Of a stretch of 64,000 nt of DNA, positions 1 through 64,000 are shown piece after piece; the stretch's first letter is position 1, and every line of letters begins with the position of its first letter. Made by a program: the position numbers and the translations under genes. This DNA is from Rhodocytophaga rosea (GTDB lineage: Bacteria > Bacteroidota > Bacteroidia > Cytophagales > 172606-1). The notes beneath the pieces are model-generated. The model saw only the letters and a list, made by a program, of their open reading frames with translations, made no database searches and had not been told where the DNA came from. The stretch spans positions 5,226,501-5,290,500 of the forward strand of contig NZ_CP048222.1 in NCBI RefSeq assembly GCF_010119975.1, in the 5' to 3' direction.

Positions 1-894
1 AATGAAATCACTTTTACAGTCACCGGCGAAGATAGAATCGATAATGAAGAGATCACGGTGGAGGCATTCGGAAGAGGGTTTAATTTAGCTGACGCCGGCA
101 TGCAATTTACCCCTGGTTCCGGGGTTGGCAAAGTCACTCTTCCGTTTACCTGGCAGCCGGATTGTAAACAGGTGATAGAAAATGCTACCTATACCGTAGA
201 TTTTGTTGTTAAAGACAAACGATGCCCTTTACAGCAAAAATCAGATACGGTTACTGTGAATCTGACTTTTGAAGCCAGAACTACCCGGCAACCGGAGGTA
301 GAAACAACATTGCCCGGGAATCATGCTAAACTGTTTACCCATCAGGAAATCCGTTTCGATGTGATGGCAACGGACCCTGATACCGATCCGATTGTTCTCA
401 GAGCGGTAGGAAGAGGCTTCGATTTAGAACAAGTAGGCATGCAGTTTAAAAATCCCAGTACCGGAAATGGAAAGATTACTGAGCCTTTTTACTGGAAACC
501 AACCTGCGAAAATACTCTTAGTGAGATAGGAACCTATATTATTGACTTTATTGTGGAAGACAACAGTTGTGCTGCCAATGGAGCTGATACGATTACTGTA
601 ACCCTCGAGTTATCGGACTTTGAAGTGGTATTCGACGGATTTGAGCCGCCTAATGTGTTCACTCCTAATGGCGATGGCAAAAATGATTCATTCTATATTC
701 CTAATTTACCGGCGGATAATTGTAAAGAATGGTTTGAACGGGTAGAAGTATATAACCGCTGGGGCAAATTAGTGTATGAGGGTGATAAGCGGGAGTTCAG
801 CTGGTCAGGCGTAGGATTCCCTACAGGTGTATATTATTATCTGATCTTTTATCACAACAGCCGTTATAAAGGAACTGTTTCGTTGCTGAGATAA
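1..894 (+). CDS. Secreted repeat protein with type IX secretion C-terminal sorting domain (5' partial)
   Basis: The reading frame is open from the first base of the window, so this is the C-terminal 297 residues of a longer protein. Two tandem Ig/cadherin-like repeats of about 110-130 residues are visible: both contain a GRGF-(N/D)L motif, then GMQF, then F(T/Y)W(Q/K)P(D/T)C, and end in a DTxTV strand. They are followed (from about residue 211) by a gliding-motility-type C-terminal domain with FTPNGDGKND, YNRWGKLVYEG and a FPTGVYYY segment. This is the type B sorting signal used by the type IX secretion system in Bacteroidota, so the protein should be exported to or through the outer membrane. 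A GTG at 58 is only an internal codon of this frame. Function beyond a surface or adhesin-like role is not visible. Confidence 0.9.
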   Translation, partial: NEITFTVTGEDRIDNEEITVEAFGRGFNLADAGMQFTPGSGVGKVTLPFTWQPDCKQVIENATYTVDFVVKDKRCPLQQKSDTVTVNLTFEARTTRQPEVETTLPGNHAKLFTHQEIRFDVMATDPDTDPIVLRAVGRGFDLEQVGMQFKNPSTGNGKITEPFYWKPTCENTLSEIGTYIIDFIVEDNSCAANGADTITVTLELSDFEVVFDGFEPPNVFTPNGDGKNDSFYIPNLPADNCKEWFERVEVYNRWGKLVYEGDKREFSWSGVGFPTGVYYYLIFYHNSRYKGTVSLLR

Positions 895-932
895 AGAATA
901 AGCCCCAACTTATAGATTGGGGCTTATTCTTT
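893..932. terminator. Bidirectional intrinsic terminator
   Basis: A perfect 16-bp inverted repeat (AAAGAATAAGCCCCAA at 893-908 and its complement at 917-932) encloses an 8-nt loop. The A-rich left arm and T-rich right arm let it work in both directions. It begins inside the stop codon of the sorting-domain gene and lies before the 3' end of the convergent M28 peptidase gene. Confidence 0.9.
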
Positions 933-974
933 ATAAACGCCTTAAAGTTTATTGTTATATCTAACCAATAATTC

Positions 975-2270
975 CTACTTCAACTCCGAAGCATTCACAC
1001 GGGTAGGAGTGTCTTTGCCACTGATGATACTTCTTGCACTTTGGGCAATGGCCTTAATGATCTGCGTCATATTGGCAATGTCGAGCGATTCATATTCATC
1101 ATCCACACTGTGATACAATTTATCAATGTCGATCTGGTCGGAAGAAATACTATGGGCTGGTACCCCTAACCTGGCAAGTGTTGCATTATCTGAACGGTAG
1201 AACAGATTTTGTTCCGGATAAGGGTCCGGGTGAAAGGTAAACTGGGTTCCCTGCAGGTTTTGCTGAAGTATTTTGCCAAAGTCGGTTTTTTCATAACCCG
1301 TAACCCAGGCTGTATTTGGCCCAAATTTAGAAGGTTTACCAATCATTTCCATATTAAACATAGCCACCACTTTATCTGGATTCAGTTGTTTGGAAAAATA
1401 CTGCGAACCATACCCTCCTACTTCTTCAGCAGTAAAAGCAACAAATATGAGCGTACGTCCTTTATTTTTTTGCTTTTTAAAGTAACTCGCCAGTGCTAGT
1501 ACAGCCGTTGTTCCGGAAGCATCATCGTCAGCCCCATTGGCAATGGAGTCTCCATTTACCGGTTTAAGAATCCCTATATGATCGTAATGGGCAGAAAAGA
1601 TCACCATTTCTTCTTTTTTGTCTTTGCCAGGAATCATGCCTACAACATTGCTTAATTTCAGTGTTTCTACCACATTACTGGCTTTTACCTGGAAAGAGGG
1701 ATTTTCTACCGGCGGAAACATGGCGAATACCAGCGAACCGTCACCTGCTTGTTCCAGGCTGATATTGCCTTTAGAGAAATAGTTTCTATACTGATTAAAT
1801 ATCTTTTGGTGGGTTTCGTCAATCAGAAGGAGTGTATTTTTCCTGGCTTTCATCAAATCGCTGGCTATCTGAGAAAAGCTATCTTCGGCCCGGACCAAAA
1901 TCACGTTTGCATCACTCGATTGCTGCCATTGTATCTGAGGTTGCCCGGTGATAACAAAAACTTTATCGGAGGTCACTGTTTGCCCGTTTACCTGTACAGT
2001 CGTTTCACCCGGTTTTACCCTATACACATTAAAAGTTTGCTTATAACCAGTAAGCCCATCCAGGGGTTTTAAACCAATCTTTTTAAATTCTTCTTCAATA
2101 AAATCAGCCGCTTTGTCTGCACCTGGTTCAAAAGATTTTCGTCCCTGCATGTCATCGGCCGACAGCGTTTTAATGATACGGTCTACATAGGCTTGTTCAA
2201 TCCCTGATTTTTGAGAGAAAACCGGTACACTTATCAACAGACAGCATATAAGCTGAATCAATTTTTTCAT
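975..2270 (-). CDS. Exported M28-family zinc metallopeptidase (aminopeptidase-like)
   Basis: The 431-residue protein starts with a hydrophobic signal peptide ending near VFSQK, so it is exported, probably to the periplasm. The middle (about 90-200) resembles a PA-like insert. The C-terminal half carries the M28 metal-site motifs: SAHYDHIG near 226, ADDDASGT near 245, TAEE near 281, an NMEMIG segment (Glu where many members have Asp) and YHSVDDE near the end. Members of this family cleave N-terminal amino acids or dipeptides using two zinc ions. It is convergent with the upstream secreted-protein gene and divergent from the ABC transporter gene. A second M28 gene of similar layout is found at 56593. 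The exact substrate cannot be read from the sequence. Confidence 0.88.
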   Translation of the reverse strand: MKKLIQLICCLLISVPVFSQKSGIEQAYVDRIIKTLSADDMQGRKSFEPGADKAADFIEEEFKKIGLKPLDGLTGYKQTFNVYRVKPGETTVQVNGQTVTSDKVFVITGQPQIQWQQSSDANVILVRAEDSFSQIASDLMKARKNTLLLIDETHQKIFNQYRNYFSKGNISLEQAGDGSLVFAMFPPVENPSFQVKASNVVETLKLSNVVGMIPGKDKKEEMVIFSAHYDHIGILKPVNGDSIANGADDDASGTTAVLALASYFKKQKNKGRTLIFVAFTAEEVGGYGSQYFSKQLNPDKVVAMFNMEMIGKPSKFGPNTAWVTGYEKTDFGKILQQNLQGTQFTFHPDPYPEQNLFYRSDNATLARLGVPAHSISSDQIDIDKLYHSVDDEYESLDIANMTQIIKAIAQSARSIISGKDTPTRVNASELK

Positions 2271-2430
2271 GAGTCTATAGTTTATTTTTTAGGAGAACAT
2301 TTGTATCGTCTGTTCCCTATTAAACGGTCAATTTAAAGATTTACCTCGAAACTTTATTAGCCGGATTCACATTATTATAGATAGCCTTTCTGGACAAACT
2401 TTACGAAGTAATTACTCCTGCAACCTGAGG

Positions 2431-4344
2431 ATGTCTGGAAACAGTAGGGCTTATTATCTTTTAAATACATTCATGGCTATATTATCAAGTGCTTCCAGCA
2501 ATGGAAGAAACAACCGTACTTCCAGAAATAATTCTGAAAACCCGCTCACTTTCAAACAACGGCTCAGCGCTTTACGCAATTTACCGGCATTCTTTAAACT
2601 GGTCTGGAAAACCAGTCCGCCTATGTTTATCGCCAATATTGTGCTTCGGGTGCTTAAGGCAGCTTTGCCGGTGATTATGCTCTATATTGGCAAACTGATC
2701 ATTGATGAAGTGATCGTACTTACCCAAACTGCCGGACCACATGAATTGACCACTTTGTGGAAATTGGTAGCTGCCGAATTCGGGCTTGCTTTCTTATCAG
2801 ATTCCCTAAGCCGGGCCGTTGCTTTACTCGACAGTTTGCTGGGCGATTTATTTGCCAATCAGACCTCTATTGAACTGATGGAACATGCGGCTACACTTGA
2901 CTTAGATCAGTTTGAGGATTCTATCTTTTACGACAAACTGGAAAGAGCCAGGCAACAAACCATCGGACGCACCATTCTGCTCTCGCAGGTATTGGGACAA
3001 GTACAGGATCTGATTACGATGGCTTTTCTGGGAGCAGGTCTGGTGGCATTTAACCCCTGGCTTATCTTATTATTAGTCATCGCGGTAGTACCTGCCTTTC
3101 TGGGAGAAGCTCATTTTAATGAGAAGAGTTATTCTCTGGTACATGGCTGGACACCTGAACGGCGAGAACTGGACTATTTACGCTATATTGGTGCCAGCGA
3201 CGAAACTGCCAAGGAAGTGAAAATATTCGGGCTTTCCGGATTTCTTACCGACCGTTACCGCATTCTCTCCGATAAGTATTACAAAGCAAACAAAGAACTG
3301 GCTGTAAAACGTGCCTCCTGGGGAAGTGTGTTCGCTGCGATTGGCAGTGCTGGCTATTACAGTGCATATGGGTTCATTATCTGGCAAACGGTAAATGGAA
3401 TGTTATCGGTAGGTACGCTTACCTTTCTGGCTGGTTCGTTCCGCCAGTTGAGATCCTTACTGGAAGGGGTACTCACCAGATTTTCAAGTGTGTCGCAAGG
3501 TGCTTTGTTTCTCAGCGATCTGTTCGACTTTTTTGAGATCAAGCCCAGAATTTATACGCCGCAAAAACCCCGTCCATTCCCACGCCCAATTAAGGAAGGA
3601 TTTGTATTTGAAAATGTAGGTTTTAAATACTTGAACTCCGAAAAATGGGCGAATCGCCACCTTTCATTTACTTTACATGCCGGGGAAAAGCTGGCATTGG
3701 TGGGCGAAAACGGAGCTGGAAAAACTACCTTAGTTAAATTACTGGCCCGCTTATATGATCCCTCCGAAGGCCGTATTCTGCTGGATGGCTATGACTTGCG
3801 GGAGTATGACCTGACTGAACTTCGCCAGGAGATTGGTGTGATTTTCCAGGATTTCGTTAAGTTTCAGATGAGTGCTTCCAGTAATATTGCCGTAGGACGG
3901 ATTGCCGAAAAGGAAAATAAAAATCGTATTGAAAATTCAGCACACCAAAGCCTAGCTGATACCGTGATTGAAAAGCTGCCAGGAAAATATGACCAGATTT
4001 TAGGAAAACGTTTTGCCAAAGGCGTAGAACTTTCGGGCGGTGAATGGCAGAAAGTAGCGCTCGGGCGTGCCTACATGCGGGATGCACAAGTATTAATTCT
4101 GGATGAACCTACGGCAGCTTTGGATGCCAGGGCAGAATATGAAGTATTCCAACGGTTTGCTGAACTGACGCATGGTAAAACGGCTGTACTTATTTCTCAC
4201 CGCTTTTCTACTGTCCGTATGGCCGACCGTATTTTGGTATTAGATAATGGCGAATTACATGAAATTGGAAGCCATGAGGAATTACTGGCGAATGATGGCC
4301 GGTATGCCGAACTTTTCCGCCTACAGGCAAGAGGCTATCAATAG
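2431..4344 (+). CDS. ABC transporter, fused permease and ATP-binding protein
   Basis: This is a half-transporter of 637 residues with an N-terminal type-1 exporter membrane domain (hydrophobic helices between about 60 and 340) and a C-terminal nucleotide-binding domain. The latter shows Walker A GENGAGKTT near 423, Q-loop IFQDF, signature LSGGEWQ near 534, Walker B VLILDEPTAALD near 553 and the H-loop ISHRFST near 588. It should act as a homodimer in the inner membrane exporting an unknown substrate. A second in-frame ATG at 2473 would give a 623-residue protein; the first 14 residues look unconserved, so the later start is possible. No membrane-fusion or outer-membrane partner gene is adjacent. 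Confidence 0.9.
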   Translation: MSGNSRAYYLLNTFMAILSSASSNGRNNRTSRNNSENPLTFKQRLSALRNLPAFFKLVWKTSPPMFIANIVLRVLKAALPVIMLYIGKLIIDEVIVLTQTAGPHELTTLWKLVAAEFGLAFLSDSLSRAVALLDSLLGDLFANQTSIELMEHAATLDLDQFEDSIFYDKLERARQQTIGRTILLSQVLGQVQDLITMAFLGAGLVAFNPWLILLLVIAVVPAFLGEAHFNEKSYSLVHGWTPERRELDYLRYIGASDETAKEVKIFGLSGFLTDRYRILSDKYYKANKELAVKRASWGSVFAAIGSAGYYSAYGFIIWQTVNGMLSVGTLTFLAGSFRQLRSLLEGVLTRFSSVSQGALFLSDLFDFFEIKPRIYTPQKPRPFPRPIKEGFVFENVGFKYLNSEKWANRHLSFTLHAGEKLALVGENGAGKTTLVKLLARLYDPSEGRILLDGYDLREYDLTELRQEIGVIFQDFVKFQMSASSNIAVGRIAEKENKNRIENSAHQSLADTVIEKLPGKYDQILGKRFAKGVELSGGEWQKVALGRAYMRDAQVLILDEPTAALDARAEYEVFQRFAELTHGKTAVLISHRFSTVRMADRILVLDNGELHEIGSHEELLANDGRYAELFRLQARGYQ

Positions 4345-4464
4345 AATATATAGAAGAAAGTGTATATCTAGACTACTATAAAACTTAAGCGGCTATACAG
4401 TAAATCATTTGGGCAGAGTTTGTATATTTCGGGAGATATGTATTTTTTATTCTCAACATAACTT

Positions 4465-5232
4465 ATGCCACCCAGACCTTATATTTTAGCCGAAACCAAC
4501 TGGAAAACAGTAAAAGACACTTCCTACCAGGTTGCTGTATTGCCCTGGGGCGCTACTGAAGCCCATAATTATCACCTTCCCTATGCGACTGATACCATTC
4601 AATGCGATTATGTAGCCGCCGAATCTGCCCGGATTGCCTGGGAACAAGGAACCAAAGTAATTGTATTACCTACTATTCCTTTCGGCGTGAATACCGGCCA
4701 GTTAGACATCAAGCTCGATATTAATATGAATCCCAGTACGCAGGCTGCTGTGATGCATGATGTATTAGAGGTGCTAGCCAGGCAGCAGATCAACAAAATT
4801 GTGATGATGAACGGGCATGGCGGAAACGATTTCCGGCAGATGATCCGGGAATTGCAAGCTAAGTTTCAAACTACATTTATTTGTACGCTGAACTGGTATA
4901 AAGCTGTTAACTGGAACAAGTATTTTAACGACCCTGGCGACCATGCTGGGGCGATGGAAACCAGTGCCATTATGCACATTGCCCCAGATCTGGTACTTGA
5001 CTTGTCGGAGGCTGGAGATGGAGCTGCTAAAAAATTTAAGCTCAACGGATTTAAAGAAGGCTGGGTATGGGCACAACGGGAATGGAGCAAAGTCACCAAA
5101 GATACCGGTGTAGGAGACCCTGCCGAATCCACTCCCGAAAAAGGAAAAGCCTATCTGGAGGCTACCGTTGCCAATATCGCTAAATTCTATACCGAACTCG
5201 CCAACTGCCCGATTGAGGATTTGTATGAATAG
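4465..5232 (+). CDS. Creatininase-family amidohydrolase
   Basis: The 255-residue protein matches the creatininase fold family throughout. Metal-site motifs are visible: WGATEAH (28-34) with a following ATD, the NGHGGN signature at about 116-121, and AMETS near 164. The family includes creatinine amidohydrolase, the riboflavin/F420 enzyme ArfB, MftE peptidase and FAPy deformylase-like proteins, all opening an amide or N-formyl bond with a divalent metal centre. No cofactor or creatine pathway gene is nearby, so the substrate is unassigned. There is no signal peptide, so it should be cytoplasmic. The gene stands alone, 120 bp after the ABC transporter. Confidence 0.88.
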   Translation: MPPRPYILAETNWKTVKDTSYQVAVLPWGATEAHNYHLPYATDTIQCDYVAAESARIAWEQGTKVIVLPTIPFGVNTGQLDIKLDINMNPSTQAAVMHDVLEVLARQQINKIVMMNGHGGNDFRQMIRELQAKFQTTFICTLNWYKAVNWNKYFNDPGDHAGAMETSAIMHIAPDLVLDLSEAGDGAAKKFKLNGFKEGWVWAQREWSKVTKDTGVGDPAESTPEKGKAYLEATVANIAKFYTELANCPIEDLYE

Positions 5233-5428
5233 TGATTATGAGCTTTACTTTTTTGTTTTAAAGTATTTATATATTACTGAAAACCTATATTGGTTGGGAA
5301 TTGATTGTTTTGCATTAAATAGTATGGAATAGATATAGAGAATAATTATGCCAGTAAACGTAATCTTCATAAATTCTACTTAGAAAAGGATTTTATTACC
5401 TAGTATAATATACCGGCTTTTTAGATAA

Positions 5429-6487
5429 GTGATGAAAGCTGTCAGGTATATATTTGTCCTTATGAGATCCTTTTTTACATCTGTATTACTTTTTCTTTCT
5501 ATATCAGCATTTTCTCAACAAGTAAAAGTATTAGGAAGAATTGTTGATGCCAAAACCGATAAGCCAGTAAAAGATGCATCTATCATAGTAGAGCAAACTA
5601 CACATACAATAGTTTCAAATCCTCTTGGTTATTTTGAGCTTATTGAACAACTACCTGTAAAAATTACAGTTTCTCATGTTGGATATGTAACTTCATCTGT
5701 GGAGCTAACAGTGGATAACCCCAAGGTTAAGATAAAGATTGAACCTGTTTTACATTCTTTAGAGGATTTATCTATTAAAGGGCAAGTATTTCTTACAGAA
5801 TTTGTTTACAATCAGGCCGCTTATGACTCCCTCATACACTATAGGCAGCAACCGGCAAATACTACAACCTATGCAATGGCCGAACATCAATGCGCTTTTC
5901 CGGGCGATATGGCGGCATTTCGTAATTATGTAGCCAACCAACTATTAAAAAAGAAAGATGATCTTACCGAAGCGTTTGCTTCTACTGTTTTATTTACAGT
6001 AATGCCTGAAGGTACTATTTCTGTAGATTCAATTAGTGGAGTGAAAGAAAATGTGGTCCAACTTATTAGACAAACATTTGTTGCAAGCCCTAAATGGGTG
6101 CCTGCTTTTCAGGGAAACAACAAAGTAGCTATGCGTCTCATGCAAAGTATAAAGTATGATCCTACAGTGGAGATTTTTCAAAAACTTGATATTGGACCAG
6201 AATACACAGGTGGCTGGGCTGAGTTTTATGATCTTGTAGGAAAGAACTTGAAATTTCCATCACAAGCTAGGAAAGCAAAAGTTAATGGTAAAGTGTTTGT
6301 ACAATTTGTGATAAATGAGTCGGGAGAATTAGAGGATATTCAAATACTCAAAGGTCTTGGGTATGGATGCGATGAAGAGGTAATACGGGTGATTAAATTG
6401 TCCTCTGGTAAATGGATACCAGGTAAACTGAATAATAAATCAGCAAAAGCTAGAGTAAGTGTACCAGTGCAGTTTAAAACCGGTTGA
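5429..6487 (+). CDS. Carboxypeptidase-regulatory-like/TonB C-terminal domain protein
   Basis: The protein has up to 352 residues (an alternative start at 5462 gives MRSFF...). A signal or anchor segment ends near AFSQQ. Residues about 34-110 form a carboxypeptidase-regulatory-like beta domain (VLGRIVDAKTDKPVKDASI), as found at the front of TonB-dependent receptors. Residues about 259-352 are a TonB C-terminal domain (KVFVQFVINESG, GCDEEVIRV, W.PGK). The stretch at about 148-243 shows the same spacing of elements (FPGDMAAFRNYV, VLFTVMPEGTISV, ASPKWVPAFQ) and looks like a second, degenerate copy. The usual proline-rich spacer of a TonB is missing. It may be an envelope adaptor rather than a true energy transducer. 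It is a lone gene with about 195 bp of AT-rich DNA upstream in which no clear signal was seen. Confidence 0.75.
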   Translation: MMKAVRYIFVLMRSFFTSVLLFLSISAFSQQVKVLGRIVDAKTDKPVKDASIIVEQTTHTIVSNPLGYFELIEQLPVKITVSHVGYVTSSVELTVDNPKVKIKIEPVLHSLEDLSIKGQVFLTEFVYNQAAYDSLIHYRQQPANTTTYAMAEHQCAFPGDMAAFRNYVANQLLKKKDDLTEAFASTVLFTVMPEGTISVDSISGVKENVVQLIRQTFVASPKWVPAFQGNNKVAMRLMQSIKYDPTVEIFQKLDIGPEYTGGWAEFYDLVGKNLKFPSQARKAKVNGKVFVQFVINESGELEDIQILKGLGYGCDEEVIRVIKLSSGKWIPGKLNNKSAKARVSVPVQFKTG

Positions 6488-6556
6488 TACAATTCTTATT
6501 GAACGTTCGACAATTTACTTCGGTGAACTGTTCTTTAATAAAATTTATAATATATT

Positions 6557-7306
6557 TTATTCGATAGCTTCCTTAACCGCTTCAATCTTACCAGCATCAG
6601 TTATACTCTGCTCAAATTCTGGCGGACGTAAAGTGCCACCCATAAATACAGTAGTTGGCCGGTAAATCATCTGGCTGGCTACTTTGATGCGGCCGCTTAC
6701 ATGAAATTCTATTGCTCCAGTGATATTCCTAATTTTAGTAATATTCCGTTCAGTAATACCTGCACCAGGCATGATGCTAATGCGATTGTTAGCTCGCTTA
6801 ATTAATTCAGCGATTAGGTCAGCCCCTTCATAAGCAGAAGCTTCCAGGCCGGAGGTGAGAATGCGGCTTACTTTTTTTAATGTAATGATGTCCTCTAATG
6901 CCTGAAAGGGGTCTTTTGCCATATCGAAAGCCCGGTGAAAAGTAACTTGTAAAGGTTGTGCAAGCTCGGCCAGTTGAGCCGTCCGTTCCTTGTCTACCTG
7001 TCCGTCTGGGGTGAGAATGCCAAATACAACCCCATCCACTTTCAGGGTTTTACAAAGTTCAATGTCTTTCTGCATTTGTTCAAATTCCGGCTCAGAATAA
7101 CAGAAATCCCCTCCTCTGGGCCGGATCATCACAAATAAGCCTATCTGAATATTTTTTCTGGTAACTTCGATACAACCGGCACTGGGAGTAGTACCACCTT
7201 CGAACAGATTGCCGCATAATTCTACCCGATCGGCACCGCCTTTCTGGGCTGCAATGGCTGATTGTACCGAATCTATTACGACTTCTATAGTAATCTTCTT
7301 TTTCAT
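6557..7306 (-). CDS. cutC: CutC family protein (copper homeostasis)
   Basis: The 249-residue TIM-barrel protein is collinear with CutC over its whole length: the N-terminal IEVVIDS strand, GADRVELCG(N) near 24-33, MIRPRGGDF near 60, the HRAFDM motif near 124, and MPGAGITERN near 180. CutC was named for copper tolerance in Escherichia coli, but that role has been questioned and the reaction of the family is unknown. It is cytoplasmic with no signal peptide. It is convergent with the TonB-domain gene and lies just downstream of the asparaginase gene on the same strand. Confidence 0.9.
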   Translation of the reverse strand: MKKKITIEVVIDSVQSAIAAQKGGADRVELCGNLFEGGTTPSAGCIEVTRKNIQIGLFVMIRPRGGDFCYSEPEFEQMQKDIELCKTLKVDGVVFGILTPDGQVDKERTAQLAELAQPLQVTFHRAFDMAKDPFQALEDIITLKKVSRILTSGLEASAYEGADLIAELIKRANNRISIMPGAGITERNITKIRNITGAIEFHVSGRIKVASQMIYRPTTVFMGGTLRPPEFEQSITDAGKIEAVKEAIE

Positions 7307-7395
7307 AAGAATAGTAAGTATTCGAATTGCATGTTAATTTAGAAATAGGTAGCTGATCGAATGCTGATTTTTACTTTTTTCGAGCCTGCAATTTT

Positions 7396-8373
7396 TTAAC
7401 TTACTATATTTTTAGCATCTACCATTTTATTCTCACTGCCAGTGTACAGCGCAAAATCGAAACCTTTATGAATGCTGTAGCCTCCATATTCACCATTTTT
7501 ATTGAGGGCAATAAATCCAACCTGTAGATCTTTCACATCTTTTATTTTTTTCATAATGCGTTCCACAGCAATTTTGCAGGCTTCCTCTGGAGACTTGCCT
7601 TGACGCATCATTTCTACCACCACATGGCTGCCTACTACTTTGATAACCGCTTCGCCTAAACCGGTTGCACAGGCGGCACCTATTTCATTGTCTATATATA
7701 AACCTGCACCGATAATGGGAGAATCGCCCACCCGTCCGTGCATTTTATAGGCTAGTCCGCTGGTGGTACAAGCGCCGGAAAGATTGCCAGCCTGGTCTAA
7801 AGCAAGCATGCCAATGGTATCATGGTTCTCAATATTGATGATAGGTTTGTATTTGGAGGTTTTCATCCACTCTTTCCAGTCTTTCTCAGAAGCAGGAGTA
7901 AGCAGGTTCATCTTTTTAAACCCGTTAGCTAAAGCAAAATCCAGGGCTCCTTTTCCTACCAGCATTACGTGTGGGGTTTTTTCCATTACTTTTCTGGCCA
8001 CTGCAATCGGATTTTTGATGTATTCCAGACAGGCCACTGAACCACAATTCCCGTTCTCATCCATTATACAGGCATCCAATGTTACTTTTCCATCCCGGTC
8101 TGGCAATCCGCCATAGCCTACACTCCGTTCATTGGGATCAGATTCCGTAATCATTACGCCAGCTTCCACAGCATCGAATGCCCTTCCGTTAGCCGACAAA
8201 ATTTTCCAGGCACCTTCATTGGCAGCCAGTCCATGCCGCCAGGTAGAAATTACAATGGGTTTACTGGCGACTGTAGCAAGCGGCTTTTGATTAGAGGAAT
8301 ATGCTGGTTTAATAATACTTGCCAGGGCAGTGCTGAGAGCAGATATCTTAAGGAATTTACGGCGGCTGTTCAT
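7396..8373 (-). CDS. N4-(beta-N-acetylglucosaminyl)-L-asparaginase / isoaspartyl peptidase, Ntn hydrolase
   Basis: I place the start at 8373 because the protein then begins MNSRRKFLK, a twin-arginine (Tat)-like leader of the type S-R-R-x-F-L-K followed by a hydrophobic stretch; a start 48 bp upstream would bury it. The 325-residue precursor belongs to the T2 Ntn-hydrolase family. The self-cleavage site HDTIGM puts the nucleophile Thr at about residue 186, splitting it into alpha and beta chains. GGLPDRDGKVTLDACIMD and the R-GDSPIIGAGLY loop fit glycosylasparaginases, which release GlcNAc from Asn-linked glycans. Tat export implies folding in the cytoplasm and work in the periplasm, consistent with glycoprotein or peptide scavenging. 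Confidence 0.88.
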   Translation of the reverse strand: MNSRRKFLKISALSTALASIIKPAYSSNQKPLATVASKPIVISTWRHGLAANEGAWKILSANGRAFDAVEAGVMITESDPNERSVGYGGLPDRDGKVTLDACIMDENGNCGSVACLEYIKNPIAVARKVMEKTPHVMLVGKGALDFALANGFKKMNLLTPASEKDWKEWMKTSKYKPIINIENHDTIGMLALDQAGNLSGACTTSGLAYKMHGRVGDSPIIGAGLYIDNEIGAACATGLGEAVIKVVGSHVVVEMMRQGKSPEEACKIAVERIMKKIKDVKDLQVGFIALNKNGEYGGYSIHKGFDFALYTGSENKMVDAKNIVS

Positions 8374-8679
8374 ACTGTATACGTTTACTTGTAAACTTTT
8401 ATGGAAAGGAAGTACGTACAAGTATACTAAAAAAACAGGCCAATCGAGTAATGCACACCTAAATTATAGCGATATACCCTTCATTGATGATAGTTTTAGT
8501 TTGCTCTGTGCTGTTATATGTATATTAATTTATTCTCAAGAAATAATTCTGCTGATACAACTTTTAAGTTTTTTACTAATTTACCACTTTACTACAACCG
8601 GCTCTGAATTTATTCACTTTTTAGGCTAATTCAGCAATTGTTTTTCCTTGATAATCATCTATTAAACCGCTTACGTCGG
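8374..8679. promoter_or_regulatory. Divergent intergenic region with clustered palindromes
   Basis: This 306-bp gap separates two divergent starts. Close to the asparaginase start it holds GTATAC (8377-8382), the inverted repeat GTTTAC-TT-GTAAAC (8383-8396), the palindrome GTACGTAC (8412-8419) and another GTATAC (8422-8427), all within 51 bp. This looks like a regulator-binding area, but no regulator gene is adjacent. The rest is AT-rich and I see no RNA gene or convincing ORF in it. Confidence 0.4.
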
Positions 8680-11187
8680 ATGAATAAACTAGTAAGATTA
8701 CACACCTGCTTTTATGTGTGTTTGCTGCCATTTCTGCTGCTGACACAGGCTTGTAAAAATAATCTGGAAAGCGCAGATGGAAGTAAAGCAGATTCTACGC
8801 TCGTAAAAGAGCTCATTGCCAAGCGCATTACTTTGCCTAATGGCTGGTCCCTCACACCGGCAGGAACTTCACAGCCTCTGGGTGATTTTCCGATGAACAT
8901 GGCGCTTTCTCCTTCAAAAAAACTACTGGCAATTACTAATAATGGACAGAGCAGGCAATCGATCATGCTGATAGAGGTGGCTTCAGGAAAAATGCTTTCA
9001 GACATCGATATTCCCAAAGCATGGCTTGGATTGAAATTCAGCGCCGACGAGAAATTTCTGTATGCTTCTGGTGGAAATGATAATATGATCCGGATTTATG
9101 GAGTTGCAGATAATAAAATAGCTTTAGCCGATTCTATTGTGCTGGGCAAACCCTGGCCTGTTGAAAAGATATCAGTCGCAGGTATAGAGATCAATCCAAA
9201 GAAGAATGTACTATATACCGTTACCAAAGAAGACAGCGCTTTATACATCTGCGACCTGACAAGCAAAAAAGTAATAAACCGGGTTAAATTACCTGTTGAA
9301 CCCTATACCTGCCTGCTGTCACCTGTTTCCAATGAATTATATGTTTCGTTATGGGGCGGAGAACGAATCGCAATATTCGATACAGAAACGATGCAAATGG
9401 CTCAGGAAATCAAAGTAGAAAGCCATCCGAATGATCTGACACTTACCAAAGACGGGAAGTATTTATTTGTCGCCAATGCCAATTCTAATTCTGTATCTGT
9501 GATTGATGTAAAAGGCCGCAAAGTGATAGAAACTATTGCTACTGCTTTGTATCCGGATGCGCCAACCGGCAGTACAGCCAATGCAGTTTCCCTCTCTGAA
9601 GATGAAAAAACAGTATTTATTGCCAATGCAGATAATAATTGCCTGGCTGTTTTCGATGTAACTGAACCAGGAAAGAGCCGGTCCAAAGGATTTATGCCAA
9701 CTGGCTGGTATCCTACGTCTGTAAAAATTGCCGGTAACCAGATTTTTGTAACCAATGGCAAAGGTGAATTTTCCAAAGCCAATCCCAAAGGTCCGAACCC
9801 CACTAAAAAAAGGGATGAAGGAACAGAATATATTGGCGGATTATTCAAAGGAACGTTACTAACCATCAACATGCCAGGCGATCCGCTTTTGGGTGCTTAC
9901 TCCAGAATTGTATACGATAACACTCCTTATACCAAAGAAAAAGAGAAACAGGCCGCTGGAGAAACCGGAAATCCTATTCCCCGCAAATCTGGTGACCCAT
10001 CGCCTATCAAATATGTGTTCTACATTATTAAAGAAAACCGCACGTACGACCAGGTATTGGGAGATATGCCTGAAGGAAATGGCGATCCCTCTCTTTGCTT
10101 ATTTCCGCAGGAAGTCACGCCTAACCATCATGCATTGGCCCGTGAGTTTGTACTGCTGGATAACTTTTATGTAGATGCAGAAGTAAGCGCCGACGGACAT
10201 AACTGGTCAATGGCGGCATATGCTAATGATTATGTAGAAAAAGTGTGGCCTACAAGTTACAGCAGCCGGGGTGGAAATTATGATTATGAAGGAAGCCGGG
10301 AAATTGCTTTTCCTAAAGATGGGTTTATCTGGGATTATTGCAAACGGGCTGGTATTAGTTACCGCAGTTATGGCGAATTTCAGGCTTATGCCAAAAAGAA
10401 AGGCTCAGCCCTGGAAGGTCACATGGCGACAGCTTATCCGGAATATGATCTGAGTATTAAAGATATTGTCAGAGAGCAAATCTGGGAAAAAGACTTTGAT
10501 TCCTTAGTAGCTGCTAATGCGTTGCCCAGGCTTACAACCTTGCGTTTCGGAAACGACCATACCAGTGGTGCCAGAATAGGAGCGCCTACTCCAGCCGCCC
10601 ATGTGGCAGATAATGATCTGGCTTTGGGCCGTTTTATTGAACATTTGTCTAATAGCAAAGTATGGAAAGAATCGGTAGTATTTATTCTCGAAGATGATGC
10701 CCAGAATGGCCCAGATCATGTAGATGCGCATCGTTCACCGGCTTTTGTTATTAGTCCGTATATAAAACGTAAAAGTGTGAATCACAATATGTATTCTACT
10801 TCTGGCATGTTACGAACCATAGAACTCATTTTAGGATTACCTCCCATGAGCCAGTATGATGCCGCTGCCAATCCGATGTGGGAATGTTTCACGGCCACTC
10901 CCGACCTGACACCTTATACATCACTCAAAAATAATGTAGACCTGGAAGCTAAAAACGTAGCCATGACCGAAAGTGCCCGCCGTTCAGAATCATTTAATCT
11001 GGCTGTAGAAGATGCCGCTCCAGATAATGAATTCAGTGAAGTAATCTGGAAAACGGTAAAAGGAGAATCCAGTCAGATGCCTGCCCCTCGCCGCAGTGCC
11101 TTTCTCCGGCTGGTTGATAATGATGAAGAAGAGGAGGATGAAAGAGAAGAAGCTGAAGATGAAGACAATGAAGATAAAGACAAATAA
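8680..11187 (+). CDS. Beta-propeller lipoprotein with C-terminal phosphoesterase domain
   Basis: The start at ATG 8680 gives MNKLVRLH and a lipoprotein-like leader ending LLLTQAC; an upstream TTG (8638) is less likely. The 835-residue product has an N-terminal YVTN-type seven-bladed propeller (about 40-390, with repeats such as LFVANANSNSVSVIDV and VFIANADNNCLAVFDV). It is followed by a PF04185-type phosphoesterase domain: KENRTYDQVLG near 452 with the probable Thr nucleophile, VSADGHNWS near 503, and EDDAQNGPDHVDAHR near 672. That family includes acid phosphatases and phospholipases C. The last about 25 residues are almost all Asp/Glu, an unusual tail. It is probably anchored in the outer membrane or facing the periplasm; the substrate is unknown. 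Confidence 0.85.
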   Translation: MNKLVRLHTCFYVCLLPFLLLTQACKNNLESADGSKADSTLVKELIAKRITLPNGWSLTPAGTSQPLGDFPMNMALSPSKKLLAITNNGQSRQSIMLIEVASGKMLSDIDIPKAWLGLKFSADEKFLYASGGNDNMIRIYGVADNKIALADSIVLGKPWPVEKISVAGIEINPKKNVLYTVTKEDSALYICDLTSKKVINRVKLPVEPYTCLLSPVSNELYVSLWGGERIAIFDTETMQMAQEIKVESHPNDLTLTKDGKYLFVANANSNSVSVIDVKGRKVIETIATALYPDAPTGSTANAVSLSEDEKTVFIANADNNCLAVFDVTEPGKSRSKGFMPTGWYPTSVKIAGNQIFVTNGKGEFSKANPKGPNPTKKRDEGTEYIGGLFKGTLLTINMPGDPLLGAYSRIVYDNTPYTKEKEKQAAGETGNPIPRKSGDPSPIKYVFYIIKENRTYDQVLGDMPEGNGDPSLCLFPQEVTPNHHALAREFVLLDNFYVDAEVSADGHNWSMAAYANDYVEKVWPTSYSSRGGNYDYEGSREIAFPKDGFIWDYCKRAGISYRSYGEFQAYAKKKGSALEGHMATAYPEYDLSIKDIVREQIWEKDFDSLVAANALPRLTTLRFGNDHTSGARIGAPTPAAHVADNDLALGRFIEHLSNSKVWKESVVFILEDDAQNGPDHVDAHRSPAFVISPYIKRKSVNHNMYSTSGMLRTIELILGLPPMSQYDAAANPMWECFTATPDLTPYTSLKNNVDLEAKNVAMTESARRSESFNLAVEDAAPDNEFSEVIWKTVKGESSQMPAPRRSAFLRLVDNDEEEEDEREEAEDEDNEDKDK

Positions 11188-11550
11188 ATAGTAAATCGTT
11201 ATTTGGTTGGTCGTTGTCTGTAGAATTATGTAAAATAACAGATGGCTATATATAAATATAAATAAGCTGCAGAACGAATTAATCCGGTATTTGCAATTCC
11301 CCCTATATCGAAAAGTGTATTGATTTCTTTAGCTAACGAGGATAAATTTAGCTGTCCTAAGTAAGACCGATTTTTGCCTGGTGCTTACAGCCCGTTTGCA
11401 ATTCTGGTCAGAAATGTAAAAGCCCTTCTGCTCCAACAGAAAGGCTTTGAGATGATTTCAGTGGAGGAGCCAAGAGCTACCCCGGTCAGAATATTTTCAA
11501 TCTAAAAATACATTTCCTTAGGACTTTTTCAACCCTTATATCTAAAGAAC
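11188..11550. other. Gene-free stretch upstream of the IS110 transposase
   Basis: No open frame of note lies in these 363 bp. The first half (to about 11340) is AT-rich and probably host intergenic DNA following the phosphoesterase gene, with no clear terminator. The second half contains several nested inverted repeats and is best read as the non-coding left end of the insertion sequence; see the separate RNA entry. Confidence 0.5.
11361..11492 (+). ncRNA. Candidate IS110 bridge (guide) RNA
   Basis: Members of the IS110 family encode in a non-coding end an RNA that pairs with donor and target DNA. Here the left end can fold into three parts. One is GTAAGACC (11361-11368) with GGTGCTTAC (11380-11388, one bulge). 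A 12-bp hairpin follows, AAAGCCCTTCTG (11419-11430) with CAGAAAGGCTTT (11437-11448), one mismatch and a 6-nt loop. An enclosing 9-bp helix pairs ATTCTGGTC (11401-11409) with GGTCAGAAT (11484-11492). The structure and position fit a bridge RNA; the exact 5' and 3' ends and the guide loops are not established. Confidence 0.5.
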
Positions 11551-12906
11551 ATGAAAAAGAAATCCTTATCTATGGAAGTAGTGAATCCCGATGCAGCCGG
11601 CATTGATGTGGGTAGCCGCTCGCACTATGTGGCCATCGGCCAAAAACCGGGAGATGTCCGTGAGTTTGGTGTCTACAATGAGGATCTGCTAGAGTTACTT
11701 AAATGGCTGCAAGAAAACAACATTACCACGGTAGCTATGGAATCAACAGGTACGTATTGGCAAAGTTTGTTTGCTACTTTACAGGCAGCAGGCTTGGAAG
11801 TGTATCTGTGCAATGGAAAATTCACTAAAAACATCAAAGGCAGAAAAACCGATGTACAGGATTGCCAGTGGATACAGAAGTTGCACAGCCTTGGATTGCT
11901 CACAAGCAGTTTTCTGCCTGACTTGGCAACAGAACAATTACGCACTTATTGTAGACACCGCACTTCACTGCTTGAAACCTCAGCCATGACTACCCTAAAG
12001 ATGCAAAAGTACCTGCGTCTACTCAACTTAAGGTTAGATGTGGTAGTAAGTGATGTCTGTGGACTGACAGGGTTAGCTATCATCGAAGCTATATGCAAAG
12101 GAGAAACCAATCCTACAGTATTAGCTTCCTTGCGTCATGGCAACTGCCGAAAATCAGCAGAAGAAATAGCCAAAGCTTTGCAGAGTAATGGTAGAAAAGA
12201 TTACCTGTTTGGTTTACAACAAGAGTTTGATCTGTATAAAATCTTGCAGGCCAAGATTGAAGCCTGTGATGTAGCCATAGCAAAACTGCTTACCGAGCAG
12301 ATCAATCAAGATCAGACAAAGAAAGCATTACAGGCAGAAGCCAAGCCGCACAAAAAGGTAAATAAAAATGCACCCAAACATATGGACCTTAATCAAGTAG
12401 CTTACCAGTATTTCGACGGAGTGGATCTGATGGGTATTGAAGGGGTGAGCCATGGGACAGTGATTGCCTTGATGAGTGAAGTAGGTAGTGAAGGGATCAA
12501 AAAGTTTGCAACCGCTAAACAATTTGCTTCCTGGCTCAGGCTTACTCCCAACACGAGAATCAGCGGAGGCAAGGTGATAAGTAAGCGCATAGCCAAAGGA
12601 AGTAACCGCTTAAAGATTGCTCTCAGGCAAGCAGCAAATGCGGTTGGCAATCTCAAAGACACCCACCTGTCGGATTTTTTCAATCGAATTAGTTATAGAA
12701 GGGGCAGAACAGCGGCTGTTTCTGCTACAGCGCGTAAGCTAGCAGTCATCATCTGGAATATGATAGTCAAGCATGTGCCTTATAATCCGCCCAGTCAGTA
12801 TCTGTTTATGGATCAAAAAAGAAAGATGAAGCTGGTCAAGAAGATCCGAAACAAGATTGCTAAATTAGACCTCAAGCCACAAGATGTAGGCTTTTCCATG
12901 AACTAA
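11551..12906 (+). CDS. IS110-family transposase (DEDD recombinase)
   Basis: The protein has 451 residues. The N-terminal RuvC-like DEDD domain shows the first Asp in AGIDVG (D19), Glu in AMESTG near 64, and the Asp pair in RKTDVQDCQW near 100. A central helical region (about 170-280) precedes the C-terminal transposase-20 domain (about 290-400), where MGIEGVSHGT and LRLTPNTRISGGK, with the serine proposed to be catalytic, are visible. These enzymes use an RNA guide to insert a circular intermediate at specific targets. Length and domain order are normal, with no frameshift. It lies between a phosphoesterase gene and marC and appears to have landed in an intergenic region without breaking a gene. 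Confidence 0.93.
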   Translation: MKKKSLSMEVVNPDAAGIDVGSRSHYVAIGQKPGDVREFGVYNEDLLELLKWLQENNITTVAMESTGTYWQSLFATLQAAGLEVYLCNGKFTKNIKGRKTDVQDCQWIQKLHSLGLLTSSFLPDLATEQLRTYCRHRTSLLETSAMTTLKMQKYLRLLNLRLDVVVSDVCGLTGLAIIEAICKGETNPTVLASLRHGNCRKSAEEIAKALQSNGRKDYLFGLQQEFDLYKILQAKIEACDVAIAKLLTEQINQDQTKKALQAEAKPHKKVNKNAPKHMDLNQVAYQYFDGVDLMGIEGVSHGTVIALMSEVGSEGIKKFATAKQFASWLRLTPNTRISGGKVISKRIAKGSNRLKIALRQAANAVGNLKDTHLSDFFNRISYRRGRTAAVSATARKLAVIIWNMIVKHVPYNPPSQYLFMDQKRKMKLVKKIRNKIAKLDLKPQDVGFSMN

Positions 12907-12998
12907 AATCAGTATCAGGCATGGACGTTAGTCAGAATCAAATAAATACTCATTATTCTATTTTATTATCTTTTTGCTCACTACATATTACTCCATAC

Positions 12999-13637
12999 TT
13001 ATTTCGCCTGGTTCATCTCTACCAGAGACAATATGCCATTTACAATAAAACTCACGCCAATAGAAAGTACAATAAAACCCATCATACGCGAGAGGGCAGC
13101 CATTCCGCCTTTTCCCAGAAACTTAGTAAACCGCTGGGAGGAGCGTAAAATAAGATAGGATGCCAGCGCCATCATAATAATAGCTGCGATGATATAGCCA
13201 AAATCCCGGTATCCTTCGGCCTTATTGTACATACCAATCACTACGGCAATAGACCCCGGACCAGAAAGTAAAGGCATAGCTAATGGAGTAAATGAAATAT
13301 CTTCTTTTACTAAGCCTTCTTCCTGTACCTCTTTCGATAAACGCTTATTGCCTTTATGGGCATCATCGGGATTGAGCAAATTAAGTCCTGACCGCAGGAT
13401 AAGAATTCCACCGGCAATACGCAGGTCCTCAATGCGGAGGCTAAAAAAATTCAGAATAAATGTACCGGCAAAGAAGAAAACCGCCAGGATACCTATCATA
13501 TACAAGCAGGCTTTTAGTGCCTGTTCGTTTCGGCTTTTTCTGTCTAAAGACTCTGTAAGTGCCAGGAATACAGGTGTAGCGCCCAAAGGATTGATTACCG
13601 GAAATAGGGCAGAAAAGGTGGCTAAAAAAACTTCCAT
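12999..13637 (-). CDS. MarC family integral membrane protein
   Basis: The 212-residue protein has six predicted hydrophobic helices, and the MarC/UPF0056 hallmarks are clear: LFPVINPLGATPVFLAL at the N-terminus, AGTFILNFFSL, LRIAGGILIL in the third helix, PLAMPLLSGPGSIAVVI near 120, and SRMMGFIVLSIGVSFIVNGI at the end. The family is widespread; its transport function is unproven, and the old link to multiple antibiotic resistance was withdrawn. It is an inner-membrane protein. The gene is transcribed away from the tRNA-tuf cluster, so the 197-bp gap holds two divergent promoters. Confidence 0.9.
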   Translation of the reverse strand: MEVFLATFSALFPVINPLGATPVFLALTESLDRKSRNEQALKACLYMIGILAVFFFAGTFILNFFSLRIEDLRIAGGILILRSGLNLLNPDDAHKGNKRLSKEVQEEGLVKEDISFTPLAMPLLSGPGSIAVVIGMYNKAEGYRDFGYIIAAIIMMALASYLILRSSQRFTKFLGKGGMAALSRMMGFIVLSIGVSFIVNGILSLVEMNQAK

Positions 13638-13742
13638 ATATGTATTGGCATCTGAAATTTTAGTTCAGAAAAGTCAGGCAAATAAAGAAAGAAACGCTGA
13701 AATTACGTATTCGCTCCGATTGTAAATAAATTTTTGCAAAAA

Positions 13743-13774
13743 TTTGAATAAATAAAAAAACGCCCTAATTTTGC
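13743..13774 (+). promoter_or_regulatory. Bacteroidota sigma-A promoter for tRNA-Tyr/Gly/Thr-tuf
   Basis: TTTG at 13743-13746 and TAATTTTGC at 13766-13774 are separated by 19 bp, exactly the phylum consensus TTTG-N19-TAnnTTTG. Transcription should start near 13781, about 54 bp before tRNA-Tyr. Confidence 0.8.
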
Positions 13775-13834
13775 ATTCCCTTAGACAAAATTCATTAAAC
13801 AGAATTCTTTTCTAAGAAACAATTGGATTAAAAC

Positions 13835-13920
13835 GGGGCGATACCAGAGTGGCCAAATGGGGCAGACTGTAAATCTGCTGACTTATGTCTTCGGTGGTTC
13901 GAATCCATCTCGCCCCACCA
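13835..13920 (+). tRNA. tRNA-Tyr (GTA)
   Basis: The acceptor stem GGGGCGA pairs with TCGCCCC. The anticodon loop reads CTGTAAA with anticodon GTA. A long variable arm, as expected for tRNA-Tyr, lies before the TTCGAAT T-loop. The 3' CCA is encoded (13918-13920), unlike in the other tRNAs of this cluster. Confidence 0.96.
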
Positions 13921-13993
13921 AAAGACGATTAAGTGAATGAGGGAGTATTAAATCTCTTATTTCTAAAACTTAATCAATCATTGATAAATATAA

Positions 13994-14066
13994 GCGGGAG
14001 TAGCTCATTTGGTAGAGCGATAGCCTTCCAAGCTATAGGTGGCGGGTTCGAGCCCCGTCTCCCGCT
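13994..14066 (+). tRNA. tRNA-Gly (TCC)
   Basis: The 73-nt cloverleaf has acceptor GCGGGAG paired to CTCCCGC. The D-arm contains TTGGTAGAGC and the T-arm GGTTCGAGCCCC. The anticodon loop CTTCCAA gives TCC, reading GGA codons. CCA is not encoded. It lies 73 bp after tRNA-Tyr and is presumably co-transcribed. Confidence 0.96.
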
Positions 14067-14072
14067 CATTGC

Positions 14073-14133
14073 TAGCAGTTAGTTATTTGTTATTAGCTTC
14101 TAAACAGTAGCTATGACTTATAGCTAACTGCTA
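14073..14133 (+). repeat. Inverted repeat in the tRNA-Gly/tRNA-Thr spacer
   Basis: TAGCAGTTAG (14073-14082) is perfectly complementary to CTAACTGCTA (14124-14133). In the precursor transcript it would form a stem-loop just between the two tRNAs. It may aid processing, or be a copy of a small intergenic repeat; other copies were not seen in this window. Confidence 0.5.
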
Positions 14134-14146
14134 AAAGCTTACAAAA

Positions 14147-14218
14147 GCCGACGTAGCTCAGGGGTAGAGTACTTCCTTGGTAAGGAAGGGGTCGTGGGTT
14201 CAATTCCCATCGTTGGCT
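14147..14218 (+). tRNA. tRNA-Thr (GGT)
   Basis: The 72-nt cloverleaf has acceptor GCCGACG pairing with CGTTGGC (one G-T). The anticodon stem CTTCC/GGAAG encloses loop TTGGTAA, giving anticodon GGT for ACC/ACT codons. CCA is not encoded. It lies 82 bp before tuf. Confidence 0.96.
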
Positions 14219-14300
14219 CTTCTAAAGAAAGCCTTTAATTGAATAATTTAAACTAAATTTCTAAACTTCAACAATTTAACTAAACAGAGGATTTTCAAAT

Positions 14301-15488
14301 ATGGCTAAAGAAAATTTTGACCGTTCCAAACCTCACGTGAATATTGGTACTATCGGTCACGTTGACCACGGTAAAACTACTCTGACTGCTGCAATCACTA
14401 AAGTATTATCTGAGAAAGGCTTGGCAGAAAAGAGAGATTTCTCTCAGATTGATAATGCACCTGAAGAAAGAGAAAGAGGTATTACGATCAATACTTCTCA
14501 CGTAGAATATTCTACTGTAAACCGCCACTATGCACACGTTGATTGCCCTGGCCACGCTGACTATGTTAAAAACATGGTTACTGGTGCTGCGCAAATGGAT
14601 GGTGCTATCCTGGTAGTAGCTGCTACAGATGGTCCAATGCCTCAAACCCGCGAACATATTCTGTTAGCCCGTCAGGTAGGTGTACCTCAACTGGTTGTAT
14701 TCATGAACAAAGTGGATATGGTAGATGATCCCGAATTATTAGAGCTGGTAGAAATGGAAATCCGTGAACTATTGAGCTTCTATGAATTTGATGGTGATAA
14801 TATTCCGGTAATCCAGGGTTCTGCCTTGGGCGCATTAAATGGTGAGCCAAAATGGGTAAAAACAGTAGAAGCGTTAATGGAAGCAGTAGATAGCTGGATT
14901 CCAATACCAAAACGTTTGACTGATCTGCCTTTCCTGATGCCTGTTGAAGACGTATTCTCAATCACTGGCCGGGGTACTGTTGCCACCGGAAGAATTGAAA
15001 GAGGTATTGTTAACTCTGGCGAGCCTGTAGAAATCCTGGGTATGGGTGCTGAAAACCTTAAATCTACTGTTACTGGTGTGGAAATGTTCCGCAAAATCCT
15101 TGACAGAGGTGAAGCTGGTGACAACGTAGGATTATTGTTACGTGGTATTGAAAAAGAAAGTATCCGCCGGGGTATGGTTATCTGTAAGCCTAATTCAGTA
15201 AAACCTCACTCAGAATTTAAAGCTGAAGTGTACGTGTTATCAAAAGAAGAAGGAGGCCGTCATACGCCATTCTTTAATAAATACCGTCCACAGTTCTATC
15301 TGAGAACTACTGACGTAACCGGAGAAATCCAGTTACCAGCTGATATTGAAATGGTAATGCCTGGTGACAACGTAACTATCACTGTGAAGTTGATCAACCC
15401 GGTTGCCATGGAAAAAGGTCTGCGTTTCGCTATCCGTGAAGGTGGTAGAACCGTAGGTGCTGGTCAGGTTACTGAAATCTTAAAATAA
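14301..15488 (+). CDS. tuf: Elongation factor Tu
   Basis: The 395-residue GTPase delivers aminoacyl-tRNA to the ribosome. G1 GHVDHGKT (19-26), the switch region [15 protein letters not shown]3 DCPGH (81-85) and G4 NKVD (136-139) are all present, followed by the two beta-barrel domains. Length is normal for the family. It is last in a tRNA-Tyr-Gly-Thr-tuf transcription unit driven from the promoter at 13743 and is closed by a terminator at 15502. It is the only tuf copy in this window and does not sit with fusA, as is usual in this phylum. Confidence 0.98.
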
Positions 15489-15501
15489 ACAGCTCTTTTA
15501 C

Positions 15502-15534
15502 AATGCGTTCCTGAATTTTTTTAAGGAACGCATT
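15502..15534 (+). terminator. Intrinsic terminator after tuf
   Basis: AATGCGTTCC (15502-15511) and GGAACGCATT (15525-15534) form a perfect 10-bp stem with a T-rich loop. Its last bases coincide with the TTTG box of the next promoter (15533-15536), so the two signals share DNA. Confidence 0.8.
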
Positions 15535-15564
15535 TGTGTTATATATTATTTTCATTACCTTTGC
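15533..15564 (+). promoter_or_regulatory. Bacteroidota promoter for tRNA-Trp-secE-nusG-rplK operon
   Basis: TTTG (15533-15536), 19 bp, then TACCTTTGC (15556-15564) match the phylum consensus. It lies 25 bp before tRNA-Trp and should drive the long unit from tRNA-Trp to at least rplL, perhaps through rpoC. Confidence 0.8.
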
Positions 15565-15588
15565 AGTCCTTTTTGAGGGACTGCCTTT

Positions 15589-15660
15589 ACGGGTGTAGCT
15601 CAATGGTAGAGTAGCGGTCTCCAAAACCGTTGGCTGGGAGTTCGAGTCTCTCCACCCGTG
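15589..15660 (+). tRNA. tRNA-Trp (CCA)
   Basis: The acceptor ACGGGTG pairs with CACCCGT, and the anticodon loop CTCCAAA gives CCA. The T-arm contains GAGTTCGAGTCTC. The 72-nt tRNA ends in discriminator G and has no encoded CCA. It lies 23 bp before secE, a conserved arrangement. Confidence 0.96.
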
Positions 15661-15683
15661 CTCAGCGCAAGATTAATATAATC

Positions 15684-15875
15684 ATGGAAAAATTAACAGC
15701 TTTTTTGAAAGATTCTGTAGAAGAAATCAGAACCAAAGTATCCTGGCCTAAATTCAGTGAATTACAGAGCAGTTCTACGTTGGTGTTGGTAGCTTCTCTT
15801 ATTTTTGCGCTTCTGGTAGGAGTAATCGATTTTGGTTTTCAAAATGCCATGGATTGGTTCTACAGTTCTTTTTAA
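15684..15875 (+). CDS. secE: Preprotein translocase subunit SecE
   Basis: This 63-residue single-span protein clamps SecY in the inner membrane. The KVSWPKFSEL motif (about 18-27) is the SecE signature, followed by one hydrophobic helix (TLVLVASLIFALLVGVI). The start is ATG 15684; an earlier in-frame start at 15630 would lie inside tRNA-Trp and is wrong. It is followed 25 bp later by nusG. Confidence 0.95.
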   Translation: MEKLTAFLKDSVEEIRTKVSWPKFSELQSSSTLVLVASLIFALLVGVIDFGFQNAMDWFYSSF

Positions 15876-15900
15876 TTAACAAAATAATCATACTTATCTG

Positions 15901-16464
15901 ATGAGTGAGTTAAAGTGGTATGTAATTAGAGCTGTTGCCGGGCAGGAGAAAAAAATAAAGACCTATCTGGAAAACGAAATCACCCGGCAGAGTCTGGCTG
16001 ATCAAATTCCTCAAATTATTATCCCGTCAGAAAAAGTATACGAGATCAGAAACGGTAAAAAGAGAGTCAGGGATAAAACTACTTTGCCCGGCTATATTAT
16101 TATCTCCGCTGATCTGACGAATGGTGAAGTATCGCACGTAATTACGAGTATTCCGGGTGTAATTGGTTTTCTGGGTTCTGATACAGGCCAGGGTGCAGCA
16201 GCTAAAATACCTGTTCCTTTACGCCAGTCAGAAATAAACCGGATTCTGGGCAAAATTGATGAAGCCCAGGAACAAGGCGAAAAGCTGGAAACTCCATTTA
16301 TTGTGGGAGAAAGTGTGATGGTAATGGATGGTCCGTTTAAAACTTTCAAAGGTACGGTAGAGGAGATTTTTGAAGAGCGGAAAAAACTGAAAGTAATGGT
16401 AAAGATTTTCGGCCGCAATACGCCAGTTGAATTGAGTTACATGGAAGTTCAAAAACAAGAATAA
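15901..16464 (+). CDS. nusG: Transcription termination/antitermination factor NusG
   Basis: The 187-residue protein has an N-terminal NGN domain starting [17 protein letters not shown], with [12 protein letters not shown] near 61 and PGVIGFLG near 80, and a C-terminal KOW domain ([19 protein letters not shown], about 140-158). It binds the RNA polymerase clamp and couples transcription to Rho or to ribosomal protein S10. The region between the domains (about 95-135) is a little longer than in E. coli, as is usual in Bacteroidota. It lies between secE and rplK in the conserved order. Confidence 0.96.
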
Positions 16465-16548
16465 TTGCATGATTTATACAGGCTATGCTTAATGCTTGCT
16501 TCCCATATCCTGTCGTAGAAAGTGCACAATTAAATAAATCTAAAAGCA

Positions 16549-16992
16549 ATGGCTAAAGAAGTAACCGGATATTTAAAATTACAGGTAAAAGGAGGAGCCG
16601 CTAATCCGTCGCCACCTATCGGACCTGCCTTGGGTAGCAAGGGCTTAAATATCATGGAGTTCTGCAAACAATTTAATGCAAGAACCCAGGATAAAGCAGG
16701 ACAGGTATTGCCCGTACTGATCACCTACTATAATGATAAGTCGTTTGACTTTGTCATCAAAACTCCCCCGGCTCCGGTATTGATTCTGGAAGCGGCTAAG
16801 GTAAAAAGTGGTTCAGCAGAGCCAAATCGTAACAAAGTGGGTTCCATTAGCTGGGACCAGGTAAAGCAGATTGCCACTACCAAAATGCCTGACCTGAATG
16901 CATTTGAACTTGATTCTGCTATGAAAATGGTAGCAGGAACAGCCAGAAGCATGGGAGTTAATGTAACCGGAAAAGCTCCTTGGGAAAGTTAA
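16549..16992 (+). CDS. rplK: 50S ribosomal protein L11
   Basis: The 147-residue protein carries the proline-rich N-terminal loop [10 protein letters not shown] that contacts the thiostrepton region of 23S rRNA, and the C-terminal RNA-binding domain ending [10 protein letters not shown]. Together with L10/L12 it forms the GTPase-associated stalk base. It is followed 12 bp later by rplA. The 84-bp leader before it could carry the L1 autoregulatory site, but I could not identify that fold with confidence. Confidence 0.97.
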
Positions 16993-17004
16993 AAAAACTG
17001 AAAG

Positions 17005-17703
17005 ATGGGAAAGTTAACTAAAAAACAAAAAGAAGCACAATCTAAATTTGATTTAGAAAAAAGCTATTCTCTCAAAGAAGCTGCTGATATTTTAAAACAA
17101 ATCACATTTACGAAGTTTGATGCTTCTGTAGATATAGATATCCGCCTGGGTGTAGATCCCCGTAAGGCCGACCAGATGGTGAGAGGCGTAGTTGCCTTGC
17201 CACATGGTACTGGTAAACAAGTACGTGTATTAGTACTTTGCACACCTGATAAAGAAGCTGATGCTAAAGCTGCCGGTGCTGATTATGTAGGTCTGGATGA
17301 ATATATTCAGAAAATCGAGCAAGGCTGGACAGATGTAGATGTGATCATCACAATGCCTACTGTAATGGCCAAAGTTGGTAGATTAGGTAGAATTTTAGGC
17401 CCAAGAGGTCTGATGCCAAATCCTAAATCTGGTACTGTTACTCTTGATGTAGCCAAAGCAGTGAAAGAAGTAAAAGCGGGTAAAATTGATTTCAAAGTGG
17501 ACAAATATGGTATTGTTCATGCCAGTATTGGTAAGATTTCTTTCTCTCCGGAGCAAATCCTGGATAATGTACAGGAAGTAATTAATACGGTTGCCAAATT
17601 GAAGCCTGCTTCAGCAAAAGGTACCTATTTCAGAACGGTTCATCTGTCTACCACAATGAGTCCGGGTGTAACTATTGATAAAAGCACTGTAACAGGTATA
17701 TAA
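17005..17703 (+). CDS. rplA: 50S ribosomal protein L1
   Basis: The 232-residue two-domain protein of the L1 stalk shows [20 protein letters not shown] at 31-50, [13 protein letters not shown], the domain-2 segment [20 protein letters not shown] (about 126-145) and a C-terminal TMSPGV. In many bacteria L1 also represses its own L11-L1 mRNA. Only 2 bp separate it from rplJ, so the two are translationally linked. Confidence 0.97.
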
Positions 17704-17705
17704 CT

Positions 17706-18242
17706 ATGACAAGGGAAGAGAAAGCTGTTATTATTGGGGCGTTGACTCAGAAGTTCAACGAAAACCCCTTCTTTTATATTACTGACACTTCTGATCTGAC
17801 TGTGGCCGAAGTGAATGCCTTGCGCAGATTGTGTTTTGAAAGAGGTGTGGAATATAGGGTAATTAAAAACACATTGATTAAAAAAGCTCTGGAAAGTGTA
17901 AAAGGGGATTATACGCCTTTACATGATACAGCGCTAAAAGGATTTTCAGGTGTTTTCTTTTCATCTACAGATGGAAAAACGCCTGCAAAACTGATAAAAG
18001 AATTTCGTGGTAAAGTAAAAGGTAATCAAAAACCTATATTAAAGGGTGCTTCCATCGACTCTGATCTCTTTATAGGCAATGATAGTTTAGATACCCTGAT
18101 CAGCCTTAAATCTAAGACTGAACTTGTAGGTGAAATTATCGGGTTACTTCAGTCTCCTGCTAAAAATGTACTGTCTGCGCTGCAAAGTGGTGGCAATAAG
18201 ATTGCAGGTATTGTTAAAACTCTATCCGAAAAAGAAGGTTAA
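17706..18242 (+). CDS. rplJ: 50S ribosomal protein L10
   Basis: The 178-residue L10 (P0-type) protein anchors L7/L12 dimers to the ribosomal stalk. Recognisable features are the N-terminal FYITDTSDLTVAEVNALRR segment, RVIKNTLIKKAL near 57 and the C-terminal helix for L12 binding (ALQSGGNKIAGIVKTLSEKEG). It starts 2 bp after rplA, so the classical L10 leader between L1 and L10 genes is absent here; any L10-L12 autoregulation must act elsewhere. Confidence 0.96.
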   Translation: MTREEKAVIIGALTQKFNENPFFYITDTSDLTVAEVNALRRLCFERGVEYRVIKNTLIKKALESVKGDYTPLHDTALKGFSGVFFSSTDGKTPAKLIKEFRGKVKGNQKPILKGASIDSDLFIGNDSLDTLISLKSKTELVGEIIGLLQSPAKNVLSALQSGGNKIAGIVKTLSEKEG

Positions 18243-18311
18243 TTCCCACGGGTATTACCTCAATAGTTAATCAATTATTATTTAAACACAAACAATTCAA
18301 TACATACTAAA

Positions 18312-18695
18312 ATGGCAGATCTGAAAGCGTTCGCAGAACAGTTGGTAAATTTAACTGTAAAAGAAGTAAATGAGTTAGCAGCAATCCTGAAAAGTGATTA
18401 TGGCATTGAACCTGCCGCTGCTGCAGTAGCTGTATCATCTGGTGCCGGTGGCGGTGCTGCTGCTGAAGCTAAACCAGCTGAGAAAACAACTTTTGATGTG
18501 ATCTTGAAACACCCAGGTGGAGCTAAATTAGCTATCGTAAAATTAGTAAAAGACCTGACTGGCTTAGGCTTGAAAGAAGCAAAAGAATTAGTAGACTCTG
18601 CGCCTAAAGCTGTAAAAGAAGGTATTGCTAAAGACGAAGCAGAAGGCTTAAAGAAACAATTAGAAGAAGCCGGTGCTGAAGTAGAATTAAAATAA
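18312..18695 (+). CDS. rplL: 50S ribosomal protein L7/L12
   Basis: The 127-residue protein has an N-terminal dimerisation helix ([15 protein letters not shown]), an Ala-rich flexible hinge (about 36-56) and a C-terminal factor-binding domain with [20 protein letters not shown] and [16 protein letters not shown]. It recruits translational GTPases such as the EF-Tu and EF-G encoded in this window. It is followed by a hairpin and then rpoB 181 bp downstream. Confidence 0.97.
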
Positions 18696-18732
18696 GCGCT
18701 GTTACTTTATATATAGCCTTTCATCATGGTAT

Positions 18733-18759
18733 AGGCCTGGCGTTAAAGTCAGGTCTTTT
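18733..18759 (+). terminator. Attenuator-like hairpin between rplL and rpoB
   Basis: AGGCCTG (18733-18739) pairs with CAGGTCT (18750-18756), one G-T pair, followed by TTTT. The short stem suggests partial termination, setting the ratio of ribosomal protein to polymerase transcripts. This is the usual place for an attenuator in the rplJL-rpoBC operon. Confidence 0.5.
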
Positions 18760-18876
18760 CCTGTTTGTACGCAATATAAAATTCTTTTTATTGTGTAAAT
18801 TTTTTAGTTGATTTTTTGGTTATCATATAAGCTGGTTACCAAATCAACATAGTTCTAACCTAAACGCTCAATTACT

Positions 18877-21800
18877 TTGGCAAATACAAAACAATCCGCC
18901 CGTGTAAGTTTCGCCTCTATAAAATCTGTAATCGAGTATCCTGATTTTCTTGATATCCAATTGCAGTCTTTTATGGACTTTTTTCAGCTGGAAACCCCTG
19001 CTGAAAACCGTTCCCAGGAAGGACTTTTTAAGGTTTTTTCCGAGAACTTTCCTATTTCAGACTCACGGGAAAATTTCAAACTCGAATTTATTGATTACCT
19101 GATTGATCCTCCCAAATATTCTGTTGACGAATGTATCGACCGGGGATTAACCTATTCAGTTCCATTAAAAGCAAAATTGAGATTATCCTGCAACGATGCA
19201 GATAATGAAGATTTTGAAACGATTGAGCAAGAGGTGTTCTTAGGAAATATTCCCTATATGACCACCCGTGGCTCATTTGTTATCAATGGCGCTGAGCGTG
19301 TGATTGTATCTCAGTTGCACCGTTCACCAGGGGTGTTTTTTGCACAAAGCAAGCATACCAATGGTACTAAATTATACTCAGCCAGAATTATTCCATTCAA
19401 AGGTTCCTGGATTGAGTTTGCTACAGACGTGAACAACGTAATGTATGCCTATATCGACCGGAAAAAGAAATTTCCGGTAACTACCTTGTTACGTGCCATT
19501 GGCTTTGGTTCTGATAAAGATATTCTGGATTTGTTTGGATTATCTGAAGAAGTGCAGGCTAGTAAAGATTCTTTGAAAAAGATCATTGGACGTAAATTGG
19601 CTGCAAGGGTACTCAGAACCTGGACAGAAGATTTTGTGGACGAGGATACTGGTGAAGTTGTTTCTATTGACAGAAATGAAGTGTTGCTGGAACGGGATTC
19701 CATTATACATGAAGAAGATCTGGAAACTATTCTGGAGTCGGGTACTAAATCTGTTATTCTGCACCGGGAAGATATCAACGTAGCAGATTATACGATTATC
19801 TACAACACCTTACAGAAAGATAATTCCAACTCTGAGAAAGAAGCGGTAGAGCAAATCTACCGTCAGTTGAGAAATACGGAAGCTCCTGATGAGCAAACAG
19901 CCAGAGATATTATCCAGAATTTGTTCTTCAGCGATAAGCGTTACGATTTAGGTGAAGTTGGCCGCTACCGGATCAATAAGAAATTAGGTCTGGATATTGA
20001 TACCAATGTACGGGTATTGACGACTGAAGATATTATTTCAATCGTGAAGTATCTGATTGGTCTGATTAACTCTAAAGCTTTAGTAGATGATATTGACCAC
20101 TTGAGCAATCGCCGGGTTCGTACAGTAGGAGAGCAGTTGTATAGTCAGTTTGGTGTTGGTCTGGCCCGTATGGCCCGTACCATCAAAGAAAGAATGAACG
20201 TTCGTGATAATGAAGATTTCAAACCAGTTGACTTGATTAACGCCCGTACACTTTCTTCTGTAATCAACTCTTTCTTCGGTACCAACCAGTTATCCCAGTT
20301 TATGGATCAAACCAATCCATTGGCTGAGATTACCCATAAACGCCGTATGTCGGCATTAGGACCAGGTGGTTTGTCGCGCGAAAGAGCAGGTTTTGAGGTA
20401 CGTGACGTACACTATACCCACTATGGCCGTTTGTGTACAATTGAGACACCTGAAGGACCAAATATTGGTTTGATTTCTTCATTATGCGTACATGCGAAAG
20501 TAAACAGCATGGGCTTTATAGAAACACCTTACCGTTTTGTAGATGAAGGAAAAGTAAATCTGGAAAAACCGGTTATATACTTAACTGCTGAAGAAGAAGA
20601 TACCCATTACATTGCCCAGGCAAATGCTACAATCAATGATAAAGGTGAATTCTTGTATGATAAAATTAAAGCCCGTTTTGAAGGCGACTTCCCTGTATTG
20701 GAGCCAGACAAGGTAACTTACATGGACGTAGCTCCTAACCAGATTGTTTCGGTAGCTGCTTCTCTGATTCCATTCCTGGAGCATGATGATGCTAACCGTG
20801 CGCTGATGGGTTCAAACATGCAACGCCAGGCTGTTCCACTATTCAGGCCAGAAGCTCCGATTGTAGGAACTGGTTTGGAGAAAAGGGTGGCAATGGATTC
20901 CAGAGCGCTGGTAATTGCTGAGGAAAATGGAGTAGTTGATTTTGTGGATTCTACTAAAATTGTATTGCGCTACGATCTCACAGAAGACCAGAAACTGGTA
21001 AGCTTCGATCAGGAACTCAAAACATATAACCTGATTAAATTCAGAAGAACCAACCAGGATACCTGTATTAATTTGAAGCCTATTGTTTACAAAGGTGACA
21101 AGGTGTTAAAAGGACAGGTTCTTTGCGAAGGATATGCGACCAATAATGGCGAATTAGCTCTAGGGCGTAACCTGAAAGTGGCGTTTATGCCATGGCAGGG
21201 ATACAACTTTGAGGATGCGATTGTAATCTCTGAAAAAGTAGTTCGGGAAGATATCTTCACTTCTATTCACATTGAAGAATTTGAACTGGAAGTACGCGAT
21301 ACCAAACGCGGTGAAGAAGAACTTACTTCTGAAATTCCAAACGTAAGTGAAGAAGCGGTTAAAAACCTGGATGAGAATGGAATTATCAGGGTAGGTTCTG
21401 AAGTAAAAGAAGGAGATATTCTGATTGGTAAAATCACACCAAAAGGAGAAACTGACCCAACGCCTGAAGAGAAACTATTACGTGCGATTTTTGGAGATAA
21501 AGCCGGTGATGTGAAAGATGCCTCTATGAAAGCGCCGCCTTCATTGAAAGGGGTAGTAATTGATACCAAACTGTTCTCTCGCCCTAAAAAGGACAAAGAC
21601 CTTCGTGAAAAATCAAAGAACGAGGTAAAAGTGCTCATGAAGCGCTACAGCAAGGAACTTACTGCTGTACGTACCATTATGATAGATAAACTGGTAGCAT
21701 TGCTGGATGGCAAAACCAGCCAGGGAGTACGTCATAAATTTGGAGATGAGATTATTACAAAGGGCGTTAAGTTTAGCAGAAAGAACATTACCGATGGTTT

Positions 21801-22749
21801 ATTCCCGGATAAGAACATTTACCGGGATGAAAGCACCTATAATGTGGCTGAAGAAGTGAACCTGATTGCCGACATCATTCTGGATAACTGGACATCCGAT
21901 GCACATATCAATGATCTGCTCGTGAAAATGGTGAAAAACTATAACAAAGGCAGAAATGAGATCTCAGGTAAATTCAAACGGGAACGGTTTACACTGGAAG
22001 TTGGCGATGAGTTACCGGCAGGTATCGTAAAATTAGCAAAGGTATATGTTGCTAAAAAACGTAAACTGAAAGTAGGAGATAAAATGGCAGGCCGTCACGG
22101 TAACAAAGGGGTAGTAGCTAAGATAGTGCGTGAAGAAGACATGCCATTCCTGGAAGACGGAACACCAGTGGATATTGTGTTGAATCCGCTTGGCGTACCT
22201 TCAAGGATGAACCTCGGTCAGATTTATGAAACTGTATTAGGATGGGCCGGTCTGAAACTGGGCAAGAAATATGCAACCCCGATTTTTGATGGCGCTACTG
22301 AAGCAGAAGTTAGCAAAGAACTGAAGACAGCAGGTTTACCAGAGTTCGGACGTACATATCTTTTTGATGGATTAAGTGGAACCCGGTTTGACCAGAAAGT
22401 AACAGTAGGGGTAATTTACATGCTGAAATTAGGTCACCTGGTAGATGATAAGATGCACGCCCGTTCTATCGGACCGTACTCACTCATCACGCAACAGCCG
22501 CTGGGTGGTAAAGCACAATTCGGTGGTCAGCGTTTTGGTGAAATGGAGGTATGGGCACTGGAAGCATTCGGTGCATCCCACGTATTGCAGGAAATTCTGA
22601 CTGTTAAATCTGATGACGTAATAGGCAGAGCAAAAGCATACGAAGCCATTGTGAAAGGTGAAAATATGCCGAAACCAAACATTCCTGAATCATTTAATGT
22701 TCTGGTTCATGAGTTAAGAGGTCTGGCGCTGGAAATTACGTTAGATTAA
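18877..22749 (+). CDS. rpoB: DNA-directed RNA polymerase subunit beta
   Basis: The 1290-residue catalytic subunit. The start is TTG at 18877: the in-frame stop at 18856 leaves only six codons before it and none is ATG or GTG, and translation from TTG gives [12 protein letters not shown], close to beta N-termini of the phylum. The rifampicin pocket reads [20 protein letters not shown] and SALGPGGL, with the usual Asp, His and Ser residues, so no resistance change is visible there. [20 protein letters not shown] and the C-terminal [15 protein letters not shown] are also present. Length is normal. It ends in a conserved ELRGLALEI helix before the rpoB-rpoC hairpin. Confidence 0.97.
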
Positions 22750-22760
22750 TTTATATGTGT

Positions 22761-22795
22761 ATATCCGGATGGAACTAATCTTTTCATCCGGATAT
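22761..22795 (+). other. Hairpin between rpoB and rpoC
   Basis: ATATCCGGATG (22761-22771) and its exact complement (22785-22795) form an 11-bp stem with a 13-nt loop, 11 bp after the rpoB stop. It is not followed by a clear T-run, so it is more likely a processing or stability element than a terminator. Confidence 0.55.
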
Positions 22796-22879
22796 TATTC
22801 ATTCTCATACACTTCAGTAAACTGCTTGTCAGTGTAAGCTACAGGTAGTCAGCACATCTAATAATTAGAAAATCAAACT

Positions 22880-27192
<4,313 letters not shown>

Positions 27193-27204
27193 GCAATAGA
27201 TAAT

Positions 27205-27255
27205 AGATAGTGAGTAATGAGTAAATCACTTTGCTTGTTACTCACTATCTTTTTT
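27205..27255 (+). terminator. Intrinsic terminator after rpoC
   Basis: AGATAGTGAGTAA (27205-27217) and TTACTCACTATCT (27238-27250) are perfectly complementary with a 20-nt loop and run into T6. It ends the tRNA-Trp-to-rpoC unit. Confidence 0.85.
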
Positions 27256-27288
27256 ATTACCTGTTCATCATTCGTTATCAACACATTC

Positions 27289-27618
27289 ATGGCAGAAGAC
27301 AACAAAAAAAAACAAGAGCCGGAAAACCAGATTAATATAGAACTTTCCGAAGAAATGGCTGAAGGAGTATATGCCAACTTAGCCATGATTGCCCATTCCA
27401 ATAGTGAGTTTGTCATTGATTTTATTCGCCTGATGCCAGGAGTGCCCAAAGCCAAAGTAAAATCCAGGGTAATTATAACACCAGAACATGCCAAACGGCT
27501 TTTGGTGGCGTTAAAAGATAATATAAAAAAATACGAAGATAGCTTTGGCCATATCAAACAGACTGACGATAGCTACAATTTTCCAATGAATTTTGGAGGA
27601 ACAATAGGAGAAGCATAA
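27289..27618 (+). CDS. DUF3467 family protein
   Basis: Starting at ATG 27289 the protein has 109 residues. An earlier start at 27217 falls within the rpoC terminator and encodes no conserved sequence, so I reject it. The core matches the small DUF3467 family: INIELSEEMAEGVYANLAMIAHSNSEF, then F(I)RLMPGVPKAKVKSRVIITPEHAKRLL and a DNIKKYE helix. In Bacteroidota this gene often lies between rpoC and rpsL. It is cytoplasmic; its function is unknown, and its stable place beside polymerase and ribosomal genes suggests a role in gene expression. Confidence 0.8.
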   Translation: MAEDNKKKQEPENQINIELSEEMAEGVYANLAMIAHSNSEFVIDFIRLMPGVPKAKVKSRVIITPEHAKRLLVALKDNIKKYEDSFGHIKQTDDSYNFPMNFGGTIGEA

Positions 27619-27732
27619 ACAAATTTTAAAAGTATAATTTGGGTGCAGACGGAATCTGAGTTGATCCATATTTAATTTGCTTCTAAATGTTGCTTATACT
27701 CATTTGTTTAACAAAAATATTGTAGAATAACT

Positions 27733-27765
27733 TTTGTATAATTTGAGTAATTCGTCTACATTTGC
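27733..27765 (+). promoter_or_regulatory. Promoter of the str operon
   Basis: TTTG at 27733-27736, 20 bp, TACATTTGC at 27757-27765. It fits the Bacteroidota consensus and lies 47 bp before rpsL, so the str genes begin a new transcript separate from the DUF3467 gene. Confidence 0.75.
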
Positions 27766-27812
27766 AACTCTAAAAAAATAAGCATACAATTAATTCAAAA
27801 ATAATTACATAA

Positions 27813-28244
27813 ATGCCTACTATACAGCAATTAGTAAGAAAAGGTAGAAAAGAATTAACCTCTAAGTCTAAATCTCCGGCTTTGGATTCTTGTCCACAGC
27901 GCAGAGGTGTATGTACAAGGGTTTATACCACTACACCAAAAAAGCCAAATTCTGCTATGCGTAAGGTAGCGAGAGTAAGGCTGACCAACCAAAAAGAAGT
28001 AAACGCCTACATTCCTGGCGAAGGACATAATTTGCAAGAACACTCTATTGTGTTGATCAGAGGAGGTAGAGTAAAAGATTTGCCAGGTGTTCGTTACCAC
28101 ATTATCCGGGGTGCTATGGATACGGCTGGTGTTAATGGCCGTCTGCAGGGAAGATCCAAATACGGTACAAAACGTCCGAAAGCAGGTGCTGCTCCAGCCG
28201 CTAAAGGTGGAAAAGGTGCACCTCCAGCCAAAGGTAAAAAATAA
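27813..28244 (+). CDS. rpsL: 30S ribosomal protein S12
   Basis: The 143-residue decoding-centre protein has [12 protein letters not shown] and [14 protein letters not shown]; both lysines linked to streptomycin resistance are the sensitive type. The body ends near residue 124. An extra Ala/Gly/Pro/Lys-rich tail ([21 protein letters not shown] region) follows, longer than in E. coli (124 aa). First gene of the str unit. Confidence 0.97.
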
Positions 28245-28309
28245 TCAAGTTTCTATAGATAGATTCATTGCTTACAGTAAATCTGAAAGCGAATTTTTAA
28301 TAAAAGACA

Positions 28310-28777
28310 ATGAGAAAGTCAAAACCTAAGAAAAGATTTCTTCTGCCCGATCCTAAGTTTAAGGATACCCTGGTTACAAAATTTGTAAATAACCTGATGT
28401 TTGATGGCAAAAAAAGTGTTGCCTATAATATCTTCTATGATGCTTGTGACCTGATACAGAAAAGAACCAGTGAAAATGGCTTGGATGTATGGAAGAAAGC
28501 ATTAAATAATATTATGCCTGGTGTTGAGGTAAGAAGCCGTCGGGTAGGTGGAGCAACATTCCAGGTACCAAGTGAGGTGCGACCTGAAAGAAAACAAGCT
28601 TTAGGAATCAAATGGTTAATTTTATATGCAAGAAAGCGCGGTGAAAAAACTATGACAGAAAAACTGGCTGGCGAAATCATTGCTGCTTCTAAAGGCGAAG
28701 GTGCTGCTGTAAAGAAGAAAGATGATACACACAGAATGGCAGAGGCGAACAAAGCATTTTCACATTTTAAATTTTAA
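28310..28777 (+). CDS. rpsG: 30S ribosomal protein S7
   Basis: The 155-residue head protein that nucleates 30S 3'-domain assembly. MRKSKPKKR at the start, [21 protein letters not shown] (about 67-87) and the RKRGEKTM loop are typical, as is the [19 protein letters not shown]-terminus. It ends 2 bp before fusA, so translation is probably coupled. Confidence 0.97.
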
Positions 28778-28779
28778 TC

Positions 28780-30876
28780 ATGGCTCGCGACTTAAAGTAT
28801 ACTAGAAATATTGGTATTGCCGCTCACATTGATGCCGGCAAAACTACTACGACAGAGCGGATATTATATTATTCAGGCGTTAACTACAAGATTGGTGAAG
28901 TTCATGAGGGCGCCGCTACCATGGACTGGATGGAACAGGAGCAGGAGAGAGGTATTACGATTACCTCAGCTGCTACTACGGTAAACTGGACTTATAGAGG
29001 CGAAAAATATCATATTAATATTATTGATACCCCAGGTCACGTAGATTTTACAGTAGAAGTAAACCGTTCACTGCGTGTACTAGATGGATTGGTGTTTTTG
29101 TTTAGTGCAGTTGATGGCGTAGAACCTCAGTCAGAAACAAACTGGCGCCTGGCAAATAATTATAAAGTAGCCCGTATTGGTTTCGTAAATAAAATGGACC
29201 GTTCCGGTGCCGACTTTTTGGGTGTTTGCAAGCAGGTGAAAGAAATGCTGGGAAGTAAAGCAGTTGCGCTGCAATTGCCTATCGGTGCAGAAGATAATTT
29301 CAGAGGCGTAGTTGATTTGGTAAACTTCCGGGGTATTGAGTGGAATGAGCATGACAAAGGCATGACATTCAGAGAAGTACCAATTCCGGATGATATGCTG
29401 GAAGAAGCTACTGAATACCGCGAAAAATTACTGGAAGCCGTAGCAGAGTATGATGAGAGCCTGATGGAAAAATACTTCGATGATCCTAATTCTATCACTG
29501 AAGATGAAATCTTAACGGCCTTGCGCAAAGCAACGATTGACATGGCGATTGTGCCTATGTTATGCGGTTCTTCTTTTAAGAATAAAGGAGTACAAACCAT
29601 GCTGGATTATGTGATGGCTTTGTGTCCTTCGCCTTTAGACAAAGAAAGTATCTATGGTGTGAATCCTGATACTGGTGCAGAAGTGGCTCGTAAACCAAGT
29701 GAGAAAGAACCTTTTGCCGCATTAGCTTTTAAAATAGCTACCGACCCTTATGTAGGCCGTTTATGCTTTGTGCGTGCCTATTCAGGAATATTGGAGTCTG
29801 GTTCTTATGTGTTTAATACCCGTTCAAATAATAAAGAACGTATTTCCCGTATTTTCCAGATGCATGCCAATAAGCAAAACCAGATTGAAAGACTGGTAGC
29901 TGGAGATATTGGTGCAGTAGTTGGTTTTAAAGATATCAAAACGGGCGATACCCTATGTGATCCAAGTGCTAAGATTGTATTTGAATCCATGGTTTTCCCT
30001 GAGCCAGTAATTGGTTATGCAATTGAGCCTAAAAAACAGGCAGACGTTGATAAATTAAGTAATGCCATTGCTAAACTATTGGAAGAAGATCCTACTTTAC
30101 ATGTTCAATCTGACCAGGAAACAGGACAGACGGTATTGAAAGGTATGGGTGAATTGCACCTTGAAATTATTATTGACCGCATGAGACGTGAGTTTAATGT
30201 AGAAATAAATCAGGGTGCGCCGCAAGTAGCTTATAAGGAAGCTTTAACTAAAGTCTTTTCTCACCGTGAAGTATACAAAAAACAAACGGGTGGTAGAGGT
30301 AAGTTTGCTGACATTAGCTTTGAAATGGGCCCTAGAGAAGATGGGAAACCAGGTCTTGAGTTTGTGAATGCGATTGTGGGTGGGGTTATTCCAAGAGAAT
30401 TTATACCTTCTGTTCAGAAAGGTTTTGAAGAAGCTATGAAGAATGGGATACTGGCAGGATATCCAATAGATTCTATGAAAGTGCGCTTATTCCACGGTTC
30501 TTACCATGATGTGGATTCTGATGCATTATCATTTGAACTCGCGGCCAGAATTGGTTTCAAAGAAGCGGCTAAAAACGCAGGTCCGAAGTTAATGGAACCC
30601 ATCATGAGTGTAGAAGTAGTTACACCTGATGAATATACCGGTCCAATTACGGGTGATTTAAACCGCAGACGTGGTTTAATGAAAGGCATGGATACCAAAG
30701 CAGGTTCACAAGTAGTTAAAGCTGATGTTCCTCTGTCTGAATTGTTTGGTTATGTTACAGATTTGCGTACTATTTCTTCTGGCCGTGCGTCTGCTAGCTT
30801 AACATTCTCACATTATGAGTTTTTACCAAATAACTTAGCTGAATCTGTAATCACAAAATCCAAAGGTGGTAAATAA
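28780..30876 (+). CDS. fusA: Elongation factor G
   Basis: The 698-residue translocase GTPase has G1 AHIDAGKTT (16-24), a switch-[13 protein letters not shown]3 DTPGHVDF (about 84-91) and G4 NKMDR (about 137-141). Domain IV includes the conserved TGGRGKFAD segment and the C-terminal domain contains [18 protein letters not shown]. The presence of classic switch residues and its position in the str operon argue for the canonical EF-G rather than an EF-G2 paralogue. Confidence 0.97.
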
Positions 30877-30882
30877 GGCATA

Positions 30883-30941
30883 AAGTCTTTAGTGAGTATA
30901 CAATACTTTTTCTAAGGACACTTACTAAAGACGAAAGACTT
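30883..30941 (+). other. Hairpin with two alternative right arms between fusA and rpsJ
   Basis: GTCTTTAGTGAGT (30885-30897) pairs with ACTTACTAAAGAC (30920-30932) as 13 bp including one G-T. The overlapping AAGTCTTT (30883-30890) can instead pair perfectly with AAAGACTT (30934-30941). No T-run follows. It ends 7 nt before the rpsJ start, so it could affect S10 translation. Confidence 0.5.
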
Positions 30942-30947
30942 AAAAAT

Positions 30948-31253
30948 ATGAATCAGAAAATCAGAATTAAATTAAAATCTTACGATCACAACCTGGTGGA
31001 TAAATCCTCAGAGAAGATTGTAAAAGCTGTAAAATCCACAGGGGCAGTGGTAAGTGGACCTATTCCCTTGCCAACTGAAAAAGAGAAATTCACAGTATTG
31101 AGATCTCCACACGTGAATAAAAAATCCAGAGAGCAGTTCCAGTTGTGTACCTACAAACGTTTGGTAGATATTCATTCAACCAGTGCTAAAACGGTAGATG
31201 CATTAATGAAATTAGAACTACCAAGCGGAGTAGATGTGGAAATCAAAGTCTGA
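30948..31253 (+). CDS. rpsJ: 30S ribosomal protein S10
   Basis: The 101-residue protein starts [17 protein letters not shown] and contains [28 protein letters not shown], the rRNA-binding loop and NusB-contact surface. In E. coli it heads the S10 operon and doubles as NusE, the partner of NusG. Here it is the last gene of the str unit and is cut off from rplC by a terminator. Confidence 0.97.
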
Positions 31254-31275
31254 TTTAATTTTATAAAGGCTTATA

Positions 31276-31305
31276 AAAAAGACCTGACAAATGTTAGGTC
31301 TTTTT
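31276..31305 (+). terminator. Intrinsic terminator after rpsJ
   Basis: AAAAAGACCT (31276-31285) pairs with AGGTCTTTTT (31296-31305), extendable inward by GACA/TGTT. The T-run is part of the right arm. It is a strong simple terminator, 22 bp after the S10 stop codon. Confidence 0.85.
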
Positions 31306-31414
31306 GTTTGTTTTTGCCTTAGCCAATAATGATACTAGGATTGTATTTATTGAGGAAACAAGGCTTCTAATGCGAAAACATGAAGAAAATATATAATTAA
31401 TTTTTTCTCAACTA

Positions 31415-31446
31415 TTTGCAAACTTATTATTAATACATAACTTTGC
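31415..31446 (+). promoter_or_regulatory. Promoter of the rplC (S10-spc-alpha) cluster
   Basis: TTTG at 31415-31418, 19 bp, TAACTTTGC at 31438-31446: a perfect phylum consensus. The leader to rplC is about 60 nt and can form a small hairpin (AACTATC with GATAGGTT, near 31460-31485), possibly a site for autogenous control. Confidence 0.8.
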
Positions 31447-31514
31447 AGTCCTTTTAAAAAACTATCAACTCACGCACAGCAGATAGGTTCAATTCTTTTC
31501 AAAAATATACAAAA

Positions 31515-32135
31515 ATGTCTGGCATAATTGGTAAAAAAATAGGAATGACTAGTGTCTATAGTGCCGATGGTCTAAGTGTACCATGCACAGTAGTAGAGGC
31601 TGGTCCTTGTGTAGTAACACAAGTGAAGACTGTGGAAACAGACGGTTATGAGGCAGTTCAATTAGCTTTCGGCGATAAGAAAGAAAAAAATACGCCAAAG
31701 CCTATGATTGGGCACTTCAAAAAAGCAGGAACTACTGCTAAACGCAAACTGGCAGAATTTAAAGAATTTACTACCACTTTAAACTTAGGTGATACAGTAA
31801 CTATTACTGATATTTTCAAAGAAGGCGATTTTTTAGATGCTATAGGAACTTCTAAAGGAAAAGGTTTCCAGGGTGTAGTAAAGCGTCATGGATTCAGTGG
31901 AGTAGGTGGACAAACACATGGACAGCACAACAGGGCAAGACACCCCGGTTCAGTGGGAGCTTCTTCTTTCCCATCCAGGGTTTTCCCAGGTACCAGAATG
32001 GCAGGCCGTACTGGTGGGAATAGAGTAACGGTTCAAAACCTGAAAGTAGTGAAAATCATTCCGGAGCAAAATCTTATTCTGGTAAGTGGTTCTGTTCCTG
32101 GCGCAATTAATTCACTGGTCATCTTACAGAAGTAA
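31515..32135 (+). CDS. rplC: 50S ribosomal protein L3
   Basis: The 206-residue protein begins [14 protein letters not shown] and has the long loop [28 protein letters not shown] that reaches the peptidyl-transferase centre, with the glutamine in GGQTHG that PrmB methylates in proteobacteria. It is one of the first proteins to join the 50S particle. First gene of the big cluster; 7 bp before rplD. Confidence 0.97.
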
Positions 32136-32142
32136 AAATATC

Positions 32143-32769
32143 ATGGAAATATCAGTTTTTAATAATACAGGCAAAGACACAGGCAGAACAGTTGTGCTGT
32201 CTGATGAAATATATAAAATCCAGCCGAACGACCATGCCATTTATCTGGATGTAAAACAGTATCTGGCAAACCAACGGCAAGGAACGCATAAGTCCAAAGA
32301 AAGGGCTGAAATTACCGGCTCTACCAAGAAATTGAAAAAGCAAAAAGGTACCGGAGGTGCAAGAGCTGGTAGCATTAAATCTCCTTTAATGAAAGGTGGT
32401 GGTCGTGTATTCGGACCTAAACCCAGAGATTATAGCTTCAAGCTTAATCGTAAATTGAAATCTTTGGCAAGAAAATCGGCACTATCTTATAAAGCTTCTG
32501 AAACAGCTATTACCATTCTGGAAGACTTTACTTTAGATGCTCCTAAGACTAAAGATTATTTGCAATTTTTGCAAAGTTTATCAGTAGCCGATAAAAAGAC
32601 ACTGCTTATTCTGCCTGAAGTCAACAAAAATGTGTATTTGTCCAGCCGCAATGTGCAGAGAGCAAAAGTGGTAACTGTAAACCAGTTGAATACTTATGAG
32701 TTGTTGCATGCGGATAGAGTAATAATCAGTGAAGGCTCACTGAAAAAAATCGAAGAACTTTTTAACTAA
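32143..32769 (+). CDS. rplD: 50S ribosomal protein L4
   Basis: The start at ATG 32143 gives [14 protein letters not shown], 208 residues; an upstream in-frame start inside rplC is discounted. The tunnel-lining extension [21 protein letters not shown] (about 65-85), where macrolide-resistance changes occur in other species, appears intact. In enterobacteria L4 also represses its own operon. It is followed 10 bp later by rplW. Confidence 0.97.
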
Positions 32770-32779
32770 GCGACGAAAG

Positions 32780-33067
32780 ATGAGCATACTGAAAAAACCG
32801 CTTGTTACTGAAAAAATAACGGCGTTAAACGAAAAAGGCAAATACGGGTTTATTGTAGATGCGAAAGCGAATAAGATAGAAATAAAAAAGGCGGTGGAAA
32901 AGATGTATGGGGTAACGGTAGAAAATGTAAGAACCATCCGTTACCAAGGAAAACTGAAAACTAAATATACTCAGTCTAAAGTAATTTCCGGCAGAACTTC
33001 TACTTACAAAAAAGCCATTGTTTCGGTGAAAGAAGGTGAAGTAATTGACTTCTACGGTAATATATAA
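32780..33067 (+). CDS. rplW: 50S ribosomal protein L23
   Basis: The 95-residue protein of the tunnel exit begins ILKKPLVTEKITALNEKGKYGFIVD, with KANKIEIKKAVEKMYGVTVENVRT typical of the family. It is the docking site for trigger factor and SRP. A 57-bp gap follows before rplB. Confidence 0.97.
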   Translation: MSILKKPLVTEKITALNEKGKYGFIVDAKANKIEIKKAVEKMYGVTVENVRTIRYQGKLKTKYTQSKVISGRTSTYKKAIVSVKEGEVIDFYGNI

Positions 33068-33124
33068 GATATGTGTTTAACCTGATTATCTATATATGAT
33101 AATCAATTTATAAATAACTCAAAT

Positions 33125-33949
33125 ATGGCAGTTAGAAAGTTAAGGCCAACTACACCAGGACAACGATTCAGAACAGCGCCTGCCTTTACTGAAATCACTA
33201 CTGATAAACCTGAAAAATCCCTGGTTGTTTCTATCAAGAAATCCGGAGGTAGAAATGATTCAGGCCGTCGCACCATGCGATATATTGGTGGCGGACATAA
33301 GCAGAAATACCGGATCATTGATTTTAAAAGAGATAAATTTGATGTTCCTGCCACTGTACAAACTGTTGAATATGATCCAATCCGTACCGCACGTATTGCT
33401 TTAGTTCAATATCAGGATGGCGAAAAAAGATATATTATAGCTCCACAAGGAATTGTGGTTGGTCAAACCGTTATCTCAGGTACATCTGTAGCACCAGAAG
33501 TAGGAAATGCCCTTCCGTTGTCAGTGATTCCTTTGGGTACTATTGTTCATAACATTGAGTTACAACCAGGACAAGGTGCATCTTTAGCCCGCAGTGCTGG
33601 AACGTATGCTCAATTGTTAGCACGTGATGGTAAATATGCTACATTGAAATTACCTTCAGGTGAAATGCGTATGGTGCTTGTTACTTGTATGGCTACTGTA
33701 GGGTCTGTTTCAAATGCTGATCATATGAATGTAAGCATTGGTAAAGCTGGTAGAAGCCGCTGGTTAGGGCGCAGGCCACGTACCAGAGGTGTGGCTATGA
33801 ACCCAGTTGACCATCCAATGGGTGGTGGGGAAGGTAAAGCTTCCGGTGGACATCCCCGTTCAAGAAATGGTTTATTGGCTAAAGGCAAGAAAACCCGCAG
33901 TAAAACAAAATATTCTGATAATTTAATCATAAGTAGAAGGAAAAAATAA
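33125..33949 (+). CDS. rplB: 50S ribosomal protein L2
   Basis: The 274-residue protein essential for subunit joining and peptidyl transfer. [41 protein letters not shown] and the C-terminal [18 protein letters not shown] motif, with the conserved histidine, are present. The stop codon overlaps the rpsS start by one base (TAATG). Confidence 0.98.
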
Positions 33950-34227
33950 TGGGACGCTCCTTAAAAAAAGGACCTTATATTGATTATAGAGTCGATAAAA
34001 AGGTTCAAACCATGAATGATTCAGGGAAAAAATCAGTGATTAAAACCTGGTCTCGTCGGTCTATGATTTCTCCAGAATTTGTAGGCCACACCTTTGCTGT
34101 TCATAATGGGAACAAATTTATTCCTGTATATGTGACAGAGAACATGGTTGGACACAAGTTAGGCGAATTTGCTCCTACCCGCAACTTCAGGGGACACGTT
34201 GCAAAGAAAGATAAAGGCAAAAAATAA
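33949..34227 (+). CDS. rpsS: 30S ribosomal protein S19
   Basis: The 92-residue head protein starts [11 protein letters not shown] and has [24 protein letters not shown] and the C-terminal [12 protein letters not shown] segment. It forms a complex with S13 near the A-site tRNA. Overlaps rplB by one base, so translation is coupled. Confidence 0.97.
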
Positions 34228-34233
34228 TTATAC

Positions 34234-34626
34234 ATGGAAGCTATTGCAAAACTGAAAAATGTACCTACTTCTCCTCGTAAGATGAGACTGGTAGCTGATC
34301 TAATCCGCGGCCAGAAAGTAGACAGAGCCTTGAGTATTCTGAAATTCGAATCTAAAATTGGTGCTTCTAAAATAGAAAAGCTTTTAGTATCTGCCATTGC
34401 TAACTGGAAGCAAAAAAATGAAGATGTCCGGATTGAGGATGCTGAGTTATATGTAAAAACGATTTTTGTAGATGGAGGCCGGATGCTCAAAAGATTGAGG
34501 CCAGCTCCGCAAGGAAGAGGACATCGTGTCCGCAAACGTTCTAATCATATTACACTCGTGATAGATACACTTGCATCTAATGGCCAAGCTGAAATTCTAA
34601 ACACTACTAATCAAGATAATAAGTAA
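34234..34626 (+). CDS. rplV: 50S ribosomal protein L22
   Basis: The 130-residue protein shows [21 protein letters not shown] and the tunnel beta-hairpin [24 protein letters not shown]. It contacts all domains of 23S rRNA. The last base of its stop codon overlaps the rpsC start codon. Confidence 0.97.
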
Positions 34627-35480
34627 TGGGACAGAAAGTTAATCCGACCGGTCTGAGACTGGGAATTATTAAAGGTTGGGATTCTAACTGGTATGGCGGT
34701 AAAACCTTTGCTGACAAACTGGTAGAAGATGAGAAGATACGTAAATACGTACTGGCCCGTATTCCTAAAGGAGGTATCTCTAAAGTAATTATAGAAAGAA
34801 CATTAAAGCGCATTACCTTAACTATCAATACGGCCCGTCCGGGTGTAGTAATTGGGAAGAACGGGATTGAAGTAGAAAAGGTAAAAGAGGAGTTGAAGAA
34901 GCTTACCAGCAAAGATGTTCAGATCAATATTTTTGAAATAAAAAGGCCTGAAATCGATTCTAAATTAGTAGGTGAAGCTATTGCCCAGCAATTGGAAGCA
35001 AGGATTTCTTACCGGAGAGCTATGAAACAAGCGATTTCTTCTGCTATGCGCGTAGGTGCTCAAGGTATTCGTGTAAAAGTTTCCGGTCGTTTGGGTGGTG
35101 CTGAAATGGCCCGTTCTGAGCAGTATAGAGAGGGAAGAATTCCATTACATACCTTAAGGGCAGATATTGATTATGCAATTTCAGAAGCACAAACAGTATA
35201 CGGCAAGATAGGTATCAAAGTGTGGATATTTAAAGGTGAAGTGTTTGGAAAACGTGATCTGGCACCTAATCAGGCTTTGGCAGCTGCAAATGCAGCACAA
35301 CCTCAACAGGCAGGTGGAAATGAGCGGGGTGGAAAAAGAAGAGAAGGTGGTCGCGGAGATGGTGATCGTGGAGATCGCCGTGGAAGAGGTGATGGTTCTG
35401 ACAGAGATAAAAATGAAGGAAGAGGTGGAGGAGACCGGGGTAGGAATCAAGGTCAGGGTAATCAGAAAAAAAGAAGATAA
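34626..35480 (+). CDS. rpsC: 30S ribosomal protein S3 with long RG/D-rich C-terminal tail
   Basis: The first about 215 residues are a standard S3: [13 protein letters not shown], the KH domain with PGVVIGKNG near 75, and the C-terminal domain [21 protein letters not shown]. The tail from about 218 to 284 is Gln/Ala then strongly Gly, Arg, Asp, with several RGG and RGD runs, ending QKKRR. This is beyond the usual 210-240 residues. S3 sits at the mRNA entry channel and helps unwind mRNA, so the tail may bind RNA. The base composition of the tail is still AT/GC-similar to its neighbours apart from purine richness. Confidence 0.97.
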
Positions 35481-35538
35481 TTTCCTCCCAAAAATCAGTT
35501 GACACAAAATATTCGGATTTTTATAAATAGTATCAACA

Positions 35539-35958
35539 ATGTTACAGCCGAAAAGAACGAAGTTTAGAAAAATGCAAAAGGGCCGGGTGAAAGGTTTAGC
35601 CACAAGAGGCCATTCCATTGCTTTTGGATCATTTGCTGTAAAGTCTCTGGAAGCAGGATGGATTACCAGCCGTCAGATTGAGGCTGCCCGTATTTCAATG
35701 ACCCGTGCAATGAAAAGAGAGGGACAGGTTTGGATTCGTGTATTTCCCGATAAACCTATCACTAAGAAGCCTGCTGAAGTAAGGATGGGTAAAGGTAAAG
35801 GAGCGCCAGAATATTGGGTAGCAGTGGTAAAACCAGGGACTATTCTGTTTGAAGCTACTGGTGTAAGTACTGAATTAGCTAGTGAAGCATTACGCTTGGC
35901 TGCTCAAAAATTGCCAATTAAAACAAAATTTGTTGTACGTAGAGATTACGTAGAATAA
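35539..35958 (+). CDS. rplP: 50S ribosomal protein L16
   Basis: The 139-residue protein has [35 protein letters not shown] and the arginine-containing [21 protein letters not shown] loop that contacts the A-site tRNA elbow. It is the antibiotic contact for avilamycin/evernimicin in other species. It lies 58 bp after rpsC. Confidence 0.97.
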
Positions 35959-36011
35959 TGCGGATACCCGCGCAAAGGCTCAATTCTGCTACAATTGATA
36001 GAATAATGCGG
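35951..36011 (+). repeat. 13-bp direct repeat around the rplP stop and rplP-rpmC gap
   Basis: TAGAATAATGCGG occurs at 35951-35963, overlapping the rplP stop codon, and again at 35999-36011. The 35 bp between them include GCGG-ATAC-CCGC. It looks like a small local duplication. Confidence 0.7.
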
Positions 36012-36046
36012 GGTCCATTTGACACACAAGAATAATAAACATTCAA

Positions 36047-36256
36047 ATGAAAAACGCAGAAATTAAATCTCTCAGTGTAGATGAACTTCAGGAGAAGCTG
36101 GCGGCTGAGCAGGAAACATTACAAAAGCTTGCTTTTGGCCATGCCATATCTCCAATTGAAAACCCTATGAAAATACGCGTTAGCCGTAAAACAATAGCTA
36201 GGTTGAAAACTCAATTGCGCGCTGTAGAACTTACCAACCAAAAGACTACTAAATAA
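36047..36256 (+). CDS. rpmC: 50S ribosomal protein L29
   Basis: The 69-residue two-helix protein begins MKNAEIKSLSVDELQEKL and contains AFGHAISPIENPMKIRVSRKTIARLKT, typical of L29. It lies near the tunnel exit beside L23. Followed 3 bp later by rpsQ. Confidence 0.95.
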   Translation: MKNAEIKSLSVDELQEKLAAEQETLQKLAFGHAISPIENPMKIRVSRKTIARLKTQLRAVELTNQKTTK

Positions 36257-36259
36257 GAT

Positions 36260-36526
36260 ATGGAAACGATAGAGCAAAGAAATGTCAGAAAAGAAAGAGT
36301 AGGTAAAGTCGTAAGCAATAAAATGACTAAATCTATTACTGTGGCAGTGGAGAGAAAGGTGAAGCATCCTATCTATGGTAAGTTTATGAAGAAGACCACA
36401 AAGCTAATGGCGCATGATGAAAAGAATGAATGTGGTATTGGAGATACGGTTCGGATTATGGAAACTCGTCCGTTGAGTAAGAGAAAGTGCTGGAGATTAG
36501 TAGAAATTATTGAAAAAGCTAAATAA
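36260..36526 (+). CDS. rpsQ: 30S ribosomal protein S17
   Basis: The 88-residue OB-fold protein has [37 protein letters not shown] and [22 protein letters not shown]. It is a primary binder in 30S body assembly. It ends 2 bp before rplN. Confidence 0.97.
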
Positions 36527-36528
36527 TC

Positions 36529-36897
36529 ATGATACAACAGGAATCAAGATTGACTGTAGCAGATAACAGCGGTGCTAAAGAAGTGCTCGTTATCCGTGTA
36601 CTGGGTGGTACCAGAAAAAAGTATGCCTCTATTGGTGACAAAATAGTTGTTACTGTAAAATCTGCACTTTCTTCCAGTAACCTGAAAAAAGGTACTGTAT
36701 CAAAAGCAGTAATTGTAAGAACAAAAAAAGAAGTGCGCAGAAAAGACGGGTCTTATATCCGTTTTGAAGATAACGCTGCTGTTTTGTTAAACAATAATGA
36801 TGAGCCTAGAGGTACTCGTATTTTTGGACCGGTTGCACGTGAACTGCGTGAAAAACAGTTTATGAAAATTGTATCATTGGCACCTGAAGTATTATAA
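36529..36897 (+). CDS. rplN: 50S ribosomal protein L14
   Basis: The 122-residue protein starts [27 protein letters not shown] and contains [17 protein letters not shown] and [13 protein letters not shown]. It lies at the subunit interface and is the binding site of RsfS in other bacteria. Standard length. Confidence 0.97.
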
Positions 36898-36902
36898 GCA
36901 AT

Positions 36903-37250
36903 ATGGAACAGACAACTAAAAAGCCACACAAACTACATGTTCGTAAAGGCGATACAGTAAAAGTTATTTCAGGAAACGAGCGTGGCAAAACCGGTAAAAT
37001 TGTAACGGTGCTGGTTAGTAAAAACCGTGCGGTGGTAGAAGGATTAAACATGGTATCTAAGCATATTAAACCTTCTGCTAAAAACCCCAATGGTGGAATT
37101 GTTACCAAAGAAGCACCTATTCATATCAGCAATCTGATGCTGGTAGATCCTGCTAATGGACAAGCAACCAGAGTAGGACGGAAACTTGACAGTAAGGGTA
37201 AGTTACAAAGGTATTCAAAGAAAACAGGAGAAATTATAAAAAATGGCTAA
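36903..37250 (+). CDS. rplX: 50S ribosomal protein L24
   Basis: The 115-residue protein has a KOW motif ([22 protein letters not shown], about 12-33) and [12 protein letters not shown]. It is an assembly initiator of the 50S. Its last 8 bases overlap the rplE start, so translation is coupled. Confidence 0.97.
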
Positions 37251-37797
37251 TCCAAGATTAAAAGACAAATATCTCCAGGAAGTAGTCCCTGCATTGAAAA
37301 ATAAATTTCAATATAAATCTGTTATGCAGGTTCCTAAACTTACAAAGGTTGTAATCAATAAAGGAATTGGTGCTGCTGTAGCTGATAAAAAATTAGTAGA
37401 TGTAGGCGTTGAAGAGCTAACCACTATATCAGGACAGAAAGCTGTTGCTACTATTTCCAAACAGGCAATTTCTAACTTTAAGCTTCGGGAGAATATGCCC
37501 ATCGGCGCAAAGGTAACGCTGAGAGGAAATAAAATGTATGAATTCCTTGACCGTTTAACTACGGTTGCTTTACCTAGGGTACGGGATTTCAAAGGGATTA
37601 ATGATAAAGGCTTTGATGGACGTGGTAATTATACACTAGGCGTAAAAGAACAAATTATATTCCCTGAAATTAGTATCGATAAGGTTACAAAAATATCTGG
37701 TATGGACATCACCTTTGTAACAACTGCCGGTACTGATGAAGAAGGATTAGAATTATTAAAATCACTAGGTATGCCATTTGCAAACCAGAAAAAATAA
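37243..37797 (+). CDS. rplE: 50S ribosomal protein L5
   Basis: The 184-residue 5S rRNA-binding protein has [42 protein letters not shown] and [18 protein letters not shown]. It contacts tRNA in the P site and S13 across the interface. Normal length. Confidence 0.97.
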
Positions 37798-37802
37798 TAA
37801 AC

Positions 37803-38072
37803 ATGGCAAAAGAATCTGTAAAAGCGCGCGAACGCAAAAGAGAAAAATTAGTGGCAAAATATGCTACTAAAAGAGCTGCTTTGAAAGCAGCCGGTGATTA
37901 TGAAGCATTAGATAAATTACCAAAAAATGCTTCTCCTGTAAGGCTGCACAACAGATGCCGCTTAACGGGAAGACCAAGAGGATTTATGCGTAAATTTGGC
38001 ATTTCAAGGGTAACTTTCAGGGAAATGGCTTCTGATGGAAAAATACCCGGACTTACAAAAGCAAGCTGGTAA
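37803..38072 (+). CDS. rpsN: 30S ribosomal protein S14 (zinc-free form)
   Basis: The 89-residue long form: [21 protein letters not shown] at the start and [27 protein letters not shown] at the end. It lacks the CxxC...CxxC ribbon of the short form, so it does not bind zinc. It is followed by a 93-bp gap that contains a promoter-like element. Confidence 0.97.
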
Positions 38073-38082
38073 ATTTTGGTAA

Positions 38083-38150
38083 TTTGTTTTTCTTTTATCA
38101 TCTAATTCACTAACTTTGCAAACCCATTTCAAAACGGGAGTTCGTTTGCA
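38083..38150 (+). promoter_or_regulatory. Promoter-like element and hairpin upstream of rpsH
   Basis: TAACTTTGC (38111-38119) matches the -7 box, but the best TTTG (38083-38086) is 24 bp away, which is too far, so promoter strength is doubtful. TGCAAAC (38117-38123) is perfectly complementary to GTTTGCA (38144-38150), and ACCC/CGGG lie within, so read-through transcripts could fold here. This may be an internal start or an S8 regulatory site. Confidence 0.4.
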
Positions 38151-38165
38151 TAAAATCATATAAAA

Positions 38166-38561
38166 ATGACAGATCCAATCGCTGATTATTTAACCAGATT
38201 GAGGAATGCTATCAAAGCTAAGCATAGAATAGTGGAAATGCCTGCGTCAAATCTGAAAAAAGAATTGACCAAAGTATTACACGAGAAAGGTTATATTCAG
38301 AATTATAAATTTGATAACAATACGGTACAAGGGACTATTAAAATAGCTTTGAAATATAATCCGCTTAGTAAGCAATCTGCTATTGTTAAACTGGAAAGAA
38401 TTAGTAAACCTGGTTTGAGAAAATACACTGGCGCTGAGGAATTGCCACGCGTTTTAAACGGATTAGGCATTGCTATATTATCTACTTCCAAAGGTGTGAT
38501 CACCGATAAAGAAGCCAGGCAATTGAATATAGGTGGGGAAGTATTGTGCTACGTTTATTAA
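38166..38561 (+). CDS. rpsH: 30S ribosomal protein S8
   Basis: The 131-residue protein starts [19 protein letters not shown] and ends with [22 protein letters not shown], with the rRNA-binding STSKG segment. In E. coli S8 represses the spc operon. 12 bp separate it from rplF. Confidence 0.97.
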
Positions 38562-38573
38562 GATAATACAATC

Positions 38574-39131
38574 ATGTCAAGAATTGGAAAAAAACCGATT
38601 ACTCTCCCTGCGAATGTTACAATTTCTGTTGGTACAGATAACAATGTAACGGTAAAGGGGCCTAAAGGTACGCTGGTGCAAAATGTCGACCCAGATATTA
38701 AGGTATCTGTACAAGAAAAAGAGATTATTGTTGAGCGTCCTACTGAGCAAAAACGCCATAAAGCGCTACATGGTTTATATCGTGCCCTTGTAAATAATAT
38801 GGTTGAGGGAGTAAGCAATGGTTATAAATTACAACTGGAAATTGTAGGGGTTGGTTACAAAGCGACGGCTACAAATAATGTGTTAGAATTAAGCTTAGGG
38901 TATTCTCATAATATCTATTTGGCTATTCCTAAAGAAATTAAAGTAACTACACTGACTGAAAAAGGTAAAAACCCAACAATCACTTTAGAAGGAATAGATA
39001 AACAATTAGTTGGGCAGGTAGCTGCTAAAATCAAGTCTTTAAGAAAAGTAGAGCCTTACAAAGGTAAAGGTGTAAGATCAGTAGGGGAACAAGTAAGAAG
39101 AAAAGCTGGTAAAACCGCTTCTAAAAAATAA
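38574..39131 (+). CDS. rplF: 50S ribosomal protein L6
   Basis: The 185-residue protein has two repeats of the L6 fold; SRIGKKPITLP at the start and GVGYKATATNNVLELSLGYSH and GKGVRSVGEQVRRKAGKTA at the end are typical. It lies near the sarcin-ricin loop and factor-binding site. Confidence 0.97.
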   Translation: MSRIGKKPITLPANVTISVGTDNNVTVKGPKGTLVQNVDPDIKVSVQEKEIIVERPTEQKRHKALHGLYRALVNNMVEGVSNGYKLQLEIVGVGYKATATNNVLELSLGYSHNIYLAIPKEIKVTTLTEKGKNPTITLEGIDKQLVGQVAAKIKSLRKVEPYKGKGVRSVGEQVRRKAGKTASKK

Positions 39132-39138
39132 TTAAGTA

Positions 39139-39486
39139 ATGGCTACAAAGAAAGAGCAAAGAAGGCTGCGTATTAAACATGGCATCCGCAGCAAGGTTTC
39201 CGGGACCTCTGAAAAACCAAGATTAACTGTTTTTAGATCAAATACCGGTATATATGCACAGTTGATAGATGACACACAAGGCAAAACCTTAGTAAGTGCT
39301 TCTTCTCAAGAACTGGAAAATAAAAATGCAAATATATCTGTATCTAAAACTGTAGGTCAGAAGCTGGCAGAAAAAGCTGTATCAAGTGGCATTTCTACCG
39401 TGGTATTTGACAGAAACGGATATTTGTTTCATGGTAAAGTAAAAGCATTAGCAGAAGGTGCCCGTGAAGGAGGCCTTAAATTTTAA
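39139..39486 (+). CDS. rplR: 50S ribosomal protein L18
   Basis: The 115-residue protein binds 5S rRNA with L5. [37 protein letters not shown] near the start and [26 protein letters not shown] at the end match the family. 6 bp before rpsE. Confidence 0.97.
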
Positions 39487-39492
39487 GATATT

Positions 39493-40011
39493 ATGGCTCA
39501 AATAAATACAAGATCTGTTAAGGCAAGCGATTCAGACCTTAAAGAAAGAGTAGTAGCTATTAAGCGTGTAGCTAAAGTGGTGAAGGGCGGACGTAGATTT
39601 AGTTTTTCTGCTATTGTGGTAGTAGGTGATGGGAATGGTGTAGTAGGCTACGGTTTAGGAAAAGCCAATGAAGTAACAGATGCCATAACTAAGGGCATTG
39701 AGGATGCTAAGAAAAACTTAATTAAGGTGCCTGTGCTAAAAGCAACTGTTCCTCATGAAATTCTTGGTAAGTATAGTGGCGGATTTGTGTTGCTAAAGCC
39801 GGCAGCGGCCGGAACTGGTGTTATCGCTGGTGGTGCGATGCGTGCTGTATTGGAAAGTGCTGGTGTAAAAGATGTATTGGCTAAATCAAAAGGTTCTTCT
39901 AATCCACATAACGTGGTAAAAGCTACTTTTGATGCTTTATTGAAAATGCGTGCTCCTCATACTGTAGCACAGCAAAGGGGAGTTTCATTAGCAAAAGTTT
40001 TTAATGGGTAA
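39493..40011 (+). CDS. rpsE: 30S ribosomal protein S5
   Basis: The 172-residue accuracy protein has [44 protein letters not shown], the dsRBD-like N-terminal domain, and [19 protein letters not shown] and [15 protein letters not shown] in the C-terminal domain. The spectinomycin loop region appears ordinary. Confidence 0.97.
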
Positions 40012-40015
40012 AATC

Positions 40016-40195
40016 ATGGCAAAAGTTATCATAACACAGGTCAAAAGCACCATTAAAAGACCTAAAACTCAAAAATTAACTATTACTGCTTTAGGGTTAG
40101 GAAAGATCAATAGAAGCGTAGAAGTGGAATATACTCCACAAATTGCAGGGATGGTTGATAAAGTAAATCATTTGGTTACTGTTCAGGAATTATAA
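40016..40195 (+). CDS. rpmD: 50S ribosomal protein L30
   Basis: The 59-residue protein reads MAKVIITQVKSTIKRP, then LTALGL-type segment ITALGLGKINRSVEV and a C-terminal MVDKVNHLVTV. I chose ATG 40016 because L30 normally starts directly at the first beta strand; an ATG at 40004 would overlap rpsE and add four residues. Confidence 0.93.
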   Translation: MAKVIITQVKSTIKRPKTQKLTITALGLGKINRSVEVEYTPQIAGMVDKVNHLVTVQEL

Positions 40196-40206
40196 TAAAA
40201 ACAGCA

Positions 40207-40653
40207 ATGAATCTTAGTTCAATAAAACCGGCTGCCGGCTCAGTGAAGCAAAAAACCCGAAAAGGCAGAGGTACCGGTTCAGGCAAAGGTGGTACTTCTA
40301 CCCGTGGACATAAAGGAGCTCAATCCCGTTCAGGTTATAGTGCTAAGAGGGGCTTTGAAGGTGGTCAAATGCCTCTGCAAAGAAGGGTTCCCAAGTTTGG
40401 TTTCAAAAATTTCAACAGAGTAGAGTATAAAGCTATTAACCTGGATGTTTTGCAGGATTTGCTTGATAAATACACTGTAGAAGTAATTGATGCTGATTAT
40501 CTGAAACAACACGGCTTGATTTCAAAAAATGACCTGATTAAGGTTTTAGGAAGAGGCGAATTGAAATCTAAAGTCGAAATCAAAGCAAATGCTTTTTCAT
40601 CATCTGCCATAGAAGCAGTAGAGAAAGCTGGAGGTAAGGCTACAGTTATTTAA
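40207..40653 (+). CDS. rplO: 50S ribosomal protein L15
   Basis: The 148-residue protein starts MNLSSIKPAAGSVKQKTRKGRG and has the Gly/Arg-rich GSGKGGTSTRGHKGAQSRSG arm, FEGGQMPLQRRVPKFGF, and a globular C-terminal domain. Only 3 bp lie between it and secY. Confidence 0.97.
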   Translation: MNLSSIKPAAGSVKQKTRKGRGTGSGKGGTSTRGHKGAQSRSGYSAKRGFEGGQMPLQRRVPKFGFKNFNRVEYKAINLDVLQDLLDKYTVEVIDADYLKQHGLISKNDLIKVLGRGELKSKVEIKANAFSSSAIEAVEKAGGKATVI

Positions 40654-40656
40654 AGC

Positions 40657-41973
40657 ATGAAGAAGTTTATCACCACTATCAAAAATATTTTCTCAATAGA
40701 GGATTTAAGAACGCGTATCTTAAATACTTTATTGTTTTTATTCATTTTCCGTTTAGGTTCCTTTGTAGTACTTCCTGGCATTGACCCTAACCGTCTACCT
40801 GGAAGATCAGAAGGCGTATTAGGAATTTTGGATAACCTGCTGGGTGGTGCTTTTAGTAATGCCTCTATTTTTGCCTTAGGCATAATGCCTTACATTTCTG
40901 CTTCTATTGTAATTCAGCTTTTAACGGTAGCTGTACCTTACTTTCAGAAGATGCAGAAAGAAGGTGAATCAGGAAGAAAGAAGTTAAATCAGATTACCAG
41001 GGGCTTAACGGTTATTATTACCGTAGCTCAGTCTATTGCTTATCTGACTTCCACTATACCTGATGAGGCAATATTGGTTGACCGAACATTCTTTACTTTC
41101 TCTTCTATTGTTATATTAGCTGCCGGTACTATATTCTGTATGTGGCTAGGTGAAAAAATTACTGATAAGGGAATTGGTAATGGTATTTCTATGCTGATCA
41201 TGATTGGTATCGTATCCAGATTTCCTGGTGCAGTATATGGAGAAGCATTATCTAGAGGTTCTAATGGTATACTGTTTTTTGTACTAGAATTAGTAGTATT
41301 ATTCTTTGTAGTGATGGGTGTAGTAATGCTTACCCAGGCTACCAGAAGAATACCTGTGCAATATGCCAAACAAGTGATTGGTAATAAAGTATATGGGGGA
41401 CAAAGGCAATACATACCCTTAAAGTTAAATGCCGCAGGTGTAATGCCTATCATTTTTGCTCAGACATTAATGTTTCTTCCAGCAACCGTAGCATCGTTTT
41501 GGGCAGATAGCAGTGATCTGGCAAGCTCTACAGCTGCAGTGTTCTCAGACTTTACATCCTGGCAGTATAATTTGCTTTTTGCCGTATTGATTATCCTGTT
41601 TACTTTCTTTTATACAGCTATTTCAGTGAGTCCGAAAAATATTTCGGATGATATGAAAAAGAATGGTGGCTTTGTTCCCGGCGTAAAACCCGGTGCACAA
41701 ACCACCGAATATATAGACCAGATATTATCAAAAATAACTTTACCTGGCGCTATATTTCTATCGGTGATTGCTATACTTCCTGCTATTGCGAGTTTATTTG
41801 GAGTTACCAGAGAATTTTCGGCTTTTTATGGTGGTACATCTTTATTGATTATGGTAGGTGTAGTGCTAGATACCCTTCAGCAGATTGAAAGCTACTTATT
41901 AATGAGACATTATGAAGGCTTAATGAAATCAGGTAGGGTTAGAGGTAGGTCAGAAAATGTGGCAGTAGTTTAA
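40657..41973 (+). CDS. secY: Preprotein translocase subunit SecY
   Basis: The 438-residue protein has ten hydrophobic helices and forms the Sec channel with SecE (encoded at 15684). The plug and first helix region GSFVVLPGIDPNRL, ASIVIQLLTVAVP, GIGNGISMLI and the cytoplasmic loop segments KNISDDMKKNGGFVPGVKPG and the C-terminal QQIESYLLMRHYEG are characteristic. It lies between rplO and map as in many bacteria. Confidence 0.97.
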   Translation: MKKFITTIKNIFSIEDLRTRILNTLLFLFIFRLGSFVVLPGIDPNRLPGRSEGVLGILDNLLGGAFSNASIFALGIMPYISASIVIQLLTVAVPYFQKMQKEGESGRKKLNQITRGLTVIITVAQSIAYLTSTIPDEAILVDRTFFTFSSIVILAAGTIFCMWLGEKITDKGIGNGISMLIMIGIVSRFPGAVYGEALSRGSNGILFFVLELVVLFFVVMGVVMLTQATRRIPVQYAKQVIGNKVYGGQRQYIPLKLNAAGVMPIIFAQTLMFLPATVASFWADSSDLASSTAAVFSDFTSWQYNLLFAVLIILFTFFYTAISVSPKNISDDMKKNGGFVPGVKPGAQTTEYIDQILSKITLPGAIFLSVIAILPAIASLFGVTREFSAFYGGTSLLIMVGVVLDTLQQIESYLLMRHYEGLMKSGRVRGRSENVAVV

Positions 41974-41992
41974 GGAATATAAGGGTTAAGAT

Positions 41993-42802
41993 TTGAAAAA
42001 GAAGCAACTGATATTAAAGACCAAGGAAGAAATTGAGCTAATTAGGCAGAGCGGTATTATACTAGGAAAAGCGCATGCAGAAGTAGCAAAGTTAATCAGG
42101 CCGGGTATCAGTACGAATGAGTTAAATAAACGAGCAGAAGAGTTCATTATAGACCATAAAGGTAAACCGTCATTTAAGGGATACAATGGTTTTCCGGCAT
42201 CTTTGTGTATATCCGTTAATGATAAAGTAGTGCATGGAATGCCGGGCACTTATGAACTAAAAGACGGAGATATTGTTTCAATAGATTGTGGTGTAATTCT
42301 GAATGAGTATCATAGTGATAGTGCTTATACCTATTTTGTAGGAGATGTTCATCCTGATATACAAAAACTTCTTTCAGTTACTAAAGAATCTTTAGAACTA
42401 GGTATAAAACAGGCAATAACCGGAGCGAGGATAGGAGACATTGGTTATGCCATTCAAGCCCATGTTGAGAAACATGGATTTACAGTGGTTCGGGAATTAG
42501 TGGGGCATGGAGTAGGAAAGTTTTTGCACGAAAGTCCGGAAGTGCCTAATTACGGAAAGAGGGGCCAGGGAATGAAATTAGAGACAGGGTTGGTAATTGC
42601 GATTGAGCCAATGGTGAACATGGGCACTAAAAATATTGTTCAGGAAAAAGATGGATGGACTATCCGAACAGCGGATAGAAAACCTTCTGCTCATTTTGAA
42701 CACACAGTAGCTGTCAATAATGGCAAAGCTGATATATTAACAACTTTTGAATATATAGAAGAAGTACTTAAAACTAAATATGGCCAAACAGTCATCTATT
42801 GA
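41993..42802 (+). CDS. map: Methionine aminopeptidase type I
   Basis: The start is TTG 41993: a TAA at 41987 blocks upstream extension and no ATG is near, giving [20 protein letters not shown]. The 269-residue enzyme removes the initiator Met from new proteins. The metal ligands are seen in [33 protein letters not shown] and FEHTVAV. It has no N-terminal SH3 or zinc-finger extension. Its end overlaps infA by 23 bp in another frame. Confidence 0.95.
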
Positions 42803-42998
42803 ACAAGACGGAACAATTGTAGAAGCATTATCTAATGCAATGTTCAGGGTAGAATTACAAAACGGCCATCAGGTAATTGCGCATATATCAGGTAAAATGC
42901 GGATGAATTACATCAAGATTTTACCAGGTGACAGAGTCAAATTAGAAATGTCGCCGTATGACTTAAGTAAAGGAAGAATAGTTTACAGATACAAATAA
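42780..42998 (+). CDS. infA: Translation initiation factor IF-1
   Basis: The 72-residue OB-fold protein reads [26 protein letters not shown], then [38 protein letters not shown], full-length and canonical. It starts inside the 3' end of map, so ribosomes finishing map are already at its start. Confidence 0.97.
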
Positions 42999-43004
42999 TC
43001 ACTT

Positions 43005-43121
43005 ATGAAAGTAAAGGCTTCTATTAAAAAGCGTAGTGCTGAATGTAAGGTGATCCGCAGAAAAGGAAAACTTTATGTTATCAACAAGAAAAATCCAAGG
43101 TATAAACAAAGACAAGGATAA
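43005..43121 (+). CDS. rpmJ: 50S ribosomal protein L36 (zinc-free form)
   Basis: This 38-residue ORF starts [22 protein letters not shown] and ends NPRYKQRQG. Of the zinc ligands C-C-C-H in the zinc form only one Cys is kept (the others are Ser, Asn and Tyr), so this is the zinc-independent form. It starts 6 bp after infA and ends 8 bp before rpsM, in the classical infA-rpmJ-rpsM order. Confidence 0.95.
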
Positions 43122-43129
43122 TTAATCAT

Positions 43130-43507
43130 ATGGCTAGAATCGCAGGCGTAGATATTCCGGACAAAAAAAGAGGAGAAATTGCCTTAACCTATATTTTTGG
43201 TATTGGTCGTAGGTCAGCACAACATATACTTACCCAAGCAGGTGTGAACCTGGATAAAAAGGTGAATGAATGGACAGATGATGAATCTAACACCATCAGA
43301 AGTATTATTAGCGCTGAATACCGTGTGGAAGGTGTGCTGAAATCAGAAGTGCAGCTAAGCATTAAGCGTTTAATGGATATTGGTAGCTATCGTGGCTTAA
43401 GACACCGCAAGGGCTTACCAGTTAGAGGTCAGCGTACAAAGAATAATACGAGAACCAGAAAAGGTAAACGTAAAACAGTTGCTAATAAGAAAAAAGCAAC
43501 TAAATAA
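43130..43507 (+). CDS. rpsM: 30S ribosomal protein S13
   Basis: The 125-residue protein has [64 protein letters not shown] and a basic tail that reaches tRNAs. Normal for the family. A 100-bp gap follows before rpsK. Confidence 0.97.
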
Positions 43508-43607
43508 TAATTAATTAACAGTGAATAGCTTTGCTTAGAATTTGCTGAACTTTTTTTAAAACAATCCATTTCTAAACATAACTATTTAGCTATTAACTAA
43601 CCATACA

Positions 43608-44015
43608 ATGGCTCAACAACAAACACAAGCAAAAAGAAAAGACAAAGCCAAAAAACGGGTGGTTACGGTTGAACCTGTTGGCCAGGTTCATATCAAAGCC
43701 TCTTTTAACAATATTATTATTTCCGTAACTAATAGCAGCGGACAAGTTATCTCCTGGGCTTCTGCCGGTAAGATGGGTTTTAAGGGTTCTAAAAAGAACA
43801 CTCCTTATGCTGCTCAGATGGCCGCTCAAAATTGTGCACAGGCTGCTTATGAATTAGGTCTGCGTAAAGCAGAGGTTTTTGTAAAAGGCCCCGGTGCAGG
43901 TAGAGAATCTGCCATCCGTACCATTCAAAGTGCAGGTATTGAAGTAACAACAATTAAAGATATTACTCCTTTACCTCATAACGGTTGCCGTCCGCCTAAA
44001 AGAAGAAGAGTCTAA
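43608..44015 (+). CDS. rpsK: 30S ribosomal protein S11
   Basis: The 135-residue platform protein has a basic N-terminus followed by [43 protein letters not shown] and the C-terminal [18 protein letters not shown], all canonical. It supports the mRNA exit region. Confidence 0.97.
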
Positions 44016-44092
44016 AACCTATTCATGATGAGCGTATAATTGTAAAACTGCGCTTCATTATATTACAATCAATATTACCTATATTTTAAGAA

Positions 44093-44698
44093 ATGGCTAG
44101 ATATACAGGTCCTAAGGCCAAAATAGCAAGAAAATTTAATGAACCTATTTTAGGTCCAAGCAAGGCTTTACAAAAGAAAAGCTACCCTCCTGGGATGCAT
44201 GGCCGTGGCAGAAAGAGAAAGCAATCTGAGTATGCCGTGCAGTTGACTGAAAAGCAAAAAGCGAAATATACATACGGCGTATTGGAAAGACAGTTTGAGA
44301 ATTTATTTCATAAAGCTGCCCGTAAAGAAGGTATTACTGGTACAAACTTACTTATATTGCTTGAAGCCAGACTTGATAATACAGTCTACCGATTTGGCAT
44401 TGCTCCTACCCGCAGAGCCGCTCGTCAGCTGGTATTACATAAGCACATCACCGTAAATGGCCATATTATCAATATTGCTTCTTATTCTTTGAAACCAGGT
44501 GATGTAGTAGGTGTACGTGAGAAATCAAAATCGTTAGAAGCTGTCACTGAGAGTTTATCTGCCAGAAGTGCAAAAAGATATACCTGGCTTGAGTGGGATA
44601 ACCAATCGCTGGTTGGTAAATTTGTATCCTATCCGGAAAGAGATCAAATACCTGAAAACATTCAAGAGCAGCTTATTGTTGAGCTCTATTCTAAATAA
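44093..44698 (+). CDS. rpsD: 30S ribosomal protein S4
   Basis: The 201-residue protein has [18 protein letters not shown], a zinc-free N-terminal domain, [22 protein letters not shown], the S4 RNA-binding domain ([31 protein letters not shown], about 92-122) and [23 protein letters not shown]. It starts 30S assembly and in E. coli represses the alpha operon. Confidence 0.97.
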
Positions 44699-44704
44699 AG
44701 ATAT

Positions 44705-44740
44705 AAAAATGGCAGAGCAGACCTCTGGCATTTTTGTCTT
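44705..44740 (+). terminator. Terminator-like hairpin between rpsD and rpoA
   Basis: AAAAATGGCAGAG (44705-44717) pairs with CTCTGGCATTTTT (44723-44735) over 13 positions with a single G-G mismatch, a 5-nt loop and a T-rich right side. It is a good intrinsic terminator by shape and would reduce transcription into rpoA-rplQ. An 18-codon ORF at 44709-44765 lies over it, probably by chance. Confidence 0.6.
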
Positions 44741-44795
44741 TATGAATGGTGCAAAAAATAATTAGTGTTCACAATATAAAAAGTACCTAAAAACT

Positions 44796-45785
44796 ATGTC
44801 AATATTAGCATTTCAAATGCCCGATAAGGTGGTGATGGAAAAGGCAGACGACTTCCGTGGTCTGTTTGAATTTAAACCGTTGGAAAAAGGGTATGGAGTA
44901 ACCATTGGCAACGCATTGAGGAGAATTTTACTTTCTTCGTTAGAAGGATATGCCATTACAAGCATTAAAATTCCGGGTGTGCTGCATGAGTTCTCTTCAA
45001 TTGAAGGTGTGGTAGAAGATGTATCAGAAATCATTCTGAACCTGAAAATGGTTCGCTTTAAAAAGATCTCTGATATGATCGACAATAAAATCGTTGTCTC
45101 TGTAAAAAATGCTAAGGTTTTAAAAGCAGGAGATATTTCTAAATTTACGTCTTCTTTCCAGGTATTGAATCCGGATTTTGTGATTTGTAATTTAGATACT
45201 TCTGTGAATATGGAGATCGAATTATTGGTTGAAAAAGGAAGAGGGTATGTGCCGGCAGAAGAAAACCGCCAATCTGAACAAGTATTCGGTCATATTCCAA
45301 TTGATGCTATTTTTACCCCAATCAAGAACGTAAAATTTAGTATTGAAAACACCCGGGTAGAGCAGAAAACTGACTACGAAAAGCTCGTATTAGATATTGA
45401 GACCGATGGTTCTATTCACCCCGAAGATGCCTTAAAAGGTGCTGCTAATATTCTGATTCAACACTTCATGCTGTTCTCTGATCAGACAATGACATTTGAA
45501 GCTGTGAAGCCGGAGGAAGAAGATACTGTAGATGAGGAAATGTTGCATATGAGAAAACTGTTGAAGACTTCTTTGGCAGACTTAGATCTCTCTGTAAGAG
45601 CATACAATTGCTTGAAATCTGCTGATGTGAGAACTCTTGGAGACTTAGTAAATCTGGATATTTCAGATATGATGAAATTCCGGAACTTTGGAAAGAAATC
45701 ATTAACAGAATTAGAGCAACTGGTAGCAGAGAAGGGCCTTACTTTCGGAATGGATTTATCAAAATATAAATTAGACGAAGATTAA
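44796..45785 (+). CDS. rpoA: DNA-directed RNA polymerase subunit alpha
   Basis: The 329-residue subunit has an N-terminal assembly domain ([23 protein letters not shown], about 30-53; [10 protein letters not shown] near 148) and a C-terminal DNA/activator-binding domain ([23 protein letters not shown], about 260-282; [16 protein letters not shown]). The linker is acidic ([10 protein letters not shown]). Dimeric alpha scaffolds beta and beta', encoded at 18877 and 22880. Confidence 0.98.
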
Positions 45786-45852
45786 ATTCAGTCATTAGTA
45801 CTTTGCCTTTATACAAAGGCTAAAGACAGGCTGAAAGCTAAAAACCATTACA

Positions 45853-46380
45853 ATGAGACACGGTAAAACAATTAACCATTTAGGCAGAACCGCACAACAT
45901 CGCCATGCTTTGTTATCCAATATGGCTTCTTCGCTGATTCTGCATAAAAGAATTACAACAACCGTAGCTAAAGCAAAAGAGCTACGTAAGTATGTAGAAC
46001 CTTTGATTACAAAAGCTAAAGATGATACAACCCATTCCAGAAGAACCGTTTTTTCTTATCTTCAGAATAAAGAATCGGTTAAAGTTCTGTTTGGAGAAGT
46101 AGCTGAAAAAATTGCTAGCCGTCCGGGTGGTTATACTCGTATTATTAAGCTAGGTAATCGTTTAGGCGACAATGCTGATGTTTGTATCATGGAACTCGTA
46201 GATTATAATGAAACCATGTTGAAAAACAAGCCTGCTGCTAAAGCAAGAACTCGTAGAGGTCGCCGGGGTAGCAAAACTGCAGTAAATGCTGCTGAAACTA
46301 CACCAAAAACTGAAACTGCTCCAGCCAAAAAAACAGAAGCTACAGAAACTGACAATGCAGAAGACAAAGAACAAGCATAA
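45853..46380 (+). CDS. rplQ: 50S ribosomal protein L17 with Ala/Thr/Glu-rich tail
   Basis: The first about 117 residues are canonical L17: [39 protein letters not shown] and [27 protein letters not shown]. The tail from about 125 to 175 is basic, then rich in Ala, Thr, Glu and Lys ([16 protein letters not shown]) and ends EDKEQA. E. coli L17 has 127 residues. Last gene of the ribosomal cluster; the terminator follows 23 bp later. Confidence 0.97.
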
Positions 46381-46402
46381 CAATTTGTTTTTATATTATT
46401 TG

Positions 46403-46436
46403 AAAAGGGATTGGACCAAGGTCTAATCCCTTTTTT
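46403..46436 (+). terminator. Intrinsic terminator after rplQ
   Basis: AAAAGGGATTGGAC (46403-46416) pairs with GTCTAATCCCTTTT (46421-46434), one G-T pair, four-base loop, T6 run. It ends the long ribosomal transcript. Confidence 0.85.
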
Positions 46437-46493
46437 ATTGTGTAATGAACCATACTTATTCTATCACTGTTAGCAAACAGATAAAAAACAAAA

Positions 46494-47597
46494 ATGAAAT
46501 ACACACCACGTAAAGAAGCATTATTATTATTAGCAGACGGTACACTATTTAAAGGTATCGCCTTAGGAAAAACAGGTACTATCGGTGGCGAACTTTGTTT
46601 CAACACTGGGATGACGGGCTATCAGGAAATCTATACGGACCCTTCTTATTACGGTCAGATCATCCTGAATACAACCTCACATATTGGTAACTATGGCACT
46701 TTGCCCTCCGACCAGGAATCTTCACAGGTAAAAATCAGTGGACTGGTATGTAATCATTTTTCTACGATTTATTCACGCCACGTTTCGCGTGAATCTTTGC
46801 AGGAATATTTCGAGCGGGCGAACATAGTAGGAATTGGAGAAGTAGATACCAGGCAGATTGTGAAACATATTCGCAATAAAGGAGCAATGAATGCCATTAT
46901 TTCTTCAGAAATCCTGGATGTAAGAGCCCTACAGGAAAAATTGAATGAAGTTCCTTCTATGAATGGCCTAGAGCTTTCCTCCCAAATTAGTACAGTAGAA
47001 CCCTTTCTGGTAGGTAATGAAAACTCAGAGTTCAAAGTAGCCGTGCTGGATTTAGGTATAAAAACAAGTATTCTAAGCAATCTCACTACACGCAATATTC
47101 AATGTAAAGTGTTTCCGGCAAAAACTACTTTTGAAGAAATGAATACATGGAAACCGGATGGCTATTTTATTTCTAACGGACCCGGAGACCCTGCTGCTAT
47201 GCCGTATGCTATTGACACAATGCGCAAGATTGTAGATTCGGAAACGCCTTTGTTCGGCATATGTTTGGGCCATCAGTTACTGGCACTGGCTAATGATGTT
47301 TCTACCTATAAGCTACACAACGGACACCGCGGGTTAAACCATCCGGTAAAGAATATAATCACCGGCCGTGGAGAAATTACTTCACAAAATCACGGATTTG
47401 GAATAAATGAAGAAGATGTGAAGAAAAGCAAAAAAGTAGAAGCCACTCACGTTAATCTGAATGATAAAAGTATTGAAGGCATCCGTCAGAAAAACGGTAG
47501 AGCTTTTTCTGTACAGTATCATCCGGAATCTTCACCAGGGCCACATGATTCCAGATATTTATTTGATGATTTTGTGAAAATATTGAAAAACAAATAA
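46494..47597 (+). CDS. carA: Carbamoyl-phosphate synthase small subunit
   Basis: The 367-residue glutaminase subunit has an N-terminal swivel domain (LLLADGTLFKGIALGKTGTIGGELCFNTGMTGYQEIYTDPSY) and a C-terminal class-I glutamine amidotransferase domain: FISNGPGDPAAMP, the nucleophile Cys in FGICLGHQLLA near 253, and the His-Glu pair in VQYHPESSPGPHDS near 342. It supplies ammonia for carbamoyl phosphate in pyrimidine and arginine synthesis. The large subunit gene (carB) is not adjacent; the next gene is enolase. Confidence 0.96.
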   Translation: MKYTPRKEALLLLADGTLFKGIALGKTGTIGGELCFNTGMTGYQEIYTDPSYYGQIILNTTSHIGNYGTLPSDQESSQVKISGLVCNHFSTIYSRHVSRESLQEYFERANIVGIGEVDTRQIVKHIRNKGAMNAIISSEILDVRALQEKLNEVPSMNGLELSSQISTVEPFLVGNENSEFKVAVLDLGIKTSILSNLTTRNIQCKVFPAKTTFEEMNTWKPDGYFISNGPGDPAAMPYAIDTMRKIVDSETPLFGICLGHQLLALANDVSTYKLHNGHRGLNHPVKNIITGRGEITSQNHGFGINEEDVKKSKKVEATHVNLNDKSIEGIRQKNGRAFSVQYHPESSPGPHDSRYLFDDFVKILKNK

Positions 47598-47645
47598 GGT
47601 TGTAGTAGGTGATTTGTATTCTTTGAAAAGAGAATAGGAGTAAAG

Positions 47646-48983
<1,338 letters not shown>

Positions 48984-49000
48984 TTTACTTATGTACACAG

Positions 49001-49045
49001 AGCAAGTAGTTAATTGGTTATATTAACTACTTGCTTTATTGTTTT
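49001..49045 (+). terminator. Intrinsic terminator after eno
   Basis: AGCAAGTAGTTAA (49001-49013) and its perfect complement (49023-49035) enclose a 9-nt loop and are followed by a T-rich stretch. It ends 18 bp before the next gene starts. Confidence 0.75.
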
Positions 49046-49062
49046 ATAGCTTACGTTTTACT

Positions 49063-49380
49063 ATGCGCTGGAAACTGCCTGCATTTACTAAAAATTATTA
49101 CTTTATTACAACAGCCGTTTTTTTGCTCTGGATGTTGTTTTTTGATAGTAATGATTTTATTTCCCAGTATCAGATGCGCAGTAAAGTGCAGGAATTGGAA
49201 AAAGATAAACGTTTTTATCTGGAAAAGATAGAAGAAGTGAAAAAGGACCGCAGGGAATTAGTAAGCAATCCTAAACTGCTTGAAAAGTTTGCCAGAGAAA
49301 AGTACCTGATGAAAAAAACTTCTGAAGACGTGTATGTAATAGTCGAAGAAGGAAAAGAAACAGAAACAGCAAAAAAATAA
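49063..49380 (+). CDS. Septum formation initiator (FtsB/DivIC-like) protein
   Basis: The ATG at 49063 gives MRWKLPAFTKNYYF, 105 residues; an ATG at 49039 lies next to the eno terminator and adds no conserved sequence. One membrane helix (FITTAVFLLWMLFF) is followed by a coiled coil with RSKVQELEKDKRFYLEKIEEVKKDRRELVSNP and FAREKYLMKKTSEDVYV. This is the DivIC/FtsB architecture, which forms a divisome complex with FtsL/FtsQ. The gene commonly follows eno in Bacteroidota, which supports the call. Confidence 0.85.
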   Translation: MRWKLPAFTKNYYFITTAVFLLWMLFFDSNDFISQYQMRSKVQELEKDKRFYLEKIEEVKKDRRELVSNPKLLEKFAREKYLMKKTSEDVYVIVEEGKETETAKK

Positions 49381-49385
49381 AATTC

Positions 49386-49595
49386 TTATCGTTCTGATGC
49401 CCAGTTCACATACTCAATGATGTGATGGTTATAATCGGATTTAACCTGTAGAGAATCAGGGAAAGGGATTGTTTTAGCTGAAAAATCAGAAGAGTACTGA
49501 GGCGTATACTGTCTACTGAACTTGCCTGCCAGAAGCAATGCAGTTAAAAGAATAATTTTTATCATAAATGGCAAACGCAAATAATTCTTTTTCAT
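49386..49595 (-). CDS. Small hypothetical exported protein
   Basis: A 69-residue ORF (start ATG 49595; an upstream ATG at 49610 is possible) begins MKKNYLRLPFMIKIILLTALLLAG, a signal peptide or anchor, and continues as a polar, Tyr/Ser-rich chain ending NHHIIEYVNWASER. It is convergent with the FtsB-like gene, 5 bp apart. I do not recognise a family, and the evidence is limited to the leader and normal amino-acid make-up. Confidence 0.45.
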   Translation of the reverse strand: MKKNYLRLPFMIKIILLTALLLAGKFSRQYTPQYSSDFSAKTIPFPDSLQVKSDYNHHIIEYVNWASER

Positions 49596-49788
49596 AGAAT
49601 GTACTTCCAAGGTTTCAGCCTTGCATAGCTACTTGATACAAATTAAACTACAATATCCGGTAAAATCGCGGGAAATATACAAAAAAATATTTCAGGGCAG
49701 CAATATTATCATTCCAAATGTCAATAATAAGAAAAAAAGTCATAAAATATACTTCAGCTAAGTATTATAAAAATTTAAATAGTCTTAC

Positions 49789-50283
49789 ATGATTAAAGTT
49801 CTGTTTGTATGCCTGGGAAATATATGCCGCTCCCCAATGGCAGAGGGGATTTTTAATAAATTAATTTCTGATAATAGATTGAATAATAATGTAATATGCG
49901 ATTCTGCTGGTACATCCAACTACCATATTGGCGAATTGCCGGATGCTCGCATGCGACAGACTGCTCAGAAAAATGGCATTGAACTTACTCACCTGGCGAG
50001 GCAAATCAAGCGCCAGGATTTTGAAGAATTCGATTATATTGTAGCCATGGATGAATCAAATTACTTAAATATTACAAAGCATCCTGCCTGGAATAATCAT
50101 TGGAAAGATAAATTGTTGTTGATGCGAAGCCATGATGAAGTGATTTCAGACCTGAATGTACCTGACCCTTATTTTGGTGAATTGGATGGTTTTGAGGAAG
50201 TGTATCAACTTCTGCTGAAAAACAATACCAGGTTTATCAATTATTTAATAGAGAAACACCAGTTATATAATCGTATAGTTTAA
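49789..50283 (+). CDS. Low-molecular-weight protein-tyrosine-phosphatase family
   Basis: The 164-residue protein has the P-loop VCLGNICRSPMAEG (about 7-20) with nucleophile Cys and the general-acid loop DPYFG near 124; SAGTSNYHIGELPD and MRQTAQKNGI complete the family pattern. These cytoplasmic enzymes dephosphorylate Tyr residues or, in some bacteria and plants, small sugar-phosphate amines. It is followed 75 bp later by a fructosamine-kinase family gene, a linkage that points to ribulosamine-5-phosphate as substrate (inference). Confidence 0.9.
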   Translation: MIKVLFVCLGNICRSPMAEGIFNKLISDNRLNNNVICDSAGTSNYHIGELPDARMRQTAQKNGIELTHLARQIKRQDFEEFDYIVAMDESNYLNITKHPAWNNHWKDKLLLMRSHDEVISDLNVPDPYFGELDGFEEVYQLLLKNNTRFINYLIEKHQLYNRIV

Positions 50284-50358
50284 TGCCCGGATTGAGAAGC
50301 TAATATATCTATACAAGCTATTTCTTTTGCTTACGAGATTCCTCATTCAAACCAGCCT

Positions 50359-51246
50359 ATGAGTATTAATGATATGCATCTGGAGCAGATTCAATTTTTT
50401 GAAACCATCCTGTTTGAAAGTGTAGGACAAGAAGTGCACGTATCAGGCTACCAGTTTATGGGGGGTGGCAACATCAACAATGCGGTAAGTCTGGATACAG
50501 ATCAAGGCTATTTTTTTGTAAAATGGAATGAAAGTGGGCAAACTGATGCTTTTTCCTGTGAAGCCAGTGGCCTGGAATTATTGAGGAGAGCTAATGAGAT
50601 ACCTATTCCGGAAGTAATAGGCTTTGGTCAAAACTACCAGAAAGCATATCTGATTTTAGAATACATACATTCTTCCCGTCCACAGTATAACTATTGGGAA
50701 CGTTTTGGTCATTCGCTCGCCAGATTACATACGCACACCAATCATTCATTTGGCTTATCACACAACAATTATATAGGTTCATTACAACAAATAAATACCC
50801 CGGCTGAAAAATGGGTGGAGTTTTTTGTGGAAAAAAGATTAAAAATACAAGCTGGCCTAGCACTATATAATGGTGAATTACCCAAAGCCTTATTCAATAA
50901 ATTTGAGGATTTATACAAAGAACTTCCCCATATGCTGCCAGCTGCTGTTCCTTCATTGTTGCATGGCGACCTATGGAGTGGCAATGTAATGGTGGGTCCT
51001 ACCGGAGAGGTAATGCTGATTGATCCGGCCGTATATTACGGTAACCGGGAGGCAGAACTGGCATTTACAAAGTTATTTGGCGGCTTTCCTGATAATTTTT
51101 ATGGAGCCTATAACGAAATCTCTCCTTTGGAACCTGATTTTGATGAAAGAGCAGCCATTTATAATTTATATCCTTTACTGGTACATGTAAATCTGTTTGG
51201 ATCAGGTTATTTAAGCGGTATTGAGAAAGTGCTGAAACGGTTTTAA
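50359..51246 (+). CDS. Fructosamine kinase family protein
   Basis: The 295-residue protein has an aminoglycoside-phosphotransferase fold: MGGGNINNAVSLDTDQGYFFVKWNE (N-lobe with the catalytic Lys), ASGLELLRRANEIPIPEVIGFG, LILEYI, then catalytic HGDLWSGNVM near 208 and metal-binding LIDPAVYYGNREAELAF near 222. Homologues phosphorylate ketoamines on proteins at C3, making them unstable so that the amine is released (deglycation). Bacterial members prefer ribulosamines or erythrulosamines. The upstream LMW-PTP is likely its partner. It is convergent with the aspartokinase gene. Confidence 0.88.
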   Translation: MSINDMHLEQIQFFETILFESVGQEVHVSGYQFMGGGNINNAVSLDTDQGYFFVKWNESGQTDAFSCEASGLELLRRANEIPIPEVIGFGQNYQKAYLILEYIHSSRPQYNYWERFGHSLARLHTHTNHSFGLSHNNYIGSLQQINTPAEKWVEFFVEKRLKIQAGLALYNGELPKALFNKFEDLYKELPHMLPAAVPSLLHGDLWSGNVMVGPTGEVMLIDPAVYYGNREAELAFTKLFGGFPDNFYGAYNEISPLEPDFDERAAIYNLYPLLVHVNLFGSGYLSGIEKVLKRF

Positions 51247-51267
51247 GTATCTTACTTTTTTGCTCTA

Positions 51268-52527
51268 TTATACTTCGGTAAGCAATTGATAAGAGCTTAA
51301 GGTTTTCTGCTCCTGAATAATTTTCTTATCCCTACTTACTTTCTCTACATTGTCAGCCGTATAATTAAGCACACTTACTAATTCCAGACTCTCCTGTACT
51401 GTAACGCTAAACCTATCCTCCAGCATTAATTTCAACTGCTCAGTTTTCTCATGGTCTGCGTTAGTTCCTATAGAGAGCGAAATAGCCGTATTCTGCATCA
51501 GGTTAATTTTCATATTGAGGCTACTGAAGGCATGCAGGATACTGCAGACATTTTCCTCCGTAATAAAAGTAAAATCCTTTACACTACAACTTACCAGTAC
51601 TTGATTAGGCTTAAAAATAACAACAGGTATTTTTTTATCTGAAGCCGCTGTGCTGATGCAAGTGCCGGGCTGCTGGGGTTCAATAAAAGAGCGTACAAAT
51701 AAGGGGATACCTTTATTAGCCAGGGGCTTGATGGTTTTAGGGTGAATAACGGTAGCGCCATAATAGGTCATTTCTGCCGCTTCCTCATACGAAAGTCTGG
51801 TAAACAACTGAGCAGAGGGATTTCGTTTCGGATCAGCATTCAGGATTCCGGGCACATCTTTCCATATAGTTACTGATTCAGCTTGTAGAGCAGCACCAAA
51901 AATGGCAGCTGTAAAATCTGAGCCTTCTCTTCCAAGAGTTGTGGTCCATCCATCTGTTGTACTGCCAATAAAGCCTTGCGTAATGACTACCAGCTGATTA
52001 AGTAAAGGAAACATCCGCTGCTGAATGATTTGTGTAGTGAGTTCCCATTGTATTCTGCCTTCCCGCCAGGTATCATTGGTCTTAATAAAGGTACGGGCAT
52101 CCTGCCATATACTGGGAATATTTATTTTTCTCAGATACTGCGCTACAATGGTGGAAGAAAGCAATTCTCCATAACTGATAACAGCATCATAAGCCCGGTC
52201 AAAAGGCAACTGGTGGGCAGAGAGTAAGTTACTTTGTAATTCAGTAAACAGATTTTTTATCACCTTATGTACTTCATCAGCCTGGTCTTCAAATAAGGCC
52301 TCTATTATTTGTAAGTGATATTGCTGCAAACCCTCCAGAACTGACTGATGAGCGCCTTTTGATAGATAGACATGTAGTAACTCTTCCAGGGCATTGGTGG
52401 TTTTACCCATGGCAGAAATAACGACCAGCAATGGTTGCTTCCCACTATATTGTTGAATAATCTGACAAGCATTTCTTACAGAAGGCGCATCTTTTACAGA
52501 AGCACCGCCAAATTTAAATACAAGCAT
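51268..52527 (-). CDS. Aspartate kinase
   Basis: The start at ATG 52527 makes MLVFKFGGASVKD the N-terminus, the standard KFGG(A/T)S nucleotide site; a further-upstream start adds 30 unconserved residues. The 419-residue protein has ITQGFIGSTTDGWTTTLGREGSDFTAAIFGA (about 191-221, substrate site), WKDVPGILNADP, and C-terminal ACT-like domains that normally give feedback control by lysine or threonine. It makes aspartyl-phosphate, the first step to Lys, Met, Thr and diaminopimelate. It is a stand-alone form with no fused homoserine dehydrogenase or decarboxylase. Confidence 0.92.
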   Translation of the reverse strand: MLVFKFGGASVKDAPSVRNACQIIQQYSGKQPLLVVISAMGKTTNALEELLHVYLSKGAHQSVLEGLQQYHLQIIEALFEDQADEVHKVIKNLFTELQSNLLSAHQLPFDRAYDAVISYGELLSSTIVAQYLRKINIPSIWQDARTFIKTNDTWREGRIQWELTTQIIQQRMFPLLNQLVVITQGFIGSTTDGWTTTLGREGSDFTAAIFGAALQAESVTIWKDVPGILNADPKRNPSAQLFTRLSYEEAAEMTYYGATVIHPKTIKPLANKGIPLFVRSFIEPQQPGTCISTAASDKKIPVVIFKPNQVLVSCSVKDFTFITEENVCSILHAFSSLNMKINLMQNTAISLSIGTNADHEKTEQLKLMLEDRFSVTVQESLELVSVLNYTADNVEKVSRDKKIIQEQKTLSSYQLLTEV

Positions 52528-52657
52528 ATGATGTGAAAGTCTGTAAATTTTTGCGCAAAGTTGATTTTTTATTCCATTAATAATAAGCTTCTGGGCATTT
52601 TTTGTTAGTATACACATTAAATTTTTGCAAACTATTCTTTAAGCTGAATCTGTTCCT

Positions 52658-54013
52658 ATGCCAGATCATTTATTTGCTACCTATTTCAATACTACACATA
52701 CTGTTTATCAATCTTCTGCTCCAGGGCGTATAGATGTAATGGGAGGAATAGCCGATTATTCAGGCTCTATGGTGTTGCAAATGCCTATCCGGGAGAAAAC
52801 AACTGTACAACTGGCCTTACGGGATGATGATAAGTTGAATATTAAAAGCCTGCAAAGTAATGGAGAGGTATTAGCTTGTTCGGTGGCGTATCATTCGCTA
52901 TTAAAAAATGGCCGAGAAGTAGATTATGCCTTTGCCAGAAAAGAATTGGCTACAACAGAAAATGGAAGATGGGCTGGTTACATCATAGGCTGTTTTCTGG
53001 TGGTGCAGAAAGAAAAAAATATACAGATAACTGGTGCTGATATATTCATACATACTGAGGTACCATTGGGCAAAGGTGTTTCCTCTTCAGCAGCCTTAGA
53101 GGTAGCGGTATTAAAAGCAATCGCCCAGGCCTACCAGATTGAATTTGGTAAAACAGAACTCCCGCTATTAGCCCAGAAGGCCGAAAATCTGGTGGTTGGC
53201 GCTCCCTGCGGATTAATGGATCAGTTAGCGTGCTACCTGGGTGAATCGGGAAAATTATTGCCTATTCTTTGCCAGCCAGATATAGTGTATGAACCGCTTC
53301 CGATTCCAGAAAATATCTTTTTTATTGGTATTGATAGTGGTATCCGTCATTCTGTAGGAGCAGCCTCCTATTCACAAGTGCGTACGGCTGCTTTTATGGG
53401 ATATGCAATGATTGCCAGAGAAGTAGGTGTAATGCCCAAAGAGCTGGAACAAGCTAAACTGAATTCAACCAGGAAAGGATTACCATTTGATGGGTATGTA
53501 GCCAATATAACGCCTTCTATTTTTGAAGAAAGATTTGCACTGCGGTTACCTTATAAAATGCATGGAAAATATTTTAAGCAACATCAGTTTATTCACCTAG
53601 ATACGGCTACAGAAGTGCTGGACGATAAATTTTATGCCATACTGGATTGTACCCGCCATCCGGTTTACGAAAATTTCAGGGTTCATACCTTTTCTGTATT
53701 ACTTCACTATTTGTCTGTTGTAACCAATCCTTTGCACAGAAAACAATGTCTGCAACAACTGGGTGAACTCATGTATCAGTCTCATACTGGTTATAGCGTT
53801 TGTGGCCTGGGCGATGACCATACCGATGAGCTGGTTGAATCTGTTCGGCAACACCAGCATCAGGGAGTATATGGTGCTAAAATCACTGGTGGTGGGAGCG
53901 GGGGAACCGTATGTATACTTTGTGAAGGTGAAGAGGGCTTACAAACTGCCCGTAAAATTCACCGGCAATACCAGGAAAAATATAACAAAGAAGTAACCTT
54001 TTTCGAACCTTGA
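52658..54013 (+). CDS. GHMP-family sugar kinase (L-arabinokinase/galactokinase-like)
   Basis: The 451-residue protein has the three GHMP motifs: SAPGRIDVMGGIADYSGS (about 20-37), LGKGVSSSAALEVAVL (about 135-150) and the C-terminal KITGGGSGGTVCIL (about 409). IDSGIRHSVGAASYSQVR and FGLMDQLACYLG-like segments resemble the kinase half of plant L-arabinokinase more than bacterial galactokinase, in particular the GGIADYSGS string. The glycosyltransferase-like N-terminal half of the plant enzyme is missing. It should phosphorylate C1 of a pentose or hexose in the cytoplasm. It starts 130 bp from the divergent aspartokinase; no arabinose or galactose genes flank it. Confidence 0.85.
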   Translation: MPDHLFATYFNTTHTVYQSSAPGRIDVMGGIADYSGSMVLQMPIREKTTVQLALRDDDKLNIKSLQSNGEVLACSVAYHSLLKNGREVDYAFARKELATTENGRWAGYIIGCFLVVQKEKNIQITGADIFIHTEVPLGKGVSSSAALEVAVLKAIAQAYQIEFGKTELPLLAQKAENLVVGAPCGLMDQLACYLGESGKLLPILCQPDIVYEPLPIPENIFFIGIDSGIRHSVGAASYSQVRTAAFMGYAMIAREVGVMPKELEQAKLNSTRKGLPFDGYVANITPSIFEERFALRLPYKMHGKYFKQHQFIHLDTATEVLDDKFYAILDCTRHPVYENFRVHTFSVLLHYLSVVTNPLHRKQCLQQLGELMYQSHTGYSVCGLGDDHTDELVESVRQHQHQGVYGAKITGGGSGGTVCILCEGEEGLQTARKIHRQYQEKYNKEVTFFEP

Positions 54014-54126
54014 ATAAAATGCGGTTCAACCCAATAGTTTACCTATTTTTTGCTTTGATAAAATAATTATTCAGGATTAGTACTTATATTTAAGCCCTAA
54101 AAAAACATTAAATCCTCTAAACTTAT

Positions 54127-54507
54127 ATGAATTTACCAGAAGACTTAAGGTATACCAAAGAACACGAATGGATCAGGGTAGAAGGCGATATAGCCTATGT
54201 AGGCATTACTGATTTTGCCCAGAAAGAGCTGGGAGATATAGTATATGTTGAAATTGATACTAAAGGCCAGGAGATTCAGCAAAATGAGATATTTGGAACT
54301 GTAGAAGCCGTAAAAACCGTTTCAGACCTTTTTATTCCTATTACCGGAACTGTGCTGGAAGTAAATGATCTTTTAAATTCTAATCCTGAGCTGGTAAACA
54401 CTGATCCGTATGGCAAAGGCTGGATGATTAAAATGAGCATTACTGATACACAGCAGCTTGAATCTTTGTTAAGCGCGAATACGTATGGAGCAGTAATTGG
54501 CGCTTAA
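54127..54507 (+). CDS. gcvH: Glycine cleavage system H protein
   Basis: The 126-residue carrier starts [20 protein letters not shown] and has [15 protein letters not shown] and [14 protein letters not shown] with lipoyl-lysine K63. It shuttles aminomethyl groups between GcvP, GcvT and Lpd, and also feeds lipoate transfer. The other gcv genes are not in this window. It is followed 64 bp later by a VanZ-like gene. Confidence 0.97.
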
Positions 54508-54571
54508 ATAGAGGAAAGAGGCAAAGTGCTATTTTTGCATAAACAGATATAGCCTGGTTAACAACAGCGGA

Positions 54572-54955
54572 ATGTTTTTCAGATATAACGTATTTACTTT
54601 TGCCTGGGCATTACTCATACTAATGCTGATATTAATGCCTGGTAAAAATATGCCGGATACTAATATCTGGAGCCTGCTTACTTTCGATAAATTTGCTCAT
54701 TTCTTTGTATTTGCCATACTGGTGTTTTTACTTAACATCGGACTTGCCAAACAGCATACCTATATATGGCTGCGGTTTAAAGCAGGTAAAATGGCGCTGA
54801 TGAGTGGTATGGCCTATGGAATTTTGCTTGAACTTATTCAATCCTTTATTCCTGACCGAACTTTTGAGCCGAGGGACATGTTAGCCAATATGATAGGATG
54901 TTTCTTAGGAAGTTTTTTGTTTTACATGGTTTATAAATTTAATCTCCCTGATTAG
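54572..54955 (+). CDS. VanZ-like family membrane protein
   Basis: The 127-residue protein has four hydrophobic helices. The pattern LLTFDKFAHFFVFAILVFLL, followed by GMAYGILLELIQSFIPDRTFEPRDMLANMIGCFLG, is the VanZ-like signature (FDKxxHFxxF and ExxQxxxxxRxxxxxDxxxNxxG). VanZ gives low-level teicoplanin resistance in enterococci; the role in this phylum is unknown. The gene often follows gcvH in Bacteroidota. Confidence 0.85.
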   Translation: MFFRYNVFTFAWALLILMLILMPGKNMPDTNIWSLLTFDKFAHFFVFAILVFLLNIGLAKQHTYIWLRFKAGKMALMSGMAYGILLELIQSFIPDRTFEPRDMLANMIGCFLGSFLFYMVYKFNLPD

Positions 54956-55024
54956 TATTTATAATAAAAAAAAATTATTTTTGATATCTGCAAGTTTAAA
55001 CTTATCCCCAAACCCAAATAGATT

Positions 55025-55708
55025 ATGGAAGTTAAAAAGTATGAAAAGGTAGACTTAGCTCGCCAGTCTGGTTTGTTTATGAACATCGGATTGATAGTTG
55101 CTTTGGGCCTGTGCTTGCTTGCCTTTGAATGGAAATCCTACGATGATCTTTCACAGGTAGAGTATGAAGCACAAGCGGTAGAAACTGAAGAATTAATAGA
55201 GATTCCAATCACTGAGATGCCTCCTCCTCCTCCTCCTGTAATTCAGCAGCCTGAGATCGTAGAGGTACCAGATGAAGAAGAAATAAAAGAAGAACTAGTA
55301 AACCTGGATACGGAGATTACTCCTGAAACGGTAGTAGCTCCCCCTGCTCCGCCTGCACCTGCTGCACCAGTAGTAGAAGAAGAAGAAACTAACGAGATCT
55401 TCCAGGTGGTAGAAAACCAGCCTGCTCCGGTAGGAGGTTATGAAGCATTCTACAAATACATCGGTAAAAACATCAAATATCCGGATCAGGCCAGAAGAAT
55501 GGGCGTGGAAGGAAAAGTGTTCGTACAGTTTGTAGTAGATAAAGATGGAAGTATTACGGACGTAAATGTATTAAAAGGTATCGGTTCTGGTTGTGATGAA
55601 GAAGCCATTCGGGTAGTAAAATCTGCTCCAAAATGGACACCAGGTAAGCAAAGAGGCCGTCCGGTACGCGTACGTATGTCGGTGCCGATTGCCTTCAAAT
55701 TGGGATAA
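55025..55708 (+). CDS. Energy transducer TonB (first of tandem pair)
   Basis: The 227-residue protein has one N-terminal helix (FMNIGLIVALGLCLLAFEW), a proline/glutamate-rich periplasmic spacer (PPPPPPVIQQPE, PPAPPAPAAP) and a C-terminal TonB domain with GGYEAFYKYIGKNIKYPDQARR, GKVFVQFVVDKDG, GCDEEAIRVVKSAPKWTPGK and MSVPIAFKLG. It would pass proton-motive energy from ExbBD to outer-membrane receptors. No exbBD genes are adjacent. Its C-terminal DNA is very similar to that of the next gene. Confidence 0.92.
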   Translation: MEVKKYEKVDLARQSGLFMNIGLIVALGLCLLAFEWKSYDDLSQVEYEAQAVETEELIEIPITEMPPPPPPVIQQPEIVEVPDEEEIKEELVNLDTEITPETVVAPPAPPAPAAPVVEEEETNEIFQVVENQPAPVGGYEAFYKYIGKNIKYPDQARRMGVEGKVFVQFVVDKDGSITDVNVLKGIGSGCDEEAIRVVKSAPKWTPGKQRGRPVRVRMSVPIAFKLG

Positions 55709-55730
55709 TATTAGTTAACTGATATATAGA

Positions 55731-55759
55731 AAGCCTGGGAAACCAGGCTTTTTTATTTT
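55731..55759 (+). terminator. Intrinsic terminator after first tonB
   Basis: AAGCCTGG (55731-55738), GAAA tetraloop, CCAGGCTT (55743-55750), then a run of T. It separates the two TonB genes into different transcripts. Confidence 0.9.
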
Positions 55760-55857
55760 TACGAAAATATTTTTGTAAGCCTTATGGAATCTGCCAGGGA
55801 GATGCATCATAGGAATAAAGTAAACATATTTTCCTTTTCACCCTAAACAGCATTCTC

Positions 55858-56532
55858 ATGGAACTCAAAAAGAACCCCGAATCAGATTTATCCCGCAAAA
55901 AAAGCTTGTTTTTTAACATTGGAATGATCATCACGCTTGCTCTATGTTTGGTTGCCTTCGAATGGAAAACATATGAGAAATTATCGGATGTAGATATTTC
56001 TAAACCATCAGAGCCAGAGCAATTGGAAATGATGCCTATTATAGAAAATAAGATTCCGGAACCTCCGAAAGTGGTAGCTCCGGAAATAAAAGAGGTTAAG
56101 GAAGACATAAAAGAAGAATTAATAAACTTAGAAACAGAAACTTCTTTGGAAGCTGTAGTAGATCCTCCTGTGCCTCCCACTCCAATTGCTCCTGTCATTG
56201 AAGATGAAGAAACTACAGAAATATTACTTATTGCTGAAACTCAGCCTGCTCCGGTAGGAGGTTACGAAGCATTCTATAAATACATCGGTAAAAACATCAA
56301 ATATCCGGATCAGGCCAGAAGATTGGGCGTAGAAGGAAAAGTGTTTGTTCAATTTGTAGTAGATAAAGATGGTGGTATTACCGACGTACAAGTATTAAAA
56401 GGCATAGGCAGTGGTTGTGATGAAGAATCTATTCGGGTGCTTAATAATGCTCCAAAATGGACTCCTGGCAAGCAAAGAGGCCGTCCGGTACGGGTTCGGA
56501 TGTCTGTTCCTATTATATTCAAATTAGGATAA
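55858..56532 (+). CDS. Energy transducer TonB (second of tandem pair)
   Basis: The 224-residue paralogue has the same plan: MELKKNPESDLSRKKSLFFNIGMIITLALCLVAFEW anchor, an acidic and proline-rich spacer (about 40-130), and the TonB C-terminal domain from QPAPVGGYEAFYKYIGK to MSVPIIFKLG. The N-terminal two-thirds has diverged while the first 80 bases encoding the C-terminal domain differ at only about two sites, a pattern consistent with duplication followed by gene conversion. It may serve different receptors from the first copy, since the spacer differs. Confidence 0.92.
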   Translation: MELKKNPESDLSRKKSLFFNIGMIITLALCLVAFEWKTYEKLSDVDISKPSEPEQLEMMPIIENKIPEPPKVVAPEIKEVKEDIKEELINLETETSLEAVVDPPVPPTPIAPVIEDEETTEILLIAETQPAPVGGYEAFYKYIGKNIKYPDQARRLGVEGKVFVQFVVDKDGGITDVQVLKGIGSGCDEESIRVLNNAPKWTPGKQRGRPVRVRMSVPIIFKLG

Positions 56533-56551
56533 TTATTTAGTTTATCTTACA

Positions 56552-56588
56552 GAAATAGCCCGTAACTCAGCGGGCTTTTCTATTTTTA
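56552..56588 (+). terminator. Intrinsic terminator after second tonB
   Basis: AGCCCG (56557-56562) pairs with CGGGCT (56571-56576), extendable by GAAA/TTTC across a T-T mismatch, then TTTCTATTTTT. It lies directly before the ATG of the next gene (56593), leaving no room for a downstream promoter. Confidence 0.75.
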
Positions 56589-56592
56589 CAGG

Positions 56593-57855
56593 ATGCTTAG
56601 ATATTGTATATGCTTTGGTATGCTGCTGTGGCCAGCTTTAGTGCAGGCGCAGGATATGGCCCGCATCAAAAAAAACATTGATACCCTTTGTTCGCCTGCC
56701 ATGCATGGCCGGGGATATGTAAATAAAGGCGATCTGGTGGCAGCCAGTTTTATTGGGGAGCAATTCCGGCAAATGGGGCTTAAATCTTTCGGAACTACTT
56801 TTTTACAATATTTCCCATTAGATATTAATACCTTTCCTAAAAAGGTAAAGCTCCAGATAGATAAACAGACACTGACGCCAGGCAAAGATTATATAGTAAA
56901 TCCGGTTTCTGCCAAAGGAAAAGGCAGTGGAAAAATTGTTTACCTGGATACGCTTATATTTACCCAGGAGCAGGCCAGGCAGAAGTTTCTGCAAACTGAT
57001 TTCAGGAAAAATATACTTGTTTACCAATCCAAGCACCAAAACAAACTACTCGAATTACCTGGGGAATATCTGAACAAAATGCACGAAGCCAGGGCGCTGA
57101 TCGAACTACATCCGGAAAAACTGACCGCTAGTTTATCTAACAAACAACAAAGCCATCCGGCATTTGAAATGGTTAGTAAAACTCTGCCTTCCAATGCTTC
57201 CAAAGCTAAATTCCGCCTGGATGCCACCTTGATTTCAAATTATCAGTCGCAGAACGTAATCGGGTATATTTCCGGAAAAACCCGGCCTGATTCATTTATT
57301 GTTGTGTCTGCTCATTACGATCATCTGGGCCGCATGGGGAACAAAACCTATTTTCCGGGTGCCAATGATAATGCAAGCGGGACCAGTATGTTGCTGGAAC
57401 TGGCACATTATTATTCCTTACCAGAAAATCAGCCGGAGTATTCTATGGCGTTTATTGCATTTGGTGCCGAAGAAGCCGGACTGATTGGTTCCAGGTATTA
57501 TACACAGCATCCATTATTTCCTCTTGCCGAGATCAAATTTATGATCAATCTGGACCTGGTAGGCACAGGTGATGATGGGATAACCGTAGTAAATTCGGTA
57601 GCCTTACCCCGTGAATTTAACTTGCTTACGCAGATTAACCAGGAGAAAGGATATGTATCGAAAGTAAATAAACGGGCTAATGCTCCCAATTCTGATCATT
57701 ATTTTTTTGTGAGCAAAGGCGTAAAAGCAGTATTCATTTATACGTTAGGCGGAATCAAAGCCTATCATGACGTATACGACCGTCCGGAAACACTGCCCCT
57801 CACAAAGTATACACAGTTATTTGGCCTGCTTACAGATTTTATCCGGGTTTTGTAA
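56593..57855 (+). CDS. Exported M28-family zinc metallopeptidase
   Basis: The 420-residue protein starts with a signal peptide (MLRYCICFGMLLWPALVQAQ). All M28 metal-ligand motifs are present: VVSAHYDHLGRMG near 235, GANDNASGTS near 256, FGAEEAGLIGS near 293, INLDLVGTGDD near 318, and the final His in AYHDVYDRPE. It should be a periplasmic zinc aminopeptidase. It differs from the M28 protein at 975 by a canonical Asp ligand and by the middle domain. Because the tonB terminator is only a few bases upstream, its promoter must lie within or before the tonB gene. Confidence 0.9.
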   Translation: MLRYCICFGMLLWPALVQAQDMARIKKNIDTLCSPAMHGRGYVNKGDLVAASFIGEQFRQMGLKSFGTTFLQYFPLDINTFPKKVKLQIDKQTLTPGKDYIVNPVSAKGKGSGKIVYLDTLIFTQEQARQKFLQTDFRKNILVYQSKHQNKLLELPGEYLNKMHEARALIELHPEKLTASLSNKQQSHPAFEMVSKTLPSNASKAKFRLDATLISNYQSQNVIGYISGKTRPDSFIVVSAHYDHLGRMGNKTYFPGANDNASGTSMLLELAHYYSLPENQPEYSMAFIAFGAEEAGLIGSRYYTQHPLFPLAEIKFMINLDLVGTGDDGITVVNSVALPREFNLLTQINQEKGYVSKVNKRANAPNSDHYFFVSKGVKAVFIYTLGGIKAYHDVYDRPETLPLTKYTQLFGLLTDFIRVL

Positions 57856-57913
57856 AAAATCAGAAGTATTTTGCCTAAGCAATTGAGCAAAAGATCAATA
57901 AGACATTAATCAG

Positions 57914-59677
57914 TTAAAATGGCCAGAAAATAGGTACAAAAATAACAAGTAAGGCTATCAGGAGTAAGGTAAGTACAGAACCGGTTTTAAAAAAATCCAT
58001 AAACTTATACTTTCCCGGACCATATACCAGGATACAGGAAGGCTCAAAAGGGGTAACCAGAGAAACAGAAGCGGCCAGCATAATGGCTATCCCAAACGAT
58101 CTTGGATTGGCACCTAGTTGCTGAGCGGTTTGCAAGGCAATTGGTAACACCACCAGCGCTGCGGCTGCATTAGACATAGGCTGCGTAAGAAATACAGTAA
58201 GTAAAATAAATCCTGCCAGAATAGAAATCGTTCCGAAGGGACTCAGCAGGTCTACAATGTGCATAGCCAGAAAGTTTGAAGCGCCGGTTTTTTCCATGGC
58301 TTTCCCAAAAGCACTCATGCCTCCGATTAATATGAGAAGCCGCCAGTCAATGGCAGTATAGGCTTTTTCCAGGGGAATGGCTTTGCTCAGCACCGTTAGT
58401 ACAGCGGCCATCAAAAAGCATATGGAAAGTGGAGCTAATTCCAGAGAACCAATAATCACTGCCAGCATAAAAGTAATTACCGTAAACAAGCCTCTTTTTT
58501 CCTTGTATTTGATAGGGGTGAATTCCTCCCCCATAATAGCCAGATCATGTCTTTCCCGGATGGCCTGAATCCGGTTAGAAGTACCCTGAACCAGCAACAA
58601 ATCTCCCAGATGAAGTTCTATACTACTGATCTTATCCCGTAGTGTCTGGCCATGCCGGTAAATGGCCAGTACTACCAGGCCATACCGTTGGCGGAAACCT
58701 GCACTTTTAATAGTTAAACCTACCAGCTCCGACTCTGAATTTGTGATAAGTACCTCTGCCAGCTGAATATCAGCTGTTTCAATGGTAATGTCTTTCAGGG
58801 TATCGGCCTTAATTTCAATGCCACTGGTTTCGCGTATTTTCAGTAACTGGTCAATTTTTGTTTCTACCAGCAGCATATCGCCTTCTTCGATCACCAGATA
58901 AGGATGTGGAAAGTATTGAGTCTTGTTTCGGATCAGCTTCAATATTCTGATATCTAAGCCACTCAAATTAGAGGTTACAATTTTTTGCCCGATCAAGGGA
59001 GAGTTTTTTACTACCACTACTTCGCTCAGGTATTCCCGGATGGCATAATTTTCTGTCAGGCTGTAATCTTTATGGTCAGGTAAAAAACGTCTGCCTACCG
59101 CCCAGATGTAAAGAACCCCGGTACCAAACATAATCAGCCCCATAGGCAATATCTCAAACATACCTACCGGAGCTAATTTTGCCTGTATAAGATATCCACT
59201 TACCGCTACGTTTGTAGACGTACCAATCAAGGTGCAGGTACCACCCAGAATAGAAGCAAACGCCATAGGAATTAATATTTTAGATGCGCTGATGTTCAAT
59301 TTCCGGCATATTCCCATAACTGGCCCTACCAGCAGCGCAGTAACCGTAGTATTATTCATAAAAGCAGAAATAGAGCCGGTAATACCCATAATAACCAATG
59401 TCAGCGCAGCCGGTTTTACTTGGGTAATGGTAGTAAGATTGGCACCGATGCGGTCTAGCATACCAGTTTCCCGCAAGGCGCCGCTAATGACAAAGATAGA
59501 AGCCAGGATAATGATAAAATCACTGCTGAATCCTTCAAATGCCTCTTTTGGAACAAGGATACCAGACAGAACAAGTATAATTAACAGGATCAGGGTTATA
59601 ATATCAACGGACAATTTTTCTGTGGCAAATAATATAATAGCTACCACCAGTAATCCTAAAACCAAAGCAATCTCCAT
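57914..59677 (-). CDS. SLC13/DASS family transporter with TrkA-C domains
   Basis: The 587-residue membrane protein begins MEIALVLGLLVVAIILFATEKLSVDIITL, with at least ten hydrophobic helices. Two RCK_C/TrkA-C domains are inserted centrally (about 205-375, with IREYLSEVVVVKNSPLIGQ and LGDLLLVQGTSNRI). Helical segments such as FMNNTTVTALLVGPVM and TQPMSNAAAALVVLPIA carry the SNT-type substrate and sodium motifs of the family (NNT and SNA). It imports di- or tricarboxylates, sulfate or a similar anion; the ion cannot be told. It is divergent from the following PVC-type gene across 268 bp of AT-rich DNA in which no clear site was seen. Confidence 0.9.
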   Translation of the reverse strand: MEIALVLGLLVVAIILFATEKLSVDIITLILLIILVLSGILVPKEAFEGFSSDFIIILASIFVISGALRETGMLDRIGANLTTITQVKPAALTLVIMGITGSISAFMNNTTVTALLVGPVMGICRKLNISASKILIPMAFASILGGTCTLIGTSTNVAVSGYLIQAKLAPVGMFEILPMGLIMFGTGVLYIWAVGRRFLPDHKDYSLTENYAIREYLSEVVVVKNSPLIGQKIVTSNLSGLDIRILKLIRNKTQYFPHPYLVIEEGDMLLVETKIDQLLKIRETSGIEIKADTLKDITIETADIQLAEVLITNSESELVGLTIKSAGFRQRYGLVVLAIYRHGQTLRDKISSIELHLGDLLLVQGTSNRIQAIRERHDLAIMGEEFTPIKYKEKRGLFTVITFMLAVIIGSLELAPLSICFLMAAVLTVLSKAIPLEKAYTAIDWRLLILIGGMSAFGKAMEKTGASNFLAMHIVDLLSPFGTISILAGFILLTVFLTQPMSNAAAALVVLPIALQTAQQLGANPRSFGIAIMLAASVSLVTPFEPSCILVYGPGKYKFMDFFKTGSVLTLLLIALLVIFVPIFWPF

Positions 59678-59945
59678 AATACAAATTGATGCAATGAAAC
59701 GGTTGGAAAATTATCCTCTTTTTAAACCAGGATGAAAAATTACATATAATTTATTTTAAAAACAGAACCCTCTCGCTGATTTATAAAGCTTATGTCAATT
59801 ATTTCCTGATAACGTGTTCTGTGTAACTATTTTGCCTTCTAAAAATAGCCTAATTATTTTCTGTTCAATCATTATACAAATTCATTAAAAAATGATACAT
59901 TTCTAATAGACTACTTTCGATTGCCGTATTATATATTTTAAGCCA

Positions 59946-62900
59946 ATGTGTACCATTACTAAAAAACTGTTTTTTTTAGCCTTATCGCTTATACTGGCAC
60001 AAGCCTGTGTAAAGCCTCAAAAAACAGCAGATTCTGCCAGCCCCCTTTCTACTACACAAGCCAGTAATCCTGCCACTGATTACCTTCCGGTTAAGCCGGA
60101 TACCATTTACGCCGAACATGTACGTACCAGCGAATTCAGAACGCCAGAGCAGGAACGCTTACAATTTATTCTGCCTCCGGATTTTGAAGTGACACTGTTT
60201 GCTTCTGAGCCGGATATTACCAAGCCCATCAATATGGCTTTCGACGAAAAAGGACGTTTGTGGGTAACCCAATCTTCAGAATATCCAATAGAAGCCGGAC
60301 CCAGTGAAGGCAGTGACCGGATCACCGTACTGGAAGATACAAATGGCGATGGAAAAGCCGATAAGATTCAGGATTTTGCCAGTGATTTAAACATTCCTAT
60401 TGGGATTATGCCAGTAAAAGGGGGCGCTATTGCCTATAGTATTCCTAATGTGTACCGGTTGTATGATACAGATAATGATGGCAAGGCGGATAAGCGGAAG
60501 GTGATGTTAGGTGCGTTTGGCCATAAGGATACGCATGGCATGGTCAATAATTTGGTACGGGGCTTTGACGGCTGGATACATGCTTCTCATGGATTTGCCA
60601 ATACTTCCCTTATAGCAGGCACCGACGGAGATTCTATCAAGATGTTTTCGGGAAATACATTCCGTTTCAGGTTAGATGGCAGCCGGGTAGAAAAAACAAC
60701 GGATGGGCGAATCAATCCCTTCGGCTCTGCTTTCGATGAAATGGGCTACCATTATTCAGCCGATTGCCATACATTGCCTATTTACCAGTTAATATGGGGC
60801 GGAGATTATACCCAATGGGGGAAAAGGGAACGAAGTATGGGATTTGCTCCTACGATGATGGATTATGATCTGAATTCTACCGCATTAGCAGGTTTGGTGT
60901 ATTATACTGATACCCATTTCCCTGCCGAATACCAGCATAGCTTTTATTCTGGTGACGTAGTTACGTGCCGCATCAGCCGAAATATAATGACATTTAATGG
61001 ATCAACCCCCAAGGCCACACGCAAACAAGATTTTCTGGTAAGTAAAGATCCCTGGTTCAGGCCGGTAGATATTAAGGTAGGGCCAGATGGGGCTTTGTAT
61101 ATTGCTGATTTTTATAACCGCATTATTGGCCATTACGAAGTTCCATTAAACCATCCCGGCAGAGACCGGATTAGTGGCCGGATCTGGAAAATTACCTACA
61201 AAGGCAATAAGCTTAGTCCCATTCTGGATTTTTCGAGTATGAGCCAGGAAGAATTACTCAACGCTTTATCTAATGAAGTACTCCAAACCCGAATGAAAGC
61301 CACTGATGCCCTGGTAGACCGTTTTGGCAAACAGGCGATACCAGCTTTGCAGAAACATATACGCACAAAGAACATAGCTACTAATGGGCTGATTCAATCG
61401 CTGTGGGCTTTATATCGGCTCAATGGCCTTCCGGAGCCTATCCTGGTATCAGCAATAAAACATACGGATGTACGGGTAAAAGTACATGCTTTTAAAATAG
61501 CAGCTAATCACAATAAACTCACTGACCCATTGAGAACTCTGGCCATGCAGAGCCTGGATGATTCAAATCCACATGTACAACGGGCTGCTGCTGAAGTGCT
61601 GGGCAGGCATCCCAGTGAACAAAACCTTAGTAAACTGGTCAGTCTGGCAAGTAAGGTGCCTGCGTATGATACGCATCTGCGGTATACGGTATTACTCAGC
61701 ATTAAAAATCATTTGCAGCGAGAGGGAATTATGCAGCAAGTAGCCAGGGAGAAATGGGACGAACAAAGTGCTGGTATTATTGCTATGATTGCGGCCGATA
61801 TGCAATCATGGGAGGCTGGCAGATATTTGTTCACCTATTTAAAAACCTATAATTACCCCAAAGAACGTTTTCCAGTGTATATAGAATCAGTTACCCGTAA
61901 TATGCCGGCATCCGAAATAGATGAAGTAATTGATTTCGTAAAAAACAAGACCGGAAGTTATCTGGAAGACCATTATCCCCTGGCCAAAGCGGTAAATGCA
62001 GGTATAGAGCAAAGAGGAGGTAAATCAAATGAAATAGAAGCCTTACGAAAGTGGAATACAGGGCTGGCAACTCATTTTCTTTTACAGGTTCCGGATAATA
62101 ATCAGTCCTTGAGCAAAGAGCTGAAAGAACGGCTTGTATATGCGGCACAGATGGCAGAATTATATAAAGAAGATTCTTTGTTGCCAGAGCTTAGAAAATT
62201 GTTTGCTTTCCGTAATGCTGGCGACGAAACAAGACATGCCGCTGCTGAAGCGCTCATATCCATAGCTCCGGAACATTATGCTATATGGATAGCCAACACA
62301 CTTGATGATAACGAAGAAACAATAGCCATGCGCCAGCGGATGGCCAGAACACTAGCACAGTCAAAATTACCCAAAGTCAGGTCGTTGCTTGTAAGAAATA
62401 TGAAAACAGCCCCCTATGAAGTGCAGGAGACAATAGCCGGTTTACTGGTAAGCGATACGACAGGAAAACCACAACTGATTAAATTAATCAGGCAGGGTGA
62501 AGCACCAGCCCGAGTGTTAAAGTCCCGCAATGTAGAGGATCTTTTTCTGGCTGGCATACAACCAGAGCAAAAAAAAGAATTTGACCAGCTAACAGCCGGT
62601 ATACTGCCCATTAGTGAAGAACGCCAGAAACTGATTGAAAAAAGAATAGCTGAATTTACCCCGGCAGGCAAAACAGCGGATATGGGGAAAGCAATATTTA
62701 TCAAAAATTGCAGCATGTGCCACCAGATCGACAAAACAGGAGGATTAATTGGCCCGCAGCTGGACGGCATTGGAAACTGGGGCAGACACTCCCTGACCAC
62801 TAAAATTCTAGACCCTAACCGGAACATTACCGAAAATTTCCGGATGTATAATATTACCTTAAAAAATGGTAAAATGGTATCTGGTCTTTACCGCAGGGAT

Positions 62901-63074
62901 GAAGGACAATCGCTGGTGTTAGCAGATGTGTCTGGCAAGGAATTCTCTATCCCACAACAGAATATTCAGGAAAAGGTAGCTTCTCCCTATACATTGATGC
63001 CAGATCATTTCAGTACCACTATTTCTAAAGAAGACTTTGATGCCTTGCTGGTTTTTTTGTTACAGGAGAAATAA
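59946..63074 (+). CDS. PVC-type beta-propeller, HEAT-repeat and cytochrome c lipoprotein
   Basis: The 1042-residue protein has a lipoprotein signal (LALSLILAQAC). Residues about 70-420 form a six-bladed glucose-dehydrogenase-type propeller (FASEPDITKPINMAFDEKGRLWV, EDTNGDGKADK, KVGPDGALYIADFYNRIIGHYE). Residues about 430-860 are HEAT-like helical repeats. The last 150 residues hold a heme-binding domain: CSMCHQ near 922, then IGPQLDGIG and NITENFRMY. This order is typical of large Planctomycete- and Bacteroidota-type sugar dehydrogenases with an attached c-type heme. It should oxidise a carbohydrate outside the cytoplasm and pass electrons to the heme; the substrate is unknown. Confidence 0.88.
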   Translation: MCTITKKLFFLALSLILAQACVKPQKTADSASPLSTTQASNPATDYLPVKPDTIYAEHVRTSEFRTPEQERLQFILPPDFEVTLFASEPDITKPINMAFDEKGRLWVTQSSEYPIEAGPSEGSDRITVLEDTNGDGKADKIQDFASDLNIPIGIMPVKGGAIAYSIPNVYRLYDTDNDGKADKRKVMLGAFGHKDTHGMVNNLVRGFDGWIHASHGFANTSLIAGTDGDSIKMFSGNTFRFRLDGSRVEKTTDGRINPFGSAFDEMGYHYSADCHTLPIYQLIWGGDYTQWGKRERSMGFAPTMMDYDLNSTALAGLVYYTDTHFPAEYQHSFYSGDVVTCRISRNIMTFNGSTPKATRKQDFLVSKDPWFRPVDIKVGPDGALYIADFYNRIIGHYEVPLNHPGRDRISGRIWKITYKGNKLSPILDFSSMSQEELLNALSNEVLQTRMKATDALVDRFGKQAIPALQKHIRTKNIATNGLIQSLWALYRLNGLPEPILVSAIKHTDVRVKVHAFKIAANHNKLTDPLRTLAMQSLDDSNPHVQRAAAEVLGRHPSEQNLSKLVSLASKVPAYDTHLRYTVLLSIKNHLQREGIMQQVAREKWDEQSAGIIAMIAADMQSWEAGRYLFTYLKTYNYPKERFPVYIESVTRNMPASEIDEVIDFVKNKTGSYLEDHYPLAKAVNAGIEQRGGKSNEIEALRKWNTGLATHFLLQVPDNNQSLSKELKERLVYAAQMAELYKEDSLLPELRKLFAFRNAGDETRHAAAEALISIAPEHYAIWIANTLDDNEETIAMRQRMARTLAQSKLPKVRSLLVRNMKTAPYEVQETIAGLLVSDTTGKPQLIKLIRQGEAPARVLKSRNVEDLFLAGIQPEQKKEFDQLTAGILPISEERQKLIEKRIAEFTPAGKTADMGKAIFIKNCSMCHQIDKTGGLIGPQLDGIGNWGRHSLTTKILDPNRNITENFRMYNITLKNGKMVSGLYRRDEGQSLVLADVSGKEFSIPQQNIQEKVASPYTLMPDHFSTTISKEDFDALLVFLLQEK

Positions 63075-63088
63075 ATAACAAGGTTCTC

Positions 63089-64000
63089 TTATGATAAGCC
63101 AGCCATCACTACCATGATGCGTTCTATCTTCTTTCGGATCTGGGCAGAGCTTTCACTGACATAATCGTTGGTAATAATGGCAAACGACATGAGTTCGCCG
63201 GATTTGTTATAATAGTAGCCGGAATAATTCATGACCCGTTCGAGTGTTCCTGTTTTAGCCCGTATATTCCCGGCTGCGGCTGTTCCTTTGCCTATATTTT
63301 TCATAGTACCCGATACACCGGCCACAGGCAATGAGTTATATAAGGGTGCAAAAATGGAATCTTTGGCGCACCAGTTTAATATATCAGTAAGCGTAGTAGC
63401 CCGGATAACATTAGTACGTGAAAGGCCACTTCCATCGCGCATAAAAAAACCATCGGTATGAATGCCTTTCTCTTTCCAGAACTTTACAATCGCCTCTGTT
63501 CCGCTGAATGTAGTACCATCTTTAAAGATATTTACGCCCAGGAGTTTTGCCATGGCTTCTGCATAGAGATTCATGCTTTTTAGGTTGGTTTCCTCTACAA
63601 TGGCAGAAAGGGGAGGAGATAGGTGTGCAAAAATCGGCTTGCGGTCTGTATTGATTTTCGTTTTCCGCATGCGTAAAAGCCTGGTAGAAATAGCCATCTG
63701 ACTTACCTTAATGCCTTTTTGAGTGAGTTTCTGCTGAAGTAAACCGGCACAGAATGTTACAGGATCTGGCAAGGACCCTCTGATATCAAATTCATTTACG
63801 CCAGCCGGAATGGTGCCCTGAATCTGCCGTAAATAGGTATAAGGAGCGCCATAAATATAGGCATTATCGCCAGAACCAGCTTTACCGGTAGTTACTTCAT
63901 TGATTATTTCTAACTGTTGCATAGGGGGCACTATACGCAGAATTCTGGCCGGATCACCTATTTTAGCCCCAGGTTTGAAATAGAGGGTATATAAGTTATC
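63089..64000 (-). CDS. dacB: D-alanyl-D-alanine carboxypeptidase/endopeptidase, S13 (PBP4-like), N-terminus outside window
   Basis: The frame stays open to the window edge, so the 5' part of the gene, with the signal peptide and the SxxK motif, lies beyond base 64000. Visible: YTLYFKPGAKIGD, then SMN in the LKSMNLYAEAMAKLLG helix as the second catalytic motif, and KTG in RAKTGTLERVMNYSGYY as the third. FFMRDGSGLSRTN and SFAIITND are also typical. It trims peptidoglycan peptides in the periplasm. Convergent with the PVC-type gene, 14 bp apart. Confidence 0.88.
   Translation of the reverse strand, partial: DNLYTLYFKPGAKIGDPARILRIVPPMQQLEIINEVTTGKAGSGDNAYIYGAPYTYLRQIQGTIPAGVNEFDIRGSLPDPVTFCAGLLQQKLTQKGIKVSQMAISTRLLRMRKTKINTDRKPIFAHLSPPLSAIVEETNLKSMNLYAEAMAKLLGVNIFKDGTTFSGTEAIVKFWKEKGIHTDGFFMRDGSGLSRTNVIRATTLTDILNWCAKDSIFAPLYNSLPVAGVSGTMKNIGKGTAAAGNIRAKTGTLERVMNYSGYYYNKSGELMSFAIITNDYVSESSAQIRKKIERIMVVMAGLS

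Follow-up and report, generated by a model that had tools for sequence, protein, structure and literature searches.

A candidate guide-RNA gene in the left end of an IS110-family element of Rhodocytophaga rosea

Introduction

In the IS110 group of insertion sequences, the RNA lies in the left end of the element and the right end is short (excerpted text of PMC11208160). The same excerpts describe for IS621 that the 5′ arm of each RNA loop pairs with the bottom strand and the 3′ arm with the top strand. IS1111-type seekRNAs come from downstream of the transposase gene, and in those of ISEc11, ISKpn4, ISPst6, and ISPa11 the top-strand complement precedes the bottom-strand match; ISKpn4 and ISPst6 target attC sites, and the subterminal inverted repeats of the IS1111 group are 7–17 bp long (excerpted text of PMC11187229).

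The DNA analyzed here, a stretch of 64,000 nucleotides from Rhodocytophaga rosea (hereafter, the window), contains an IS110-family element. Its left end is very likely the gene of a bridge/seeker-type RNA that would guide the DEDD recombinase to excise and insert the element. The predicted length of ~171 nt is similar to that of the IS621 bridge RNA.

Judged by its sequence, the element departs from both described groups, IS110 and IS1111, in several respects. The features shared with IS621 and the IS110 group, as excerpted, are an RNA upstream of the transposase gene, one target loop and one donor loop, a DEDD recombinase, and a short right end, here with 30 bp of non-coding DNA. Unlike in IS621, for which the published guide order was used (PMC11208160, in excerpt), the bottom-strand guides of the window RNA, i.e., the left-target guide (LTG) and the left-donor guide (LDG), are on 3′ arms and the right-target guide (RTG) is on a 5′ arm; RTG precedes LTG, so that the target loop has its bottom- and top-strand guides in the reverse order. 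The donor 5′ arm also differs from that of IS621, as excerpted, in matching an internal left-end site in the same sense, and the recombinase is a protein of ~450 aa with 22% identity. With a top-strand complement located 5′ of the bottom-strand match, the target loop is like that of the excerpted IS1111-type seekRNAs, assuming that strand naming there follows the IS orientation, and a short subterminal inverted repeat may also be shared, here of 6 bp and far inside the left end. Unlike in IS1111, again as excerpted, the RNA is upstream and not downstream of the transposase gene, and the IS1111-family transposase of IS4321 is 25% identical to that of the window. Some copies appear to insert at attC sites, as the IS1111-attC group reportedly does at those of integrons, on the word of Tetu & Holmes in 2008 and Post & Hall in 2009, but the RNA is at the other end of the element. 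The first-pass annotation, which had placed the locus in a guide-RNA-encoding IS110 subgroup, was right about the position of the RNA; the target-guide order is that of the IS1111-type seekRNAs (PMC11187229, in excerpt).

The element and its transposase

The transposase gene was intact, as had been annotated (Table 1). Both its N-terminal DEDD domain (PF01548) and its C-terminal Transposase_20 domain (PF02371) were matched, and the NF033542 score was 223.4 bits against a cut-off of 140. The IS621 residues D, E, D, D, and S, which are catalytic, have aligned counterparts in the window protein. In an unrooted FastTree phylogeny of 21 proteins, IS621, IS4321, and ISAtu7 were placed together behind a branch of support 0.98, apart from the ~450-aa clade of the window, a placement that is provisional because one named IS1111-group protein and few references were included. 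A second class-wide transposase search returned the same matches as the first; at the order level, 8 genomes yielded nothing new and 248 genomes yielded four new loci. No relative of the element was found in a scan of viral contigs.

The genome (8.98 Mb, one contig) holds a second IS copy, with the identity running over window positions 11292–12942, and three further sister copies at 78% identity. Reading frames were full in the identical copy and two sisters and broken in the third sister (L009). The ends were fixed by comparison: the borders of the five own-genome copies were mapped by alignment and, together with the relatives, gave a common register in which an 11-nt left flank of CGTTR plus further bases is followed by AT[T/C]C of the element. 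At the other border, CGTTAGTCAGA is followed by A and then by the right flank; the base A is common to 11296 and 12937. The left end at 11296, upstream of position 11500, agrees with the annotation of this region as the left end of an IS110 element. The subterminal inverted repeat consists of CTAACG (11333–11338) and CGTTAG (12926–12931), and the exceptions to GCTAACG in the left-end (LE) alignment were GGTAACG in L054 and CCTAACG in L045. An octamer, GTCAGAAT, annotated in both flanks as a possible mark of the ends, is present at 11485–11492 and 12931–12938. It does not mark the two ends of one element: the latter occurrence is the right end itself, and the former is the donor guide in the RNA.

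No empty site for the window copy was found in the one relative tried, in which the surroundings on the left side are not conserved. An ordinary cluster (window 13835–16992) lies some 1 kb downstream of the element; in it, four tRNA genes surround an EF-Tu-like ORF (14301–15488); beyond this ORF, frames resembling SecE, NusG, and ribosomal protein L11 were seen by eye.

Table 1. Positions of the features of the element in the window
Feature	Position	Strand	Basis or remark
Whole IS element	11296..12936	+	1641 bp; identical second copy and three 78%-identical sisters in the genome
IS110-family DEDD recombinase, 451 aa	11551..12906	+	PF01548, PF02371, NF033542
Left target flank (LT) CGGTATTTGCA	11285..11295	+	copy comparison; CGTTRNNNNNN in most other copies
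Right end CGTTAGTCAGA (left donor)	12926..12936	+	copy comparison
Internal left-end site TGATTTC	11321..11327	+	same letters in the RNA at 11453–11459
GCTAACG, left end	11332..11338	+	GCTAACG in 22/24 LE alignment rows
−7 box TAAATTTAG, presumed Bacteroidetes-type promoter for the RNA	11343..11351	+	TAnnTT[TGA] match
Predicted bridge/seeker-type guide RNA, ~171 nt	11354..11524	+	conserved fold, covariance model R1
Outer helix	11354–11361:11517–11524	+	conserved fold, extended by hand
Target-loop helix	11365–11369:11405–11409	+	conserved fold; encloses a short inner hairpin
RTG core, 5′ arm of target loop	11373..11376	+	antisense to right flank
LTG TTGCAATT, 3′ arm of target loop	11396..11403	+	same sense as left junction
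Long-range helix closing the donor loop	11411–11417:11510–11516	+	conserved fold
Donor-loop (loop 2) 5′ arm TGATTTC	11453..11459	+	same sense as LE 11321–11327
Hairpin between donor-loop arms	11462..11484 (11462–11471:11475–11484)	+	helix 5: 97.1% of cells paired, 6/9 pairs with double changes
LDG TCAGAAT, 3′ arm of donor loop	11486..11492	+	same sense as right end 12932–12938

Conserved fold of the left end

The region 11341–11550, annotated as a structured non-coding left end, ranked above 199 of its 200 dinucleotide shuffles in folding (z −2.9). The fold was derived from an alignment, over window positions 11348–11530, of the window with 31 relatives, 32 sequences in all and 31 of them distinct. 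RNAalifold, with the alignment as the sole input, returned the outer helix, the target-loop helix with an inner hairpin, the long-range helix, and the hairpin between the donor-loop arms. The fold that was scored is this output after manual extension of the outer helix and removal of one stray pair. Comparison of the sequences supports it as conserved: 92.3% of 1012 cells were paired (75.8% when shuffled), and double changes were found at 25 of 33 pairs (shuffled, 17.6) and in 200 cells (shuffled, 64.6). When the partners were slid by 1–3 columns, pairing fell to 35.5–48.0%.

Covariance modelling, which the first-pass annotation had suggested for the left end, found compensatory pairing in the 32 aligned sequences, in a fold that differs from the one proposed there. 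The enclosing 9-bp helix (11401–11409:11484–11492) was not borne out, with 78.5% of cells paired vs. 79.2% in shuffled alignments and a covariation score as in shuffles; its strands overlap guide segments. The upstream hairpin (11361–11388) fared no better, with 59.4% vs. 56.8% over the five outer pairs scored. The 12-bp hairpin (11419–11448) exists, with double changes at 11 of 11 pairs, but each pair is gapped in 10–18 of the 31 distinct rows; by the alignment, it is real but optional.

The covariance model built from the 32 sequences, R1, gave 154.9 bits on the window, a member of its training set. An Rfam gathering search of the window returned four tRNAs and no RNA family at 11354–11524. 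The −7 promoter consensus of Bacteroidetes is TAnnTT[TGA], and 27 of 32 rows have this motif directly before the outer helix, vs. 0–3 rows at six control offsets and a mean of 5.9 in shuffles. Given the box just upstream of the outer helix and the conserved fold, the predicted RNA probably has its 5′ end near 11353 and its 3′ end in the T-run that follows 11524.

Guide segments and the DNA that they match

Columns of the RNA were scanned in both orientations against four stretches of DNA (right end, left end, left junction, and right flank), with permuted partners as the reference. The set comprised 21–25 elements, from which L046, L061, and L038 had been removed as near-duplicates. The best diagonals, as summed z, were LDG/right end (22.9), loop-2 5′ arm/LE (13.8, same sense, LE columns 27–33), LTG/left junction (12.2), and antisense RTG/right flank (10.1); the best antisense LE diagonal reached 9.1, at LE columns 15–19 and in a gappy part of the RNA. 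The comparison of guide loops with donor ends and targets, also suggested in the first-pass annotation, thus showed RNA segments that covary with the right end, the left junction, and the right flank. The per-element permutations below were run without the near-duplicates L046 and L061 and ignore relatedness.

For the first five LDG positions, TCAGA (11486–11490), agreement was 1.000 with the own right end vs. 0.694 with others (n = 26, 10 variants, 0/5000 permutations). All five positions equalled the own right end in 26 of 26 elements, in two of which (L058, L059) the right end had been located with a pattern containing guide letters. Changes of the right end were matched in the RNA across separate lineages: TCAGT in the own-genome sisters, TCAGG in Pontibacter, TTATA in L027, TTAGA in L033, TTGGA in L034, and TCAAC in L045, as well as in the distant L039, L040, and L042. 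For LTG (columns 56–59), agreement was partial, 0.739 own vs. 0.534 other (n = 22, 0/5000 permutations), and for the RNA/DNA base at +3 it was 1.000 vs. 0.481 (n = 22, 0/5000 permutations). RTG (columns 27–33) has the weakest support among the guides, 0.532 vs. 0.353 (n = 24, 0/5000).

Unexpectedly, the loop-2 5′ arm is a same-sense copy of the internal left-end site (+26 to +32 in the window). Agreement of RNA columns 123–129 with LE columns 27–33 was 0.942 own vs. 0.698 other (n = 22, 11 variants, 0/5000). By eye, L087 has the match too, L100 and L037 have it with other letters, and the L029 mini-element lacks it. The distance from this site to the inverted CGTTAG box of the left end is about the same as that from RTG to the target CGTT box, and our guess would be that the donor loop reads a half-site from the inverted box.

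Run over 390 genomes of the class, R1 matched 30 times in 17 genomes, with training elements accounting for many of the matches. Of the RNAs available beyond those used for training, at least 22 in all, 11 were examined for guides. The others included the decayed L101, three with a disrupted RNA (L094, L102, and L105), and the distant L064, L066, L076, L077, L110 (two), and L111. In seven of the seven testable RNAs, LDG matched 5/5 at a GTT+7 site downstream; 12–34 GTT sites were scanned per RNA, so that a 5/5 match has a chance of ~1–3% each, and two of the seven (L088, L098) are 95% identical copies. This count is without L099, which ends inside the transposase gene, L107, which ends at the RNA, and L104 and L095, with no parsed LDG. 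The variants TCGAG, TCACA, ATACA, and ATGGA were among these outside LDGs and were not seen in the training rows. Eight LTGs were read (without the misparsed L093 and L099 and with none parsed in L104), of which six matched their own upstream stretch at 9 or 10 of 10 positions; those of L087 and L100 matched at 7 of 10, no better than foreign guides. Different guides fitted their own flanks in L029, L037, L088, L098, L107, and L095, and the differing LTGs of three RNAs of one genome fitted at 10 (L088), 9 (L098), and 10 (L107) of 10. By eye, LDG of the decayed L101 matched at 4/5, and a guide/right-end match was seen in L064/L066 and L077 with the register chosen afterwards.

Targets

Left junctions beyond the own genome were found by a CGTT/ATTC pattern and right ends by a GTTA pattern, so the counts of these motifs are biased: CGTT at −11 to −8 was present in 24 of 27 left flanks (L053, a duplicate of L033, left out). 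Among the own-genome copies, with alignment-mapped borders, CGTT was exact in three of five, and the window copy is at CGGT, not CGTT. By these sequences, most targets have CGTTR 7 nt before the junction, and some appear to be in attC-like sites.

Upstream flanks folded with a mean z of −1.08 (3/27 below −3), vs. 0.01 for downstream controls (1/21 below −3) and 0.01 for controls further upstream (0/24); they thus fold better on average, not in every case. The copy in L062 (Pontibacter plasmid, 1–6320) lies in an array of small ORFs that are separated by attC-like inverted repeats and preceded by a tyrosine recombinase; this recombinase resembles integron-integrase models, below all their cut-offs. 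The identical copy, c2, has a flank that looks attC-like by eye. Given the L062 array, the c2 flank, the average upstream folding, and the window copy at CGGT, attC-like sites appear to be one kind of target and not the sole kind. The integron integrase model matched tyrosine recombinases in the own genome, none over the cut-off, and was uninformative since 13 of 14 control genomes also matched.

RNA-only relatives

Three relatives consist of a left end, the RNA, and a right end, without a transposase gene: L087 (369 bp, reverse complement 1427–1795), L037:1124–1456 (333 bp), and L029:2296–2625 (330 bp). The latter two belong to different genera, and each has as its first base the one that follows the right end, TCAGA, of a sibling IS; this sibling is complete in L029 and cut by the contig end in L037. 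Their LTG is ATCAGA, vs. GTCAGA in the sibling right end. In L088 and L098, a right end matching LDG lies within 200 nt of the RNA with no transposase there, and the shared repeat extends past the right end. L104 is an RNA copy with no transposase gene found in the locus; the L107 and L095 loci end at the RNA, and the sequence beyond is outside these loci. In the genomes G103 and G350 (62% complete), IS110 pieces below the curated cut-off were found and no intact helper was seen. A search of a library of papers for IS110 as "non-autonomous" with "bridge RNA" found nothing, and the terms "non-autonomous", "satellite", and "tandem" are absent from the excerpted text of PMC11208160.

Discussion

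The proposal in the first-pass annotation that the IS110 left end encodes a bridge-type guide RNA is supported by the left end at 11296, the compensatory pairing, and the covariation with the right end, left junction, and right flank. It is because segments of the RNA track these parts of its own element and surroundings that we assign it to the bridge/seeker type. In the mechanism that we infer, the left end would be transcribed from its own promoter into an RNA of ~171 nt with two internal loops. The target loop would carry RTG on its 5′ arm, antisense to the right flank, and LTG on its 3′ arm, for the left junction; in the donor loop, LDG on the 3′ arm would read the right end, and the 5′ arm would act through its match to the internal left-end site. 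The DEDD recombinase would form a complex with this RNA, the guides would base-pair as recombination proceeds, and the element would be excised and placed 7 nt downstream of a CGTTR box, sometimes at integron attC-like sites.

A structured left end could instead be a cis regulator, acting either in the transposase mRNA, as a leader or attenuator, or in the DNA, as a hairpin bound by the transposase. The left end does fold and directly precedes the transposase gene, and the internal left-end site overlaps the TTG of a presumed −33 box, so some of the matches could be regulatory. Regulation of translation does not, however, predict that loop segments should covary letter by letter with the host flank and with a right end located over 1.3 kb from them, nor is it in keeping with an RNA retained in elements that have no transposase gene, and we regard such a regulator as very improbable. 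We give even less credence to the matches being remnants of an ancestral end-sequence duplication, maintained by gene conversion. Three matched segments (left junction, internal LE, right end) are indeed colinear in the RNA and the element, but the right-flank match is antisense, the left match takes in host sequence outside the element, and copies with the same RNA are found at different targets, which means that flanks are not copied into the RNA on insertion.

It is also unlikely, if less so than either of these, that the element is a plain IS110 member of the IS621 type with a standard bridge RNA, the arms of which were misassigned here. The left-end RNA and short right end are as in the IS110 group (PMC11208160, in excerpt). 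Against this, the bottom-strand guides are on the 3′ arms of loops supported by covariation, vs. the 5′ arms in IS621 (same excerpt), the transposase is as distant from that of IS621 as stated above, and R1 had no match in the IS621 locus (L109) up to E = 10.

Beyond the guide-RNA reading itself, we tentatively suggest, with the chances slightly against it, a third bridge-RNA architecture, in which a left-end RNA is combined with an IS1111-type guide order and a donor loop reading both element ends in the same sense. Derived RNA-only elements (330–369 bp) would be moved by the recombinase of a helper, and some, with the target guide rewritten to the right end of the helper, would be satellites immediately behind it. 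Bridge RNAs are the basis of new programmable recombinases, and the present clade is far from IS621, with a guide order that mixes IS110 and IS1111 features. As the target guide has apparently been rewritten several times in nature, the rules of reprogramming could be read from sequence and tested. The RNA-only relatives would show that guide and enzyme are separable in nature, as is needed in tools where the recombinase is provided in trans.

The RNA type seems to extend beyond Bacteroidota, as suggested by weaker R1 matches (22–44 bits) located directly upstream of genes for transposases of 446–464 aa in Citrobacter, Aeromonas, Nostoc, and Emticicia plasmids. R1 had no match in the loci of ISAtu7 (L118) and the distant transposases L112–L114 up to E = 10, and a 50-kb piece of R751 that contains two IS4321 copies was likewise without a match, up to E = 1. 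In the Nostoc plasmid locus (L110), RNAs were found at 472–627 and 2109–2271, one upstream and one downstream of the transposase gene; with an apparent transposase tail seen by eye further upstream, this arrangement looks like a tandem insertion.
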